NCBI GenBank assembly: GCA_937930305.1
Contig: CALGLE010000012.1
Location: 28,509 to 92,508, forward strand
DNA: 64,000 nucleotides
Direction of reading: 5' to 3'
Source: an uncultured Granulosicoccaceae bacterium
Lineage (GTDB): Bacteria; Pseudomonadota; Gammaproteobacteria; Granulosicoccales; Granulosicoccaceae
Below, piece by piece: positions 1 to 64,000 of this stretch. Under the pieces are notes generated by a model. That model made no database searches. It saw only the letters and a program-made list of their open reading frames with translations, and had not been told where the DNA came from. The translations under genes and the position numbers were made by a program. Every line of letters starts with the position of its first letter. Position 1 is the stretch's first letter.

Positions 1-576
1 GAAGACACAGAACTACTTACCCGACTCACCGCCACCATAGAAAATCAAGTGGATTCAATGAAATCGATGGTGAACGCATTTGCTGCCTATGCGTCGACGC
101 CGCAGCTGACGCGGGTTCCGACCAACCCGAATGAGCTTATCCGGGAAGTGATCGAGCTGTACCAGGAAACCAAAGGAATAAGCTTTGAGCTTGATTTGAT
201 GGGCTCTGTGAAGGACTTACCGCTGGATGCGCCCAGATTTCGGCAATTGGTTCATAACCTAATCAAAAACGCTCTAGAGGCTCAAGCAGAGCAATCCGAC
301 CCGCAAGTGCGTATCATCACCCGTGTACATGGTCAGACTACCCATCGGATGCTTGAAATTCGGATTGAAGATCGAGGAGCGGGCTTTGCGCTGGATTCGC
401 TTGGGCGAGTCTTTGAACCCTACGTCACGTCTAAATCCAAAGGCACAGGGCTGGGGTTAGCCATCGTGAAAAAGATCGTTGAAGAACACGATGGCACCAT
501 TGAAGCGGCCAACCGAAGTGAGGGTGGCGCGGTTATTAGCATGCGGATCCCATACCCCAGTGGTTTAGGGACTTAA
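1..576 (+). CDS. ntrY: NtrY-like sensor histidine kinase, C-terminal part only
   Basis: The reading frame is open from base 1, so this is the last 191 codons of a gene that begins outside the window; the ORF-track start at 49 is only an internal Met. It holds the end of the dimerisation helices and the whole HATPase_c domain: N box ([12 protein letters not shown]), G1 box (IEDRGAGF), F box ([14 protein letters not shown]) and G2 box ([10 protein letters not shown]). These are classic for NtrY-type kinases, which sense nitrogen or redox state at the membrane and phosphorylate NtrX. The sensor and membrane segments are off-window. The stop lies 11 bases before the GTG of the regulator, with the Shine-Dalgarno AAGGAG directly after the stop, so the pair is co-transcribed. 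The kinase call is secure; NtrY rather than another kinase rests on the partner and the trkAH linkage. Confidence 0.85.
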
Positions 577-587
577 GGAGGCGATGT

Positions 588-1949
588 GTGAACGGTAACT
601 CCGTGCTCGTCGTTGACGATGAGCCAGATATTCGCAATTTGTTGCAAGAGATCCTTGAAGACGAAGGCTATAACGTCTCAACGGCAGACAACGCAGCGGC
701 TGCGCAACATTGCATTTCAGAATCAACACCGGACTTGGTATTACTGGATATTTGGATGCCAGACACCGATGGCGTGACGTTGTTGAAAATGTGGCAAGGC
801 TCTGGGGAATTAGCCTTTCCGGTCATCATGATATCGGGTCACGGCACGGTAGAAACCGCTGTTGAAGCCACGCGCCACGGAGCGGTGGACTTCATTGAGA
901 AACCGGTTTCACTGGCCAAACTGCTACTCACGGTAGAAAAAGCTCTAGCCGAGGGTCAGGCAGCCAACAGCGACGCCTCGGGCAGGTCGGTTGTGAAGCG
1001 ATTGCCGTTGTTGGCTGGCGACAGCGCCTACATGAAATCCATTCAAGATCAAGTGCATGTGCAGTCTCAACGCTCAGACACCTTACTGTTAATTGGTGAG
1101 CCCGGCAGTGGGCGGGTGTTGTTTGCGCAGAACGTACACGATGCGAATCAGCAAATTCATGGCCCCTTCATACAGTTGCGCTGCGATACCTTATCCACAT
1201 CGCATTCAGTGCGAGAGCTTTGCGGTGAAGAAACCGACGGCACTATTAGCATGGGTTACTTGGAATCGGCAAACACCGGAACCTTATTCTTAACCGATAT
1301 CGATCATTTGCCATCAGCGGCTCAAGAATGCATTCGAGCCGCCATAGAACAACAAGGTTTCACACGGGTGGGAGGCACTCAACGTGTGCCGTTTCGCGCA
1401 CGTGTTATGGCTTCAGCTCGAGCCGATATCCAGCCTGCGGTTAAAGAGGGTCGTTTGGATGCCACCTTAGCGCGCTTGGTATCCAGCGATACACTGAACT
1501 TGAAACCCCTGCGGGAACACCCGGAAGATATTCCCACCATGTTGGAAGCGTTCGTTAATTGGCATGTGGAAGAGGAGGGTTTGCCCTACCGACATTTCAC
1601 GGTTGGTGCGCAAAACCGGCTACGTAATTTGGACTGGCCTGGCAATTTGCTGGAACTAAAAAACTTGGTACAGCGCATATTACTCATTGGCGGACCCGCT
1701 GAAATAGATGTGTCTGAAGTTAATCGTGCGCTAGGGGTTGTGCCGGCGGCAGAAACCTCACTGACGTTACGTCACGACTTACCGCTGCGAGAAGCTCGGG
1801 CGGATTTTGAAAGACAGTACTTATTGAAATGCTTGGCGGAAGCCCAAGGCAACATTGGCGACTTGGCCAAGCATGTGGGCATGGAACGCACTCATTTGTA
1901 TCGCAAGCTGCGTAATCTCAACATCGACCTAGACAAGGTCCGAGAGTAG
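588..1949 (+). CDS. ntrX: NtrX-like response regulator with degenerate AAA+ domain
   Basis: A 453-residue response regulator starting at GTG 588, preceded by AAGGAG eight bases upstream. Residues 1-120 form a receiver with acidic pocket (VVDDEPD) and phospho-acceptor Asp in LVLLDIWMPDTDG. Residues about 140-370 align with a sigma-54 activator AAA+ domain, but the Walker A loop is GEPGSGR (no Lys), the GAFTGA sigma-54 contact loop is absent, and Walker B reads LFLTDID instead of LFLDEI. The LREHPEDIP segment is kept. Residues 410-453 are an intact Fis-type helix-turn-helix (NIGDLAKHVGMERTHLYRKL). By family knowledge it takes phosphate from NtrY; from the sequence I infer it binds DNA but cannot work as a normal ATP-driven sigma-54 activator. 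Loss of GAFTGA is known in other NtrX proteins. It sits between ntrY and trkA. Confidence 0.88.
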   Translation: MNGNSVLVVDDEPDIRNLLQEILEDEGYNVSTADNAAAAQHCISESTPDLVLLDIWMPDTDGVTLLKMWQGSGELAFPVIMISGHGTVETAVEATRHGAVDFIEKPVSLAKLLLTVEKALAEGQAANSDASGRSVVKRLPLLAGDSAYMKSIQDQVHVQSQRSDTLLLIGEPGSGRVLFAQNVHDANQQIHGPFIQLRCDTLSTSHSVRELCGEETDGTISMGYLESANTGTLFLTDIDHLPSAAQECIRAAIEQQGFTRVGGTQRVPFRARVMASARADIQPAVKEGRLDATLARLVSSDTLNLKPLREHPEDIPTMLEAFVNWHVEEEGLPYRHFTVGAQNRLRNLDWPGNLLELKNLVQRILLIGGPAEIDVSEVNRALGVVPAAETSLTLRHDLPLREARADFERQYLLKCLAEAQGNIGDLAKHVGMERTHLYRKLRNLNIDLDKVRE

Positions 1950-1962
1950 TCGTCTCTTAATC

Positions 1963-3336
1963 ATGAAAATCATTGTTCTAGGGGCGGGTCAGGTAGGTTC
2001 CACTGTGGCGCAAAGTCTTGCGTCAGAGGACAACGACGTAACCGTTGTCGACACCAATGAACAGGTGTTGCGCGATCTAGGTGCACGGCTTGATTTAGGG
2101 ACCGTGTGCGGTGCCGCATCTTATCCCGATGTTCTAAGGCGTGCCGGTGCCGAAGACGCAGACATGATCATCGCTGCCACCGATTCAGATGAAACCAATA
2201 TTGTGGCGATGCAAGTGGCGTATTCCTTATTCCACACCCCACAAAAAATTGCACGTGTGCGTTCGGTGGAATACACACGCGAACGTAATTTGTTCAATAA
2301 CGATCATATTCCTATCAACGTACTCATCAGCCCCGAACAACTGGTGACGGATCACATACAACGCATCATTGAACACCCCGGTGCTTTACAGGTCATCGAT
2401 TTTGCTGACGGCTTGGTGCGGTTGGTGGGCGTATCGGTGCAAGAGGGTGCCCCCATGGCGAATCAGCCGATGGCGCGGCTAACCGGCCTGTTGGGTGATA
2501 TCGAAGCCCGAGTTGTGGCCATATACCGAGATGAAGACAGCATCATTGCCGATGGAAACACGGTGGTTGAAGTTGATGATGTGGTGTTTTATCTCGGGAA
2601 CCGTAAACACACCAGCACCATCATGGAACAGTTTCACCACGATGAATTACCGGTGCGCAGTGTCATGATTGCGGGCGCTGGAAATATTGGTTTTCGCTTG
2701 GCTCAAAAACTTGAACGTAACTACAACGTTAAGGTTGTGGAAGCGGATAAAAGTCGGAATGACTTTGCTGCGGGTGAATTATCGTATGCCTTGGTTTTAC
2801 AGGGGGATGCGGCCAATCATGATTTGCTAGCAGAAGAAAATGTCAGTGAAACGGATGTTTTTTGCGCGCTGACGAACGATGACGAGGCGAACATTCTTTC
2901 GGCCATGCTTGCCAAGCGCATGGGTGCGAGAAAAATCATGTCATTGATCAATCGACCGGCGTATGTGGATTTGGTTGAACGCGATATCATCGATGTCGCC
3001 ATTTCACCTCAACAAATCACCATTGGTGCTTTGTTAACGCACATTCGTCGAGGTGATGTGGTGGCCGTGCATTCATTGCGCAAAGGCCGGGCCGAAGCAT
3101 TAGAAGGTGTGGCTCACGGCGATGAAGAAACCTCAAAATTAGTGGGGCGTACCATTGCCGATATCGATTTGCCATCCAGTGCCGCCATTGGTGCTGTTGT
3201 TCGCGGCGAAGAAGTGTTGATTGCGCATCATGATTTAGTGATTGAAGCGGAAGATCATCTCATTGTATTGATAACGAATAAGCAACAAATCCACGACGTT
3301 GAAGTGTTATTCCAAGTTGGCGTGACCTTTATCTGA
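1963..3336 (+). CDS. trkA: Trk potassium uptake regulatory subunit TrkA
   Basis: A 457-residue cytoplasmic NAD-binding gating subunit of the Trk potassium channel-transporter. Two tandem RCK units are visible, each beginning with a Rossmann glycine motif: GAGQVGSTVA near residue 7 and GAGNIGFRLA near residue 238, and each followed by a TrkA_C domain. Length matches the family (about 458). It starts 13 bases after ntrX and is followed after 37 bases by trkH, giving ntrYX-trkAH, an arrangement known in many gammaproteobacteria. NADH/NAD or ATP binding to the RCK units would tune TrkH conductance. Nothing looks broken. Confidence 0.96.
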   Translation: MKIIVLGAGQVGSTVAQSLASEDNDVTVVDTNEQVLRDLGARLDLGTVCGAASYPDVLRRAGAEDADMIIAATDSDETNIVAMQVAYSLFHTPQKIARVRSVEYTRERNLFNNDHIPINVLISPEQLVTDHIQRIIEHPGALQVIDFADGLVRLVGVSVQEGAPMANQPMARLTGLLGDIEARVVAIYRDEDSIIADGNTVVEVDDVVFYLGNRKHTSTIMEQFHHDELPVRSVMIAGAGNIGFRLAQKLERNYNVKVVEADKSRNDFAAGELSYALVLQGDAANHDLLAEENVSETDVFCALTNDDEANILSAMLAKRMGARKIMSLINRPAYVDLVERDIIDVAISPQQITIGALLTHIRRGDVVAVHSLRKGRAEALEGVAHGDEETSKLVGRTIADIDLPSSAAIGAVVRGEEVLIAHHDLVIEAEDHLIVLITNKQQIHDVEVLFQVGVTFI

Positions 3337-3373
3337 TGTGGGTGAATCGCGCCGACTCGGTTAGGGGCTGCGT

Positions 3374-4879
3374 ATGAGCAGCCCAGTGCAAAGTAAAGTG
3401 GTGCTACGCGTGCTGGGCTCGTTGTTGTCGATGTTCAGCATCACCATGTTGCCACCGGTTGTTGTGGGGCTGGTGTATCGGGACGGTGCCATCCTGCCGT
3501 TTGTGCTTGCGTTTTTTACCACACTCATCACCGGACTCTTGTTGTTGTATCCCGTGAAAGAGGAGAAAGCCTCGCTGAGGCTACGCGATGGGTTCGTGGT
3601 TGTGGTGATGTTCTGGACGGTGTTGTCGGTGTTTGGTGGTTTGCCGTTTTTACTTTCACCCGAATTGGACTTATCGTTTGCCGCCGCCATTTTTGAATCG
3701 GTGTCTGGCTTAACAACGACGGGGGCAACCTTAATCGTTGGCTTGGATGAATTGCCGCATTCGATTTTGTTTTATCGTCAGCAAATGCAATGGTTGGGTG
3801 GGATGGGGATCATCGTACTGGCCATTGCTATATTGCCGATGCTAAACATCGGCGGCATGCAACTGTATCGCGCCGAAACCCCCGGTGTAAATAAAGACAA
3901 ACTCACCCCTCGTATTGCCGGTACCGCAAAAGCCCTTTGGTATATCTATTTGGGTTTAACCACCTGCTGTGCGCTGGCCTATTACTTAGCGGGCATGAAC
4001 GCCTTTGATGCTATTGGGCACAGTTTTTCAACCGTTGCAATTGGCGGATTCTCGACTCACGACGCCAGCATTGGGCATTTTGATAGTTCGAAGATTGAAA
4101 TGATTGCGGTGCTGTTTATGTTGATATCAGGGGTGAATTTTGCTTTGCACTTTATGGTGTTTCGGGGGCTCTCGAGCCGAAAAAATCGTGGTGTTCGCAC
4201 CTGGTCATTAAAGAACCTAGCGTTTAAACAATACCGAAACGATGAAGAGTTTCGTGTGTATCTAGGCCTGTTGATTGTGCTAACCATAATCACCAGTACC
4301 TATCTGTACACCACAAATACCAGTAAATTATCCGACTCCTTTTTTGATGGATTGTTTCACGTCGTCTCGATAGGAACCACAACCGGCTACACATCAGCAG
4401 AATATTTTAATTGGCCAGGTTTCTTGCCCGTTCTATTACTATTCGCCAGTTTTGTTGGTGGTTGTGCGGGTTCAACCGGTGGCGGAATGAAAGTTATTCG
4501 CGTATTACTTTTATTCAAACAAGGCCAACGAGAATTAAAACGCCTGTTGCATCCCAGTGCAAACATCATGGTTAAGGTGGGCACCCGAGCCATTCCCAAT
4601 CAAACCATTGATGTGGTGTGGGGGTTTTTCGCTACTTATTTAGCACTGCTGGCCATTATGTTGTTGCTGCTCATGGCCAATGGATTAGATCAAGAAACGG
4701 CATTCTCTGCCGTGGTTGCGTGCTTAAACAATTTAGGTCCAGGACTCGGGCAGGTGGCGGCTAACTACTCTTCGCTAAGTGACTTTTCTCTGACGGTATT
4801 AAGCATGGCGATGCTGTTTGGTCGATTAGAAATATTTACTTTGTTGGTGTTGTTTACACCTGCGTTCTGGAAGTCTTAG
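3374..4879 (+). CDS. trkH: Trk potassium uptake protein TrkH (membrane pore)
   Basis: A 501-residue polytopic inner-membrane protein with the four pseudo-repeated pore loops of the TrkH/KtrB family: SGLTTTGAT (first filter, about residue 112), STVAIGGFS (second), SIGTTTGYTS (third) and NNLGPGLG (fourth), between long hydrophobic helices. It forms the potassium path that TrkA gates. Start at ATG 3374, 37 bases after trkA, same operon. Length is a little above the usual 483 of E. coli TrkH. Filter glycines are all present, so it should be functional. Confidence 0.96.
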   Translation: MSSPVQSKVVLRVLGSLLSMFSITMLPPVVVGLVYRDGAILPFVLAFFTTLITGLLLLYPVKEEKASLRLRDGFVVVVMFWTVLSVFGGLPFLLSPELDLSFAAAIFESVSGLTTTGATLIVGLDELPHSILFYRQQMQWLGGMGIIVLAIAILPMLNIGGMQLYRAETPGVNKDKLTPRIAGTAKALWYIYLGLTTCCALAYYLAGMNAFDAIGHSFSTVAIGGFSTHDASIGHFDSSKIEMIAVLFMLISGVNFALHFMVFRGLSSRKNRGVRTWSLKNLAFKQYRNDEEFRVYLGLLIVLTIITSTYLYTTNTSKLSDSFFDGLFHVVSIGTTTGYTSAEYFNWPGFLPVLLLFASFVGGCAGSTGGGMKVIRVLLLFKQGQRELKRLLHPSANIMVKVGTRAIPNQTIDVVWGFFATYLALLAIMLLLLMANGLDQETAFSAVVACLNNLGPGLGQVAANYSSLSDFSLTVLSMAMLFGRLEIFTLLVLFTPAFWKS

Positions 4880-4893
4880 GCTCGCCCGTCTTC

Positions 4894-5454
4894 ATGTCGA
4901 ATTCAGACGATTCGCCTTTGCCATCCAAACTGGCCACCAAGTGGAACGTTCGGCACCAACATGCTCAGCAGCACAGTAGCGATAATCCTATTCCTGCCTC
5001 CGTACTAAGCGAACAAGTGCATCTACTACCCGCAAATGGGGATGCGTTAGATTTGGCAGCGGGAAGAGGGGGCAACGCCCGATTTTTGCAAGAGCGCGGA
5101 TTTAACACGCACGCTTGGGATTTATCCGAAGTTGCCATGGATGAATTGAAGTGCGCGAACCCGGCCATTCAAACCCAAGTGCGTGATGTGATAAAAAGCC
5201 CTCCGCACAGTGACACGTTTGACGTCATTACGGTAAGCCGTTTTTTGGATCGCTCGCTGTGCCCAAGCATAGAAAAAGCCCTTCGCCCAGGTGGTGTGTT
5301 GTTCTATCAAACGTTCACGCGAGGGTTGTCTAATCCGGACTTTCTATTAAAGCCCAATGAGCTGCTGCGCTTGTTCCCCAATCTTCATGTGCAGTATTTC
5401 AGCGATTCCACCGAAGGCAGCGAAAGCCAGTTGGTGGCCATACGAGTGTCTTAG
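4894..5454 (+). CDS. class I SAM-dependent methyltransferase, small TehB-like
   Basis: A 186-residue Rossmann-fold methyltransferase. Motif I for SAM is LDLAAGRGGNARFL (about residues 51-64), followed by an acidic residue at the end of strand 2 (AWDLSE) and a later FDVITVSRFL strand 4 motif; the segment LRPGGVLFYQTF is the usual post-motif III strand. It resembles small TehB-like or generic methyltransferases found after trkH; the substrate cannot be read from the sequence. It begins 14 bases after trkH and ends 8 bases before the acyltransferase, so it is probably the fifth gene of the ntrYX-trkAH transcript. A tellurite or thiol role is possible but unproven. Confidence 0.75.
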   Translation: MSNSDDSPLPSKLATKWNVRHQHAQQHSSDNPIPASVLSEQVHLLPANGDALDLAAGRGGNARFLQERGFNTHAWDLSEVAMDELKCANPAIQTQVRDVIKSPPHSDTFDVITVSRFLDRSLCPSIEKALRPGGVLFYQTFTRGLSNPDFLLKPNELLRLFPNLHVQYFSDSTEGSESQLVAIRVS

Positions 5455-5462
5455 TTCATACC

Positions 5463-6434
5463 ATGTTTGCATCGAACACAGCCTATGGAAAACCACCACT
5501 GGGTCCAAATACTTGGTTGACTTGGTTAGCTGCAGGCTTGTTATCTCTGATCAGTTTTCTGCCGTTGTTTATAACTCGGACCATGGCGTCAGGCTTGTCC
5601 ACCTTGTACACCCAAAAGTTGGGTCGTAACAGTCGTCACGTCCGAACCGTGCATATAAATTTAAAAGCCTGCTACCCCGAGTTAGATGACGCAGAGCGAG
5701 ATGCCTTAGCACACCGTTATTTTACAACCTTAATGTTGACGGTTTTACGCATGCCGCAACAATGGTGGCGAGGTGAAGCGTATTTACGGCGCAACACGGT
5801 TGTCTATGGACTTGAAGCGGTGCGCCAAGCGCGTGAACAAGGTGAGGCCTGCGTGTTCTTAATTTCGCATACCGTTAGTTTGGATGCGGGGATGATTAAG
5901 CTGTCTTTAGATCTTCCATTAGTCGGATTTTACAAACCCTTTAATAATCCGGTGGTGGATTGGCTAGTGCTTCGTGCACGCTTGCGATTTGGTGGCAAGC
6001 CCTTTGCTCGCGGGCAAGGCTTTCGTCAAATAATTCGCCAGATGAAGCAGCATGAAATTCTGTGTTATTTGTGCGATGAAGATTATGGACCTGAAGCCTC
6101 GGTGTTTGCCCCATTTTTTGGTCATGAAAAGGCGACTTTGAAAATGTTGCCAAAAATCGTGAAACATACCCAGGCAAACGTTTATCCCATGGCCACCTAT
6201 TTGAATATCAGCACAGGCCTTTATGAAGTGCACATTCAACCGGCTATTGAGAATTATCCCACCGGTGATGACGTGCGCGATGCGGCTGCTTTGAACGATG
6301 CCATTGTGGCCAGCGTTCGTCAGGACCCCAGTCAGTATCTGTGGAAGTTGCAGCTGTTTAGAAGTTGCCCGCATGGGAAAGACTCACGCTATAAGCAAGT
6401 AGAACGTGGTGAGTTAGAACCTGAGTCTATGTAA
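5463..6434 (+). CDS. LpxL/HtrB-family lysophospholipid (lipid A type) acyltransferase
   Basis: A 323-residue member of the lipid A acyltransferase family (LpxL/LpxM). A single N-terminal hydrophobic helix (about residues 18-45) would anchor it to the inner membrane. The catalytic HX4D motif is HTVSLD in ISHTVSLDAG near residue 139, followed by a conserved substrate block with a D-E-D-Y core (LCDEDYGPEASVF) around residue 200. The family adds a secondary acyl chain from acyl-ACP to Kdo2-lipid A or related lipids. It starts 8 bases after the methyltransferase. A second, distinct family member lies at 18150-19097 next to waaA, so one is likely the first and one the second acyltransferase; which is which cannot be decided here. 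Confidence 0.85.
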   Translation: MFASNTAYGKPPLGPNTWLTWLAAGLLSLISFLPLFITRTMASGLSTLYTQKLGRNSRHVRTVHINLKACYPELDDAERDALAHRYFTTLMLTVLRMPQQWWRGEAYLRRNTVVYGLEAVRQAREQGEACVFLISHTVSLDAGMIKLSLDLPLVGFYKPFNNPVVDWLVLRARLRFGGKPFARGQGFRQIIRQMKQHEILCYLCDEDYGPEASVFAPFFGHEKATLKMLPKIVKHTQANVYPMATYLNISTGLYEVHIQPAIENYPTGDDVRDAAALNDAIVASVRQDPSQYLWKLQLFRSCPHGKDSRYKQVERGELEPESM

Positions 6435-6535
6435 TTTCTTTGTGTGAGCGCAAGGCAAGATATGCTTGATCAGTTGTATAGTTGAGCATGCGTGAATAGT
6501 TGAAGTGAGCGCGAGTGTGTAACGTAAGGATATCC

Positions 6536-6991
6536 ATGAGAAATGTATTAATAAATACGGGTTTGATTTTGTTACTCATCGGTTCTAGCCCGGCCTCTGC
6601 GAATGGGCTTAAACACCGGCTAGGCGTTGGAATTCAGTACGGTGGCATCGTCGGCTATCAAAGTTCTATCAATTCAGGGCGAAATAATTTTCGGGTCAGT
6701 GTGGGCTTGTCAGGCTTAACTCTGGGCTATGAGCGGCATGTTGGTTCTCGTATGTCTTTAGGTCTACAAACGTTCGCCAATCAGTCGCTCACCGGTTACG
6801 GTGTCAACGTGAATTACCATTGGAATGCGCAAACTGAACCGGGATGGGTGTTTGGCCTTGATGTTTATCAAGCGTACAACTCTGCAGAAATCGCGATTGA
6901 TGCGTATTTTGATTTATTGTTTGATGATGCCATTGATTTTGATGCAGAGCTTAAGTCGGGTGCGTTCGCATCTGTTGGTTACCAGTTCTAG
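6536..6991 (+). CDS. small exported protein, predicted outer-membrane beta-barrel, function unknown
   Basis: I take ATG 6536 rather than the GTG at 6515 because AAGGA sits seven bases before it and because the protein then begins with a clean signal peptide: MRN, a hydrophobic stretch (LINTGLILLLIG), then SPASANG with a likely cleavage after ASA. The mature part, about 125 residues, is rich in alternating polar/aromatic strands with Gly and ends in YQF, a C-terminal aromatic typical of outer-membrane barrels recognised by BAM. I do not recognise a named family. It stands alone between the acyltransferase and an SDR gene. Confidence 0.6.
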   Translation: MRNVLINTGLILLLIGSSPASANGLKHRLGVGIQYGGIVGYQSSINSGRNNFRVSVGLSGLTLGYERHVGSRMSLGLQTFANQSLTGYGVNVNYHWNAQTEPGWVFGLDVYQAYNSAEIAIDAYFDLLFDDAIDFDAELKSGAFASVGYQF

Positions 6992-7019
6992 TTACTAGTC
7001 ATAGTAGGGGCGGTTTGTC

Positions 7020-7751
7020 ATGACTTACATCGTCACGGGTGCGTCTTCGGGAATCGGTCATGCTGTGGCTTCGTCCTTACTGCTTCAGGGTCAATCAGTG
7101 GTTGCCGTTGCGCGTGATGAAGCCCGACTGAACACGCTAGTGCAGCATGCTTCTGAAAATTTAAAGATCGTGGTAGCTGATCTGTCAACTGACCAAGGGT
7201 TGGAATCCCTCATTCAATCGGTGAGTTCGATTAAACAATTGGCTGGAATCGTTCACGCAGCCGGTTCACACATTGATCTTGAAGCCTATTCGCAAATTAA
7301 TGCGGAAAAAATGTGTGTTGACTTTTTTGTCCATGTGACCACACCCATAAGCATTAACAATCGATTAGTTAATAAATTTGTGGGCGCTAGCATTCTGTTT
7401 ATTGATTCTTACTCTGCCAGTAATCTGCGAGTGGGTTGGAGCGGTTACTCCATTATTAAATCAGCGGCTCAAATGGCAGCTCGGGCTGCAGCGGCCGAGC
7501 TAAAGCAATCCCGTGTTATTCGTGTTTTTCCTGGAGCGGTGCGCACCCCATTGGTTGAAACCGTGCTCTCATCCAAGCAAACCACGCCGGTGGTAGAGCT
7601 GTTCAAACAAATAGAGGCGGACGGGAACGTCAATGAGGCAAGTGAGGTGGGCCAATTTATCGCGAACATTTTAATCCATGCCACATCCAAGCAGTTGCTT
7701 GAACGTGAGTTATGGGATTTTAATAACGTAACGGATCAAATTTTTGATTGA
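7020..7751 (+). CDS. short-chain dehydrogenase/reductase (SDR)
   Basis: A 243-residue classical SDR. The cofactor motif TGASSGIG is at residues 6-13 and the catalytic trio is visible as Ser in FIDSYSA (about 127), Tyr and Lys in GYSIIKSA (about 142-146). The aspartate of ADLS after strand 3 fits an NAD(P)-binding fold. Substrate is unknown; the C-terminal substrate loop has no telling feature. It is followed after 14 bases by the VOC remnant, so the two once formed a unit. The neighbourhood from here to about 10850 looks like accessory material inserted between housekeeping blocks. Confidence 0.85.
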   Translation: MTYIVTGASSGIGHAVASSLLLQGQSVVAVARDEARLNTLVQHASENLKIVVADLSTDQGLESLIQSVSSIKQLAGIVHAAGSHIDLEAYSQINAEKMCVDFFVHVTTPISINNRLVNKFVGASILFIDSYSASNLRVGWSGYSIIKSAAQMAARAAAAELKQSRVIRVFPGAVRTPLVETVLSSKQTTPVVELFKQIEADGNVNEASEVGQFIANILIHATSKQLLERELWDFNNVTDQIFD

Positions 7752-7765
7752 AGTGAGTACAGTCT

Positions 7766-7957
7766 ATGGCAACACTTAAAAAAATAAGCCCGATTGTTCC
7801 TGTGTCGAATCTTTCGCAATCGATTGCGTTTTTCGTTGATGCCTTAGGGTTTGAAGTTCGCGCACCCTTTGATACCGACTATGGGCAACGAGAGTTTCAT
7901 GTCATTGACCCGGATGTGTTGCTGTTGTCTTTTGGCGAGCCCAAAAACACTCAGTAG
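7766..7957 (+). pseudogene. VOC/glyoxalase-family gene remnant with internal in-frame deletion
   Basis: The 63-residue product joins the two ends of a VOC (glyoxalase/bleomycin resistance) protein. Residues 1-31 (PIVPVSNLSQSIAFFVDALG) are the usual first beta-alpha unit. Residues 32-63 (RAPFDTDYGQREFHVIDPD) are what normally closes the domain near residues 90-118. About 50 central residues, including the middle strands and part of the metal or substrate pocket, are missing with no frameshift, placing the join near base 7858. As a half-domain it should not fold as a normal VOC dimer. It has an intact start and stop and lies between an intact SDR and an intact YCII gene. I read it as a deletion relic; a functional mini-protein is possible but unlikely. 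Confidence 0.75.
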
Positions 7958-8113
7958 GTTGTTGAAGAGCATCATAACCTATTGAATTATAATTAAAAAT
8001 AAAATATATTGAGGGCATGTCGATTTGCGCCTGGGTTATTCGTCTTTACAGTACAAGCAGAAAAAACTTCTGTTTTGATTGTTGAACAACTCAAATAACT
8101 TTGGAGAAATACC

Positions 8114-8467
8114 ATGCAATACATTTGTCTCATTTATTCATCAGATGCCGCCGATCCACAGCCAGGTACTGCTGAATTTCCGCCGTTTATTCAAGCCTAT
8201 CAAGACTTTACCAAAGAGGTGTCTGAGAACGGAATGTTGGTTCACGCTGATGCACTGCAGCCGGTTTCCACGGCAACCACCATTACATTAGAAAATGGCA
8301 AATTGGAGGTTACCGATGGTCCGTTTGCTGAAACAAAGGAAACGCTTGGTGGCTATTACTTGCTCGAATGTGAATCATTAGATGCCGCCATTGAGCAATG
8401 CGCGAAAATTCCCACCGCGCAACACGGACGCATTGAAATTCGACCTGTCGTCGTGTGGGATGACTAA
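8114..8467 (+). CDS. YCII-related (DGPF domain) protein
   Basis: A 117-residue protein with the DGPF signature (VTDGPFAETKETLGGYYLLE) at about residues 72-90 and a starting strand MQYICLIYSS typical of the YCII/DGPF family (PF03795). GGAGAA lies 5-10 bases before the ATG. Genes of this family are strongly associated with ECF42 sigma factors, and indeed the sigma gene starts 9 bases downstream. Biochemical function is not established; it is regarded as a target or partner of the sigma factor. The 156-base region in front (7958-8113) is AT-rich and probably contains the promoter, but I could not assign clear boxes. Confidence 0.88.
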   Translation: MQYICLIYSSDAADPQPGTAEFPPFIQAYQDFTKEVSENGMLVHADALQPVSTATTITLENGKLEVTDGPFAETKETLGGYYLLECESLDAAIEQCAKIPTAQHGRIEIRPVVVWDD

Positions 8468-8476
8468 TTCCATTCA

Positions 8477-9745
8477 ATGAATAGCCATCAATCGCCCGCC
8501 AGTTCACTTGAACAAACGCTTGCACAAGTGGTTCGAGAGGACTGGGGGCGAATGCTTGCAGCCTTAGTTGCCTCAATTCATGATTGGCAGCTTGCGGAAG
8601 ATGTTCTGCAAGACTCTGTGGCAAAAGCGCTGGTCGTTTGGAAGAAAGACGGTATTCCTGATTCGCCGATGGCCTGGCTAATTACCTCAGCCCGGCGCCG
8701 AGCCATTGATCACTTTAGACGTCATAAGCGCTTCAACGAGCTGGAGCCAGAACTCATTCGTTTTATAGAACTGCATGACACTCAATCGGATATGGATTTA
8801 GACGCGATCATTCCAGATAAACGACTTGAACTTATTTTTACGTGCTGTCACCCAGCACTTGAGCGAAAAACCCAAGTTGCTCTGACGTTACATACCTTAG
8901 GTGGGTTAACCACACCAGAAATTGCAGCTGCGTTTTTAGATAAACCCACAGCCATGGCGCAGCGCTTAGTACGGGCTAAGAAAAAAATATTAGCGGCAAA
9001 CATACCGTTTGAAATTCCGCCAGCTCACAAGCTGCAAGAACGGGTATCGGCCGTGCTTTCCGTTCTGTATCTCATCTTCAATGAAGGGTATGTGGCATCA
9101 AAAGGGGAGGCATTAACTCGCGGTGATTTAAGCGACGAATCCATTCGACTCACCCGAATAGTTTGGCAGCTACTACCTGAGGAGTGCGAAGTTGCAGGCT
9201 TACTGGCGTTAATGCTGCTGCACGATTCACGGCGTGATTGCCGCATAGATGAGCATGGGCAGATGATTTCACTGGAACATCAAAAACGCAGTGATTGGGA
9301 TCAAACTAAGATAAAAGAGGGCGTTGATTTAGTTAAGCTTACCTTAGCGAAACAACGAGTCGGCAGTTATCAAGTACAAGCGGCAATCAGCGCTGTACAT
9401 GCAGAATCAGCCTCTTGGCAGGCAACCGATTGGACGCAAATCCATGCCTTGTATGACGTGCTGCATAAGCTTCAGCCATCAGGCGTTGTGCGCGTGAACC
9501 AAGCGGTGGCCATGAGCTATGCGGTGTCTATTGAAGCTGCTTTGACCCTATTGAACGAAGTGGCGCAAGACCGGAGCATGCAAACCTATCAACCCCTCTA
9601 CGCAGCCCGTGCGGATATGCACCATCGATTGGGGAACGATTTGCAGGCCACACAGGATTTGCAAAAGGCCATTGAATACAGTGATAACGCGACGCATAAG
9701 CAATTTCTAGAACGTCGATTGATGGGAATTTCCTCCATCCAATGA
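8477..9745 (+). CDS. ECF42-type RNA polymerase sigma factor with C-terminal TPR-like extension
   Basis: A 422-residue extracytoplasmic-function sigma factor. Region 2 is at about residues 20-95 ([16 protein letters not shown], then [19 protein letters not shown]) and region 4 around 125-190 ([32 protein letters not shown]). The long C-terminal part (residues 200-420), which includes IFNEGY and repeated helix pairs ([23 protein letters not shown]), is the extension diagnostic of the ECF42 group, which lacks an anti-sigma factor. Family knowledge says it directs transcription of the adjacent DGPF gene. Its ATGA stop overlaps the start of the MOSC remnant, so the relic was once translationally coupled to it. 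No truncation is seen. Confidence 0.9.
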
Positions 9746-9930
9746 GAACACTTAAGCAGCTACATAATACGTTGCCGCAAACCGGTTCTATGGAAGAAAT
9801 ATTAGACCCTGGTGGCTACAACGCGGTTAGAGGTCATGGTGGGCTAAGCGCTCGCGTCTTAACAAATGGTGAAAAATCCCTAGGTGACTCGGTTCGGCAG
9901 AATGAGTGTTTAGGTTTTGGGCCATCTTAA
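9742..9930 (+). pseudogene. MOSC-domain gene remnant with internal in-frame deletion
   Basis: The 62-residue product fuses the beginning and end of a MOSC-domain protein. Residues 1-16 ([16 protein letters not shown]) match the short N-terminal arm, and from residue 17 ([18 protein letters not shown]) to about 50 (GDSVR) match the closing part of the domain. In intact homologues of about 150 residues these pieces are separated by roughly 90-100 residues, which include the conserved cysteine just before the MEE segment; that cysteine is gone. The join, near base 9790, is in frame. MOSC proteins handle sulfur or molybdenum cofactors; this one should be dead. The ATGA overlap with the sigma gene shows the original operon structure survived. 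Confidence 0.72.
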
Positions 9931-10233
9931 GATGGGCTATTGGGACCATCTTAGGTTAGAGACATACTTGCTGTTTTCCGTAAAAAGCGGACGAAAAAAG
10001 GTTTGGCTGGTAGTCGGCTGTGGCCGGCGCCGTTCAGCGACCAAATTATGCAAATCTGTATGTCCGCTCAACAATATTCTAGCTGAGGAAACAGTGAATA
10101 GTATCGGTTTGGCGTTGGACTTACGATGATCCTGGATGTATGTTCTACAGATTGATAAAGAGGGTGGGTACAATGACGAACGCGCCAAGCCCTTCGTGCG
10201 TTGTAGACGCATTTTTTATGAATTAGGAAGTTT
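9931..10233 (+). other. 303-base intergenic stretch, no gene recognised
   Basis: No convincing coding sequence on either strand; the ORFs of the track here (9917-10129 +, 9937-10212 -) have no family-like features. The short repeat GACCATCTTA / GCCATCTTAAGATGGGC around 9920-9955 contains a small palindrome (CCATCTTAAGATGG, 9922-9935) overlapping the MOSC remnant end. TTAGGAAG ahead of 10234 is the ribosome binding site of the next gene. It may hold decayed sequence left by the event that damaged the MOSC gene. Confidence 0.5.
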
Positions 10234-10848
10234 ATGTCTAAAGACCGAATCGAAAGTTTAGAAGCACTATTGGCTTTGTACCCTGAGCCATTGGCAACTA
10301 GCGTGTCTAAAGAGCTATCAACGTTGAACGAGCTCTATTGTAAGATGATCAAAGCCGCTCCGTTTTTCACCATAGCCAGCATAGGCCCAGATGGTATGGA
10401 TTGCTCGCCACGAGGGGATACTCCCGGTTTTGTAGAAATTCTTAATGATAAGACCATAATCATTCCCGATCGCAGGGGCAACAACCGGCTGGATACGCTT
10501 AGAAATATTGTGGTTGATCCACGAGTGGCACTTTTATTTTTAATACCGGGTAAGGGTGAAACTTTGCGCTTAAATGGAAGCGCGTATTTGTCGAAGGACA
10601 AAGCACTACTTAATCGGTTTAAGGTGAACGGCAATGTGCCAATTAGCGCGATAGTGGTGGAAATTGAGCGGGTTTATTTTCAGTGTGCTCGCGCATTAAA
10701 ACGTTCTGGGTTATGGGATGCATCAAAACATGTTGACCCAAGCGGATTGCCAAGTGCTGGTGAAATGATTAAATCAGCGATTAAAGATTTCGATGACGAA
10801 GCTTACGATGAAGGCCTACAAGATAGGCAGTTGCGCACTTTGTATTGA
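10234..10848 (+). CDS. FMN-binding pyridoxamine 5'-phosphate oxidase-family (PPOX) protein
   Basis: A 204-residue split-barrel flavoprotein of the PPOX type. The core is at residues about 40-140: FFTIASIGPDGMDCSPRGD (strand pair with the phosphate-binding arginine), IPDRRGNNRLDTLRNI and VALLFLIPG, a pattern I associate with the MSMEG_1061-like branch rather than true PdxH. Start ATG 10234 has AGGAAG in good position. Likely binds FMN or a deazaflavin and reduces or oxidises a small molecule; the substrate is not evident. It stands alone, converging on the glycosyltransferase gene at 10864, at the right border of the accessory patch. Confidence 0.8.
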   Translation: MSKDRIESLEALLALYPEPLATSVSKELSTLNELYCKMIKAAPFFTIASIGPDGMDCSPRGDTPGFVEILNDKTIIIPDRRGNNRLDTLRNIVVDPRVALLFLIPGKGETLRLNGSAYLSKDKALLNRFKVNGNVPISAIVVEIERVYFQCARALKRSGLWDASKHVDPSGLPSAGEMIKSAIKDFDDEAYDEGLQDRQLRTLY

Positions 10849-10863
10849 CGATAATACTTAGAA

Positions 10864-11748
10864 TTAGCTCGGCTTCTGCGATTGCCGCAAGAACTTACGA
10901 AAGCCGCTAACTCGAGAATCATCCTTATAACGCCCTTTGGCCACATGACGAATACGCAGCAGGTTGTCGATCGGCACGGGTACGCCTTCATGGCCCAACA
11001 GATTTCTAAACACCGTGTCTTCGTAGGTTTTTCGCCAGCGAGTATCGGGTTGTTGATATAACTTCAAGTTACCGCAGTACCCCATACGTCGTGCCACATC
11101 CCCATGCACAATTTGAAAAGCGCCTTTCGCTTTGGTGATGGGGTTGGGGTGGAACATCGCAGGATCAATGGTTACCGGGCGGGGTTTGTTTAAACTCTGC
11201 GTCACCCATTCATGATCAGGTGGTAGCAGCTCGGTTATTTTTTCCCCATCGGGGAACAGTAACCCGACGCGTTGAGTTTTTAAGTGCGCTGCCAAACTGT
11301 CTAAACAGTTTTCGTTAAACATCAAATCACAATCGGCGAACCACACCCAATCGGCTTCTGTGGCCAAGGCCGCACGGTGTCGGCCGATGGCACGTCTGAA
11401 CAGTTCGGCTTTGGGAATAGCGATGGATCGCCAGATGACATTCGGTACCTTGCGTGCGGCGAAGTCTGCTGCTAAGTCGGCCGTTTCGGTATCGCTGTCG
11501 GCGTGGAATAGGGTGTGGGTGAGTGTTAGGTTTTTTGGGGGATAGTTTACCAATGAACTGAATTGGTAAATCGCTAAATGAGCGTATTGCCAGCAGTGGC
11601 TAACAATTTCTAGGTGGGGAGTGCCGGTAGGCTGAGTTAATTCATCTGTGGCCGGTGGCTTGGGCGCGTACCAATGCGCAGGTATCACGTTACCAACCAG
11701 TTTGGTGTAGTACTGATTACTTAACCACAAGAAAAGATCAGATCGCAA
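10864..11748 (-). CDS. GT-A fold glycosyltransferase, GT2-like
   Basis: A 294-residue protein with a nucleotide-sugar binding start (EIVSHCWQYAHLAIYQFSS) at about residue 45 and a metal-binding DxD motif in WFADCDLMF at about residue 155, followed by an acceptor-domain region ending with DNLLRIRHVAKGRY. These support a glycosyltransferase of GT-A fold acting on a surface glycan, with no signal peptide or membrane helix. It lies four bases downstream of the ABC ATPase stop on the same strand, so the two share a transcript, though they have no obvious functional link. Its donor and acceptor are unknown; the nearby Kdo genes hint at lipopolysaccharide. Confidence 0.65.
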   Translation of the reverse strand: MRSDLFLWLSNQYYTKLVGNVIPAHWYAPKPPATDELTQPTGTPHLEIVSHCWQYAHLAIYQFSSLVNYPPKNLTLTHTLFHADSDTETADLAADFAARKVPNVIWRSIAIPKAELFRRAIGRHRAALATEADWVWFADCDLMFNENCLDSLAAHLKTQRVGLLFPDGEKITELLPPDHEWVTQSLNKPRPVTIDPAMFHPNPITKAKGAFQIVHGDVARRMGYCGNLKLYQQPDTRWRKTYEDTVFRNLLGHEGVPVPIDNLLRIRHVAKGRYKDDSRVSGFRKFLRQSQKPS

Positions 11749-11752
11749 GGGA

Positions 11753-12820
11753 TTAAGATCTCAATTGCTCAAAAATCATTAAGTGATCAAGCTTTAAACG
11801 CACGCCAAACTGTTCACCCACGGCATGGTTATGATGTGAGGGGGCTAAACATAACAGCCGTGTGCTGCCCGGCATACGCAAGGTGTATAAATGGTCGGCA
11901 CCTCGAAAATCTTTTGCGATTACGGTGGCGCGAGTTGGGCTGGTGTCGTCGTGCAAGATGTCATCAGGTCGTACCAGTAGTTCAATTTGCGTACCCACTT
12001 CAAAACGGTTAGACAATTCCCCTTCGATGATGCCCAGCTCGGTTTGAATACGATTGTTCTCTAAGGTGTTGCCGCACACAAACACGCCCTCGCCAATAAA
12101 GTCGGCGACGAAGCGGTCTTGTGGCTTGTGGTAAAGATCATAGGCGTTGTCCCACTGACACAAACCGCCGTCTTTAATCACGCCGATGTGGTCTGCAATG
12201 GCAAAGGCTTCATATTGATCGTGTGTCACCAACATAGCGGTAATGCCATCGTGCTTAAGAATTTCTCGCACCTCATGCGCTAACTGCACACGGCGCTCAG
12301 TGTCTTGGCTGCTGAAGGGTTCGTCCAATAACAACACCGGGGGGCGAGGCGCCATCGCTCGTATCAAAGCCACCCGTTGTTGCTGGCCACCTGAGAGCTG
12401 ATGGGGGTAGCTGTTGGCATAACTTTGTAAGCCGACCAGCTCCAACAGTTCATCGACTCGTTGGGATACAACAGATTTTTTTGTTCCACGCATGCCAAAG
12501 GCCACATTACGACGCACATTCATGTGTGGAAATAGGGCGAGGTCTTGGAACACCATGCCAATACGGCGGTGTTCGGGGCTGGTTTGCTGCTTTTCTGTGG
12601 CCATCGTTTCGCCCGCGATGTGAATCGAGCCAGCACTGGGTGCTTGAAAGCCAGCAATGGTTCGCAGTAGAGTGGTTTTGCCACAGCCGCTAGGGCCCAA
12701 CAAACAGCCAATTTCACCTTCGGCTAAGGCAAAAGAGACATCACTAACCACGGGTACGCCACCCAGGGTCACGCTAATCTGGTTGAGTTCGAGTTGAGAA
12801 TTTGAAGCGTTATCGGCCAT
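11753..12820 (-). CDS. ABC transporter ATP-binding protein, FbpC/PotA type
   Basis: An importer ATPase with all motifs: Walker [11 protein letters not shown]-loop [12 protein letters not shown], signature [16 protein letters not shown], Walker [13 protein letters not shown] and the switch His in VTHD. The C-terminal third (ELLVRPDDI) is a TOBE domain, as in ATPases for iron(III), sulfate, spermidine or thiamine uptake. The ORF extends to GTG 12862; I prefer ATG 12820, eight residues before the conserved LELNQISV, but neither start has a clear ribosome binding site. No permease or binding protein lies nearby, so it must pair with distant components or be an orphan. The gene diverges from glnE, and the extended start would lie only 13 bases from glnE's ATG. 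Confidence 0.87.
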
Positions 12821-12875
12821 GGGTGAATGATAGCGGATCGGTGCGTGTTCTCGGTGGCTCACTACACTTCACATT

Positions 12876-15686
12876 ATGGTTGACATCACAGACAAGCAAT
12901 CTCAAATCGCCGAATCGCACTGGCAGCGCCTGTTCGGGCTCAGCCCATACTGTCTTTGGGTGTCAGAGCGCTTTGGGCGCGAGCCTGTCGCCCCCATCTG
13001 TGCCGATGCCCAGACGTTACAAGACACCCTGAATCAGCTTTGGGAGTCAGCCCAGAAGCAGGGCAATGCTTCAGGGGCTGCGTCAGCGTCGCTTGGCGTA
13101 TCGGATGCGGATCGATTGAACGCCCAGCAACAGCTTATTCGTCGATTTCGTCACACCCAGATGCTGCACATTTTGGAAGCCGATCTCGAACAGCGGGTGG
13201 CACTGACTCAAACCCTGCAAAGCTTATCGGCGCTGGCAAAAGCTTGCCTTCAAGCCGCGGTTGCCTGGTCTGAGACGGCCTTGCAGGATCGATACGGTCA
13301 GGCTCACGATAGGGACGGGTTACCGGTGCATTTGTTGGTCATCGGCATGGGGAAATTGGGCGGCCAAGAACTGAATGTGTCTTCTGATATCGATCTGATA
13401 TTCGCGTTTCGCCAAAACGGAGAAACCACCGGCCCCAAAGTGATCGAAACCGCTGAGTGGTGTCGTCGGGTTGCGCAGCGCACCACCCAAGTGTTGCACG
13501 CCAACACCGAAGATGGCATTTGTTACCGCGTGGACACGCGTTTGCGTCCCTTTGGTGACAGTGGCCCCTTAGTAATGTCGTTTGATGGCATGGAGCATTA
13601 TTACCTCACGCAGGCGAGAAACTGGGAACGCTATGCCATGGTGAAAGCTGCGGTTATGGCAGGTACGAGTGAGGATGCAGCCGGATGGCAGGAGCTGATA
13701 AAACCCTTTGTGTTTCGGCGCTATTTAGATTATTCCACCATTGAATCGTTGGCCGAACTCAAACAAAAAATCAACACCAACTTACAAAGCAAAGAAGCCA
13801 ACCGTGCGTCGAGTACTTGGAATGTAAAACTGGGCCACGGCGGCATTCGTGAAATTGAATTTATCGTGCAATCGTTTCAGTTAGTGCGCGGCGGGCGTGA
13901 GCCAGAATTACAGGGCCAAGAACTGTTGCCTACTTTAGGTGCGTTGGCGAAAAATTCGTTAATCAGTAAGCAAGATGAAACAGCGCTGTATGAAGCGTAC
14001 GTTTTTTTACGCCGGACTGAGAACGCCCTGCAATCGTTTCGTGATCAACAAGTGCACACCTTGCCAAAGAGCGAAGAAGATCAAACGCGATTGGTTGATT
14101 GGATGGGCTATGCCGATTGGGCGTCATTCGATACCGATTTACAGGCACATCGAAAAGAGGTGATTGCGCGTTTTGACGATGTATTTCGAATCGATGATGA
14201 CGAAGCCGCTGCAGTAAACGATCTCAGTGATCAGTTGGCATCGCACAAAATTCCTGTTAACGATGCGCTACAAGCCTCGTTGACGGAAGTAACGGCTGGG
14301 ACTTTGTATCAGCGTTTAACAGCGAACGCTCAGCGCCGCATCGATCGCATCATTCCCACAATGATTGCCTTGTGCGCTGAAGAGGATGCACCGGACGAAA
14401 GTTTGTCGCGCTGTCTTTCCTTGGTGCGGGTGGTGGCTGGGCGCAGTGGTTATTTACAAGTGCTGATTGAACAGCCTGCGGCGTTACAGCGCTTGGTGCA
14501 CGTATTGTCACGCAGCCGATGGATAACCGATTTCATTACCAAGCACCCCATCGTCATTGATGAGTTATTGGTGCATTCCTCGGTGGAGGATTTCCCCAGC
14601 CGGCAGCAATTGTGGGAGCGAGCCAAGAAAGAGTGTGCTCGTGTGGCGGATGATGACCTAGATGTACAAATGGATGCCATGCGTCAATTTCAAAAAGCTC
14701 ATGAATGTCGAGTGGCGGTGGCGGAATTAACCGATGACTTACCACTGATGCGAGTCAGTGACCAGTTAACTTGGTTGGCCGAAAGTGTGCTGGGTGCGGT
14801 GATGCTCTTAGTGGAAGCTGCGTTGTCCAAAGTACATGGCTGTCCGCATTTTGATGATGAAGGCATAACGCACGCGGCCTCGGTTGGGGTGGTGGCTTAT
14901 GGCAAGCTGGGCGGGTTGGAACTGGCCCATGGTTCAGATTTGGACGTGGTGTTTGTGCACAACAGTCGTGGGCAATCGCAAATGACCGACGGTGAACGGC
15001 CCATTCCTAATACACAATACTACGCGCGTCTGGCGCAACGTGTGGTGAGCTTCATGACCACCTTGACACCTGCGGGCACCTTGTACGAAATGGATCTTAG
15101 ACTGCGGCCCAACGGCAGTTCGGGTGTCTTGGTCACTGGCATCGAAGCGTTTGAGCGTTACCAGCTCGATTCTGCGTGGACTTGGGAGCATCAGGCTTTG
15201 TCACGCGCTCGAATGGTCTATGGCCCCGATTCTTTGGTGGATCAATTCGAGCAGGTTAGAAAAAGCGTGCTTGGGCAAGAACGGAACTTGCCCGAGTTGC
15301 AAGCGGAAGTTCGGGATATGCGCCAGCGTATGCGCAAACACTTGGGCTCGGAAGTATTGAGTGAAGAGATCGATTTAAAGCAAGATGCAGGTGGGCTGGC
15401 CGATGTTGAGTTCATCGTCCAATATTTGGTGTTGGCACACGCAGCCAAACACCCTGAATTGATTGAATTCACGGATAATATCCGTCTGTTAGAGGCTGCA
15501 ACCCAGGTCCAAGTATTGGATGAGCGTTCGGGGGCACAGCTTAAAGAGCATTATGTCGCTTACCGAACCCTGGTTCATCGTCAGGCATTGCAGGGGCAAG
15601 GTAAGCGTTTGATTGAAGATGCTGAGCTTGCTCAGCGCCGTCAGGATGTGCAGGCCATTTGGCAGCATGTGTTGGACATAGACTAA
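12876..15686 (+). CDS. glnE: glutamine synthetase adenylyltransferase/adenylyl-removing enzyme GlnE
   Basis: A 936-residue two-headed enzyme. The N-terminal nucleotidyltransferase half carries GMGKLGGQELNVSSDIDLIF (about residue 155), the deadenylylating site, and the C-terminal half carries AYGKLGGLELAHGSDLDVVF (about residue 675), the adenylylating site; both keep the paired aspartates. Each is followed by a GlnD-PII helical region (GGIREIEFIVQ and GGLADVEFIVQYLV). Length matches the family. It controls glutamine synthetase activity in response to PII. It diverges from the ABC gene and is followed 17 bases on by a zinc-finger gene, as in pseudomonads where glnE leads into an LPS block; ilvE, often between them, is absent. 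Confidence 0.97.
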   Translation: MVDITDKQSQIAESHWQRLFGLSPYCLWVSERFGREPVAPICADAQTLQDTLNQLWESAQKQGNASGAASASLGVSDADRLNAQQQLIRRFRHTQMLHILEADLEQRVALTQTLQSLSALAKACLQAAVAWSETALQDRYGQAHDRDGLPVHLLVIGMGKLGGQELNVSSDIDLIFAFRQNGETTGPKVIETAEWCRRVAQRTTQVLHANTEDGICYRVDTRLRPFGDSGPLVMSFDGMEHYYLTQARNWERYAMVKAAVMAGTSEDAAGWQELIKPFVFRRYLDYSTIESLAELKQKINTNLQSKEANRASSTWNVKLGHGGIREIEFIVQSFQLVRGGREPELQGQELLPTLGALAKNSLISKQDETALYEAYVFLRRTENALQSFRDQQVHTLPKSEEDQTRLVDWMGYADWASFDTDLQAHRKEVIARFDDVFRIDDDEAAAVNDLSDQLASHKIPVNDALQASLTEVTAGTLYQRLTANAQRRIDRIIPTMIALCAEEDAPDESLSRCLSLVRVVAGRSGYLQVLIEQPAALQRLVHVLSRSRWITDFITKHPIVIDELLVHSSVEDFPSRQQLWERAKKECARVADDDLDVQMDAMRQFQKAHECRVAVAELTDDLPLMRVSDQLTWLAESVLGAVMLLVEAALSKVHGCPHFDDEGITHAASVGVVAYGKLGGLELAHGSDLDVVFVHNSRGQSQMTDGERPIPNTQYYARLAQRVVSFMTTLTPAGTLYEMDLRLRPNGSSGVLVTGIEAFERYQLDSAWTWEHQALSRARMVYGPDSLVDQFEQVRKSVLGQERNLPELQAEVRDMRQRMRKHLGSEVLSEEIDLKQDAGGLADVEFIVQYLVLAHAAKHPELIEFTDNIRLLEAATQVQVLDERSGAQLKEHYVAYRTLVHRQALQGQGKRLIEDAELAQRRQDVQAIWQHVLDID

Positions 15687-15703
15687 AAAACGAATCATTC
15701 ATC

Positions 15704-15910
15704 ATGAAACAATCTGAATCTGAAGCCGTTGTCTTGGTAACGCGTGATCAACTCCCCATGCATTGCCCGCCGCCCGATTCATCCCTGTGGGACAGCCATC
15801 CACGTGTGTATATTCCACTGGAGGATTCTAGCGAAGCCAGCTGTTCTTATTGCGGTACCCGATTTAAGCTCGTGGACGACGATTCACCCGACGCAGGCTC
15901 GAACACCTAG
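15704..15910 (+). CDS. small CHCC zinc-finger domain protein
   Basis: I use ATG 15704 rather than the overlapping earlier start at 15659 because the family begins just here. The 68-residue product shows the zinc pattern Cys (MHCPPP), His (DSHPRVYIPLE) and the pair CSYCG, as in the zinc-finger CHCC family related to NDUFS6. Such genes commonly sit between glnE/ilvE and the LPS core genes in gammaproteobacteria. Its biochemical role is unknown. It starts 17 bases after glnE and ends 29 bases before kdkA, all in one direction. Confidence 0.8.
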   Translation: MKQSESEAVVLVTRDQLPMHCPPPDSSLWDSHPRVYIPLEDSSEASCSYCGTRFKLVDDDSPDAGSNT

Positions 15911-15939
15911 TCGAGTGGGTTAGGGATTCGAACAGTTCG

Positions 15940-16707
15940 ATGTTATTAGGACAAAACAACATCATCTCGATCGGTGATACCCAATCCGATCGCTACTGGC
16001 AGCATTTGAAGGACGTGCAGCCCAGTTTTGATAGCCATTACTTCAGTAATCAATGGTTGGAAAGCGCATCGGCCGTGATTGGCTCGGCAGCAGCTGGGCG
16101 TGGCAATACCCAAATCCTATCTTTGGAAGGGCAAGAACTGGTATTGCGGCATTACCGGCGGGGTGGGTACATCAGTAAAGTATCTGAAGATCGCTATTTA
16201 TGGACGGGGCTCGATTCGGCCCGACCTTTTCACGAACTCGCCATTTTGGCGCATTTGTTTGAACTGAAATTGCCCGTGCCTCGCCCCTATGCGGCAGAAG
16301 TGGTACGAAATGGCGCTAGCTACAGCGGCAGCTTACTCACCTACCGCTTGCCGGGTTTAACCCTGGCTGAAGCGTTTGTGCAAAACAAAATGACCCCCGA
16401 TCTATGGCATCGAATTGGAGCATCCGTGCGACTGTTTCACAAACAAGGTATTTGCCACGCCGACCTAAACGCACACAACATTTTGATTCGAACCGAATTG
16501 CCCACCATCGATGAAACGACGGTGGCTATTTTAGATTTTGACCGAGCCGCCATTAAAGATCCTGCTCAGAACGATTGGCAGCACAAGGTGCTCACCCGTT
16601 TGCAACGCTCGTTATTAAAAATTGCAGCGAAGCATAAATTGGGGTTACTGGAAATCGAGTGGCAAACCGTTCTAGACGGTGCGCACGATAAGGCCAGAGT
16701 GGTATAA
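15940..16707 (+). CDS. kdkA: 3-deoxy-D-manno-octulosonic acid kinase KdkA
   Basis: A 255-residue small-molecule kinase of the Kdo kinase/WaaP superfamily. The eukaryotic-like kinase motifs are present: VLRHYRRGG (glycine/basic substrate region), catalytic loop ICHADLNAHNILI (about residue 170) and metal-binding LDFDRAAI. It phosphorylates Kdo on lipid A in the cytoplasm, which matches the waaA gene converging on it from the other strand 48 bases away. KdkA is usual in organisms whose core carries one phosphorylated Kdo. Start ATG 15940. Confidence 0.9.
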   Translation: MLLGQNNIISIGDTQSDRYWQHLKDVQPSFDSHYFSNQWLESASAVIGSAAAGRGNTQILSLEGQELVLRHYRRGGYISKVSEDRYLWTGLDSARPFHELAILAHLFELKLPVPRPYAAEVVRNGASYSGSLLTYRLPGLTLAEAFVQNKMTPDLWHRIGASVRLFHKQGICHADLNAHNILIRTELPTIDETTVAILDFDRAAIKDPAQNDWQHKVLTRLQRSLLKIAAKHKLGLLEIEWQTVLDGAHDKARVV

Positions 16708-16755
16708 GCGGTTAAGGCTCTTCATCGGTTTTGCGTTGTGAAGGTAATGGATCTT

Positions 16756-18150
16756 TCAATGAACGCCAGAGATCGACGTGGCCCGTTTTAACCACTGCGA
16801 ATACAGTGCCACACAACCCACGGGTTCTTGTGCTTGGCTTTGCGGCGGATTGTCTCTGAGACTAAGCAGGACACTTACCGTCTCGGACGCATGGGCTGTG
16901 ATGGTGATGCAGCCACGTTCTTGCAGCCACTCCACGGCCTCTCGAAAATTTTCGGTGTGCGGCCCCGTTACCACAGGCACACCATGAAAGTAGGGCTCTA
17001 GGACATTATGGCCGCCGCGTTCTATTAAAGAGCCGCCCACAAAGGCCGCCCCCGCACCGCTGTACCAGTCATGCAGTTCTCCCAAGGTATCCGCCACATA
17101 CAGTCGATGGGTTTCGTTAGGAACACCACCGAGGCTGCGACGTTCTGGTAACGCATTTGGAAAACGCTCAGCTAAGGTTTTATGCAAGGCTTCAGCGCGT
17201 TCAATATGGCGTGGGACCAGCACCAATAAACCCTCATTAACCTGTTGCATCCAATCGTTTGCAAGCTGCTCTTCTTCTGGCGGGTGGGTGGAGGCAGCAA
17301 CCACATAAGCCGGTTGAGCATCACTTTGCCCGATAGGCACCGTGCAACGCTGTGGCCGGTTATCAGCGAACTTCAAATCCCCCACCACAGTGATCAATGA
17401 GGCATTCGCACCGAGTTTTTTATAACTGTCTGCGTCAGCCGCACTGCGTGCCAGCACACGTACCGAGTGCAAAGCCGCTTGGTAGGCAGGGGCTAAGGTG
17501 CTAGCTAAACGGTGATTCGGTTCAACGGTGTTTAATGTTTTCTCAGTGGCGCGCGCGTTCACCAGGGTGACCGGTATTTGTTGGCGGTGAAGTGTGGTGT
17601 AGAGGTTGGGCCAAATCTCTGTTTCAACCATCACCACGTGTTGAGGCAATGTTCTGGAAATAAACCGGGATGTGATGTTTTTTGTGTCGATGGGTGCGTA
17701 GGCGTGCTGCACACAATGGCCCAATTCGGACTCATCTAAACGTTGCTGCAGCACTTGAAAGCCTGTCGTGGTATTGGTGGTGACCAACCATTGCGCGTTC
17801 GGTGCTTCGCTTAATCGTTCTTGAATGACCGATTGCAATAAAGGCCAAACGGTTTGAATTTCTCCCACTGAAGCGGCGTGCCACCAATCAAAGGATGACT
17901 GCGATAGTTGTTGTTTCTGTTTCTGTTTCTGTTTCTGTTTCTGTTTCTGTTTCTGTTGCGTTTGCTGTTGCGAGTTTTTTTTCAGCGCATGCCGCTTAGA
18001 TACAAAGCCTAAGCGCTCTCCGAAAAACCGCTTATCGCGTTCGCTGAAAGACTTCCAAGCGGCATGACAAACAAACAGTATCGATGCAAGACGTATCAAC
18101 GTTTGGTAACGCCAACCGGGTTTTACGTTGGATGCTGAATTCGCTGACAT
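16756..18150 (-). CDS. waaA: Kdo transferase WaaA (KdtA) with repeat-encoded linker
   Basis: A 464-residue GT-B glycosyltransferase that moves Kdo from CMP-Kdo to lipid IVA at the inner membrane. Signatures include the N-terminal anchor helix (LIRLASILFVCHAAW), the ASVGE motif near residue 93, VETEIWPNL near 157, and the C-terminal GGSLIERGGHN at about 375. Length exceeds the typical 420-430 because of a low-complexity insert after the anchor, seven KQ pairs in a row, encoded by a 6-bp tandem repeat. The insert lies just before the SVGE motif, between the membrane anchor and the catalytic N-domain. Start codon overlaps by one base the stop of the upstream acyltransferase gene, so translation is coupled. 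Confidence 0.94.
   Translation of the reverse strand: MSANSASNVKPGWRYQTLIRLASILFVCHAAWKSFSERDKRFFGERLGFVSKRHALKKNSQQQTQQKQKQKQKQKQKQKQQLSQSSFDWWHAASVGEIQTVWPLLQSVIQERLSEAPNAQWLVTTNTTTGFQVLQQRLDESELGHCVQHAYAPIDTKNITSRFISRTLPQHVVMVETEIWPNLYTTLHRQQIPVTLVNARATEKTLNTVEPNHRLASTLAPAYQAALHSVRVLARSAADADSYKKLGANASLITVVGDLKFADNRPQRCTVPIGQSDAQPAYVVAASTHPPEEEQLANDWMQQVNEGLLVLVPRHIERAEALHKTLAERFPNALPERRSLGGVPNETHRLYVADTLGELHDWYSGAGAAFVGGSLIERGGHNVLEPYFHGVPVVTGPHTENFREAVEWLQERGCITITAHASETVSVLLSLRDNPPQSQAQEPVGCVALYSQWLKRATSISGVH
17913..17954 (-). repeat. hexanucleotide tandem repeat (GTTTCT x7) inside waaA
   Basis: Seven perfect copies of GTTTCT on the + strand (42 bases), encoding seven KQ pairs in WaaA. 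Flanking sequence (TTGTTG, GTTGCG) carries further degenerate Q-rich units. Because the unit is a multiple of three, slippage changes the length of the linker without breaking the frame. Confidence 0.97.
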
Positions 18151-19097
18151 TACACGTAGGGGTTCGTGGCCCCTGGCGGGGGTTTAAAGCGTTTGTGTAA
18201 CCATAAGTATTGCTCAGGAAAGCGCGATACTTGTTCTTCGAATAAATCATTGATTGCTTGTGTACTGCTTAGCTCATCCGTTAAATCTAATTGCAGCGGT
18301 GCAAAAAAAGTGATGCAATAACTGGCGCCGTTATCATGACGCGTGGGAATCATCGGAATGATGGTGGCTTTGGTCATATGGGCAATGCGCGCGGTGCCGT
18401 TTGAGGTCAGTACGGGTTGCTTAAAGTACTGTGTGGCAATACCACCTTGTGATTGGCTGACGCACTGATCAGGTGAGTACCACACGGTATGGCCCTTTTT
18501 TAAATGGCGAATCATGTCGCGAATGTTTTTATTATCAATCATCGGTTGAATCCGGCGTTTGCGCTGCGACACCAACCATTCGGCCACCATGGGATTTTTG
18601 GGTGGGTCATAGACGGCGGCAATTGGCCAGCGTGGCCCCACGTAGCCACCGGCAATCTCTAAGGTAGAGAAGTGGGCTTGCAAAAAAATTACGCCGTTGT
18701 CCGAGTTCAATGCCGAGTTTAAGTGTTCAACGCCTGCAACGCTAAATCGTTCATCCACAGCGTCCATGCCACGAAACCATAACCAGGCGGTTTCTACGAT
18801 GGTCATGCCGACATGGGCATAAACGGCTTTTACTCGCGTCGCTTGTTGTGCATCGCTGAGCTCGGGGAAGGCTAAAGCGATGTTGACTTGGGTGGCGCGA
18901 CGTCGTTTGGGGATCAAAAAATACGCTAACGCGCCAAGCTTTCTGCCTATCGACATGGCAGCATCAAAAGGGAGTCGGGTTAGCAGCCAAAGTAGGCCGA
19001 GTACCAGCCAGATTGGCCAGTACTTAGGGTGGCGATAGGCGCTTGCGTTAAACGCTAATTCGCCTATCGCATTGGCGTTACTGGGGTGGTTTTTCAA
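18150..19097 (-). CDS. LpxL-type lipid A acyltransferase
   Basis: A 315-residue inner-membrane-anchored acyltransferase. A hydrophobic helix at about residues 25-46 (YWPIWLVLGLLWLLTRL) precedes the catalytic HX4E motif, HFSTLE in LQAHFSTLEIAGG (about residue 138), and VWYSPDQ near residue 208 corresponds to the family's conserved DQ block. It transfers a secondary acyl chain in lipid A maturation. It starts inside the end of tolC (20-base overlap) and its stop overlaps waaA's start, so tolC-acyltransferase-waaA form one unit. Together with the gene at 5463 it gives two candidates for the late acyltransferases. Confidence 0.88.
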   Translation of the reverse strand: MKNHPSNANAIGELAFNASAYRHPKYWPIWLVLGLLWLLTRLPFDAAMSIGRKLGALAYFLIPKRRRATQVNIALAFPELSDAQQATRVKAVYAHVGMTIVETAWLWFRGMDAVDERFSVAGVEHLNSALNSDNGVIFLQAHFSTLEIAGGYVGPRWPIAAVYDPPKNPMVAEWLVSQRKRRIQPMIDNKNIRDMIRHLKKGHTVWYSPDQCVSQSQGGIATQYFKQPVLTSNGTARIAHMTKATIIPMIPTRHDNGASYCITFFAPLQLDLTDELSSTQAINDLFEEQVSRFPEQYLWLHKRFKPPPGATNPYV

Positions 19098-20427
19098 GCA
19101 GTGCGTTAACCGCCATCAAATCTTGCTCACCCAGTGTTCCGGCGGCAGACTTCAGGCTTAGCGTATTCAGTACGTAATCATAACGTGCATTCACATAGTC
19201 TGAACGCGCGCTGAAGGTGTCTCTTAAAGCACGCAGCACATCCACCGAAGTTCGGGTACCGGCACGAAAGCCTGCATCGGTGGCTTCGGCTGATTTTTGT
19301 GTGGAATCGAGCGCTTGTCGTAAGGCTCGCACGCGGCTGATGTTGGTTAGCACGCCTCGATAGGCATCGCTGGTGCGTTGCACAACGGCTAATTCTTGCA
19401 CTCGTAGTTGAGATTCAGCCGCGGTGACTTCCGCTTTTGCGCGGGCAACCTGGGCTTTGATGCGCCCTCCGGTGTACAACGGCATGCGAACTTCCAAACG
19501 CAACTCGCCTGCGTCGACATCACGTCGACCGGTTTGCTCGGTGGTGCTGGATGAACCAATGGCGAGGATGTCCACAGTGGGGTAGCTCGCCCCTCGTTCA
19601 GCTTTCACTCGAACACCTGCGCTTTGCAGTTGCAATCGAGTGGTGGCTAGATCTAAGTTTTGATCTTTCGCTAAATTCACCCATTCATCAATGTTGGCAG
19701 GCTCTGGGGAAACCAACGGAATGTCATCTTTTAATGGATCTAAGGTATCGGCACGGGAACCGCTGAGTAATCGCAGCGCCTCTAGTGCAGTGGACAAGCC
19801 GTTTTGGGAAGCCACCTCTTGCGCAATGGCTAGATCATATTGGGCTTGCGCTTCACGCACATCAATAACGGTGGCCAAGCCCACATCAAAGCGTTTCTCG
19901 GCTTGTTCTTTTTGTCGTCCAATCGCTTGCAGTTCAGCCTGGCTGAACGCAACGTTCGCTTCAGATCTGAGCACTTCAAAATAGGCTTCAGCAACACGCA
20001 CGATTAAAGTTTGGCGTGCGCTCTCCAAGTTGGCATCGGCTTGCAACACCGCAAATTCTGCTTGATCGAGCAGGGCTGCATTGCTGCGATGGTATATCGA
20101 TTGGCTGAGCGATAAGGTTAAGCGGGTTGAAGGGAAAGTCTCGCTTAAATCATCATTAATATCGTTCAGGCTAGCGTCAAAACCCAAATTCACTTGGGGT
20201 CGAAACGCGGAACGAGCTAATGGGACTTGCTGGGTGGCCGCCTGGTGAGTCGCAATGGCGGCCTGAATGGTGGGGTCATACTCAGTAGCCAATTGATAGA
20301 TGTCACTGAGATCAGTGGCATTCGCGGTACACGATGCCGCCATCAAAACAGCAGCTGCACACAGCCTTGAGCGAGCTGCAAATTGAGCTAGGGTTCGTCC
20401 TGAGGGTCGTGCCAATCGATTTGTCAT
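19078..20427 (-). CDS. tolC: outer-membrane efflux protein TolC
   Basis: A 449-residue TolC-family channel. It begins with a signal peptide (LCAAAVLMAASCTANA, cleavage before TDLSDIYQLA), and the start of the mature chain, with its YQLA and DPTIQAA features, is the usual first alpha-barrel helix. Two repeats of helical coiled coil follow; ERGASYPTVDI and RMPLYTGGRIKAQVARAKAEV are typical second-repeat motifs. It would form the trimeric exit duct for RND or type I exporters. No inner-membrane partner is near. It is followed directly by the acyltransferase and waaA, and it starts 10 bases downstream of pcm, like the Pseudomonas waaA-tolC neighbourhood. Confidence 0.93.
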   Translation of the reverse strand: MTNRLARPSGRTLAQFAARSRLCAAAVLMAASCTANATDLSDIYQLATEYDPTIQAAIATHQAATQQVPLARSAFRPQVNLGFDASLNDINDDLSETFPSTRLTLSLSQSIYHRSNAALLDQAEFAVLQADANLESARQTLIVRVAEAYFEVLRSEANVAFSQAELQAIGRQKEQAEKRFDVGLATVIDVREAQAQYDLAIAQEVASQNGLSTALEALRLLSGSRADTLDPLKDDIPLVSPEPANIDEWVNLAKDQNLDLATTRLQLQSAGVRVKAERGASYPTVDILAIGSSSTTEQTGRRDVDAGELRLEVRMPLYTGGRIKAQVARAKAEVTAAESQLRVQELAVVQRTSDAYRGVLTNISRVRALRQALDSTQKSAEATDAGFRAGTRTSVDVLRALRDTFSARSDYVNARYDYVLNTLSLKSAAGTLGEQDLMAVNALLEKPPQ

Positions 20428-20437
20428 AGACTCTTAT

Positions 20438-21103
20438 TTAGAACACAAATGTCTGTTCTGATACTGAAAAATTGATCAATGGATCAACTTGGGTCTCAAA
20501 TAGACTGTCAGTGATCCACTCGGATTCAGACAACCGTGTTAACTGGATGGCTTCCATGGTCGGTTGGCTGTTGTCACCTAGAACTGCAAACAATCGGCCA
20601 CCAATGGCCATTTTTTGCCGGTAGTATTCCGGAACGTCGGCCACCGCGCCACCGAAAGCAATGGCGTCGTAGGCATCTCTAGCATCCCAGTTATCGGCGG
20701 CATCTTGCACCATCAGTGACACATTGGTGACGCCTAATGCATCGATATGGCCTTTCGCCTTGGCATGCAACTCGGGATGAATTTCAATGCTGTCGCAGTG
20801 TCGCGATAATCGGGCTAAACAGGCGGTGAGGTAACCAGAGCCGGTGCCAATCTCCAACACCGAATCGGTGGGTTTTAGCGCCAGTGTCTGTAGCAAACGC
20901 CCATCCACTGTTGGCTTTAGTAAAGTTTGCCCGAAGCCAATCGGCAATTGGTAATCACTGTAGGCCAGGCCACGATGTTCTTCCGCTACAAATTGGTCCC
21001 GAGGCACCTCGGCCAACACATCTAAAACACGTTGATCCAGCACGTCCCAAGGGCGGACCTGCTGTTCGATCATGTTCTCACGAGCTTTCTGTAGAGGGTT
21101 CAT
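20438..21103 (-). CDS. pcm: protein-L-isoaspartate O-methyltransferase
   Basis: The track ORF begins at 21199, but ATG 21103 (MNPLQKARENMIEQQVRPWD) is the family start and gives 221 residues, the normal size; the extra 32 residues have no family likeness. Motifs seen: LLKPTVDGRLLQTLAL (substrate-binding start), SAM motif I VLEIGTGSGYLTACLARL at about residue 75, and FGGAVADVPEYY (about 145). It repairs isoaspartyl residues with SAM. It leads the pcm-tolC-lpxL-waaA run. Some branches of this family act otherwise, so the precise substrate is inferred. Confidence 0.88.
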   Translation of the reverse strand: MNPLQKARENMIEQQVRPWDVLDQRVLDVLAEVPRDQFVAEEHRGLAYSDYQLPIGFGQTLLKPTVDGRLLQTLALKPTDSVLEIGTGSGYLTACLARLSRHCDSIEIHPELHAKAKGHIDALGVTNVSLMVQDAADNWDARDAYDAIAFGGAVADVPEYYRQKMAIGGRLFAVLGDNSQPTMEAIQLTRLSESEWITDSLFETQVDPLINFSVSEQTFVF

Positions 21104-21246
21104 AGTGTTTGGTTTTCGGTCAATAGTTCGCGGTCGATACGGCAGGGGAAAACCTGTCGAATGAGCATTATAAGAGAAGTTGTTCAGCCCAGTACTCAAG
21201 TGTTATGGAAAGAAACTTGTTAGCGGGCTGAATTGAGATCGGTGGG

Positions 21247-22710
21247 TCAGCTGCTGCTGCTCTCCGATCCACCCGAATTGGCCGCGTCAGATTTTGGGCG
21301 CCGGCGCCGTCTGCTGCGCTTTTTAGCGGTGCCTTCACCAGAGCTTTCAGGATTCTTGCCGGATTCACCCGATTGGCCCGATGACGCATTCTGCCCGCCA
21401 GATCCGTTGGCTGGGCCACGGCGCGAACGGTTGGACTGGTCACCTCCAGAACGCCCGCCATGGCGGCCACCGCCGCGATGGCCACCGCGTTTTTTGGACT
21501 GTACACGGTCACTACGATCCCCCCATACTGGCTTTTTGGGTTCAATCAGCATTTCATCGGTAATGGGCTCTGTGGGGATGGTTTGGCTGATGTACTCCTG
21601 AATTTCAGGTAGAGAAAAGGCGTATTCCTCACAAACAAAACTCACCGCCTCGCCTTGTGTGCCTGCTCGCGCGGTTCGGCCAATGCGGTGTACGTAATCT
21701 TCAGCTTGCTGAGGCAAATCGTAGTTAAATACATGTGTGACATCATCAATATGCAACCCACGGGCGGCCACATCAGTGGCGATGAGCACGTTCAATTGCC
21801 CGCCGGTGAAGTCGGCCAAAATCTTTTGTCGCTTCTTCTGACGCACATCCCCTGACAAGGTGCCGCACGCTATGTCATTACCGGTTAAGTACGCGGCCAC
21901 TTTTTCCGCCACGCGTTTGGTGTTAACAAACACAATCGCGCGATCGGGTTTCATGCTTTGCACCAATCCCAACAGCAACGGAATTTTTTCGTCAGAAGCC
22001 GGGTGGTATAACGCTTGGCGCACCCCATCGGCCGTAACGTTTCGCGTTTCTGTTTTGATCGCCAGCGGATTATCCATGTGCTCGTAGGCGAGCTCCATGA
22101 CGCGGTGCGATAAGGTGGCTGAGAACAACATACTGGTGCGCTCTTCCGGTTCAGGCATGCGGCGCAATAAATAACGAATATCAGCAATAAAGCCAAGGTC
22201 AAACATGCGATCGGCTTCGTCTAACACACAGATTTCTAGGCGTTTTAAGTTAAATACCTTCTGTTTAAAGTAATCAATCAGTCGCCCTGGTGTGCCGATG
22301 ACAACATCCACACCATCGGCCAATTCTTTACGTTGCTTATCGTAGTCAACCCCGCCGTAGGCGACCATGGACGTGAGCCCTGTGTACTTGCCTAAGTCGT
22401 CGGCATCTTTCTTAATTTGGATGGCCAGTTCTCGGGTGGGGGCCAGCACCAACATACGGGGTTGATTCTTTTCCCGCTCGCCACCATCGTTTTCTAGTAA
22501 CTTGGCAAAACTGCCCAGTAGGAACGCAGCGGTTTTCCCGGTACCCGTTTGCGCCTGAGCTGCGATGTCATTGCCCTGGGCTATGGCCGGTAAGGCCAGG
22601 CCCTGAATTTCAGTACAACGGTCGAATCCGAGTTCATCAATGGCCCGCAGAAGTGGTTCTGGTAAGGACAATTGGCTGAACGCCGGTGTGACGTCAGAAT
22701 CTGTAGTCAT
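21247..22710 (-). CDS. rhlB: DEAD-box ATP-dependent RNA helicase RhlB
   Basis: A 487-residue helicase from ATG 22710 (MTTDSDVTPAFSQLSL); the track start at 22737 adds nine unlikely residues. Motifs in order: Walker A AQTGTGKT, LVLAPTRELA, VIGTPGRLID, DEAD in VLDEADRM, SAT in LFSATLS, VFVNTKR, and HRIGRTAR. The last 100 residues are Gly/Arg/Ser-rich (RGGHRGGGRHGGRSGG) and end in a basic patch followed by acidic/serine residues, an RNA-binding tail. It unwinds RNA, normally in the degradosome. Divergent to trxA-rho, exactly the E. coli arrangement, which is why I name it RhlB rather than RhlE. Bases encoding the tail are GC-rich compared with neighbours. Confidence 0.9.
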   Translation of the reverse strand: MTTDSDVTPAFSQLSLPEPLLRAIDELGFDRCTEIQGLALPAIAQGNDIAAQAQTGTGKTAAFLLGSFAKLLENDGGEREKNQPRMLVLAPTRELAIQIKKDADDLGKYTGLTSMVAYGGVDYDKQRKELADGVDVVIGTPGRLIDYFKQKVFNLKRLEICVLDEADRMFDLGFIADIRYLLRRMPEPEERTSMLFSATLSHRVMELAYEHMDNPLAIKTETRNVTADGVRQALYHPASDEKIPLLLGLVQSMKPDRAIVFVNTKRVAEKVAAYLTGNDIACGTLSGDVRQKKRQKILADFTGGQLNVLIATDVAARGLHIDDVTHVFNYDLPQQAEDYVHRIGRTARAGTQGEAVSFVCEEYAFSLPEIQEYISQTIPTEPITDEMLIEPKKPVWGDRSDRVQSKKRGGHRGGGRHGGRSGGDQSNRSRRGPANGSGGQNASSGQSGESGKNPESSGEGTAKKRSRRRRRPKSDAANSGGSESSSS

Positions 22711-22736
22711 GAGTTTGTTACATTTATAGTTTGACA

Positions 22737-22763
22737 CTCGGTGATGTCGGGACCCTCACCGAG
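22737..22763. promoter_or_regulatory. inverted repeat between rhlB and trxA
   Basis: CTCGGTGA (22737-22744) and TCACCGAG (22756-22763) are a perfect 8-bp inverted repeat with an 11-base spacer, lying in the 108-base divergent intergenic region upstream of both genes. TTGACA (22731-22736) abuts it on the + strand but I see no matching -10 box. It could be an operator controlling both directions or a hairpin in the trxA 5' leader. No factor can be named from sequence alone. Confidence 0.45.
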
Positions 22764-22818
22764 TAACATGCGTATCGATCAACGAACACGCTTTGGCACT
22801 GAGGAGGTGCATTTAATT

Positions 22819-23145
22819 ATGAGTGACCATATTACCGCGATTACAGACGCTAGCTTCGATTCTGAGGTTTTACAGTCAGATGAGCCTGTATTAGTGGACT
22901 ATTGGGCCGAGACCTGCAGCCCCTGTAAAGCCATAGGTACCGTATTGGAAGAGCTCGCGCCGGAATATCAAGGACGCGTGAAAATTGTGAAAGTAGATAT
23001 CGCCAGCAACCCGAATTCTGCGGCGCGCTATGGGGTTCGAGCACTACCGACCCTGATGGTGTTCAAAAATGGTGCGGTAGAAAAGACTTCCCAGGGTGCC
23101 TTATCCCGCGCTCAATTAACGGAAATGCTGGACCAAGCCATATAA
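22819..23145 (+). CDS. trxA: thioredoxin with variant active site CSPC
   Basis: A 108-residue thioredoxin starting at ATG 22819, with the strong Shine-Dalgarno GAGGAGG at 22801-22807; the extended ORF to 22741 is leader. The fold is clear: VLVDYWAE strand, active site, PEYQGRVKIVKVDI, cis-Pro motif VRALPTLMVFKNG. However, the active site reads ETCSPCKA where nearly all TrxA read EWCGPCK: the Trp is Thr and the Gly is Ser, giving CSPC. The gene sits in the classical rhlB<-trxA->rho position, so it is expected to be the main thioredoxin. The change should affect redox potential or partner preference. Confidence 0.93.
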   Translation: MSDHITAITDASFDSEVLQSDEPVLVDYWAETCSPCKAIGTVLEELAPEYQGRVKIVKVDIASNPNSAARYGVRALPTLMVFKNGAVEKTSQGALSRAQLTEMLDQAI

Positions 23146-23513
23146 CTTGGCCAGCCTTTCTTTTCGCAGTTCAAACGTTCGCTTTCTCCTAGTCGTCTCA
23201 ATTTGTCGGCCGGTTAGGGGAGGGCGAATGGTGAGTCAAGAAGCGCTCTCACGAGGTTAATCCGACCAAATCCTGGGTTTACGTGAGGCATTTCGCACAA
23301 AATTCGACCAAACAGCGGTTAAAACGGTGTTCTACCGCACGGAGGTAGACGCCTTTTGCAGAAGCGTGCTAACGTACACGTTGGTTGTATAACGCAGTGT
23401 CGGCACAAGACCGGGCTGTTAATCGATCTAATCCCCACCAAAAAATAAATCACACAAAGCCATTAGCCACGCGTCCGCGTGCACGCACAGCGCATTCGCG
23501 CCGAGTACTACCC
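23146..23513 (+). promoter_or_regulatory. trxA-rho spacer, long rho leader
   Basis: A 368-base stretch between trxA stop and the Rho start with no gene I trust. The track extends the rho ORF 43 codons upstream to TTG 23385, but those residues are basic, low-complexity and unlike Rho, so I treat this as leader. In E. coli the rho mRNA leader is long and is used for autoregulatory termination by Rho itself; the length and position here suggest the same. A weak potential hairpin, TCTACC-GCACGGA-GGTAGA, lies at about 23332-23350, followed by CGCCTTTT. Confidence 0.5.
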
Positions 23514-24776
23514 ATGTCAATGAACCTCACCGATCTTAAAAAAATGAACCCCACTGAGCTGATCGATCTTGCTCAGTCCATTGGTATCGACAACATTGCT
23601 CGCCAACGCAAGCAAGACATGATCTTCGCGATCTTGAAACAGCACTCGCGCAAAGGTGAAGACATCTTCGGCGGCGGTGTTGTTGAAATTTTGCAAGATG
23701 GTTTCGGTTTCTTGCGTTCATCCGACAGCTCCTACTTAGCTGGCCCGGATGACATCTACGTGTCTCCCAGCCAAATCCGTCGTTTCTCGTTAAGAACCGG
23801 TGACACGGTAGAGGGCAAAATTCGGCCGCCCAAAGAAGGGGAGCGGTACTTTGCTTTATTGAAAGTGGATGAAATTAATTTTGGTCCACCCGAGCAAGCC
23901 AAAAACAAGGTGTTGTTCGAAAACTTAACGCCGTTGCATTGTAACGAGCGTATGAATATGGAAATCGGTAATGGCAGTACCGAAGACATTACCGCGCGAA
24001 TTATTGATATTGCAGCGCCCATTGGTAAGGGCCAACGCGGGTTACTGGTATCGCCACCAAAAGCCGGTAAAACCTTAATGCTGCAGAACGTGGCGCAAAG
24101 TATTGCCGCGAACCATCCTGAATGTCACCTAATTGTGTTGCTGATTGATGAGCGACCCGAAGAGGTGACCGAAATGCAGCGCATGGTTAAGGGTGAAGTG
24201 ATTTCCAGTACCTTTGATGAACCTGCCAGCCGTCACGTGCAAGTGGCTGAGATGGTGATCGAAAAAGCCAAGCGTTTGGTTGAACACAAAAAAGATGTGG
24301 TGATACTGCTTGATTCCATAACGCGTTTAGCGCGCGCATACAACACCGTGGTTCCTTCATCGGGCAAAGTACTCACCGGGGGTGTGGATGCGAATGCACT
24401 GCATCGTCCAAAAAGATTCTTTGGAGCCGCTCGTAACATCGAAGAAGGGGGCAGCTTAACTATTGTTGCTACAGCCCTTATCGATACCGGTTCGAAGATG
24501 GACGAAGTTATCTACGAAGAATTCAAAGGCACCGGTAACATGGAACTGCACTTGGATCGTCGTATTGCCGAGAAGCGCGTATTCCCTGCCATCAACATCA
24601 ACCGTTCCGGCACACGTCGTGAAGAATTGATGATGGATCAGGAAGAGCTGCAAAAGGTTTGGATTTTGCGTAAGTTCATTCACGCCATGGATGAAATTGA
24701 GGCGATGGAATTCTTACTCGGTCGCTTACAACAAACAAAGACCAACAATGAGTTCTTTGATGCGATGAAGCGTTAA
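23514..24776 (+). CDS. rho: transcription termination factor Rho
   Basis: A 420-residue hexameric RNA-DNA helicase. I start at ATG 23514 ([11 protein letters not shown]; the second ATG at 23520 matches E. coli MNLTELK best). Seen in order: N-terminal helical region, cold-shock-type RNA-binding OB fold ([16 protein letters not shown], about residues 60-75), Walker [12 protein letters not shown]-loop region [16 protein letters not shown], Walker [17 protein letters not shown], and the R-loop ([13 protein letters not shown]). All core motifs are intact. It terminates untranslated transcripts, and probably autoregulates through the leader. It is the last gene of trxA-rho before a GH43 gene with unrelated function. 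Confidence 0.98.
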
Positions 24777-24816
24777 ATCGCCGTTTGAAAAGCGCTGAGA
24801 ATTTTAATTATTTGAG

Positions 24817-26406
24817 ATGATTCAAAACCCCATACTAAAAGGGTTTAATCCGGACCCCTCGTTCTGTCGAGTGGGTGATGACTACTACATCGCCACCTCG
24901 ACGTTCCAGTGGTATCCGGGTGTGCAAATACATCATTCGCGCGATTTAGCGAACTGGCAATTGGTGTCTCGTCCGTTGAATCGCGCTACACAGCTCGATA
25001 TGCGTGGCAACCCGGATGATTGCGGCATATGGGCGCCGTGTTTAAGCTACGCCGACGGAAAATTTTGGTTGGTTTATACCGATGTAAAACGCCACGCGGG
25101 TGATTTTAAAGACGCCCACAACTACATTGTTACGTCCGAGACCATCGACGGCGAATGGTCTGATCCAACCTATGTGAATTCCAGCGGCTTTGACCCATCG
25201 TTATTTCATGATGAGGATGGTCGTAAGTATTTTATGAATATGCGTTGGAATCATCGCGGCATTGGCAGCGGTTGTAATTCAACGCACGATGCATTCGACG
25301 GAATTCTTCTACAGGAATGGTCACCCACCGAAGGCTTGATTGGGCCTTGTAAAAACATTTACGCCGGAACCGATCGTGGCTTAACCGAAGCGCCGCATAT
25401 GTTTAAACGCGCCGGTTACTACTACTTGACCACGGCAGAAGGTGGCACCGAGTACGATCATGCCGTGAGTCTGGCGCGCTCAACCGATCTTTGGGGGCCG
25501 TATGAAGACCATCCTGAGAAGCATGTGATGAGCGCGCGCGATACGCCCGAACATCCCTTACAACGAGTCGGGCATGGTCAATATGTGGAAGCCGCCGATG
25601 GCACCGCCTGGCATACGTTTTTAATGGGCAGGCCCATAACAGGCATTGGAACACGCAACTGCCCCATGGGGCGAGAAACGGGTATTGCCCAATGCGTGTG
25701 GAAAGACGATTGGTTGTACTTAAAAGACGGTGGCCTGTTACCGCCCAGCCGTTTGCCCGGCGCACAACCACAGCCAAGAACCGATGAAGTGCACGAACAC
25801 TTCTCCGAGCTGCCTAGTTCGTTTCAATGGTTGCGCACACCGTACCCCGAGCGTTTGTTTCGAATCGATGACGGTGCATTGGTGTTAATAGGACGTGAAG
25901 GCTTAGGCAGTTGGTTCGAGCAATCGTTAGTGGCCAGGCGACAAGAAGACTTTAACTACAACGCAGCCACCCGCCTAGAGTTTTCTCCCACCACCTATCA
26001 ACAAGCTGCCGGTTTAACCACTTACTACGATCGGCACCGTTTTCATGCAGCTCTTATTACGGTTGAGAATGGCGTTCGTGTGGCCACACTGATGTCGTGT
26101 AACTCGCAATGGCCGGAAGGGCAGTTGTCTTATCCCTTAGAGAAGCCTGTGGTTTTACCGGATGGGCCCATTCACTTCTCAGTTGAAGTTCGTGCAGCCT
26201 CCCAACAATTTTTCTGGGCAACACCGGGTGAAACGCCGCAATCTTTAGGGCCATCATTGGATGCGTCAATTATTTCTGATGAAGGTGGGCAAGGGCTGGA
26301 ACATTCCTCGTTTACTGGTGCGTTTGTGGGGTTAGTCGCTTTTGATGTCACGGCCAGTGCCTGCGAAGCAAAATTTACGCAATTTACTTATGCAGCGGTT
26401 GAGTAG
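24817..26406 (+). CDS. glycoside hydrolase family 43 (beta-xylosidase type)
   Basis: A 529-residue GH43 enzyme of the XynB/subfamily 11 type by look: N-terminal five-bladed propeller (about residues 1-310) and a C-terminal beta-sandwich. The three catalytic acids are visible: general base Asp in FNPDPSFCRV (residue about 12), pKa-tuning Asp in GFDPSLFHDEDG (about 128) and acid Glu in GLTEAPHMFKR (about 191). No signal peptide, so it would act in the cytoplasm on imported xylo- or arabino-oligosaccharides. It lies alone after rho, without transporter or regulator, starting 40 bases after rho; the next gene, of unknown function, follows at 15 bases. Confidence 0.87.
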   Translation: MIQNPILKGFNPDPSFCRVGDDYYIATSTFQWYPGVQIHHSRDLANWQLVSRPLNRATQLDMRGNPDDCGIWAPCLSYADGKFWLVYTDVKRHAGDFKDAHNYIVTSETIDGEWSDPTYVNSSGFDPSLFHDEDGRKYFMNMRWNHRGIGSGCNSTHDAFDGILLQEWSPTEGLIGPCKNIYAGTDRGLTEAPHMFKRAGYYYLTTAEGGTEYDHAVSLARSTDLWGPYEDHPEKHVMSARDTPEHPLQRVGHGQYVEAADGTAWHTFLMGRPITGIGTRNCPMGRETGIAQCVWKDDWLYLKDGGLLPPSRLPGAQPQPRTDEVHEHFSELPSSFQWLRTPYPERLFRIDDGALVLIGREGLGSWFEQSLVARRQEDFNYNAATRLEFSPTTYQQAAGLTTYYDRHRFHAALITVENGVRVATLMSCNSQWPEGQLSYPLEKPVVLPDGPIHFSVEVRAASQQFFWATPGETPQSLGPSLDASIISDEGGQGLEHSSFTGAFVGLVAFDVTASACEAKFTQFTYAAVE

Positions 26407-26421
26407 CCGTTAAGTTAGCTC

Positions 26422-27276
26422 ATGGCGGAAAGTGCAACACGACTATATGCACTGTTAGCGCGCAACCATTCTAATGGTGTTGTTTTTCGTCGTGGCCCAA
26501 GTAAACTCGTTCAACTACTTCAGTGGGACCTAGCCAACGATACGCTTACACCCGGTCAGTGGTTTAAAGGACGCGTTTATGAGCGCCTGTGTGATTTATC
26601 ACCCGACGGAAAATACTTACTCTATTTCGCGGCAAATTTTAAACCTCCGTATGGCACTTGGTCAGCGATCAGTAAGCCGCCTTATTTTTCAGCCCTGGCG
26701 CTGTGGCCCAAAGGTGACACCTGGGGCGGTGGTGGTCTGTTCGACGCAGACAGCAACGGCATTACGCTGAACCACAGTCCTTCAGAGATGGCTATGGCCG
26801 ATGGGTTTAAGCTACCACCGAATTTTCGTGTGCGAAAGCAAGCCGAGTTCTCCGGCTGGGGAACCGGTGAGTTGGTGTTATCGCATCGGCTTGTGCGAGA
26901 CGGTTGGATACCTCACTCAGAAGGCGTTAGAAAACAGAATAAATTTGGATCAAAGCTAAGGATTGAATATACCGAGCCGCAGATCTGGATAAAGGCTGCG
27001 TTAAATGGTAAAGCCAAAATAGCGATGGAAACACACGGTATGTATGAGCGCCGAGGCGCGATGTACGTACATGAATTGAAGTATGAAAATGAACAGGAGC
27101 AAATCGATTTTGGCCGATGTGATTGGGCAGATATAACGAAGGAAGGGGTTGTTTATTTTTCTACAGACGGTGTTCTTAAGAAAAAGCGACCTGGTCGGGA
27201 GGTGGAGATTATTGCTGATTTAACGGAAAATTCGTTCGAAGAGGTGGTTCCGACTGAACAGGCGCTTGAGTGGTGA
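26422..27276 (+). CDS. conserved-looking protein of unknown function, possible beta-propeller
   Basis: A 284-residue protein without signal peptide or membrane helix that I do not recognise. One segment (LCDLSPDGKYLLYFAAN, about residue 56) resembles a WD40/TolB-like blade and the next 100 residues are rich in Trp and Gly (TWGGGGLF, FSGWGTGELVLSH), suggesting a beta fold. C-terminal residues include KKKRPGREVEIIADL, another strand-turn-strand. It starts 15 bases after the GH43 gene and may share its transcript; no function should be assumed. Confidence 0.55.
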   Translation: MAESATRLYALLARNHSNGVVFRRGPSKLVQLLQWDLANDTLTPGQWFKGRVYERLCDLSPDGKYLLYFAANFKPPYGTWSAISKPPYFSALALWPKGDTWGGGGLFDADSNGITLNHSPSEMAMADGFKLPPNFRVRKQAEFSGWGTGELVLSHRLVRDGWIPHSEGVRKQNKFGSKLRIEYTEPQIWIKAALNGKAKIAMETHGMYERRGAMYVHELKYENEQEQIDFGRCDWADITKEGVVYFSTDGVLKKKRPGREVEIIADLTENSFEEVVPTEQALEW

Positions 27277-27535
27277 TATTGGATTTTTAACTATTGCTAC
27301 TTTGCGTGACAGGCAGTGCATGAGATTTTCTGAATTTAAAGTTCTGCTAAGCGGTATCAAGACTTTGATTGTGTTGCATCGATCCCGTATCATTTTTTCA
27401 AATTATCTCATTTTCAGGCTCGGTCAAGTCACAAAATCGGCATAGTTATGCGGTTGTCTTATTGACCTTGCTTTCGAAAAAGTGAACTATTTGTATCTTA
27501 ATGTGTTCACTCTCCAAAAACACGTAAGATTTTTA

Positions 27536-27685
27536 GTGAAACTACTTGACTATATTATAGCGTGCTGTTCGCTCTTGTTAGTTGGTTGCAGTAGCTCTAG
27601 CAATCCATCCGAAGGTGGTGGGACAACAAGCGAAATTGCGAATGATGGAAGCGAGACAACTTATGGATACAAAACCATCACCTGA
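27536..27685 (+). CDS. very small putative lipoprotein
   Basis: The track ORF runs from 27482; I prefer GTG 27536, which gives a compact signal sequence VKLLDYIIACCSLLLVGC with a lipobox LVGC, followed by Ser-rich SSSSNPSEGGG and a short tail ending in YGYKTIT. Only about 49 residues in all, so the mature lipopeptide would be about 32 residues. It could be a relic of a longer lipoprotein or a true small one. It sits 60 bases ahead of a second, larger lipoprotein in an AT-rich stretch. Confidence 0.4.
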   Translation: MKLLDYIIACCSLLLVGCSSSSNPSEGGGTTSEIANDGSETTYGYKTIT

Positions 27686-27745
27686 TGAGTCAATGAAGAA
27701 TAGGACTCAACCAGAACAGATCAAATAATAAGGAAGGATAGATTT

Positions 27746-28243
27746 ATGAAAATAAAGCTAACAATAGTATTGATAACTGTAACCATGTTGGTAGCTTGTG
27801 GAGGTAGCAGTAGTAAAACTAACGATAGCGGCAATACGGAAAATGTTGTCCTTGATACGCCCAACCCTTTCTCCGATATTTCCGGAGTTTGGAACTCAAG
27901 CATAGTTGAAAACTTAAACGAAACTGGACAGCCGACTTTGGATGAGATCTACACAGTGTTTCGGTCTGATGGTTCGTTTGTTGTCTATGACTATGAAAAC
28001 GACGCTTTCGGTTCGTTTTTAAACTGCTATACACAGTCCTCGGTACAGCAATTTGACCATTTGGGAGACAACAAATTCAGCTTTACTGACCCAGAAAACG
28101 GCGGAGCCGTAAGTTCTTTTACGTTAATTGATATGAACAATATAAGCCTTAGTAACGTTGATGGAGTGCAAAATTGGAGACGAGAAGGGGCTCTTGTAGA
28201 AAACAATTTATCACCGATTTGCAATAGATCACTTACCCGTTAA
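27746..28243 (+). CDS. lipoprotein of unknown function
   Basis: A 165-residue protein with a strong ribosome binding site (AAGGAAGG) and a lipoprotein signal: MKIKLTIVLITVTMLVAC, lipobox LVAC, then GGSSSKTNDSG linker. The rest (SGVWNSSIVEN, YTVFRSDGSFVVYDYEND, NKFSFTDPENGG) is built of short strands like small lipocalin-type or surface lipoproteins that begin with a GxW motif, but I do not recognise the family. Two cysteines near NCYTQ and ICNRS may pair. The 27500-28250 stretch is AT-richer than its surroundings. Confidence 0.65.
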   Translation: MKIKLTIVLITVTMLVACGGSSSKTNDSGNTENVVLDTPNPFSDISGVWNSSIVENLNETGQPTLDEIYTVFRSDGSFVVYDYENDAFGSFLNCYTQSSVQQFDHLGDNKFSFTDPENGGAVSSFTLIDMNNISLSNVDGVQNWRREGALVENNLSPICNRSLTR

Positions 28244-28533
28244 AGCGCTATTGCATAAGTGAAATATAAGCGGTTCGGTTAATTATTAACCGTCTGGTGT
28301 CTTGCCGCACTGAGATTAGAGATGACAGTCCTTTTGAACCTACTTGGGTGGTTCGATGGCGGCGTCTTGCGAGATAGTTGTCCCCTATGGGTGAACAAGT
28401 TACTGGAATCCGTTCACTTTTTCGAAGCTAAGAATCCCATACTGTGAAAATTCGTGGAAAATACGGCTAGTGCCGAAATGGGGACTCTTTCTGCCAAAGT
28501 TTGACCTGGGTTCGCCAAGCATGCGAATGTCCG
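28244..28533. other. 290-base intergenic stretch, nothing recognised
   Basis: I see no gene, terminator or clear promoter on either strand. The antisense ORF 28400-28594 overlaps the benE relic end and looks like a shadow. Since benE to the right is damaged, the stretch may be old coding sequence past recognition. Confidence 0.4.
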
Positions 28534-28995
28534 CTAACTCCCACGCAACCGCTGTTGCACAACAACCATCAATACCCCAACCAACAAACCCCAAAACGCC
28601 CCTGATATTCCCAATATGCTGATGCCGGAGGCTGCGAATAAAAAAGTAACAGCCGCTGCTGGCCGCGCAGCTTCTTCACTGGCCATCATTGCGGCAACGA
28701 TGGCCGAAAGGTTCACAGTATGTGCGCCCAAGGGGGCACCGAGTAAACTGAATAAGCCGGTGGTGCTAATTAATGGTGCAGCGGGTGTTTCATAATGATT
28801 GGCACTCAGCACAGCCAAGCCTGGAATGTTTTGTGAAGCCATGGTGACAACGAGCAGTGGAACAGCGATGCCGATGATGCTTTCAAGGCTGAATGTAGGC
28901 TTTGTTAACACCAGTTGTGGTGTGACGTTAACTGTCAGCTGCGACACCCAATCGCTTGAAAAATCAACGCCAAGCAACCCCCACTGGCATATCAT
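28534..28995 (-). pseudogene. BenE-family (benzoate/H+ symporter) gene relic, truncated and internally deleted
   Basis: The 153 residues match the C-terminal half of BenE-type transporters: LLVVTMASQNIPGLAVL (the family hallmark), then APLGAHTVNLSAIVAAMMA, and finally AVTFLFAASGISILGISGAFWGLL, the last helix. Full BenE proteins have about 390 residues; here the N-terminal 200 or so are absent, and between SEEA and RPAAAV the family normally has roughly 60-90 more residues with two or three membrane helices, so the middle is also missing while staying in frame. Upstream, the frame stays open across 28996-29085 but no longer resembles BenE. It cannot be a working transporter. It lies back to back with the EamA gene cluster. 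Confidence 0.75.
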
Positions 28996-29146
28996 GAAGT
29001 AGGGGGATGAAGTGTATTCAGGTGCTGAAACGGATATCTTATCATTGTGGGTTTGGGTAAGATGATTGAGCGATCTTATTGGCGTTACTCATGTTGACTT
29101 CCTATTGTTCCCCAGCAGTGCCATTTGGTCGCTCAAAAGAATTCGT

Positions 29147-30043
29147 GTGAGCAAACCAAAGCCCGTGGTTAACACCACAAACAACACACTGGCCATCACT
29201 TGGGCGCTTATTGCGACAGCCTTGTTTGCCATTGCTGCGGTCATGGCCAAGGTGGGCGTTAAGCAATACCCCTTGCTTCAAATTCTATTTTTCAGGCAAC
29301 TGGTTGTGTTGTTATCTGTTTTACCGGTTATTGCTTCCTCATTTCCAAGAAGTTTAGAAACAGCCCATCCGAAGATTCATGTGGTGCGCCTAGTGGGGTC
29401 TTTTATTGCGCTATCGTGCGGCATTTGGGCGGTGTCTGTACTGCCATTAACCACCGCAATTACGTTGGGATTTACATCGGTGTTTTTTATCGCCTTACTG
29501 GCGATGGTTTTTTTGAAAGAGGCCGTGAGTGTGAATCGTTTCGCCGCCATCCTCGTTGGGTTTATAGGGGTTGTGGTGGTTATGCGTCCAGGTGCTGATG
29601 ATTTTGCAAGCTTCTATGCCTTCATTCCTATACTGGGTGCGCTTGGCGCTGCGGTGGCCATTGTGTCCGTAAGAAAATTATCCCAACAAGAATCCACGGC
29701 AACCCTGTTGGCTTATCAAGCTGTATTTGTGGGTGTGCTAGCGGGTATACCTTTGTTGTGGTTATGGAAGGCACCCGATGTGTTTGGTGTTTTCTTTCTA
29801 TTAGCCATGGGGGCAGCCGCCGCAGGTGGGCAATGGTTTGGTGTTAAGGCGTTGCGGTTGGGGGAGGCCAGCTTGGTAGGCAATATTCAATATGTGCAAC
29901 TGATTTATGCGGCCCTATTCGGTTTCGTGATTTTTGGCGAAGTGCCCACTTTGCACACATTAATCGGTGGCGCCATTATTATTGGTTCCTCAGTGTATTT
30001 GTTGCATCGCGAATCCTTGGCAAAGTCCATTAAACCTGTATAG
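29147..30043 (+). CDS. EamA/DMT-family transporter
   Basis: A drug/metabolite-type exporter with about ten membrane helices in two EamA repeats (AITWALIATALFAIAAVMAK opens the first; YAFIPILGALGAAVAIV opens the second). The ORF extends to TTG 29066, but I place the start at GTG 29147 (SKPKPVV), just ahead of the first helix; no ribosome binding site is clear for either. Such proteins export amino acids, nucleosides or metabolites; substrate unknown. It opens a run of four tightly spaced same-strand genes (transporter, HIBADH-like, aldehyde dehydrogenase, VOC protein) that look like a small catabolic operon. Confidence 0.8.
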   Translation: MSKPKPVVNTTNNTLAITWALIATALFAIAAVMAKVGVKQYPLLQILFFRQLVVLLSVLPVIASSFPRSLETAHPKIHVVRLVGSFIALSCGIWAVSVLPLTTAITLGFTSVFFIALLAMVFLKEAVSVNRFAAILVGFIGVVVVMRPGADDFASFYAFIPILGALGAAVAIVSVRKLSQQESTATLLAYQAVFVGVLAGIPLLWLWKAPDVFGVFFLLAMGAAAAGGQWFGVKALRLGEASLVGNIQYVQLIYAALFGFVIFGEVPTLHTLIGGAIIIGSSVYLLHRESLAKSIKPV

Positions 30044-30053
30044 GAAAAACCCT

Positions 30054-30905
30054 TTGAATATCGGCGTGATCGGATGTGGAAGCATGGGGGGCGGCATGGC
30101 ACGGCAGTTGTTAGCGGCCGGTTATTCGTTGTGTTGTTTTGATCCTCGGGCTGAGGTTCTGCACGAACTCAGTGAGGCTGGTGCAGAACCTGCTGCGTCA
30201 GCAAACGAAGTGGCGAATGCTGCCCAAGTCATTATCCTATCGTTGCCAAAAGCGGTTTTTGTCGAAGCGGTTATGTCCGATATCGCGGCAGACATTCAAC
30301 CCGGCAGTATCGTATTAGATACCTCCACATCAGAACCTGCTACCTCTCAACGCATGGCAGCTTTGGGTGAGCAACGCGGATTCACTTTCGTGGATGGACC
30401 GGTCAGTGGCGGGCCGGCAGCGGCAAACGCTGGCACCATGACCATGCTACTCGGTGGCGATCGTGTCGCTATTGACACGATGAAGCCTGTGTTGGATGTG
30501 CTTACCGCCAAAACCGTGTTTGTGGGTGGATCGGGCGCAGGGCATGCGGCAAAGATTGCAAACAATATGCTGTGTGCCGCCAATTTGGTTCTGGTCGCAG
30601 AAGCGGTTCGTTTGGGTGAATCCTGCGGCGTTCAAGCGCAGGATTTACTGGAAGGGGTGAATGCAGGTTCTGGGCGCAGTGGGGTGAGTGAAGTGAACTT
30701 TCCTAAATGGGTGTTGAATGGCGCATTTGATTCCGGCTTCACCATGGAGCTTATGCGAAAAGATGTGGGCCTTGCTATAAAATTAGCGCAAGAATCGGGT
30801 GTTGAGTTAGCTGGATTTAAACCTATAGCAGATGTGTGGTTAACGGATTCTGAACATGTGCCAAACAGCGCTGACTTCAACGAAATCGTAAAACCCAAAC
30901 CTTAA
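30054..30905 (+). CDS. NAD(P)-dependent oxidoreductase, 3-hydroxyisobutyrate dehydrogenase family
   Basis: A 283-residue beta-hydroxyacid dehydrogenase, starting at TTG 30054 after TAGGAA; the longer ORF from 29967 overlaps EamA and has no family likeness in its first 29 residues. N-terminal Rossmann motif VIGCGSMGGGMARQLL, substrate-binding GPVSGGPAAANAG near residue 117, and catalytic Lys in GHAAKIANNML near residue 168. Relatives include tartronate semialdehyde reductase, L-threonate dehydrogenase and 3-hydroxyisobutyrate dehydrogenase. With an aldehyde dehydrogenase 32 bases downstream, oxidation of a hydroxyacid or alcohol to an acid is likely. Substrate unknown. Confidence 0.82.
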   Translation: MNIGVIGCGSMGGGMARQLLAAGYSLCCFDPRAEVLHELSEAGAEPAASANEVANAAQVIILSLPKAVFVEAVMSDIAADIQPGSIVLDTSTSEPATSQRMAALGEQRGFTFVDGPVSGGPAAANAGTMTMLLGGDRVAIDTMKPVLDVLTAKTVFVGGSGAGHAAKIANNMLCAANLVLVAEAVRLGESCGVQAQDLLEGVNAGSGRSGVSEVNFPKWVLNGAFDSGFTMELMRKDVGLAIKLAQESGVELAGFKPIADVWLTDSEHVPNSADFNEIVKPKP

Positions 30906-30937
30906 AAATATCTAACAATAAAGTCCAATAGAAGGCC

Positions 30938-32452
30938 ATGGTTATGTCAGATCGTCAGAAGCGTTTGCAACACGCTATGGGTGCTGTGGGCTTGGGGGAT
31001 TCACCGCAGAGCCTGGTTAACGGAAGTTTCGTGAATGGTGATGGTGATGTCATCACGTTGGTTGATCCCTACACAGAAGATACATTGTGCACCTATCGTG
31101 ATGCCGGCGCGTCTGTCTCTGGGCGTGCGTGTGATGCATCCCTCGCTGTGCAACCTCAATGGGCCAAAGCGTTCTCTGCCGCTGCTCGCGGGCAAGTGTT
31201 ACAAGATATCTCACGAGCGGTGCTGGCACACGCCGAACCTTTATCAGTAATAGAAGCCATCGTTGCCGGTAAACCGATACGCGATTGTCGAATTGAAGTG
31301 GCCAAAGTGGCGGAAATGTTCGCCTACTACGCGGGTTGGGCAGACAAGCTGCACGGCGAAGTCATTCCGGTTCCTTCGGGTCATTTAAACTACACCTTGC
31401 GAGAACCCTTGGGTGTGGTGTTTCAAATCACACCGTGGAACGCACCCATTTTTACCGGCGGTTGGCAAATTGCACCTGCGATCGCTACTGGTAATGGGGT
31501 GGTGATTAAGCCCAGTGAATTGACCCCTATAACAACGGTTGCGTTAGTCGCATTGGCGGAAGCGCACGGTTTGCCCAAAGGCTTAGTAAATGTGCTGTGT
31601 GGTCTTGGCCCTACCGCTGGGCAAGCGGCCATTGAGCATCCCGCAGTGCGCAAAGTGATTTTTGTGGGTTCGCCGGAAACCGGTCGACGCGTGGCCACGG
31701 CCGCCGCAGCCAACTTAAAACCTTCCGTGCTTGAACTCGGTGGCAAGTCGGCCAATATTGTATTTGAAGATGCGAATTTAGAACACGCATGCTTAGGTGC
31801 ACAGGCCGCCATATTTTCAGGAGCAGGCCAGAGTTGTGTGGCTGGTTCTCGGTTGCTGGTTCAACGCTCTGTACACAGCGATATGGTTGCCATGTTGTCG
31901 GAAGGCATGAACAAAATACAACTGGGCGATCCGTTGGGCGAAGCCACAGAGGTTGGTCCGATCAGTAATGCACGTCAGTTTAAGCATGTGCAAGGCATGA
32001 TTCAGACAGCCAAGAGTGAAGGTGCGACGGTTCTTACTCGCAGTGGGGCGAACGACAGCGGTTATTTCGTACCACCGACAGTGTTGAATGAAGTGTCCAA
32101 TACATCCACGGCCGCACAAACTGAAATATTTGGCCCCGTGGTAGCCGCCATACCGTTTGACGATGAAGCGGAAGCGATACATCTAGCGAACGAGTCAAAC
32201 TTTGGCTTGGCAGGCGCTGTATGGACTGCAGATGTTGGGCGTGCTCACCGGTTGGCAGAAGCGGTTAGGGCAGGCACCTTTTGGATAAACAGTTATAAAG
32301 CCATTCATGTGTCGTCCCCGTTTGGTGGTTCGTTGAATTCAGGCTTTGGGCGATCCAGCGGGCGTGATGCCTTAATGGAATACACGTCAGCAAAAAGTGT
32401 CTGGCTAGACAGTGCGCCCACGCCAATGATTGCTTTTGGCTACGTACCCTAA
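30938..32452 (+). CDS. aldehyde dehydrogenase family protein
   Basis: A 504-residue NAD(P)-dependent aldehyde dehydrogenase. Motifs: FQITPWNAPIFTGGW (cofactor), VVIKPSELTP, FVGSPETGR, catalytic Glu in LELGGKSANIVF (about residue 267) and nucleophile Cys in GAGQSCVAGSRL (about residue 301), then GPVVAAIPF and the closing FGGSLNSGFGRSSG. A betaine-aldehyde or lactaldehyde type is plausible. It sits in the EamA/HIBADH-like/ALDH/VOC run. Some start ambiguity remains (ATG 30938 or 30944). It is the only aldehyde dehydrogenase in the window, so it could also serve the amine-oxidising cluster at 46177-52135, which lacks one of its own. Confidence 0.92.
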   Translation: MVMSDRQKRLQHAMGAVGLGDSPQSLVNGSFVNGDGDVITLVDPYTEDTLCTYRDAGASVSGRACDASLAVQPQWAKAFSAAARGQVLQDISRAVLAHAEPLSVIEAIVAGKPIRDCRIEVAKVAEMFAYYAGWADKLHGEVIPVPSGHLNYTLREPLGVVFQITPWNAPIFTGGWQIAPAIATGNGVVIKPSELTPITTVALVALAEAHGLPKGLVNVLCGLGPTAGQAAIEHPAVRKVIFVGSPETGRRVATAAAANLKPSVLELGGKSANIVFEDANLEHACLGAQAAIFSGAGQSCVAGSRLLVQRSVHSDMVAMLSEGMNKIQLGDPLGEATEVGPISNARQFKHVQGMIQTAKSEGATVLTRSGANDSGYFVPPTVLNEVSNTSTAAQTEIFGPVVAAIPFDDEAEAIHLANESNFGLAGAVWTADVGRAHRLAEAVRAGTFWINSYKAIHVSSPFGGSLNSGFGRSSGRDALMEYTSAKSVWLDSAPTPMIAFGYVP

Positions 32453-32466
32453 GGGGAGACCCTATT

Positions 32467-33342
32467 TTGAATGCCTCATTCGGTATTGACCATCCACTGC
32501 TGGCAACCCACGACATTCATACCCTGCGTGAATATCTTATCGCGCTTGGTTTTAACATGACCGCTGTTGGCAAACACCCGTGGGGTACCAGCACCAGTCT
32601 TGCCATGTTTGACGGTTGTTTGTTAGAAATTATGGGCCTGTATGACAGCACATTGATTGATGAAGTACCCGCGGGCGAATTTCGATTTGGGCGGCATGTG
32701 TTTGAACACCTGCAGCTGCGCGAAGGCATCGCTTTGACCGCATTGCACAGTTTGAACTCAGAACAAGATGCCGAACACGCAGAAGACCAAGGCTTTCACA
32801 TAGCTGGTCAACTTGAATTTGGTCGAGACGTGACTTTACCGGATGGGTCCACCGGTCGAACAAAAACCACACTGGCCTTGATGCCCGATAAAACCTTCCC
32901 GCGATTGTCGTTCTTTTTATGCCAACAACATCGGCCCGAATTAATTTACGTACCGCAATGGTTGAAGCACCCCAACACAGTTCACGGAATTTGTGGAGTG
33001 AATGCGGTTGCGAAGGCTGTGCATCATGAGCAATTGCAACAGCGTTTTTCAAAGCTCTATGGAACCCATCAACTATTAGATGGAGGTTTCCAATTTCAAA
33101 CGGCCAATGGGGTGCTGAGGTTTTTTGAACCGGATGCGTTCGCAAGCACGGTTGGCGCTGTACCTGAAAAGATACTCCATGAAGCGCTACCGTGTATAGC
33201 TGGAATGGATTTTTTAACAGAAGATGTTGGGGAGTTTAGAAAATACCTTGAAACATCAGGAATGGCTTATCGGGAGCTTGCAGCAGGGTTTGCGTTAACA
33301 AATCCGGAAGTCACCGCTAACACCGTTTTTAGGTTCTTTTAA
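32467..33342 (+). CDS. glyoxalase-like (VOC superfamily) protein
   Basis: A 291-residue protein beginning at TTG 32467 behind a good AAGGGGAG site. The start (GIDHPLLATHDIHTLREYLIALGF) and the mid-region (LSFFLCQQHRPELIYVPQWLKHPN) resemble the glyoxalase-like domain family (PF13468), built of paired VOC units. Metal ligands cannot be assigned with certainty (HPLL, H in GICGVNAVAK region). It follows the aldehyde dehydrogenase by 14 bases, so is probably part of the same pathway. Intact in length, unlike the VOC relic at 7766. Confidence 0.7.
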   Translation: MNASFGIDHPLLATHDIHTLREYLIALGFNMTAVGKHPWGTSTSLAMFDGCLLEIMGLYDSTLIDEVPAGEFRFGRHVFEHLQLREGIALTALHSLNSEQDAEHAEDQGFHIAGQLEFGRDVTLPDGSTGRTKTTLALMPDKTFPRLSFFLCQQHRPELIYVPQWLKHPNTVHGICGVNAVAKAVHHEQLQQRFSKLYGTHQLLDGGFQFQTANGVLRFFEPDAFASTVGAVPEKILHEALPCIAGMDFLTEDVGEFRKYLETSGMAYRELAAGFALTNPEVTANTVFRFF

Positions 33343-33654
33343 ATAAGACCCGCTTTGGACAATACAAAGCAAGCTAAACCTGGTGGTGATCATGGATTTA
33401 AGCCTTGGAATGTGTTCACGTATACGTTGAGAGCTGAATGCCACACACCATGAACAAAGTTTCTAGAGCTGATTTCTAGGCGATTTTCAAACAATATTTT
33501 CTAGAGCAACGATTAAGTTCCTGGTTAAATGTGCACGAATCCACATAAGTGAAACACCGCGTGAGTTTCTGAATGCAAATCACTGCAAATCGATATTTCT
33601 AAAAAAAGACGAAGGCTATACTCGCCCAAGTTTTTTTGATGGAGTGTCAGTTCT
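33343..33654 (+). promoter_or_regulatory. 312-base AT-rich upstream region of the TSP3 protein gene
   Basis: No gene is visible. The sequence TTTCTAGAGC occurs twice (33460-33469 and 33498-33507), with a related TTTCTAGG between, a small direct-repeat array that might bind a regulator. A possible -10 box TATACT (33617-33622) lies about 33 bases before the GTG start, without a good -35. GGAGTG at 33641-33646 serves as ribosome binding site. Confidence 0.4.
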
Positions 33655-36549
33655 GTGTTTTTATCCGAACGTATTTCAGCTGTCTTTCAGACAGCTCCGA
33701 ATGTTCACCATTGCTCAAAGGGCTTGGTGAAAATATTTGCACTTGGGATGGTCGCGTTATCCAGCCAATTCGCCCAAGCCGCAACCTTTAATGTGTCGAA
33801 TGAAGCTGAGCTGCGCAGTGCGCTGCTGGCAGCTGAATCTAATAATGAAAACGATACGATCGATTTAGGCGGCAATCTCATCACGCTAACCCAGGACCCT
33901 GTTTCCGGCGAAGGCGGTCAGTTGATTGTTGGGCCTGATGCCACCTCAAACGGTGTAAATGCATTAACTATTCAAAATGGAACTATTGAACGTGCAGCTA
34001 ACAGTCCATCATTTCGCTTACTGTCGATAGTCAGAGGGCCTACTGCTGATACTGCCTCAAGCACTGTTTTTCTTGAAAATTTAGCCTTACGAAACGGCGA
34101 AGCAGATCTTAATGATACGGCAACTGTCAATGTTGAGCCGAGCGTGTCTATAGCGGCCATCGGTGGAGGCGCGGTTTACAGTAGCCGTACGCTATTGATA
34201 CGTAACGTGACTTTTGAAAATAATACAGTCCTTGGCAATGGTCGCGGTGGTGCCGTGTACTCCTTGATTCAAGCTGATGTCAGCGGATCAATATTCCGGA
34301 ATAATCAGGTACTCCCGTTGCCGAACGGACAAGGTAATGGTGGGGCGCTTTATGTTGCGAACGATTCAGTGGTCAATGACAGCGGCTTCTACGAAAACGG
34401 TGCCACGAATGGCGGGGCGATATACGCAGCGCTGGGGTCAACACAAGCTATTTATCGAACTACATTCGAGGGCAACACTGCGACTGCTATTGGTGGTGCA
34501 GTTTGGTCGCGAACACGGCCTGAGGACAATTCCTTCGCGTCTGCCGAGATAGAAACATCGACGTTTGTGAACAACAGCGCTGGCACCGGTGGTGGTGCTA
34601 TCTACTTCCAAACCCCCAGTGCTGTATCCATACTGAGCTCAACTATTTCGAACAATACTGCAGGTGGAGTGAATGGTGGCGGCTTGCGTTACTTTCCTAC
34701 TCAAGATGGCAGTGCTGTGAGCATTGTGAATACCATACTCAGTGAAAATGGTGGTGGTAACTGCAGTAATTCTAGCGGGGTTGGATTCTCAGGTGTTGCC
34801 AGTGGAAACATCACAACGGATGGTACCTGTGGCACGGATGGTTTCACTTTAGTGACAGACGCTAGTTCCATTTTTTCTGATGGTTTATCGAATAATGGTT
34901 CGGATGACCTTCTTGATATTTCCGTATTAACTTTACCCATTGGTGAATTTAGTCCCGCTAGGGACGCGGCAGATCAATCTGCTTGCCTTTTTTCCGATCA
35001 GCGTCGGTTTAGTTCTCGAACAGATGATGGTGCCTGTGATATTGGTGCATTTGAACTCTACCCGCGAGATCTTGATACGGATCAAGACGGAGTTAATAAT
35101 GAGTTAGATAATTGCCCCATGGATCCCAATCCAAATCAAGAAGACATGGATGGTGATGAGATTGGCGATGCCTGCGATTCGGTTGATAACTCGGATGATG
35201 ACGGTGACGGCGTTCAGAACTTCGAAGACAACTGCCCGTTTGTTGCTAATCCTGGTCAAAGTGATGTGGACGGAAACAATATCGGTGATGCTTGTGACGA
35301 TGCGGATGATGATGGTGTTTTGCAGCTGGACGACAACTGCCCCATTGATTTCAACCCCGGTCAGGTAGATTTTAATCTTGATGGTTTAGGCGATGTTTGT
35401 AGTGATGTGGATGGGGATGAGCGCAATGATAGTTTGGACAATTGCCCAGTAGATCCGAACCCTAATCAAGAAAATAACGATGGTGATCTGTTGGGTGATG
35501 TGTGTGACCCCAATGATGACAACGACACTGTCGACGACATATTAGACAACTGTCCGTTAATCCCCAACGACAATCAAGCCGATGTGGACGGCGACGGTGC
35601 AGGCGACGTGTGCGATGACGTTGACAATCGAGTCGACTTAGACAATGACGGCATTCCAGACGCAATCGATCCAGACGATGATGGTGATGGTGTGGATGAT
35701 ACGTTCGACAATTGCCCGATCGATGTCAATTCCAATCAATCCGATGTGGATGGTGACGGTGCAGGTGACGTGTGCGATCCGATTGATAATCGCCCCGACT
35801 TAGACAATGACGGCATTCCAGACGCAATCGATCCAGACGATGATGGTGATGGTGTGGATGATGTGATGGACAACTGTCCAATCAATGCCAATGGCGATCA
35901 ATCGGATCTAGACGGTGACGGTGCAGGCGATGCTTGTGATGCCACCGATGATCGAGCGGATGGCGATGGTGATGGCGTGGTGGACGTTGAAGACAACTGC
36001 CCGCTGATTAGCAATCCATTGCAACAAGATTCTGATCAAGATGGCATCGGTGATGCGTGTGAAGAGCCGACGGGTGGTGATGGAATCAGAAGTGAGATTG
36101 CATCAGCTGCCAATGACTTGCGCGCTGTAGTGCAAAGCACTTCGGGCTTTAAAAAACAAGTGCTTCGCGAGGCGCTTAGAGATCTTAATTCGGCCTTGAA
36201 CGATCGCAATTGGAGCTCGGAAAATACACTCACTCGACGTGGGAGCTATCGTGTTTTCAATAAGGCGAGTGATGCGTTGTATAACATTGAACGAATTGCT
36301 GATTCATACTATACGAGTGCTCAACTACGGGCTGAGTTAGATCTGATCAGCATGCAGGTGCTAGATAGTCTTCGTCTACTAGCGACAAATGAGATCGCCT
36401 TAGCTGAATTGACGAATAGTGAGTCAGAGAATATTCCATTAGCTCAGCATAATTTAGCCCGAGGTGATCGTCAACGGAATAACGATTGGCTATATGGCGC
36501 AGCGCGCAGTTATGGTTTGGCTTGGCGTTTTGCCAATCGGGCTAACTAA
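33655..36549 (+). CDS. large secreted beta-helix protein with thrombospondin type 3 repeats
   Basis: A 964-residue exported protein starting at GTG 33655. A long signal peptide (residues about 18-42, IFALGMVALSSQFAQA, cleavage before ATFNVS). Residues 45-470 look like a right-handed parallel beta-helix: repeated N-rich turns (VTFENNTVLGNGRGGAVY, STFVNNSAGTGGGAIYF, STISNNTAGG) with Gly-Gly-Ala ladders, followed by an ICDIGAFEL-type closing motif (CDIGAFEL) seen in choice-of-anchor Q proteins. Residues 472-810 hold eight calcium-binding thrombospondin type 3 units (NCPxxxNxxQxDxDxDGxGDxCD). The last 150 residues are helical. Calcium-dependent surface or matrix adhesin seems likely; the exporter is not in the window. 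It ends at a strong terminator. Confidence 0.85.
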   Translation: MFLSERISAVFQTAPNVHHCSKGLVKIFALGMVALSSQFAQAATFNVSNEAELRSALLAAESNNENDTIDLGGNLITLTQDPVSGEGGQLIVGPDATSNGVNALTIQNGTIERAANSPSFRLLSIVRGPTADTASSTVFLENLALRNGEADLNDTATVNVEPSVSIAAIGGGAVYSSRTLLIRNVTFENNTVLGNGRGGAVYSLIQADVSGSIFRNNQVLPLPNGQGNGGALYVANDSVVNDSGFYENGATNGGAIYAALGSTQAIYRTTFEGNTATAIGGAVWSRTRPEDNSFASAEIETSTFVNNSAGTGGGAIYFQTPSAVSILSSTISNNTAGGVNGGGLRYFPTQDGSAVSIVNTILSENGGGNCSNSSGVGFSGVASGNITTDGTCGTDGFTLVTDASSIFSDGLSNNGSDDLLDISVLTLPIGEFSPARDAADQSACLFSDQRRFSSRTDDGACDIGAFELYPRDLDTDQDGVNNELDNCPMDPNPNQEDMDGDEIGDACDSVDNSDDDGDGVQNFEDNCPFVANPGQSDVDGNNIGDACDDADDDGVLQLDDNCPIDFNPGQVDFNLDGLGDVCSDVDGDERNDSLDNCPVDPNPNQENNDGDLLGDVCDPNDDNDTVDDILDNCPLIPNDNQADVDGDGAGDVCDDVDNRVDLDNDGIPDAIDPDDDGDGVDDTFDNCPIDVNSNQSDVDGDGAGDVCDPIDNRPDLDNDGIPDAIDPDDDGDGVDDVMDNCPINANGDQSDLDGDGAGDACDATDDRADGDGDGVVDVEDNCPLISNPLQQDSDQDGIGDACEEPTGGDGIRSEIASAANDLRAVVQSTSGFKKQVLREALRDLNSALNDRNWSSENTLTRRGSYRVFNKASDALYNIERIADSYYTSAQLRAELDLISMQVLDSLRLLATNEIALAELTNSESENIPLAQHNLARGDRQRNNDWLYGAARSYGLAWRFANRAN
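35581..35940 (+). repeat. near-identical 162-base tandem units within the TSP3 region
   Basis: Two units of 162 bases (54 codons) at 35581-35742 and 35743-35904 and a partial third to 35940. Within them a 67-base stretch is identical between 35634-35700 and 35796-35862 (starting CGACTTAGACAATGACGG). Other TSP3 units of the gene differ at synonymous sites, so these copies were duplicated or homogenised recently. Confidence 0.9.
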
Positions 36550-36595
36550 CACGCTAAGTGGCTTGCATCGATGATACCGGTGCATTGTGATAACG

Positions 36596-36626
36596 AAAAA
36601 AGCTGCCGAAAGGCGGCTTTTTTTTT
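36596..36626. terminator. rho-independent terminator, bidirectional
   Basis: AGCTGCC (36601-36607), GAAA tetraloop, GGCGGCT (36612-36618), then eight T residues; five A residues precede the stem so it works on both strands. It ends the TSP3 gene and, on the minus strand, lies just past the stop of the glycan operon at 36639. Confidence 0.92.
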
Positions 36627-36638
36627 GAATGAAATTAA

Positions 36639-37427
36639 CTATCGCGAAAAACGCGCCTTTATAACCCCCATCATCGCGCCTAAGTCTAATACGCCATCAC
36701 GGCGACTAACAAATATCGCATCAGCGCTGCCATCAATGGAATGCTCAGAATCGAGTAATGCCATTAAGCGCGCACCGCCTGGTTTGGGTAAGCCAAACCA
36801 ATAACGACTTTGTTCTGAATACGCCTGCCACAGGGCCAACTGATCATGAAACCAGGCAACACCGTCATTAGAAGATTTTTTAACTAATCCTGCTGATGCT
36901 TCCGTCCCTTCGACGTAGGCGTTTAGTAAATTTTCAGCCTGCTCGCTGCGGGTGAAGCAAAGCACAGCAACAGCGAATTTCGCGTGATTGCGTTTCTTAT
37001 GTCTATAAGTAACGGCGAAGTCACCAGTGCTTTGTAAGCGCTGCAGTAGGGGTTCTATGGGGTCTAGAAGCAAAGTGTCGGCGTCCACCCAGATGACGGG
37101 GCCCGTTGTATTGTCATAGTGTTTTTTGAGTAAGCGCACTTTCAGTTTTAAGATGGCGGCACTGCGTGGCACGGGCCCAAGTGTTTCTATGGGGCCGGTG
37201 TCTTCTGGAAACGGGCAGTGGATAAATGTGGCGTGTGGGAAGCGATGGGCAGCATTTTCTCGTGCATCATTTGGCCAATCGATGGCGTGCACATGCAAGG
37301 TGTGGTTAGGGTTGGAATGCTGGTGAGAGATCAGCAGCGGTTGCAGTAAGTCCCAATAATTCCACGTAGCACAGGTGACTAACATTGCGTATCCCTTGTG
37401 CCACTGGCGTTTAACATGGTTTACCAA
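36639..37427 (-). CDS. putative glycosyltransferase-like protein (nucleotide-diphospho-sugar transferase fold)
   Basis: A 262-residue protein. MLVTCATWNYWDLLQPLLISH near the start and the metal-binding VIWVDADTLLLDPIEPLL (about residue 110) fit a GT-A fold transferase with a DxD motif. An internal Met (37385) is an alternative start without the basic 14-residue lead. It is the last gene of an operon read from purD, starting immediately after the stop of the gene at 37428, and is followed by the bidirectional terminator. Donor and acceptor unknown; surface glycan assembly inferred from its neighbours. Confidence 0.6.
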   Translation of the reverse strand: MVNHVKRQWHKGYAMLVTCATWNYWDLLQPLLISHQHSNPNHTLHVHAIDWPNDARENAAHRFPHATFIHCPFPEDTGPIETLGPVPRSAAILKLKVRLLKKHYDNTTGPVIWVDADTLLLDPIEPLLQRLQSTGDFAVTYRHKKRNHAKFAVAVLCFTRSEQAENLLNAYVEGTEASAGLVKKSSNDGVAWFHDQLALWQAYSEQSRYWFGLPKPGGARLMALLDSEHSIDGSADAIFVSRRDGVLDLGAMMGVIKARFSR

Positions 37428-38228
37428 TTATTTATGGCGCAGTGCAAAATTGCCGCTGCGCTCGTATTTTTTAAAACGACTATTCAATGGGTAACCGGTC
37501 ATGATGCGCGACGGTTGGTGCAAGTCGTACACACATTTATTAAATATCGGCATGTTCAGATTGAACAATTCGCCTTTCTCAGTTAAGCCGTCAAACACCG
37601 CCATCATCGTTTCCAGTAACGGCATGATGACGTCTCGTCGGCCACCTAGAATGCCCGCATTCAGTTTTATTTGATCCTCATAGTGAGGTTCACCAAATGC
37701 TCGCATCATTTTGTCGCGGTTCATTTGGTTGTTGTATTGATCCGAATCGCCGCCGCAATAAATGTCGTATTGCTCATCATTCATGAGGGTGAAGGGATCT
37801 TTGAAAAATTCAATATCAAACAAATCCATCATGTATATGCGTTGCACTTCGGGGTGGCGTTCTAAGAATTCGTAATAGCATTGGTAGCGCTCATCATTGA
37901 CCGAACGCGGCGTTTGCAGCGTATATTGTTCAAATTGCACGGCTTCGCGCTGCCATTTACGCGTAAAGCCCTCACTTAATTCATCATGAAAAATCACCGC
38001 ACGGCAACCGACCGTTAATAGGCTTTGATACCAAACTTCAATGCGTTCGTATTCATCGGGGCCAGCGACACCGGGTAATTCAGAAACTGCACCACCGCGG
38101 CGGCTGCGCAGCCACGTCTTGGCGTGTTTAATGAGATTACTTTTGCGCTTACTACCAGCTTGTGGGTCCGGCTTGCCGGTGAAGTAGGTGGTAAAGATAA
38201 TGTCTGGATTAACCGGCGTGTCGATCAC
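37428..38228 (-). CDS. protein of unknown function, possible glycosyltransferase
   Basis: A 266-residue soluble protein that I cannot place firmly. YMMDLFDIEFFKDPFTL (about residue 135) recalls the DxD region of GT-A enzymes that act on capsule or glycan chains, and DIYCGGDSDQYNNQMNRDKMM and IKLNAGILGGRRDVI (an N-A-G-I-L-G-G motif, about 190) are reminiscent of GT8-like or mannosyltransferase-like pockets. It overlaps the FkbM gene at its start by four bases (ATGA), indicating translational coupling. Position among sugar-modifying genes supports a glycan role. Confidence 0.5.
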   Translation of the reverse strand: MIDTPVNPDIIFTTYFTGKPDPQAGSKRKSNLIKHAKTWLRSRRGGAVSELPGVAGPDEYERIEVWYQSLLTVGCRAVIFHDELSEGFTRKWQREAVQFEQYTLQTPRSVNDERYQCYYEFLERHPEVQRIYMMDLFDIEFFKDPFTLMNDEQYDIYCGGDSDQYNNQMNRDKMMRAFGEPHYEDQIKLNAGILGGRRDVIMPLLETMMAVFDGLTEKGELFNLNMPIFNKCVYDLHQPSRIMTGYPLNSRFKKYERSGNFALRHK

Positions 38229-39046
38229 GTGTGGGTGCCTGAAAGTTCCTGGGTAACGGATGCGTCTTCGCCACTTGAAGCCTCCTTAACGTCGATCGGG
38301 GCCAGGGTGAAATGACAATGTTCGCCAGAGCCGCGTTTGTTTTTCCAAGCCAAGCGGTATCCGCGATCGGTTAACCACGATTCAATGGTGGTGGTGCCGT
38401 CGGGCATAAATTCCCCTTCGCCTTTGGGGTGAATTTCTAAAAAGATGTGCGTGGGTGCGCCTGTTTCAATCAAAGGCTCCATGCCCGCAAGCACCTGACC
38501 TTCGGCGCCTTCCACATCAATCTTTATGACATCAGGTGACACCTTATGCTCTTCCGCAAAAGAGGCCATGGTTTGTAAGGTGACGGTAATGGCATCAGTC
38601 GCCCCTTTGTCGGTGGCAATGGAGTGTCGGCCTTCGCCTTCGGTCCCACGAATGTGTAAATCAACCGATCCGTTTTCTGCACCGAGTGCGAGTTGATGCG
38701 CGTGCAGTCGGCCCAGTAACTGGTTGTGTTCTATGTTCTGGGTGAGTTGGCGAAAGTTTCTCGGCTCAGGCTCAAAACAATGCACGGTGGAATCTAAGCC
38801 GTTGTCGTGCTTGGCCATGAGCAAGCTGATTAAACCGATGTTTGCACCGATATCAAAGATCGTATCGCCTGCGGATAGCGTGCGTCGCATCAGCTCCACT
38901 AACTCGGTTTCGGTGCCAATCTCTTTGGCACGCCGAATCTCTCGGGGTGCAGCAATGCCTAAGCGCACCGTCTCACCCAACAAGGAGAAATCGAAAACCG
39001 ATGGCTTGCCAGTGAGTTTATTAAGATAGAAACGAATCAGGCTCAT
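38225..39046 (-). CDS. FkbM-family methyltransferase (second of the pair)
   Basis: A 273-residue FkbM methyltransferase. SAM motif IFDIGANIGLISLLMAKHD at about residue 60, acidic pair CFEPEPRNF, and the family hallmark PDVIKIDVEGAEGQVLAGM (about residue 165) followed by HIFLEIHPKGEG. Family members O-methylate sugars or hydroxyls in glycans and natural products. It overlaps both neighbours by four bases. It shares only family-level likeness with the other FkbM at 39043, so it is not a recent duplicate. Confidence 0.9.
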   Translation of the reverse strand: MSLIRFYLNKLTGKPSVFDFSLLGETVRLGIAAPREIRRAKEIGTETELVELMRRTLSAGDTIFDIGANIGLISLLMAKHDNGLDSTVHCFEPEPRNFRQLTQNIEHNQLLGRLHAHQLALGAENGSVDLHIRGTEGEGRHSIATDKGATDAITVTLQTMASFAEEHKVSPDVIKIDVEGAEGQVLAGMEPLIETGAPTHIFLEIHPKGEGEFMPDGTTTIESWLTDRGYRLAWKNKRGSGEHCHFTLAPIDVKEASSGEDASVTQELSGTHT

Positions 39047-39858
39047 GCAGGTAGGGCTCGAGAGTGTGAGAAAGTTCGGTTTGGCGGTACCAACACACCG
39101 TCTCGGGTGAGGTACACGTTTTCACCTTGCATCCATTCGGCATCAAAGCCTCGGCTGCCACGTCGAAAACTGTCGGTACACCCAGGCTTCATGCCTTCAT
39201 GTAATTCAACAATCATCGCACCGACGCGATCCAACCAATTCGAGCTGGTGCGAAATACCTCCAGCTCAGCCCCTTCAATGTCCATCTTCAGTAGGTCCAC
39301 ATAGTTTAAATCAAAGCGCTGCATCAGCGTGTGCACGGTGATCGCTTCCACTTCACTGACCGTGTGCCCATCCATGGCAGAATTTTGATCATCCGCGCTA
39401 CCGGTCATGAAACCCCAATGACCGACGCCCACATCGCGCACTTCAATACTGCCATCCGTATCCCAAAGGGCCGCATGAATGGGTGTGATGTTGGGATAGG
39501 GGGCAACGTTTTTTTCCAGCACTTCAAAATTACTGCGCTCGGCCTCAACGGCCACCACGCGCACCCCGGGAAACCGGTGCGTGAACCAGATGGCCGCAAG
39601 CCCGATATTCGCCCCAGCGTCAATAATGACTTTGGGGTCTTCGGCGGTATCGAATTGATATTCTTCGGTGTTAAATACTTGCTTCACCACTTGGATATCA
39701 GATGTGGGCAAGCGCAGCGCCACCGGATGCGGCCAACCGGGCAGGGTGACGTCATGGGTTCTCACCTTGCCTCTCAACCAATCTTTGAGAACGCCTAGGG
39801 TGGCAGGCAAACCAATGGTTTGTCGATACAAACGAAATTTACGGTTCAGTTTTTTCAC
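39043..39858 (-). CDS. FkbM-family methyltransferase (first of the pair)
   Basis: A 271-residue FkbM methyltransferase with KVIIDAGANIGLAAIWF (SAM motif, about residue 80), AVEAERSNFEVLEKNV, and the hallmark YVDLLKMDIEGAELEVFR near residue 190, followed by GAMIVELHEGMKPG. The ATGA overlaps on both sides tie it to GT25 upstream and the second FkbM downstream. Two FkbM enzymes in series suggest methylation of two positions or two sugars of one glycan. Confidence 0.9.
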   Translation of the reverse strand: MKKLNRKFRLYRQTIGLPATLGVLKDWLRGKVRTHDVTLPGWPHPVALRLPTSDIQVVKQVFNTEEYQFDTAEDPKVIIDAGANIGLAAIWFTHRFPGVRVVAVEAERSNFEVLEKNVAPYPNITPIHAALWDTDGSIEVRDVGVGHWGFMTGSADDQNSAMDGHTVSEVEAITVHTLMQRFDLNYVDLLKMDIEGAELEVFRTSSNWLDRVGAMIVELHEGMKPGCTDSFRRGSRGFDAEWMQGENVYLTRDGVLVPPNRTFSHSRALPA

Positions 39859-40604
39859 AAATTTTCCGATTCGTCCGAGGCGTTGAGGGTTTGTGGTTCA
39901 ATGCGTATCGACTGACGCCTCAAGCGCTTCCTGCGGTAATGAGCGCGAGTTAAGTAGCGCTTTAGTGTTTTGGGTTTTCTCTGCCGCACCGAGGCTAAGC
40001 CCGAACCCTGTTCATCGGGTGGATGCTGCACCAACACCGGACGCACAATACACGCATTAAGCGCTGCGATGTCCGTAGGCCAATCGGCAAGCGCTTGGAC
40101 CGGTGTGGTGGCGTCCTTCAAAACGGTGGCAGCGTGTAAATTCAGTGTGTAGGCCACCGTGTGGCTGCAGTTTAAATTTAATGGCCTGGCCACCACATCA
40201 TCAAACAGCGGTATGGATATGTTGGGTTTTACGTAAGCCCTGCCGTGATACAACATCATAAACGGGGCTTGTTCATAACAACGGCGCTCTAAGAAGGTGG
40301 CCAGCTGCGGTAAGGGTAAGGCGTCATCTTCCAAAATGAGTGCGTGCGGTAATTGCTCTTGCACGATGCGCTGGTACAAAAAGGCGTGTGACAAAGCACA
40401 CCCGTATTCGGGCACGCTGATGTGTAGGTTCGGGTCACGGTTGACTTGTGCCGCGTTTAACGTATCCAAATCCGTTCGCGCATCGAACGCATCCACAAAT
40501 TCAAAACTGATGCCGAGCGCATCTAGACGTGTCTGAAGCGCGGCGCGACGCTCGGTGTCTTGTTTTAACGACACCACAAAAACCGATAGGGAGTTAACCG
40601 GCAC
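39855..40604 (-). CDS. glycosyltransferase family 25
   Basis: A 249-residue GT25 enzyme of the LPS/LOS type. Opening strand VFVVSLKQDTERRAAL (residues 8-23) is the GT25 signature for nucleotide-sugar binding, and HALILEDDALPL (about residue 88) contains the E-D-D metal motif. C-terminal tail is very basic (KRYLTRAHYRRKRLRR), suited to membrane association. It is the first of the glycan genes after purD, starting 9 bases downstream of its stop. Typically adds galactose to lipooligosaccharide; here donor and acceptor are unknown. Confidence 0.85.
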   Translation of the reverse strand: MPVNSLSVFVVSLKQDTERRAALQTRLDALGISFEFVDAFDARTDLDTLNAAQVNRDPNLHISVPEYGCALSHAFLYQRIVQEQLPHALILEDDALPLPQLATFLERRCYEQAPFMMLYHGRAYVKPNISIPLFDDVVARPLNLNCSHTVAYTLNLHAATVLKDATTPVQALADWPTDIAALNACIVRPVLVQHPPDEQGSGLASVRQRKPKTLKRYLTRAHYRRKRLRRQSIRIEPQTLNASDESENL

Positions 40605-40613
40605 CAGACGATT

Positions 40614-41912
40614 CTAGGCGTTAGCGCCGAGTAAACGAGCCACCGCGCGATAACCAATGTCTCTTCGCCAATGCACATTGGGCCATTGAATGTTGGCAGC
40701 AGCCTTTTCTGCTAAGGCTTTTGCATCGCTTACGTTTTCAGCGCGGGCCGTGACACACAACACACGCCCGCCGGCTGTGGTGGTGTTGCCAGAGTCATCC
40801 ACTGCCGTGCCGGCATGAAATACTTTCGCACCGGTTGCGGCCGCATCCTTTAATCCTTTAATGACTTCACCGCGGCTGCTGCCACGCGGGTATTCACCGG
40901 CGGCCATGACAATGCCTAAGGTGGTATCGCTTGACCAATTAGCCTCCACGGAATTTAAGTTTCCATCAATGGTGGCATTGAAGAGCTCGGTTAAGTCGCT
41001 GTCTAAACGCATCATTAACGGTTGAGTTTCTGGGTCACCCAAACGTACGTTGTATTCGATTACGCGGGGATCGCCCTTGGCGTCGATCATTAAGCCGACA
41101 TATAAAAAACCTTTAAATGCAGCACCGTCTTTGGCCATACCTTGCACGGTGGGATTAACAATTTGCTGCATCACTTTGTCGTGCACACGCGTTGTTACCA
41201 CAGGCGCTGGGGAATACGCGCCCATGCCGCCGGTGTTTGGCCCGGTGTCGCCTTCATCACGAGCTTTGTGATCTTGACTGGTGGCAAACGGGAGTGCATG
41301 GGTGCCATCAACCAAACAAATAAAACTCGCTTCCTCACCGATCAAACATTCTTCGATAACCACTCGAGCACCGGCTGCTCCGTGTGCGCCGTCGTCTAAC
41401 ATGTCGCGCACCGCTTGTTGAGCTTCAGCATCGGTTTGTGCGACAACCACACCTTTACCGGCAGCGAGGCCATCGGCTTTGATCACGATGGGGGCGGGGT
41501 GGGTGTTTAAATACGCCAAAGCGTCAGCGGACGTTTCAAAGGTTTCAAACGCTGCAGTGGGTATGTTGTGGCGGGTCATAAATTGTTTGGCAAAGTCTTT
41601 ACTGCCTTCCAACTGCGCTGCGGCTTGCGTGGGGCCAAGCACACGTAATCCGGCTGCTTCAAATTTGTCCACCAAACCGATCACCAAGGGAGCTTCGGGG
41701 CCCACCACCGTCATGTCCACTTGATACTGTTTTGCAAAGGCCTCTAGGGCATCCACATCGGTGGCATCAATGGCCACCGTTTCCACCCCCGGTTCGGCCC
41801 GCATACCCGGGTTGCCCGGCGCAACGGTGACGGTGTTTACTTGCGGTGAAGAGGCCAATTTCCACGCGATGGCGTGTTCACGGCCGCCCGATCCAATAAG
41901 AAGAATATGCAT
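40614..41912 (-). CDS. purD: phosphoribosylamine-glycine ligase PurD
   Basis: A 432-residue ATP-grasp ligase of purine synthesis. It opens with MHILLIGSGGREHAIAWKL, has the ATP-grasp segments VIKADGLAAGKGV and VIEECLIGEEASFICLVD, and the metal-binding VIEYNVRLGDPETQP near residue 286. Length is normal. It makes glycinamide ribonucleotide. purH, its usual partner, is absent; instead a glycan operon follows. It diverges from the MFS gene (37-base gap), so the promoter region is extremely short. Confidence 0.97.
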   Translation of the reverse strand: MHILLIGSGGREHAIAWKLASSPQVNTVTVAPGNPGMRAEPGVETVAIDATDVDALEAFAKQYQVDMTVVGPEAPLVIGLVDKFEAAGLRVLGPTQAAAQLEGSKDFAKQFMTRHNIPTAAFETFETSADALAYLNTHPAPIVIKADGLAAGKGVVVAQTDAEAQQAVRDMLDDGAHGAAGARVVIEECLIGEEASFICLVDGTHALPFATSQDHKARDEGDTGPNTGGMGAYSPAPVVTTRVHDKVMQQIVNPTVQGMAKDGAAFKGFLYVGLMIDAKGDPRVIEYNVRLGDPETQPLMMRLDSDLTELFNATIDGNLNSVEANWSSDTTLGIVMAAGEYPRGSSRGEVIKGLKDAAATGAKVFHAGTAVDDSGNTTTAGGRVLCVTARAENVSDAKALAEKAAANIQWPNVHWRRDIGYRAVARLLGANA

Positions 41913-41948
41913 AGCAGTTATGGTGTGTGCGGCTAAGCGGTTTCGAAG

Positions 41949-43208
41949 GTGAACGCGTATTCTACCTTGATGCCCAATTCCAGCGCTTCAACTGATTCTG
42001 ATGAATCCGCATCAACGATGAGCGGCTCGGGCGGTTTTCGTGACCTGCGCCGATTGTGGCTGTTGGTTGTGATATCGGCAGTTGCGCCCATCATGATCAA
42101 TGGCGTGCTGCCCGCCAACAGCGCCATCATGTCTGAATTCGACGTGTCCTACTCTTTGGTGCAATGGACGCTGACTATCTTCATGATGGCTACTCTTGTG
42201 GCACAGCCCATATTAGGCTACTGCGCCGATCGTTGGGGCCGACGGCCGGTGCTGATAATCAGCCTGTGTGTGTTCGCGGTGGGGTGCTTTGTTTCCGCGT
42301 TCGCAAGCTCTATGGCGATCTTATTATTCGGTCGAATCCTGCAGGGCTTTGGCGGGTCTGTGTGTACCTTTTTGCCACGCACCATGGTGCGGGACCAATT
42401 CCCACAAGATCGCGCCGCCAGCATGATTGGTTACATGACCATGGCTATGATGTTAGCGCCCATGTTTGGCCCAGCCTTTGGGGGTTGGGTAACGGATGAA
42501 TTTGATTGGCGATACATCTACGGCATTTTAGGGGTGGTGGGTTTTGTGGTGAGTTTTCTGGTTTGGCGCTCATTGGCAGAAACTCAACGCAGTTCAGAAA
42601 TTGTGCAGTCGGTGTCATTTATCAAAGCAGCATCCACCTTAGTGCGCATCCCGGAGTTTCGTGCTTATGCATTGTTGATGGCAGGGGCTGTCGGTGTGTA
42701 CTACTCGTTTCTAGGCAGCGCTCCGTATCTGGTCATGGAAGTGCGTGGGGTTTCCGCGTCCCACTTTGGTCGCTGGTTCATGCTGGTGGCAGTGGGGTAT
42801 TTGTCGGGCAATATGGCGGCTGCGATGTTGTCAGAAAAAATTGGTATTCGGCGCATGATCCGTTTAGGCCAAATTCCGTTAGTCATCGGCATTATTGGGT
42901 TTTGGTTGTCGTTGTTTTTTGAATCCCCCGGTGCGTTGTTCTTCCCCATGGCTTGTATCGCATTCTCGAATGGGATGTCATTGCCCAGCCTGACTACAGG
43001 TGCTATGAACGTTTATCCGCCACTCGCAGCTTCCGCATCTGGCATTGCTGGCTCTTTGATGATGGGGGTGGGAATTTTGCTCACGATCGTGTTGGGTATC
43101 TTATTGCCTAAGTCAGAAGTTTGGTTTCATCTATTGGCAACCTTGTCAGTGGCTTGTGGGCTATACGCTTGGTATACCGGTCTAGCGAAAGAAAAACACC
43201 AAGATTGA
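41949..43208 (+). CDS. MFS transporter, Bcr/CflA drug-export family
   Basis: A 419-residue twelve-helix transporter. The motif-A loop is GYCADRWGRRPVLI (about residue 90), helix 4 carries GRILQGFGGSVCTFLPRTMVRD (motif B with the conserved Arg, about 120), and motif C-like GPAFGGWVTDEF is near 175; these match the drug:H+ antiporter-1 family Bcr/CflA. Start: GTG 41949 gives a polar 40-residue lead; ATG 41970 is an alternative, and neither has a good ribosome binding site. It should expel small antimicrobials or metabolites. It reads divergently from purD. Confidence 0.87.
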   Translation: MNAYSTLMPNSSASTDSDESASTMSGSGGFRDLRRLWLLVVISAVAPIMINGVLPANSAIMSEFDVSYSLVQWTLTIFMMATLVAQPILGYCADRWGRRPVLIISLCVFAVGCFVSAFASSMAILLFGRILQGFGGSVCTFLPRTMVRDQFPQDRAASMIGYMTMAMMLAPMFGPAFGGWVTDEFDWRYIYGILGVVGFVVSFLVWRSLAETQRSSEIVQSVSFIKAASTLVRIPEFRAYALLMAGAVGVYYSFLGSAPYLVMEVRGVSASHFGRWFMLVAVGYLSGNMAAAMLSEKIGIRRMIRLGQIPLVIGIIGFWLSLFFESPGALFFPMACIAFSNGMSLPSLTTGAMNVYPPLAASASGIAGSLMMGVGILLTIVLGILLPKSEVWFHLLATLSVACGLYAWYTGLAKEKHQD

Positions 43209-43301
43209 AACGCATTCCAATCCATCGATAGATATAAGTGTTGGGTGCGTTATCTTTAGGTATGAACACAGCACATTCAAAGTCATTCTGAAGGGGCGCC
43301 C

Positions 43302-44567
43302 ATGTTCGGCAGCATCGCCATTGAGAATATTATCGAGGGCTACAAAGCTCAATTCAAGCCGGATAAATCGGGGCTGGGTTATCGATATTTTTCGAATAGT
43401 TATGGGGACGGTATCCCGCTGTCTACTGAGCAGTACACAGCTTACGTGACGGAATTTGAATCCTTCGTTAATCGTTCACAGCGCTTTATGTTCCGTTGGA
43501 CGCTCGGCATGATGCTCGTTTTAATCGTCGTCATGGTTGCCGCACTGACGCTATTGGATTCTGAGGTACTCACAGGTGATCAGTGGGGTTATATTGGAGC
43601 GGGGTTATTCGTACTACCTTTGATCTATTTTTTCTATTCTGGCTATGAACTGCGAAAGAAGCCTTTGCGCGAATTGGTTGAAGAAAATCCGGGTAGTGCA
43701 GCGGTGTTGGGTGTGCAGCGTAAGCGCAGTTTTGAAGAACGCTTCGATCAAAACTTGTTGGGCATTTCCCCACAGGCTATCAGCATGGGCATCGGCGTTG
43801 GCCTTCTGGGTATGGTGGTTTCAGGCTACGAATTTATCAACAAATCACAGTTTAAGCCACTGTACTTAGTGTTTCCTGCGGTAATCGTTATGTTTGCGGC
43901 CATCGGATGGCGTCGGAAAAAAATCAAAACGGAAGAAGCTAAGATATTGCTTGATCAAGCTCAGCTTTCTGAAGCTGCTGAATTACAAGATCAAATCCAT
44001 TATAATGAATCGGCTGAATTGCACAACCCTGCGGCGTTTAAAATAGATCGAGCGCAAAAGGCTTGGTTGACGCTGAACCAACGCGTTGTGCATTCTTGCG
44101 CCGCGCGCGATGTGGAAAACAGTGTGCTCAGCGTTGCCATACCTGCAGCTGATACCGATGCGTATAGAGACGCGGATCCCTATGCGTATTTTCATCAAAT
44201 CATGACGGCTTTTGATAGGGACTTACCGAATCCAAGTGAGGGCGTTTTCTTGCTATCAATGGATTGGAAGGAAGCGGTTAGCGACTATGAGTGGAAACTG
44301 AATTCGGCGGTAGCTACCCATCCGAAAATTGCTGCGGCCTTGTCGTTGCCAGAGGTTAATCGCTACCCAAGCAATGCCTCAATACTTTACGAAGGTGTAC
44401 TGGGGGCTGTTGTGGCGGCCTTGGATCAAGCGGGCTTACGCCAGGTGTTTATCGACGATCTTTCAGATACGTATTATGTTCTGCTAATTAATACGCACGA
44501 TACCGATGCGATCGCACAAATTCTCGCGGATTTACACATGGGATATCGGTTTGATTTTCCGCATTAA
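43302..44567 (+). CDS. membrane protein of unknown function
   Basis: A 421-residue protein with a soluble start (residues 1-65), two hydrophobic helices at about 67-110 (LGMMLVLIVVMVAALTLL and YIGAGLFVLPLIYFFYSG), two more at about 160-200 (MGIGVGLLGMVVSGYEF, LYLVFPAVIVMFAAIGW), a charged coiled-coil-like segment (KTEEAKILLDQAQLSEAAELQDQI), and a soluble C-terminal domain of about 190 residues. AGGGGCG precedes the ATG. I do not recognise it. No operon partners. Confidence 0.6.
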   Translation: MFGSIAIENIIEGYKAQFKPDKSGLGYRYFSNSYGDGIPLSTEQYTAYVTEFESFVNRSQRFMFRWTLGMMLVLIVVMVAALTLLDSEVLTGDQWGYIGAGLFVLPLIYFFYSGYELRKKPLRELVEENPGSAAVLGVQRKRSFEERFDQNLLGISPQAISMGIGVGLLGMVVSGYEFINKSQFKPLYLVFPAVIVMFAAIGWRRKKIKTEEAKILLDQAQLSEAAELQDQIHYNESAELHNPAAFKIDRAQKAWLTLNQRVVHSCAARDVENSVLSVAIPAADTDAYRDADPYAYFHQIMTAFDRDLPNPSEGVFLLSMDWKEAVSDYEWKLNSAVATHPKIAAALSLPEVNRYPSNASILYEGVLGAVVAALDQAGLRQVFIDDLSDTYYVLLINTHDTDAIAQILADLHMGYRFDFPH

Positions 44568-44591
44568 TGAAGAAGTTCCAATCAGTGCGCC

Positions 44592-44623
44592 ATGGCGGTT
44601 TACGAACTAAAACTGACCGCCAT
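44592..44623. terminator. possible convergent terminator hairpin
   Basis: ATGGCGGT (44592-44599) and ACCGCCAT (44616-44623) form a perfect 8-bp inverted repeat with a 16-base loop, followed on the + strand by TTATTT. It lies between the ends of two convergent genes; the right arm is inside the end of the SDR coding sequence. The T tract is poor, so efficiency is uncertain. Confidence 0.4.
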
Positions 44624-45371
44624 TTATTTCTAGGGTTTGCCCGGTGATGTATCCCGATAGTGCAGGGCTTGCCAGAAACACAAACGCTGGAGCGCAATCT
44701 TCGGCTGTGCCTAAGCGTTGCAAAGGAATTTGTTGACGTGTTTTTTCCAGTTTCTCAGCTGACGAATATCGATCATGAAAATCGGTGTGTATAACGCCGG
44801 GTGACAAGGCATTCGCTCGTATCTGTTGTGGTGCTAACTCACGCGCGAGTGCTTTGGTGTAGGTAGACACAAACGCTTTCGTGGCAGAATAAATCGATGA
44901 ACCTGGGCTGCCACCGGTACTGGCTGAAATCGATACCGTGTTCACAATGGCGGCGGCGTGGTTGATCTCAGCAGCTCGTTTGAGTGTGGGTATCAGGCCT
45001 CGGGTGATGCGCATGACCGCATCCTGATTCAACGACACGATATGGCTGTAATCTTCGTCGCTTAAAGTGTCGGCTGGGAAGCGTCCCACCATCGTGCCTG
45101 CGTTATTAATAAGCACATCCACTTGTTGGGTGTGTTCATTGACAAAGTCTACGAAGCTCAATTGCCCCTCACGTGTGGCGAAGTCTGCCGTCATGCCGTG
45201 AATATTGGTATGCAGTGACGTGTCGGCGTGGGAAGTTCTGCCCTGATGGGCAAGAACGATAGCACCTAGCTGGGCGAATAACTCAGCGCAGTTGCGACCA
45301 ATGCCGGTACCGGCTCCCGTGATCGCTATTGTTCGATTTTCGAACAGGTTCGCTGCGAAGCCTGGGTTCAT
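44607..45371 (-). CDS. short-chain dehydrogenase/reductase (SDR)
   Basis: A 254-residue classical SDR: TGAGTGIGRN (residues about 18-27), NNAGTMVGRF, catalytic Ser in TVSISASTGG (about 150), YSATKAF (Tyr/Lys at about 162-166), and the usual SPGVIHTDFH after. The closing TGQTLEINGGQF fits 3-oxoacyl-reductase-like SDRs with broad specificity. It is not adjacent to fatty acid genes, and substrate is unknown. It is 65 bases downstream of the LysM gene on the same strand. Confidence 0.9.
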   Translation of the reverse strand: MNPGFAANLFENRTIAITGAGTGIGRNCAELFAQLGAIVLAHQGRTSHADTSLHTNIHGMTADFATREGQLSFVDFVNEHTQQVDVLINNAGTMVGRFPADTLSDEDYSHIVSLNQDAVMRITRGLIPTLKRAAEINHAAAIVNTVSISASTGGSPGSSIYSATKAFVSTYTKALARELAPQQIRANALSPGVIHTDFHDRYSSAEKLEKTRQQIPLQRLGTAEDCAPAFVFLASPALSGYITGQTLEINGGQF

Positions 45372-45436
45372 GATGGGAAGTTCTCGCTACGGTTCAAACA
45401 CGTAGCTTAACGGATGGGCGTATAACTGGGCTTAAA

Positions 45437-45925
45437 TCAGTTGGCTGGGTAGAGAATTTCTTGACCGATATAGATGGTGCTGCCATTGATTCCATTCGCG
45501 TCACGCAACGCCGTCACTGACGTGTTGTAACGCGCTGCAATCTCCGACAGGGAATCACCGGAACGAACCACGTGGATTAGATAGGGGCGGCCAGTGTCTT
45601 CTTCGGCAGGCTCTTCAACCACCACCGAGGCAACGGTGGGTGTTTCAATAATGACCTGAGTATCTGTCGTGAGGCCGGCGCTGTCGTTGCCGTTGGTGTT
45701 GGATGCGGTCAGCGTAATAGTGCTATCGATGGTTGAGCCGTTGTCAGCGGTAGGGGCTTCAACGCGGGTGTTTGCGAGCACGGTGGAGGTATCAACGTGG
45801 CGAGTGTTTTGATCCCAACGATAGATAGCGGCGCCCAACAGAGTGCCCGATACAACTAAGATGATGAGGTCTGACTTCGCTATCACAATCGATTTTCCAT
45901 AGCTGGTGGCAATCTGTTGGCGCAT
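45437..45925 (-). CDS. LysM-domain membrane protein
   Basis: From ATG 45925 (MRQQIATSYGKS) this is a 162-residue protein: a short cytoplasmic start, one membrane helix (LIILVVSGTLLGAAIY, residues about 21-37), a Thr/Asn/Glu-rich linker of about 70 residues, and a C-terminal LysM domain (YLIHVVRSGDSLSEIAARYNT ... NGINGSTIYIGQEILYP) binding peptidoglycan. The longer ORF to 46027 adds 34 residues unlike the family. It likely tethers the inner membrane to the wall. No linked partner is clear. Confidence 0.78.
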   Translation of the reverse strand: MRQQIATSYGKSIVIAKSDLIILVVSGTLLGAAIYRWDQNTRHVDTSTVLANTRVEAPTADNGSTIDSTITLTASNTNGNDSAGLTTDTQVIIETPTVASVVVEEPAEEDTGRPYLIHVVRSGDSLSEIAARYNTSVTALRDANGINGSTIYIGQEILYPAN

Positions 45926-46176
45926 GATACCGCGACAAACGCGTTGATTGGGTCGAAAAACCCAATCTGCCACACGATATGGTGCGAAGTCCCGGTATAA
46001 GTGGCCATTTCTGGAAACGTGCCACAATTTTTAATACCTTAGTTCAGTGGATTGACCCGGATTTCGTACGCTGATCAACAACTTAGGTGCAATATCGCGT
46101 GCGAATGCCATTGCTGTAACGTTTGGTTACATACACCGTCACTCAAACCGATAAGTCAATCCGTTGGCTCATCGAG

Positions 46177-47349
46177 TCAATTCACTTGCTCAACGGCCTG
46201 AACGAAACGTTCAATTTCCTCATCGTCGTTGAAGTAGTGCAACGAGGCACGAGCTACATCGGGTAACGAGCGGCGAGAAAAATCCAAACGCGCGGAAGTG
46301 AACAACGCCGTTGACACATTCATGCGTTGTGCGTGTAAGGCGGACTGCATCTGTTGTGCAGAAACTCCGTCTTTGATGAACGTGACGATACCACATTGAC
46401 GGCTTCCTTGGTCTGTGGTGCGAACCCCTGTTAAGTTGTTTAAGTTCGAACGTAAAGAGGCGGCGAGTGTCGTGACTCGTTGTTCGATGGGTTCCAAGCC
46501 AATGGCCATGGCGTACTCTGCTGCCTTGCCCAAACCGATGCGTCCAGCATAGAACGATTCCCAATTTTCAAATCGAATGGCATTAGGCTGAAACGTAAAG
46601 CCGTCATCACTTGACCACATGGCCGAATGTAAATCGATAAATGGCGGATCAAGTTTCTCTATCAAGCCTTTTCGCACATACAAAAATCCGGTGCCGCGCG
46701 GACCGCGCATAAACTTACGCCCAGTACCTGACAACACATCACATTGAATCTTTTGCACATCCACTGGCATCTGCCCAACCGATTGGCATCCATCTAAAAT
46801 ATAAATGAGCCCGGCCTCTTGCGCGATTTTTCCGACCGCTTCTGCCGGGTTGACTAAACCGCCCTGGGTGGGCACGTGGGTGAGTGCGATAACACGAGTG
46901 CGATCAGTAATACGATTTTGCAGCTCGTTAACATCGATTTGCCCTTGTTCATCTGATGGCACCAAATCGATGTGCAACGAACGTCGCTCCGCTTGTTGCA
47001 GCAGCGCTAAATAGTTAGACACGTACTCAGATTCGTGGGTAAGGATTCTATCGCCTGGTTTTAGGGGCAGGGCATAAAACGCCATGTCCCAAGCCCGGGT
47101 TGCGTTTTCTATAAACGCGATTTCATCGGTGTTGGCGTTGAGTAATGTCGCCATCTGGTGATAAAAATTTTCAACTTGGTCCATCGCATGGGCGTGCGCT
47201 TCGTAGCCACCGATTTGTTGCTCTAAATTCAGATGATTGATCACGGAATCAAATACTGGCGTCGGCATAAGTGACGCACCGGCGTTATTGAAATGCAACA
47301 AGTTCTCGCAGCTGGGGGTGTCGGCGCGTACACGAGCTAGGTCAATCAT
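46177..47349 (-). CDS. class V aminotransferase / cysteine desulfurase-like PLP enzyme
   Basis: A 390-residue PLP enzyme of fold type I, class V. Residues LLHFNNAGASLMP near the start, SEYVSNYLALLQ, ILDGCQSVGQMPVDVQ (about residue 190, the cofactor Asp and Gln), and the PLP-binding Lys in SGTGRKFMRGPRGTGFLYV (about 218) are visible. Members include cysteine desulfurases, serine-glyoxylate type aminotransferases and hercynylcysteine sulfoxide lyases. It is the last gene of the cluster read from 52135 and overlaps the oxidase gene by four bases. In the known Puu pathway a class III enzyme takes this position, so this one either does a different reaction or is a replacement. Confidence 0.82.
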   Translation of the reverse strand: MIDLARVRADTPSCENLLHFNNAGASLMPTPVFDSVINHLNLEQQIGGYEAHAHAMDQVENFYHQMATLLNANTDEIAFIENATRAWDMAFYALPLKPGDRILTHESEYVSNYLALLQQAERRSLHIDLVPSDEQGQIDVNELQNRITDRTRVIALTHVPTQGGLVNPAEAVGKIAQEAGLIYILDGCQSVGQMPVDVQKIQCDVLSGTGRKFMRGPRGTGFLYVRKGLIEKLDPPFIDLHSAMWSSDDGFTFQPNAIRFENWESFYAGRIGLGKAAEYAMAIGLEPIEQRVTTLAASLRSNLNNLTGVRTTDQGSRQCGIVTFIKDGVSAQQMQSALHAQRMNVSTALFTSARLDFSRRSLPDVARASLHYFNDDEEIERFVQAVEQVN

Positions 47350-48686
47350 TTTTTGTTTCCAAAGGACGGAATTCTATCTATAAGCGCCGAGCCTCCCATG
47401 GCCATACCCGCAAGCCAGGGGCGCACCCTGTCACTGCCGGGAATGCGGCCTGTGGTTAGTCGGCTGAGTAAATCAAAGTCTACAGTGTTCCCGGCAATGG
47501 CTTTGCCCACCGCAGAGCCACAAAAGTTGGCCAAGGCCACACCATGGCCAGAGTAGCCACTGGAGGAATATAAACCTGGTTCTAATTCTCTAACACTGGG
47601 CCAGCGGGTTCGTGTAATACCCAAGGTGCCACCCCAGGCAAAATCGATTCGCGCATCATGCAGTGAAGGAAAAACGGAAACCATGGCACGCTTAACCCGC
47701 TCGGGGTAGTTGACCGGAAATTGATAGCCGTAATTTTCCCCGCCGCCAAAAAGCAAACGATCATCCAGACTACGGCGAAAGTAATTGACCACAAAGCGTG
47801 AATCAGCAACTGCAGCATTACTTGGAAGCAGCGCTTTTATGCGTTCACCTAAGGGTTCAGTGGCAATAATAAAATTGTTGATGGGAATGACATCGGTGCG
47901 CGCTTTTGCCTCGAGCCCATCTAAGTAACCATTCATGGCGCACACCACATGATTGGTTATCACTTGGCCCTGTGGAGTGTGAATTCGAAAGCGTTCGCTA
48001 GAAGTTAACAATCGTTCGATTCGGGTAACAGGGCTTGTTTCATAGATGTCTGCGCTGGCAGCTCGTGCCGCTTTGGCTAATCCAATAGCCAACTTTAAAG
48101 GGTGCAGATGCCCTGAACTTTTATCAAACACCCCCGCATAATACGCGTCGCTTTTAATATGTTCTTGTAATGCGTCTGCATTCAACACTTCTAATTGCGC
48201 ACCTGGATGTAAGGCATTGAATTCATCCGCGTCTTTTGCTAAGCGGGTTAAAGACGTTGCTCGGTGCAGCGTATTAACAATACCAGGGGTGTAATTAATA
48301 TCGAAGCCGTGCGTTTGGCTGAGTTCAAGCACCTGTTGCTTAGCTCGCTCGGCCAAGACCCAATAAGCGATGGAGGCATCTAAGCCGTAGGTTTTTTCGA
48401 TGCTTTCGTGGTGGTTAAAGCCTGAGCCCAGTTGCCCACCGTTACGGCCCGACGCACCCCAGCCCACCCGATGCGCTTCTAGCACACAAACGGACAGCCC
48501 ATGAGAGGCTGCACTTAGGGCCGCTGATAAACCGGTATAACCGCCACCGATGACGCATACATCATAGTGTTCAACACAGTTTAAGGTGGGGTAATCAGGA
48601 ACAGTCGCGGTAGCGTGGTACCAGGAATTCGCGTGTTGACCGGCTGTGTCATTCACATAAAGCAGCTTCATGCTGCCATCATACAT
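47346..48686 (-). CDS. FAD-dependent amine oxidase, PuuB-like (DAO fold), copy 1
   Basis: A 446-residue flavoenzyme with the FAD GxGxxG motif CVIGGGYTGLSAAL (about residues 45-58), followed by LEAHRVGWGASGRNGGQLGSG (a signature of gamma-glutamylputrescine oxidase and relatives, about 71-91), and C-terminal YSSSGYSGHGVALANFCG. These oxidise a gamma-glutamylated amine to an aldehyde plus peroxide. It overlaps the ligase gene by eight bases, so it is translated with it. The second oxidase at 50852 is a clear but not close relative. Confidence 0.85.
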   Translation of the reverse strand: MYDGSMKLLYVNDTAGQHANSWYHATATVPDYPTLNCVEHYDVCVIGGGYTGLSAALSAASHGLSVCVLEAHRVGWGASGRNGGQLGSGFNHHESIEKTYGLDASIAYWVLAERAKQQVLELSQTHGFDINYTPGIVNTLHRATSLTRLAKDADEFNALHPGAQLEVLNADALQEHIKSDAYYAGVFDKSSGHLHPLKLAIGLAKAARAASADIYETSPVTRIERLLTSSERFRIHTPQGQVITNHVVCAMNGYLDGLEAKARTDVIPINNFIIATEPLGERIKALLPSNAAVADSRFVVNYFRRSLDDRLLFGGGENYGYQFPVNYPERVKRAMVSVFPSLHDARIDFAWGGTLGITRTRWPSVRELEPGLYSSSGYSGHGVALANFCGSAVGKAIAGNTVDFDLLSRLTTGRIPGSDRVRPWLAGMAMGGSALIDRIPSFGNKK

Positions 48687-50052
48687 TCAGCAACAGATGC
48701 TCGCGCTCCCATGGGCTAATTACCTGTTCGTAGGCTGAGGTTTCATGTTTTTTGATCGCGCGGTAAGTGGTGCAAAATTCTTCACTTAATATGTCTCGCA
48801 TGGCTTGGTTGCCTTCAAACAATTCCAACGCTTCATACAAACCATAGGGCAGTGCACGTGGCAATGAATACGCATCCACTCGCACCGCATCCCGAGGTTT
48901 TGTGTTGTGCTTCATGCCCAAGTACCCACACGCTAAGCTAGCGGCTATGGCTAAATAGGGGTTGCAGTCCATGCCCACCACACGGTTCTCTACCCGTCTG
49001 GCTGATGGGCTAGATAAGGGTATGCGAATGCCCGTGGTGCGATTGTCTTGCGCCCACTCAATGTTAATAGGGGCCGCATCCTCACGCGTGAAGCGGCGAT
49101 ACGAATTAACGTAAGGCGCTAAAATACAGATAACAGAAGGTAGATGTTCTTGTTGCCCACCAATGAAGTGGTAAAACAAGTCGCTGGCTGAATCGTCTGC
49201 TTTGGTGAAAAGATTTTGACCGGTATGTTTGTCCACCACACTTTGATGAATGTGCATGGCACTGCCTGGCTGATCTTCCATGGGTTTTGCCATGAAGGTA
49301 GCAAAACAGTCGTTGCGCATGGCGGCTTCTCGAATGGTGCGCTTGTAAAAAAACACTTGATCAGCCAGGGCCAGTGGGTCACCGTGCTGTAAGTTAATTT
49401 CAATTTGCCCAGCCCCACCTTCTTGAATAATGGTGTCAATTTCAAAACCTTGAGCTTCAGCAAAATCGTAAATGTCGTCGATGACTTTTCCATACTCTTC
49501 AACGGCTGTCATGGAGTAGGCTTGGCGTGCTACCCCTTGTCGGCCGGATCGACCGATAGGCGGTTCAATGGGATAGTCAGGGTCAATATTAGGTTTGGTT
49601 AAATAAAATTCCAGTTCAGGTGACACTATCGGACGCCAACCTTCCGCATCATATAAAGACAAAACCTTTTTTAAAATATTACGCGGCGCCACCATGATGG
49701 GGTTACCAGCGCGATCTTGAACATCGTGAATCACTTGCAGTGTTGTATCGTCCGACCAAGGCACTGCCGTTGCGGTTGCAAAATCAGGCACCAAGCATAA
49801 ATCCGATTCTTTCCATTGCTCTGGGCTATTTTCTAAATCAACGTAGTCGCCGTTGATGGTTTGTTGAAAAATAGACGTTGGCAAATACATGTTATCTGCG
49901 CGCGTGAACTTGCGCCAAGGCATAGCCTTACCGCGCGACATACCCGCGATGTCCGCCACGATACATTCCACATCGTCCACTCGACGTGCGCCCAACCATT
50001 GAATGAAGGCAGGAGGTAACTGGTTTAGAAAATCGTCTGCTGTATTGCTCAT
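48679..50052 (-). CDS. glutamine synthetase-family ligase, gamma-glutamylamide/PuuA type
   Basis: A 457-residue GS-fold enzyme. N-terminal beta-grasp (CIVADIAGMSRGKAMPW, where the GKAMP segment is typical of PuuA-type ligases), catalytic ELEFYL (about 145), EGGAGQIEINL (about 226), HIHQSVVD (about 267), and APINIEWAQDNRTTGIRIP (about 332). Unlike GlnA no adenylylation Tyr region is evident near the C-terminus. By family it joins glutamate's gamma-carboxylate to an amine such as putrescine with ATP. It starts three bases after the amidotransferase gene and is the core of this cluster. Confidence 0.87.
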   Translation of the reverse strand: MSNTADDFLNQLPPAFIQWLGARRVDDVECIVADIAGMSRGKAMPWRKFTRADNMYLPTSIFQQTINGDYVDLENSPEQWKESDLCLVPDFATATAVPWSDDTTLQVIHDVQDRAGNPIMVAPRNILKKVLSLYDAEGWRPIVSPELEFYLTKPNIDPDYPIEPPIGRSGRQGVARQAYSMTAVEEYGKVIDDIYDFAEAQGFEIDTIIQEGGAGQIEINLQHGDPLALADQVFFYKRTIREAAMRNDCFATFMAKPMEDQPGSAMHIHQSVVDKHTGQNLFTKADDSASDLFYHFIGGQQEHLPSVICILAPYVNSYRRFTREDAAPINIEWAQDNRTTGIRIPLSSPSARRVENRVVGMDCNPYLAIAASLACGYLGMKHNTKPRDAVRVDAYSLPRALPYGLYEALELFEGNQAMRDILSEEFCTTYRAIKKHETSAYEQVISPWEREHLLLNV

Positions 50053-50055
50053 AAC

Positions 50056-50781
50056 TTAAGCCGCGTGTTGCTCGAGTGCTTGCAAGATAAAATTGCGTAG
50101 CACCAATGCAACACTGGGGTTGTCTAGTTTGTCGCCTAAGGATTGTCGCGCACGGGTCACGTTGTCTGACGGGAATAAATGACCACGCTCATCCAACAAG
50201 TCGGTCACCAAGACATCATCAAATTCTGGATGAGGTTGAATGCTTAGCGCTTGGTTACCGTATTGCAGGGCAGCGTATTTACAGTGACTTGCACTACCAA
50301 CCACTTGCGCATCTTTGGGTAAGTCAATGACTTGATCTTGATGGAAGGCCAATAAATTTGCGGAATCTTGATTTAGGTCTTTGAAAGGACCCTCTAACGT
50401 ATAGTCCGTTTGCCCAATTTGCCAACCACCTTTAAACTTCTCGACAGTTCCGCCCAACGCCTGCGCCAAAATTTGATGGCCAAAGCACACACCAACGATG
50501 GGTTGCTTGGCCGCATAGGCGGCTCGAAGTAAGTCTTCTAATGGCGGTATCCAATCGTGATCTTCATAAGCGCCATTGCGTGAGCCGGACACCATCCAAG
50601 CATCAGCGTCCTCGATAGTAGGGCGTGCGCCTTTGTGTACTTCGAAGGTGGCATAGTCAAAAACGTCATCACCCAACATGGATGCATACAGTGTGGAGTA
50701 GGTGCCGTGTGTGGACACCATTTCATCAGAGAAACGGCCACACTCGAGTATGCCGACCACAGGATGTGTTTTATTGCTCAC
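50056..50781 (-). CDS. class I glutamine amidotransferase-like hydrolase
   Basis: A 241-residue type 1 GATase domain, alone. The nucleophile Cys is in IVGVCFGHQILAQALGG (about residue 98) and the His/Glu pair in SIQPHPEFDD (about 182). It looks like the free-standing GMP-synthase-type GATases that accompany PuuA/PuuB genes rather than the PuuD (peptidase C26) type. The inferred job is to remove the gamma-glutamyl group after oxidation, but activity has not been assigned for this branch by me from sequence. It overlaps nothing; the ligase starts 3 bases downstream. Confidence 0.82.
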   Translation of the reverse strand: MSNKTHPVVGILECGRFSDEMVSTHGTYSTLYASMLGDDVFDYATFEVHKGARPTIEDADAWMVSGSRNGAYEDHDWIPPLEDLLRAAYAAKQPIVGVCFGHQILAQALGGTVEKFKGGWQIGQTDYTLEGPFKDLNQDSANLLAFHQDQVIDLPKDAQVVGSASHCKYAALQYGNQALSIQPHPEFDDVLVTDLLDERGHLFPSDNVTRARQSLGDKLDNPSVALVLRNFILQALEQHAA

Positions 50782-50851
50782 AAAACCTCTAAGGATGGAT
50801 GTGCGAAAAATTCAAAAGCGATGGGTTAAGCACGCCAGAATAGTGCCTAGC

Positions 50852-52135
50852 TTACACCCCAACTGCATCGCGAAAACCGTACCACCATGAGCCAACAGTG
50901 CTGTAAGCGGGGCCAAAGCGCTGTCCACCGGGGAACGGTAGCCAAGGAAGAGCGGCGAATTTATCAAACCTATCCCCCCGGCCAGCAATACCTTCAGACA
51001 ACAATCGGCCAAATAAATGCGAGCCAGTGACCCCGTGGCCGCTGTAACCCATAGCGAAAAAAGTGTTGCTACCTAACTTGCCCAATTGCGGTACCCGGGT
51101 AAATGATAAGGCAAAGTTTCCGCTCCAAGCGTATTCCACTTTGACATCCTTTAACTCAGGGAAAACTTTTTCCATATTGGGCCGAAGTTTCGCTTCCACA
51201 CTGCGTGGATCGCGCCCGCCGTAAATGGTGCCGCCGCCAAACAGTAAGCGTTTGTCTGCGGACAAACGGTAATAGTCGAGTATGTAGCGTACGTCTTCAA
51301 TGCACGCATCATTGGGCAGTAGGCGATGTGCTAGGTCATTGCCTAAGGGTTCGGTGGCCATCACTTGGGTGGATACGGGCATGACACGTGGCGCTAAGGC
51401 CGGTACGCTTTTACCCAAATACGCATTACCGCAAATGACTAAGGTGTGGCATGTGACAACGGCGTTGGCTGTGGTTACCACAGGTTTTACTGCATCCGTA
51501 TCCACCGCCGTGACGTGGGTGTTTTCGTGAATCACCCCACCGAGTGATTCAATTGCCGCCGCCTCGCCCAGCGCTAAATTTAATGGGTGAATGTGACCGC
51601 CGGAATGATCCACCATGCCGCCGTAATAGCAATCGGACTTTACATAAGACTGCAGCGCATCTTTATCCAGCATTTCATGATCATCCATGCCGTGGCTACG
51701 CCACAACGTTTGTTTAGCTTGCAATTCTTGTATGTGTTTTTTGTTAAACCCCACATACACATTGCGTTGTTTTAGATCGCAGTCGATTTGGTAGTCGGAA
51801 ACAAACCCGCGAATGACCGAAGCACCTTCTTGTAACAAAGCGCCAGCAAAAATTGCCGTCTCCTTGCCGAAGCGAGATTCAATGCGTTCTAAGCTAGCGT
51901 TCAGTCCGTTAACGATTTGTCCGCCGTTTCGTCCTGATGCCCCCCAGCCCACTTTAGCGCCCTCAAGTAACAGTACCGAGCGGCCTTGTTGCAAACAATG
52001 CAGGGCGGCAGACAGACCAGAGAAACCCGCGCCAATAATGCAAACATCGGCTTGGGTATCCACTTCTAAGGGGGGGCGTTCCGGTGTTGGATTCGCGCTG
52101 GCGGCGTAGTAGCTGGGAGCATGGGCTTCGGTCAC
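50852..52135 (-). CDS. FAD-dependent amine oxidase, PuuB-like (DAO fold), copy 2
   Basis: A 427-residue flavoenzyme starting at GTG 52135. FAD motif CIIGAGFSGLSAALHCLQ (about residues 32-49), then LEGAKVGWGASGRNGGQIVNG (about 57), substrate-domain YRLSADKRLLFGGGTIY (about 285) and C-terminal FFAMGYSGHGVTGSHLFG. It is the first gene of the amine cluster, diverging from hisD with 111 bases between. Two oxidases in one cluster may handle two amines or two oxidation steps. Confidence 0.85.
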   Translation of the reverse strand: MTEAHAPSYYAASANPTPERPPLEVDTQADVCIIGAGFSGLSAALHCLQQGRSVLLLEGAKVGWGASGRNGGQIVNGLNASLERIESRFGKETAIFAGALLQEGASVIRGFVSDYQIDCDLKQRNVYVGFNKKHIQELQAKQTLWRSHGMDDHEMLDKDALQSYVKSDCYYGGMVDHSGGHIHPLNLALGEAAAIESLGGVIHENTHVTAVDTDAVKPVVTTANAVVTCHTLVICGNAYLGKSVPALAPRVMPVSTQVMATEPLGNDLAHRLLPNDACIEDVRYILDYYRLSADKRLLFGGGTIYGGRDPRSVEAKLRPNMEKVFPELKDVKVEYAWSGNFALSFTRVPQLGKLGSNTFFAMGYSGHGVTGSHLFGRLLSEGIAGRGDRFDKFAALPWLPFPGGQRFGPAYSTVGSWWYGFRDAVGV

Positions 52136-52173
52136 AGAAAATTATCTCAAGGCGTTGCAGCGATAGATCTTGT

Positions 52174-52214
52174 GCTGGGTTCAGGCTGGGTTCAATACGC
52201 GACCCCGTTATACT
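52174..52214 (+). promoter_or_regulatory. 11-bp tandem direct repeat and possible -10 box upstream of hisD
   Basis: GCTGGGTTCAG (52174-52184) is directly followed by GCTGGGTTCAA (52185-52195): two near-identical 11-mers, one helical turn apart. A TATACT (52209-52214) lies 13 bases further on and 32 bases before the HisD ATG. The -35 region would overlap the second repeat (CTGGGT), as for an activator-dependent promoter. The same intergenic stretch faces the amine cluster promoter on the other strand. Interpretation is inference. Confidence 0.4.
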
Positions 52215-52246
52215 CGACTCATCCATTGCGAGCAACGCTATTTCTC

Positions 52247-53611
52247 ATGGGCCAAAGAACCTACCCCGCCATCGCGGTTCACCGCTTGTCTGAATTATCC
52301 AAAGCGCAGCGCACCGAGCTGTTAACTCGGGCCGAAGACGATCTGGAACCCTTTATAGAGAAAGTTCTGCCGATCATTAACGCGGTGCGTGATGAGGGGG
52401 ATCAAGCGTTGGCGCATTTTGCTAAGAAATTTGATCAATCCCCTGTAAGCCCGGACGCGATAGCTGCGACAACGGCTGAGATTGATGCCGCCTTTGATGC
52501 CGTAGGTGCCGAAATGGTGGACACTTTAGGTTATGCCGCCGACAACATTCGCAGCTTTCATGCAAAGCAATTGCCTCAAAGCGAATGGAGCATGGAAATT
52601 CGTCCCGGTGTCACCGTGGGTGAACGGGTAACGCCCATCGATTCGGTGGCCTGTTATTCCCCACGCGGCAAGGGGTCTTTCCCGTCGGTGACGTTGATGA
52701 CTGCTGTGCCAGCGAGTGTTGCTGGGGTGCCAAACCCCATAATTTTAACGCCGGCAGGTCCGGATGGCGCGATTGATCCGGCCACCTTAGTGGCGGCACG
52801 CTTAGCCGGTGTTGAACAGGTTTACAAAGCTGGTGGCGCGCAGGCGGTTGCCGCTGCCGCATTTGGCACAGCCACGGTGCCCCGATGTCGAAAAATTGTT
52901 GGCCCAGGCAGTCCTTGGTTAGTGGCGGCAAAAAGGGTATTGGCCAATCGCATTGATCCGGGTTTGCCAGCCGGCCCCAGTGAAACCATTGTGCTAGCCG
53001 ACCCTTCCGCAAACGCACGAGTGGTGGCGTTGGATTTACTGATTGAATCAGAGCATGGCGATGACAGCAGCGCGTTTTTAGTGACTTGGAGTGAAGCCTT
53101 GGCAACGGCCGTGGCAGCGGTGGTGCCAGGCTATTGGGATTCTATGAGTGAGACCCTAGCTGGTTTTTCATCCTCGGTGCTCAGTGGTAACAGTGGTGGC
53201 ATCGTCTTGGCCGATTCTGCTCAAGACGCTTATGACTTCATTAACGACTACGCACCAGAACACTTGCAGATTTTGTCAAAAACACCGCGAGAGCATCTGC
53301 CGCACATTCGCAATGCATCGGAAGTGCTGTTAGGGGAACACACCGCAGGCTCATTAGCTAATTACATGATGGGCCCGAACTGTGTGCTGCCCACCTCTGG
53401 TGGTGCCCATACGCATTCACCTCTGGGTGTGCACGATTTTATGAAGAGTGCCTCCATTGGTGAGGTAACCCAAGCCGGTTATAACGAATTAGCCCCGCGC
53501 GTCCATCGCTTTGCTACCTATGAAGGCTTTGATGGTCACGCCAATGCGGTGTCTCCACTGCGTGCTGAAGCAATGCAAAGTAATCAGCCGGATCAGCAAT
53601 CTGGTGACTAG
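52247..53611 (+). CDS. hisD: histidinol dehydrogenase family protein
   Basis: I start at ATG 52247 (MGQRTYPAIAV), inside the track ORF whose earlier codons overlap the divergent promoter; product 454 residues. HisD features: RVTPIDSVACYSP, KAGGAQAVAAAAFGTAT, GPGSPWLVAAKR, AGPSETIVLAD, active-site ESEHGDDS (Glu/His pair), zinc ligand Asp in VHDFMKS and His in EGFDGHANAV. The fold and catalytic residues are intact, but the gene is not in a his operon and the GPGSPW and VLPTSGGAHTHSPLG segments differ from canonical HisD. Relatives in such contexts oxidise other alcohols (for example sulfopropanediol dehydrogenase HpsN). So the product may not make histidine. Confidence 0.8.
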   Translation: MGQRTYPAIAVHRLSELSKAQRTELLTRAEDDLEPFIEKVLPIINAVRDEGDQALAHFAKKFDQSPVSPDAIAATTAEIDAAFDAVGAEMVDTLGYAADNIRSFHAKQLPQSEWSMEIRPGVTVGERVTPIDSVACYSPRGKGSFPSVTLMTAVPASVAGVPNPIILTPAGPDGAIDPATLVAARLAGVEQVYKAGGAQAVAAAAFGTATVPRCRKIVGPGSPWLVAAKRVLANRIDPGLPAGPSETIVLADPSANARVVALDLLIESEHGDDSSAFLVTWSEALATAVAAVVPGYWDSMSETLAGFSSSVLSGNSGGIVLADSAQDAYDFINDYAPEHLQILSKTPREHLPHIRNASEVLLGEHTAGSLANYMMGPNCVLPTSGGAHTHSPLGVHDFMKSASIGEVTQAGYNELAPRVHRFATYEGFDGHANAVSPLRAEAMQSNQPDQQSGD

Positions 53612-53661
53612 TTTGAGTGACATCTGTTTAAATTCTTTTTCACTTGTAAGGAAACCGGGCT

Positions 53662-55275
53662 TTGGATAACAACACTTTAAAACGCCGTCCCTTAGATGGC
53701 CCCGGTCGCTCTCCCGTACATGCCTTAAACGGCATGGCGGCGACATCGCACATTTTGGCCACTCAAACGGCAGTGGATGTTCTGAAAGCCGGCGGCAATG
53801 CCTTGGATGCGGCCATCGCTGCGTGTGCGATGCAATGTGTGGTTGAGCCTGGGTCAACCGGAATTGGCGGTGATTGTTTTGCACTTTATGCCCCTGGCGG
53901 TGGTGATCAACTGGTTGCATTCAACGGTTCGGGTCGCGCACCTGCCGCGGCAACGGCCGATGCGTTCAAGCAATTGGGGGTTAGTCACATTGAGCGCGGT
54001 TCGGCCCATGCTGTGGTGGTGCCGGGGGCTGTGGACGCATGGTGCCAGTTGCACAAAGACCACGGCAAGCTGCCGTTTGCGACACTGTTGCAAGCGGCCA
54101 TCACCACAGCTCGAAACGGCTATGGGTTATCACAACGAGTTCAGTTTGACACCCAACAACAAGCGGACTTTATCTCGCAATTCCCGAACACGGCTGATGC
54201 GTTTTTAGAGAACGGACAAGCACCCGCTGTGGGGTCCGTGCGCAAACTACCAAAACTGGCTGACGCCTTAGAGGCGATAGCAACAGAAGGGCGTGATGCG
54301 TTTTATCGTGGCCCTTTAGCCAACGACATGGTGGAAGAATTAACCGCTCGCGGTGGTTTGCACACCCTAGAAGACTTTGCCAATGCAGCCGGTAACTACG
54401 TTGCATCCATGCACACCGATTACAGAGATTATCGATTACATGAATGTCCACCCAATGGCCAAGGCATCATCGCACTGCTCATGATGAACATGCTGCGAGA
54501 AGTGCCTGTTGATCCGCACGGCCCGTTAACGGTTGCACGAATGCATTGGGAAATTGAGATTTGCCGAATTACTTACGCGTTGCGTGACGCCTGGGTGGCT
54601 GATCCTGATCAAGTAAACGTGGATTACGAAGCGCTACTCAGTACAGAATTTGCCGTCGATCTACTCGGGAAAATTGATCCACTAAAAGCGACTGAACGCC
54701 CGTCGGATTTTCCACAACCCAAACATAAGGACACGGTCTACATCACCGTGGTGGATAAAGATCGAAATGCGTGTAGCTTTATAAACACGCTGTTTAATAG
54801 CTATGGCAGCGGCATCACGACAAAATCGGGTGTCACCTTAACCAACCGTGGCCAATCGTTCTCGTTGGATCCGTCACATCCCAATGTGATAGCGCCCAAC
54901 AAACGCCCGATGCACACCATCATTCCGGCCATGTTGACGCAACAAGGTCGTGTATCGCATTGTTTTGGTGTCATGGGTGGGCATTACCAAGCCATGGGCC
55001 AGCAGCAATTCTTATCGCGACATATCGATTTCAATTACGACATTCAACACGCGCAAGACTTACCGCGCTTCATGTTAGATCTGGACACCCACCACATTGA
55101 TGTGGAAGCCGGTGTTAGCGAATCAGTCTGTGAGGGGCTTCGTGCCATGGGCCACAACATCGTGACAGCAGACACACCGATTGGGGGCTCTCAGGCCATT
55201 CAGATCGACTGGGAGCAAGGGGTACTTACTGGTGGGTCCGACCCTCGTAAGGATGGCGGCGCATTAGGTTACTGA
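53662..55275 (+). CDS. ggt: gamma-glutamyltranspeptidase (Ntn hydrolase)
   Basis: A 537-residue Ntn hydrolase beginning at TTG 53662 with AAGGA 9-13 bases before. GGT motifs: GGNALDAAIAACAMQCVVEPGSTGIGGDCF (about residues 35-62), LQAAITTARNGYG, the maturation site D-T-V-Y-I-T-V-V-D, where Thr would be the nucleophile of the small subunit (about residue 357), and the small-subunit loop NSYGSGITT. No signal peptide is visible, so unlike classical periplasmic GGT it may act in the cytoplasm. It would hydrolyse or transfer gamma-glutamyl groups, which ties it to the gamma-glutamyl amine cluster on the other side of hisD. Confidence 0.87.
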   Translation: MDNNTLKRRPLDGPGRSPVHALNGMAATSHILATQTAVDVLKAGGNALDAAIAACAMQCVVEPGSTGIGGDCFALYAPGGGDQLVAFNGSGRAPAAATADAFKQLGVSHIERGSAHAVVVPGAVDAWCQLHKDHGKLPFATLLQAAITTARNGYGLSQRVQFDTQQQADFISQFPNTADAFLENGQAPAVGSVRKLPKLADALEAIATEGRDAFYRGPLANDMVEELTARGGLHTLEDFANAAGNYVASMHTDYRDYRLHECPPNGQGIIALLMMNMLREVPVDPHGPLTVARMHWEIEICRITYALRDAWVADPDQVNVDYEALLSTEFAVDLLGKIDPLKATERPSDFPQPKHKDTVYITVVDKDRNACSFINTLFNSYGSGITTKSGVTLTNRGQSFSLDPSHPNVIAPNKRPMHTIIPAMLTQQGRVSHCFGVMGGHYQAMGQQQFLSRHIDFNYDIQHAQDLPRFMLDLDTHHIDVEAGVSESVCEGLRAMGHNIVTADTPIGGSQAIQIDWEQGVLTGGSDPRKDGGALGY

Positions 55276-55293
55276 TGGGTTGTTTGTTTCCCG

Positions 55294-56199
55294 CTAGGCC
55301 AATGCGAGCGCAAGTTGAGCGGCAATCGCTGCGTTGTTAAAGATCAAATGTTTGTTCGTCTCTAAGCTGCGACCTTCAGTGAGTTCAACGATTCGACCTA
55401 ACAACCAGGGGGTGACATCTTTTCCAGTAATCCCCGCCGCTTCACTCTCTGCCAATGCTTTAACGATAACCTGGTCCATTTCTGATTTAGGAATTTGCGC
55501 ATGTTCCGGCACCGGGTTACCGATTAATACACCACCGGGTAACTGCAAAGCTTCGCGCGCGCGAATGAAGGCGGCCATGTCATTCACATGCGGTAGTTGT
55601 AAGGGCGATGCAAGCCCACTATCGCGTGACCAAAATGCTGGGAAATTTTCTTGACCTAGTGTTACTACCGGCACACCTAAGGTTTCTAACACTTCCAGCG
55701 TTTTGGGAATGTCTAGAATGGCCTTGGCTCCAGCGCACACAACGTGTACTGGGGTTTTGGAAAATTCGTATAAGTCGGCTGAGATATCAAAGGTGTTCGC
55801 CGCCCCTTGATGCACACCGCCAATGCCGCCCGTGGCGAATACTTCAATGCCCGCGAGGTGGGCTCCAATCATGGTTGCAGCGACAGTGGTTGATCCATTG
55901 CGTTTACTGGAAACAGCAAAGCCGATGTCGGCTCGTGACAGCTTCATAACCTCATCGGCTTGCGCCAGTGAATCAATGGTGGCCCCGTCTAAGCCCACTT
56001 TTAATTCACCCTCAATGACTGCAATGGTGGCCGGAATCGCACCGTGTTCACGAACGGTGGCTTCCACCATTAACGCGGTATCCCGGTTGGCGGGGTAGGG
56101 CATGCCGTGGGTGATGATGGTGCTTTCCAGTGCCACAATAGGTTGTTGCTGGTCTTTGGCGGAACGAATTTCTGGTGAAAGCGTGATGGGTAGTGTCAT
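55294..56199 (-). CDS. psuG: pseudouridine-5'-phosphate glycosidase PsuG
   Basis: From ATG 56199 (MTLPITLSPEIRSAK) this is a 301-residue enzyme, the family size; the longer ORF to 56271 is upstream sequence. Signatures: VALESTIITHGMPYPAN, catalytic Lys region in FAVSSKRNGSTTVAATM, FATGGIGGVHQGA, and VVCAGAKAILDIPKTLEVLETLGVPVV. It splits pseudouridine 5'-phosphate into uracil and ribose 5-phosphate. The kinase psuK sits upstream on the same strand (83 bases between), completing the pathway. Confidence 0.95.
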   Translation of the reverse strand: MTLPITLSPEIRSAKDQQQPIVALESTIITHGMPYPANRDTALMVEATVREHGAIPATIAVIEGELKVGLDGATIDSLAQADEVMKLSRADIGFAVSSKRNGSTTVAATMIGAHLAGIEVFATGGIGGVHQGAANTFDISADLYEFSKTPVHVVCAGAKAILDIPKTLEVLETLGVPVVTLGQENFPAFWSRDSGLASPLQLPHVNDMAAFIRAREALQLPGGVLIGNPVPEHAQIPKSEMDQVIVKALAESEAAGITGKDVTPWLLGRIVELTEGRSLETNKHLIFNNAAIAAQLALALA

Positions 56200-56282
56200 A
56201 AGATTTGTGGTTCGGAAATAAATTTTAAACGGTAAAGTAAGGGCTGTTGAAGCGGCAGTGATCGGATCCATCCACGAACCGC

Positions 56283-57209
56283 TTACAGCAATGGGGCCTG
56301 ATGTTGCCCCGATAATACGTTTTCAGCGGCGGCTAAACCAACATTTTTCACCGCTTGAATAACGGCGATGTGGGTGAGCTCACTATGACACAGCTGAGCT
56401 GCGGTAGCGCCAGCGAGTGCATCACCAGGGCCGTTTGACGTTTGAATGCTGGCAACCGGTTTAACCGGAATGTGAGTGTAATCATCGACTGAACTTACAT
56501 GCACGCCGTTACCACCGTCCGTCATCACAATATGTGAGCAGCCGGTTTTGCATAAATTGTGTAATAGCGAAGTCGGTGATTGCACGTCATCGATTTGCAG
56601 ATGCTGCGACAAAGTTTGAGCTTCTGAGTTATTGCAGAACAATACATCCAAATGCGGCAAGCTGCGCGCGAGCTGATTCACTTTAGCAGGGGACACGCTA
56701 ATGGCCATAAGCTGGCATCGTGGCTTCGCAGTTTGGCGCAACGCCACAGAAAGTTCCTGCAAAGTGTTACCAGAGAGGTTGCCATCCATGATGACAGTGT
56801 GTGCGGCTTGCAAATCGACCTGCGCTTTAATCATCGGTAAAGTCAGTTGTGTTGCTTGAGAAACATCGGCCAATCCAATCAACACCGCTCCATCGGGCTG
56901 AATTACCGCGCTGTAGCGGCCGGTGGCTGATTCAAGTTGCTCGGTTGCTTGAACAGACACACCCGCCTGGGCTAAGGTGGCGGTGAGCTGATTGCCGTCT
57001 TCATCCTTACCCAGGTTTGCCACCAGGGTCACCGCAACATTTTGGCTGCTGGCGGCAGCTCTGGCTACGTTAGCGCCCACACCACCGGCGCGTCTTTCCC
57101 AGCGAACCGGATTGGATTCCCCCAATATAAAAGGGCTCGCTGATAAGGCCAGTTCATCCACGTGCAGGGCGCCGATGACCAAAACTTCGGTCTTGTTCTC
57201 AGTTGACAT
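56283..57209 (-). CDS. psuK: pseudouridine kinase PsuK (PfkB family)
   Basis: A 308-residue PfkB-type sugar kinase starting at ATG 57209 (MSTENKTEVLVIGALHVDE). RAGGVGANVARAAASS (substrate Gly-Gly motif), LFCNNSEAQTL, VMTDGGNGVHV, and the ATP-binding GPGDALAGATAAQLC with catalytic Asp near residue 266. Its pairing with psuG identifies pseudouridine as substrate; fold alone would allow ribokinase-like sugars. Start codon is 117 bases from the divergent FadN-type gene. Confidence 0.88.
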   Translation of the reverse strand: MSTENKTEVLVIGALHVDELALSASPFILGESNPVRWERRAGGVGANVARAAASSQNVAVTLVANLGKDEDGNQLTATLAQAGVSVQATEQLESATGRYSAVIQPDGAVLIGLADVSQATQLTLPMIKAQVDLQAAHTVIMDGNLSGNTLQELSVALRQTAKPRCQLMAISVSPAKVNQLARSLPHLDVLFCNNSEAQTLSQHLQIDDVQSPTSLLHNLCKTGCSHIVMTDGGNGVHVSSVDDYTHIPVKPVASIQTSNGPGDALAGATAAQLCHSELTHIAVIQAVKNVGLAAAENVLSGQHQAPLL

Positions 57210-57326
57210 CTGGGCAGTGTAACGGCTGTGCCAATTGAGCACATACAACGTCGCTTCCCCGCCACCGTTTTGCAGCTTTCAAGGGTAAAGTGTGGGCCTT
57301 GGATCACCGAACGGAAAAAGATCAAT

Positions 57327-59624
57327 ATGATTGAGCGCATTGCGGTCATCGGCGCAGGCACGATGGGGGCTGCCATTGCCGGCCAAATTGCTAACGCTGG
57401 CTTAGAGGTGCTGTTGCTGGATTTACCGGGTAATGATTCGCCGAATTCGGTGACCGAAGGTGCCGTGGCTCGACTATTAAATTCTGACCCGCCAGCACTG
57501 TTAAATAAAGGTGTGGCAAAGCGCATTACCGTGGGTAACATTCGCGACGATTTTGATCAATTGGCCAAGATGGATTGGATCGTTGAGGCTGTGGTTGAGC
57601 GATTGGATATCAAACAAGATCTCTATCGACGACTGGATGCCACCATCAACGGTGATTGCATTGTTACGTCAAACACTTCAACCATTCCAATTAGATTATT
57701 AGTTGAAGGTATGCCGGAGAGTTTTCAACAGCGCTTCGCGATTACGCACTACTTTAATCCGGTGCGGTACATGCGATTGTTGGAATTGGTTCGCGGTGAA
57801 CACACGCGCAACGATGTGATGCAAGTGCTGGCCGATTTTAACGACAAGCAAATGGGTAAGGGTGTTGTCCCCTGCGCCGATACGCCTGGTTTTTTGGGTA
57901 ATCGAGTTGGTGTGTTCGCTTTGCAAGTCGGTATTGATGAGGCCACCCAATTAAATTTACCGATAGAAATTGCTGATGCCTTAATGGGGCGGCCCATGGG
58001 CATTCCAAAAACGGGTGTGTTTGGGCTTTATGATTTGATTGGTGTTGACTTAATGGCCGATGTGGTGCGCTCGCTGCGCTCCATTCTGCCTAAGGGTGAT
58101 GCCTTTCATGCGGTGGGTGCCGAGAACACCATGATTAACGCCATGGTTGAAGCTGGCTACACCGGCCAAAAAGGCTTAGGTGGTTTTTACTGCAATCAGA
58201 ATCAACAAGCCATGGCCAAAGATTTAGCCAGTGGGGACTATCGCATAAAAAATGCTGCGTTACCGGCTCGTGCAGATGCTGCCGCGGTCGCCATTGCCGA
58301 ACAAAAAGAGCCATTAACAGATCTTGTGCAGGGAGACGATGCGCAAGCGTTGTTTTGTCGGCACGTGTTAGGACGGGTGCTGGGGTATGCGGCAAGTTTA
58401 CTCGGTGAAGTTACTGACTCTCCTCAGGCGATCGATGACGCGATGAAGCTGGGTTTTAATTGGATCCGCGGTCCGTTCGAAATGATCGATGCCTTAGGTG
58501 CTGATACGGTGGCAGGGTTTTTAAGTGAGTTGGATGAACCCGTACCACCTGCGCTAAAAAATAATCAGCGCTTTTACGAAGTAAAAGACAACGCCTTATG
58601 TGTGCGTCATGCGGGTGGTCAATTAAAACCCATCGATTTGCCGGCAGGCGTTGTACGTTTTCATTTACATAAACAAGCGCTAACGCCGATCGCATCCAAT
58701 GCAGCGGCCAGTTTGTACGAACTCAATGATGATCTTCGCTTGATTGAATTTCATAGCAAAGCGAATGCTCTCACGGATGCGTCCATGCAGATTGTGAGTG
58801 AAGCGGCAAACAACCCTGGTGCGGGCATTATCGTTCACAACGATGCACAGCATTACTCCGCAGGGGTGGACTTGAATGCCTTTCTCGACATGATCAATGC
58901 GTCCGATTGGCAAGGCATTGATGCGTTCTTAGAACGTTTTCAGATGTCAGTGAAAGCACTTAAGTACACACCAGTTCCCGTTGTCGGCGCTCCCAGTGGC
59001 TTGTCATTGGGAGGTGGCTGTGAGGTGCTATTGCACTGTGATCAGTTGGTGATGCACGCCAACATCGTAATGGGATTGGTGGAATCCTCCGTGGGGTTAA
59101 TTCCTTCTGGCGGTGGCGTTAAAGAAACCTACCTACGTTGGTATGAACAGTTAGGGGACTGGAACGAGGCGGCTTGGAAAACCTGGATGAACGTGGGCTA
59201 CGGTGCAACGGGTACCTCTCCTGATCTAGCTCAAAAGCTCACCTACTACCGAGACGGCATTGATATTCAAGTCATTAATCGTGATCGTCTATATTCAACG
59301 GCGATTGATCAAGTTAAGAGCCTAGCTAACGGTTACACTCCGCCGCTTGAACCCAGCTTTACATTAGTTGGTGGCGACATGCTAAATCGAATGCGCACGT
59401 TCATGGAAGAGGGGGTGGCCAAAGGGCATTTTACATCGCATGATTTAACTGTGGCCATGCAAGTGGCCACCATTGTGTGTGCAGATGATGCGGTTGAAGT
59501 GGTAGTGAATGAGGATGAAATGTACAAGCGTGAGCGTGATGCGTTTGTACGTCTTGCAAAAACCCCAGAATCCAAAGCTCGCATTGAACACTTGTTGGCG
59601 GGTCGTGGCACCTTGAGAAACTGA
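57327..59624 (+). CDS. 3-hydroxyacyl-CoA dehydrogenase / enoyl-CoA hydratase fusion (FadN-type)
   Basis: From ATG 57327 (MIERIAVIGAGTMGAAIAGQI) a 765-residue fusion. First the NAD-binding 3-hydroxyacyl-CoA dehydrogenase (GAGTMG at residues 9-14, TSNTSTIPI, ITHYFNPVRYMRLLELVRG with catalytic His), then two dehydrogenase C-terminal domains, and last an enoyl-CoA hydratase/crotonase unit (AGVDLNAFLDM oxyanion region, GGGCEVLLHCD and VESSVGLIPSGGG with both catalytic Glu). This order is opposite to FadB/FadJ and is FadN-like. It runs two middle steps of beta-oxidation. No thiolase or acyl-CoA dehydrogenase is adjacent. Start codon lies in the short psuK spacer. Confidence 0.9.
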   Translation: MIERIAVIGAGTMGAAIAGQIANAGLEVLLLDLPGNDSPNSVTEGAVARLLNSDPPALLNKGVAKRITVGNIRDDFDQLAKMDWIVEAVVERLDIKQDLYRRLDATINGDCIVTSNTSTIPIRLLVEGMPESFQQRFAITHYFNPVRYMRLLELVRGEHTRNDVMQVLADFNDKQMGKGVVPCADTPGFLGNRVGVFALQVGIDEATQLNLPIEIADALMGRPMGIPKTGVFGLYDLIGVDLMADVVRSLRSILPKGDAFHAVGAENTMINAMVEAGYTGQKGLGGFYCNQNQQAMAKDLASGDYRIKNAALPARADAAAVAIAEQKEPLTDLVQGDDAQALFCRHVLGRVLGYAASLLGEVTDSPQAIDDAMKLGFNWIRGPFEMIDALGADTVAGFLSELDEPVPPALKNNQRFYEVKDNALCVRHAGGQLKPIDLPAGVVRFHLHKQALTPIASNAAASLYELNDDLRLIEFHSKANALTDASMQIVSEAANNPGAGIIVHNDAQHYSAGVDLNAFLDMINASDWQGIDAFLERFQMSVKALKYTPVPVVGAPSGLSLGGGCEVLLHCDQLVMHANIVMGLVESSVGLIPSGGGVKETYLRWYEQLGDWNEAAWKTWMNVGYGATGTSPDLAQKLTYYRDGIDIQVINRDRLYSTAIDQVKSLANGYTPPLEPSFTLVGGDMLNRMRTFMEEGVAKGHFTSHDLTVAMQVATIVCADDAVEVVVNEDEMYKRERDAFVRLAKTPESKARIEHLLAGRGTLRN

Positions 59625-60235
59625 TGGCAACAAACGCGCACACGCCTGACGCTCTTTTAACCAGGCTGCTCTCAGTCATCGCTGAAGATATTTTACCGCT
59701 CACTGAAGAAGGTGTGGCTGCTGGCAATAAAATATTTGGTGCAGCCTTACTTCGAAAGTCGGACATGTCTTTAGTCTTAGCCGAAACGAACAATGAACTG
59801 GAAAACCCTTTGTGGCATGGCGAGATGCATGCTTTGAAGCGGTTCTATGAAACTCCAGCCGATGCCCGGCCCAACACCGATGAATTAATTTTTCTTAGCA
59901 CCCACGAACCGTGCAGTTTGTGTTTGTCCGCCATCACATGGGCAGGTTTTGATAATTTTTATTATTTTTTCAGTCACGAAGATTCTCGCGACAGCTTCGC
60001 GATTCCTCACGATTTAAAAATACTAAAAGCCGTGTTCGGTATTGACCCCGGCGGCTATCAGCAAACCAATGAATTCTGGACTAGCCACGCCATTAAGAAA
60101 CTATTGGCTGCCGTTAGTGATGAGTCTTTGAAAGCGGCACTAACACAACAAGCCTCAAGCCTTGCACAACGTTACGATGGCTTGTCTGAAATCTATCAGG
60201 GCAAAAAAGACGGTAATGACATTCCGTTGAATTGA
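59624..60235 (+). CDS. cytidine/guanine deaminase-superfamily nucleoside deaminase
   Basis: A 203-residue zinc deaminase that shares one base with the stop of the FadN-type gene (TGATG), so it is translationally coupled. The metal site is visible as HGEMHAL (catalytic Glu after the zinc His, about residue 64) and EPCSLCLS (two zinc Cys, about 95-100). ITWAGFDNFYYFFSHEDSRDSF is the substrate region; together it looks like guanine deaminase/TadA-like proteins of unknown target. Near psuG/psuK, nucleobase salvage is plausible. Coupling to a beta-oxidation enzyme is odd and unexplained. Confidence 0.78.
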   Translation: MATNAHTPDALLTRLLSVIAEDILPLTEEGVAAGNKIFGAALLRKSDMSLVLAETNNELENPLWHGEMHALKRFYETPADARPNTDELIFLSTHEPCSLCLSAITWAGFDNFYYFFSHEDSRDSFAIPHDLKILKAVFGIDPGGYQQTNEFWTSHAIKKLLAAVSDESLKAALTQQASSLAQRYDGLSEIYQGKKDGNDIPLN

Positions 60236-60411
60236 AACGCCCACGCTTCGGGTTAACTCAAAGAGTGAAGCGTGTAACCGATGAATTGTCGCCTGAGCGC
60301 GTGGCGGTTATCATGGGCAGCAGTACAGCGTCTATGGCAGCTAGCGAAATTGCCAAAACAGCAGTGTATGAAGTTCATCATCAAGGCTTTTTATGTCCGA
60401 CGGTACATGCG
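60236..60411 (+). pseudogene. possible ketosynthase fragment in the spacer
   Basis: In the + frame starting at 60232 the stretch TDELSPERVAVIMGSSTASM recalls the VVLGTSTSG region of beta-ketoacyl synthases (about 20-30 residues, 60265-60345). The preceding and following residues in frame are not recognisable, and the convergent thiamine-diphosphate gene ends here. Either a tiny relic of a fabB/fabF-like gene or chance. Otherwise the 176 bases hold nothing I can support, and no terminator is seen between the two converging genes. Confidence 0.3.
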
Positions 60412-62040
60412 TTATATACGCATTCTAGGCACATCATCGGGGTCAAGTTTCAGTTCAATCAGCAACGGACGGTTGCGTGTTTCAATCGCTTTGATGGCAT
60501 CTGTCATTTGATCTTCGGTTTCCACTAAGATGCCTTGTCCACCTAAGGCGGTTGCCACATCGGCAAAAGACGGCCACTCAAATTGCGACAAGCTGGGGTC
60601 GATGTTTCGATCAACAAACTGAATGTGTTCAGCGCCATAGGCAGAGTCGTTACACACAATTGTGATGAGGTCTTGGTTCAGTCTCACGGCCGTGTTGAAT
60701 TCATTGATACCGGCCATCATAAATCCTCCATCGCCTGTAAATAGAACCACCGGGCGATCGGGCACGGCAAAGCAGGCGCCAATGGCATGCTGTAGGCCAA
60801 TGCCTATCGAACCAAAATTTGTCGTGGCGATAAAGCTTTTTGCATCAGGGGCTTTGATACGGCACCAAACTTCGGTCATAAACCGCCCACCGTCGGTGGT
60901 TAAAATTCTGTTGGTAGGCAGCGCGGCTTCTAATTGTTCAAGCGCATAAACAAAATCGATCGTACCGCCTTTCGATGTTTTTTTAGTCGCTGGCGGATGT
61001 GCTGTGAGTGCTTCACTGTTCAGTTCTTTTGTAAAGCCGCTGGGCGGTATTTCGGCCTCATCTAGCCACGAAACTATGTTGTCAGCGGTTAAACCCGCAT
61101 CCCCCAATAGTCCGGCGTCTGGGTGATAGTTCTTGCCAATGTCTGCCAGTGTGTCGCTGATTTGAACGACACGCTTACCTTTCATCAGCTTGCCGCGGTC
61201 GGTGGTGAAGTGATGCAAGCTGGCACCAAAAGCGGCGACACAATCGCTTTTATCGATTACGTCGTAGGCTTCGGGTGTACTGAGGGTACCAAAGATATCC
61301 ATGTTGTACGGATGCCCATTAAACATCGCTTTGGCCTTCAATGTTGTAGCAAGTGGTGCTTCTAATCGATCCGCCAAACGAATCAGCGCTTGCTCTGCCC
61401 CGATTGCACCACCGCCCGCCAATATAACAGGCCGCTTCGCTGAGGCAATCATGCCAATGGCATCGTCTAGGTTGTCGCCTTCTAACACTAATGAAGGGTC
61501 ATCGAAGACAGATTTAACGATCTTAGTGTGGGTAACTTCTTCCCACATAAAGTCTGCGGGCATATTTAACACCACGGGTCGTCGTTCCAAGCGGGCTTGG
61601 TAAAACGCATTCGCAATGTCCTCAGAAGCCGTGCTGGGTGCGCGCATTTGCACAAACCCAGCTCCGGTGGCTTTTGTCAGTTCACGTTGGTCAATGTTCT
61701 GTAAATTTTGTGGTGTCATAACGGGTGTATCGCCGCATAGTAAAACCATCGGTGTGTGGCCTCGGGCCCCTTCGACCAAAGCGGTGATGCAGTTGGTGAA
61801 TCCAGGCCCGTGGGTCACGGTGGCAACACCCACGCATTGCGCAAACTTCGAATACGCAAGTGCCATCAAAACAGCGCTTCCCTCGTACGCCACGGGCACA
61901 AAGGTGCCTGCATGGCTACGAACGAAATCGTTCACCATAAAGAGGTTGGCGTCTCCCATCAGGCCAAAGAGCGTTTTGACTTCGTGGTCGACCAAACTCT
62001 TTGCGATGGATTGATATACGTGTTGCGTGTTTGTCGTCAT
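60412..62040 (-). CDS. thiamine diphosphate-dependent enzyme, acetolactate synthase-like
   Basis: A 542-residue ThDP enzyme. N-terminal PYR domain with catalytic Glu in VPVAYEGSAVLMALAYSK (about residue 52) and TVTHGPGFTNCITAL (about 75); central domain around 190-330; C-terminal PP domain with the cofactor motif LFTGDGGFMMAGINEFNTAVRLNQDL (GDG...N, about 435-460). Length is normal for acetolactate synthase, benzoylformate decarboxylase or sulfoacetaldehyde acetyltransferase relatives; no small regulatory subunit follows, so it is likely a catabolic decarboxylase or lyase. Substrate unknown. It faces the truncated hpaB gene divergently (316 bases). Confidence 0.88.
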   Translation of the reverse strand: MTTNTQHVYQSIAKSLVDHEVKTLFGLMGDANLFMVNDFVRSHAGTFVPVAYEGSAVLMALAYSKFAQCVGVATVTHGPGFTNCITALVEGARGHTPMVLLCGDTPVMTPQNLQNIDQRELTKATGAGFVQMRAPSTASEDIANAFYQARLERRPVVLNMPADFMWEEVTHTKIVKSVFDDPSLVLEGDNLDDAIGMIASAKRPVILAGGGAIGAEQALIRLADRLEAPLATTLKAKAMFNGHPYNMDIFGTLSTPEAYDVIDKSDCVAAFGASLHHFTTDRGKLMKGKRVVQISDTLADIGKNYHPDAGLLGDAGLTADNIVSWLDEAEIPPSGFTKELNSEALTAHPPATKKTSKGGTIDFVYALEQLEAALPTNRILTTDGGRFMTEVWCRIKAPDAKSFIATTNFGSIGIGLQHAIGACFAVPDRPVVLFTGDGGFMMAGINEFNTAVRLNQDLITIVCNDSAYGAEHIQFVDRNIDPSLSQFEWPSFADVATALGGQGILVETEDQMTDAIKAIETRNRPLLIELKLDPDDVPRMRI

Positions 62041-62220
62041 GATTGTGTTAGCTGGGGTTACAACCTCAAAGGTACACTAACTGCGTCTCGTTAGCCGCTC
62101 CTTGCTATTGCTCTTTACCCCCCCCAGCGTGGCGGCCCCTCCACGGCTATGACTGAAAAATTCCTGTGTTTAAAGCGTGCGCTTTGACGCATCGGCTGGC
62201 TAGAAGCCTTCTCAAGGGGC

Positions 62221-62248
62221 TTGCAATGTCGAAAATTCTCAGTATAAT
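62221..62248 (+). promoter_or_regulatory. sigma-70-like promoter ahead of the hpaB relic
   Basis: TTGCAA (62221-62226), 16-base spacer, TATAAT (62243-62248): a perfect -10 with a good -35, reading toward the hpaB start 130 bases away. The downstream gene is now truncated, so the promoter may drive only the relic and the nitrilase gene further on. Confidence 0.6.
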
Positions 62249-62259
62249 CATTCATACAT

Positions 62260-62280
62260 TAATTATTAAATAACTAATTA
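62260..62280. promoter_or_regulatory. possible operator, TAATTA-N9-TAATTA
   Basis: Two TAATTA blocks (62260-62265 and 62275-62280) with 9 bases between, just downstream of the -10 box, are placed like an operator of a MarR-type repressor; HpaR-type regulators often control hydroxyphenylacetate genes. AT-rich sequence makes chance repeats easy. Confidence 0.3.
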
Positions 62281-62377
62281 AAAGGTATTTGGCTTGGCAT
62301 TTTAAGCTGGATCGAGCGTTACTGCCGCCATGACACCTTAGCGTTGAAATTAGTCCATGAATGTGAGGGGAAATGTG

Positions 62378-63325
62378 ATGGCAGTGAACCGAAAGTCGAT
62401 CGCCAACGCGGTGTCAGGCAGTGGCATTCGTACCGGGCAGCAGTATCTTGAAGGCCTGCGCGACGATAGAGAAATTTGGACTGGCGGCAAAAAAATTGAC
62501 GATGTCACCGCAGAGCCTGGTATGGGGCGAGGGGCCGAAACCCTGGCCAAATTTTTGGACAAGCAACACAGCACCGAATTTCAGGATTCTGTGACATACG
62601 TGGCCGATGACAACCATCGTTGTGCGATGGCATTTAAAGCGCCTAAATCGGTAGAAGATGTAAAAGCGCGCGGCGTGGCCTACTACGAATGGGCCAAATG
62701 GTCTAACGGCATGTTTGGCCGTACCCCAGATTATAAAAACGCTTCACTCATGGCGTTTGCTTCCGCCCCCGACTTTTTGTCTCAAGGCACGAAAGGGCCG
62801 GGCGGGGCTGTGATGGCGCAGAGCATGGTCAATTTCTATGATTATGTTCGCACCAACGACAAGGTGCTCACCCACACTTTAGTAAACCCTGCCATCAATC
62901 ATGCGCAGGCGGCAGCTGGAAAATACTCAGGCAAGGTAGCCCTGCAAGTGGTGAAAGAAACGAATGAAGGCATCGTTGTGAATGGTGCGCGACTGCTGGC
63001 CACACTGGGCCCCTTAGCCGATGAAATTGAAGTGTTTCCATCTACTGTGCTGAAAGGATCAGATGAAAACATCCCCTTTGCGTTCGCGTTCGCTATTCCC
63101 ATTGCCACCCCGGGCTTAAAGCTCATTTGCCGCGATACTTATGATCACGGGAAGTCTAATTTTGATGCGCCTTTGTCCTCTCGTTATGAAGAGATGGATG
63201 CGGTGGTTATCTTCGAAAACATTTTCGTTCCTTGGGAGCGCGTGTTCATGTATGGGCAGCCTGAACTGTGCAATCAGGCGTTTAATGCCACCAACGCGGT
63301 GGTGCATATGGCGCATCACCCATAG
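62378..63325 (+). pseudogene. hpaB: 4-hydroxyphenylacetate 3-monooxygenase (HpaB) gene, 3' truncated
   Basis: ATG 62378 has GAGGGG 7 bases before it. The 315 residues are a clear HpaB/PvcC-family N-terminal and central part: SGSGIRTGQQYLEGLRDDRE, MVNFYDYVRTNDKVLTHTLVNP, YSGKVALQVVKETNEGIVVNGARLLATLGP, and near the end FVPWERVFMYG and NATNAVVHMAHH. The family runs to about 480-500 residues; the flavin and tetramer-forming C-terminal helices are gone. Right after HMAHH the homology stops, a stop codon follows in frame, and another frame continues as the DctP tail. So the gene was cut at about 63316 by a deletion reaching into dctP. It should be inactive. Confidence 0.85.
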
Positions 63326-63762
63326 CCATGACAGTCAGCGAAGTGAATCAAGCGCTGTCAAACGGTGTTGTGGATGGTGTGATGATTGATCCAGCGGGTA
63401 TTGGATCTTTCAAGTTGCACGAAGCAGGTAAATACATAACCACTTATGTTCCCGGTGGTGCTGCCTCATTCGCTGTAGCTATGTCTAGAGCGGTATATGA
63501 AGGAATGAGTGATGAAAACAAAGCGGCAATAGATCAAGTCGCCAGTTCCGATTTGTCCTTAAACGCAGGCGCCACTTACACCAAAATATCTATGAAAGGT
63601 ATGCAACTGGCTGCAGACAGCGGCTTAGAAATCATTGATATTAGCGACGACGAGCGTGCAAAAATGCAAGCGATCGTCGACGAGGTGATGCCTACCGTTC
63701 TTGAATCAGCTGCGGGTGACAAAACGGTGGGTGATATCCACAAGCTTATGACGGGCAGCTGA
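63319..63762 (+). pseudogene. C-terminal fragment of TRAP-transporter solute-binding protein (DctP family)
   Basis: In the frame of the 63328 ORF the homology opens just before that ATG (PIAMTVSEVNQALSNGVVDG, a DctP pattern that normally follows GATP) and runs to the natural end (MPTVLESAAGDK, 147 residues). Real DctP proteins have about 320-340 residues with an N-terminal signal peptide, so about half the protein and the export signal are missing. It overlaps the truncated hpaB by the junction. No DctQ or DctM membrane genes follow; the nitrilase comes 46 bases later. A relic. Confidence 0.82.
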
Positions 63763-63808
63763 GCGCGGAAAAGCGCAAAGCAGCAATCAACGTCAGTTAG
63801 CCGATGTC

Positions 63809-64000
63809 ATGAGTCACGGACCCTTAGGAAAAATCGTCAAGGTAGCCGCCGTGCAGGCGGCGCCGGTCTTGCTCGACTTAAACGCAGGTGTTGAGAAGGC
63901 GGTGGGCCTGATCGACGAAGCTGGGCGCGCCGGTGTTCAGCTGATCAATTTCCCCGAAACTTGGCTGCCTGGCTATCCGTGGTGGATTTGGCTGAATCCG
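63809..64000 (+). CDS. nitrilase-family (carbon-nitrogen hydrolase) gene, start only
   Basis: Opening at ATG 63809 and running off the window end, 64 codons are visible. [24 protein letters not shown] is the first strand-helix, and [15 protein letters not shown] contains the catalytic Glu in the form typical of true nitrilases (aliphatic or aromatic), as against amidases. The downstream Lys and Cys of the triad are off-window. No Shine-Dalgarno is clear. It may belong to the same aromatic/nitrile catabolic set as hpaB. Confidence 0.85.

Follow-up and report, generated by a model that had tools for sequence, protein, structure and literature searches.

In this work we have investigated the end of a 64,000-bp stretch of DNA (the window), which belongs to a draft genome of 55 contigs (94.7% complete) and which ends where its contig, C12 (92,508 bp), ends, inside a nitrilase repeat. 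Remnants of two genes lie here in the same orientation. The first, hpaB' (62378..63318, + strand), is the 5' 63% of a 4-hydroxyphenylacetate 3-monooxygenase-type gene, 313 codons and 2 bases long. Its reading frame runs from the ATG at 62378 to the stop TAG at 63323-63325; the frame is equally open from a second ATG upstream, at 62357, and the closest relative, that of locus L003, aligns from MAVNR. The HpaB_N domain is whole (Pfam; profile positions 1-270 of 270, E 2e-81) and the C-terminal HpaB domain (PF03241) is missing from the ORF. Against TIGR02309 (HpaB-1, NCBIfam) the remnant scores 319 bits over positions 2-291 of 477, below the curated cut-off of 480 bits, while the intact HpaB of L003, which shares 92% amino acid identity with it across 318 residues, reaches 529 bits. 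The relatives of hpaB are intact, about 490-518 aa long, with the C domain present. PF03241 was not found anywhere in the window's own genome, at its 94.7% completeness, and a search for hpaC there gave nothing beyond a weak 33% match containing a stop. No close copy of hpaB except its own was found in 47 genomes around this genome. The best match to this hpaB subfamily in the plasmid collection searched was 42%, and the subfamily does not appear to be plasmid-borne in that collection.

The second remnant, dctP' (63310..63762, + strand), is the 3' 46% of a gene for a TRAP solute-binding protein, the last 150 of about 325 codons. Its ORF (63328-63762) lies in a different frame from hpaB' and begins inside the protein: it matches positions 161-281 of 286 of the DctP profile (PF03480, Pfam; E 5e-12), lacks the signal peptide and the first half, and does not hold both halves of the solute-binding fold. 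Its product is 72% identical in amino acids to a DctP encoded on a Yoonia plasmid. There are 20 DctP matches in the genome bin, the nearest to dctP' being a 48% paralogue on contig C1, and no close dctP except the genome's own was found in 95 genomes around it. When the Yoonia DctP was compared with 399 genomes of the phylum, relatives of 47-54% only were found outside the window's own locus. The C1 paralogue belongs to a dctP-dctQ-dctM set (C1:53400-56200, equal to L094 8404-11198, genome G000) with DctP at 48-54% and DctM at 72-74%.

How exactly do the two remnants meet? The DNA homology of hpaB ends exactly at 63318 in 27 of 29 relatives (blastn of the region against the fetched hpaB loci); of the other two, the match to L025 ends at 63252 and that to L031 is partial. 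Past 63318 the hpaB relatives carry GGTGGC-type sequence (QVA), whereas the window reads CCCATA. The DctP-frame homology already begins at 63310 (GASPIAMTVSEVNQAL against GASPVAMPVSEINQAL in Yoonia), and the two homologies overlap by nine bases, 63310-63318 on the + strand. This tract, GGCGCATCA, fits both the hpaB and the dctP parents. It is identical in 9 of the 23 hpaB relatives compared; in the DctP frame, where the junction reads GGC GCA TCA CCC ATA GCC ATG (GASPIAM), it encodes Gly-Ala-Ser, which is conserved among close DctP relatives, and the Yoonia dctP matches it at 7 of 9 bases. Nine bp is an upper bound for the microhomology, as its dctP side is drawn from residue conservation. The chance of obtaining Gly-Ala-Ser from three random codons is about 4/64 x 4/64 x 6/64 = 4e-4, and at some 4 in 10,000 the overlap between hpaB and DctP is unlikely to be accidental. 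As far as sequence can tell, the nine-base overlap bears the mark of a deletion through microhomology. No repeats, element ends or element remnants were found at the junction and there is no step in GC content across it; the junction sequence had no match in IMG/VR, a result which is uninformative. A preliminary description of this DNA had ended the HpaB homology after VVHMAHH, started DctP homology in another frame at PIAMTVSEV and placed the junction at 63316-63320. The HpaB homology does stop there, but the last H is already foreign (Q in the relatives); the DctP homology in another frame is borne out and begins slightly further upstream, and the junction was located correctly to within the ambiguous tract. 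The microhomology at the parental breakpoints which that description proposed to look for is the tract itself, up to 9 bp, with the dctP side read through conserved residues.

Downstream of dctP', the window closes with the start of a nitrilase gene (63809..64000, + strand; 64 codons, PF00795), cut by the contig end, and its last 141 bp recur unchanged at one end of contig C53. We compared all 110 contig ends and found that 20 end pairs share sequence, 17 of them by exactly 141 bp, the C12/C53 ends among these; the constant length indicates contigs from a k=141 graph which breaks at repeats. The preliminary description would have fallen to an assembly join of distant contigs. A k-mer join artefact at 63310-63318 is unlikely, since this assembly breaks contigs at overlaps of exactly 141 bp, and in a graph of this kind 9 shared bp do not suffice to join two contigs unless reads span them. 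The nitrilase itself is the two-copy repeat that broke the assembly (63809-64000; C53, locus L033, 1-183 and 6039-6908 on the minus strand). Read along its minus strand, C53 carries a nitrilase C-terminus that continues in frame into dctQ (an open frame of 289 residues), then dctM, a gene for a reductive dehalogenase of 1069 residues to which a reductase domain is fused (rdhA), araC on the opposite strand and a second nitrilase start, identical over 141 bp to the window's end. A linker of about 90 residues, rich in Ser, Thr and Pro, joins the nitrilase C-terminus to dctQ, a possible nitrilase::DctQ fusion gene. The simplest path would be hpaB'-dctP'-nitrilase1::dctQ-dctM-rdhA-araC(-)-nitrilase2, in which the nitrilase middle has presumably collapsed into a small node outside the bin. 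It is one way of resolving the repeat: dctQ and dctM sit on C53, the collapsed nitrilase is their sole link to C12, and the bin does not contain the exit of nitrilase copy 2. The rdhA gene (C53, L033, 1408-4617, minus strand) encodes what is by sequence a self-sufficient catabolic reductive dehalogenase. It scores 210.9 bits against TIGR02486, above the cut-off of 160.4; residues 160-736 match the NpRdhA-type structures 4ras/6zxu and residues 750-1065 match the phthalate dioxygenase reductase 2pia. It thus has the self-sufficient architecture, a reductive dehalogenase with a C-terminal phthalate-dioxygenase-reductase-like domain.

An intact relative of the dctP side exists on the plasmid NZ_CP151764.1 of Yoonia sp. 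SS1-5, in the order dctP-dctQ-dctM-rdhA-araC(-)-nitrilase, the same gene content and order as in the block from dctP' through C53 (identities of 72% for DctP, 87% for DctM, 71-80% for RdhA and 87-91% for the nitrilase ends). Unlike in the window, dctP is intact there, hpaB is absent from the stretch and no nitrilase copy lies between dctP and dctQ. In this cluster (L082 9752-15251) rdhA and the nitrilase gene are each split across two frames, and the Yoonia copy too may be decaying, or may hold sequencing errors. Two genomes of the window's own genus (G023 and G024) carry an intact dctP, about 40% identical to that of Yoonia, before dctM and rdhA. On the hpaB side, three loci titled Granulosicoccaceae (L009, L019 and L020) have the order hpaB-hpaC-rdhA; in L003 a gene for an HpaE-type dehydrogenase follows hpaB, and rdhA was not found in that genome. 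Hence hpaB and dctPQM are each tied to rdhA, and from these partial linkages, dctPQM-rdhA in Yoonia and the two congeners and hpaB-hpaC-rdhA in the family members, we conclude that the scar probably sits in a bromo-aromatic catabolic cluster. Debrominated 3-bromo-4-hydroxyphenylacetate is a substrate of HpaB-type enzymes. The RdhA of Jhaorihella thermophila (JtRdhA), which like that of C53 is a self-sufficient fusion of RdhA with a reductase, enables growth of E. coli W on the brominated compound (PMC10463259). A link between hpaB and rdhA is thus biochemically sensible. Neither TRAP genes nor a nitrilase nor HpaB are mentioned in the paper on JtRdhA. The substrate at the window's locus would follow by analogy. 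Bromoxynil is a nitrile. The bhbA bromoxynil cluster on pBHB of Comamonas sp. 7D-2 (PMC10463259) likewise serves a bromo-aromatic pathway with a self-sufficient RdhA (49% identity); its transporter protein is annotated as the tripartite tricarboxylate type, not DctP, and there is no hpaB in the stretch shown. Our literature search for a reductive dehalogenase together with a TRAP transporter and a nitrilase found no paper.

We propose, with a probability of about 0.72, that a recent deletion through a short microhomology (up to 9 bp) fused hpaB to dctP and left two pseudogenes. Slippage or end joining, in a single event, would have fused hpaB codon 313 to dctP codon 176 out of frame; hpaB would have lost its C-terminal domain and DctP its signal peptide and first half, together with all the DNA that separated the two genes. 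Both genes would once have stood in one brominated-aromatic catabolic cluster, in an order of roughly hpaB(-hpaC)...dctP-dctQ-dctM-rdhA-araC-nitrilase. The TRAP importer would thereby lose its own binding protein and the cell its HpaB-type hydroxylation, with rdhA and dctM staying open; the dctP-dctQ-dctM paralogue on C1 might serve the orphaned permease. The preliminary description had likewise held that one deletion took the last third of hpaB, the intervening DNA and the first half of dctP, a reading that is largely right. There is good support for a deletion that joined hpaB' to dctP': the homologies meet at one point on a nine-base tract, PF03241 is absent from the bin and intact relatives exist. 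The deleted content and the earlier adjacency are what we infer. The search for intact counterparts suggested in that description turned up relatives of each gene, but no genome examined has this hpaB beside this dctP and none of the congeneric strains preserves the locus as it stood before the deletion, so that their prior linkage is deduced from the two partial linkages through rdhA. As to age, hpaB' differs from L003 at 16, 13 and 153 sites in codon positions 1, 2 and 3 (pairwise dN 0.043, dS 1.44). No stop interrupts either remnant within the part that is retained, and such undecayed remnants point to a recent deletion. It would be young relative to the split from L003, and the pairwise figure gives no finer date.

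Could an incoming fragment, instead of a deletion, have produced the junction? The main rival is illegitimate recombination, by insertion or translocation, of an already truncated dctP-nitrilase-dctQM-rdhA fragment into hpaB. The closest intact cluster is plasmid-borne and lies near a Tn3 transposase, and the gene upstream of its dctP is a MarR gene, not hpaB; moreover, the congeners searched yielded no close relative of hpaB or of this dctP. However, a simple insertion predicts the 3' part of hpaB nearby, at its other end, and this part is absent from the genome, while the linkage of hpaB to rdhA in three family members supports a prior linkage. We therefore consider an insertion unlikely. 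Several events, in which hpaB and dctP were truncated separately (e.g. through an insertion element since lost) and ended in this junction, would accord with a neighbourhood that is otherwise rearranged: a nitrilase copy follows dctP', and on C53 the C-terminus of a nitrilase is fused in frame to dctQ. We regard such a history as quite improbable, because the junction shows neither a repeat nor the remnant of an element and both homologies reach the same nine bases, as one event predicts. That two unrelated molecules were joined at 63310-63318 in the assembly or library is hardly credible: the genome is a 55-contig draft and a chimeric read formed through the shared tract is conceivable in principle, but the assembly breaks at repeats with 141-bp overlaps (17 pairs) instead of joining through them, 9 bp is far under the k-mer sizes of assemblers, and neither of the missing halves turned up at another place in the bin, where a chimera of two intact loci would leave both.

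Deletion scars associated with microhomology which produce fused pseudogenes are a known kind. The fusion of hpaB' to dctP' likewise shows two truncated genes in different frames, a few shared bases and the loss of the intervening DNA, with no essential difference. The scar is ordinary genome decay which wrecked both genes, in an interesting neighbourhood. It is very doubtful that the deletion was instead an adaptive rewiring which placed nitrilase-dctQ-dctM-rdhA behind the hpaB promoter; if it were, the cluster might serve brominated hydroxyphenylacetonitriles, e.g. breakdown products of sponge bromotyrosines, with the in-frame nitrilase::DctQ fusion and with the C1 DctP paralogue perhaps serving the orphaned permease. 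Under the deletion and decay that we favour, the scar would mark, in a marine genome of the Granulosicoccaceae type, a cluster for brominated aromatics with a TRAP importer, a nitrilase, a self-sufficient reductive dehalogenase and an HpaB hydroxylase, and it suggests that the dehalogenase can stay open when the modules for hydroxylation and import are lost. Calls of gene presence for hpaB or this dctP in this genome would be wrong. The dehalogenase gene is present in 17 of the 24 genomes carrying this hpaB. Homologues of rdhA also occur in 18 of the 57 genomes searched around the window's genome (itself included), mostly of the same genus, and this spread suggests a widespread potential for aerobic debromination in these marine bacteria.
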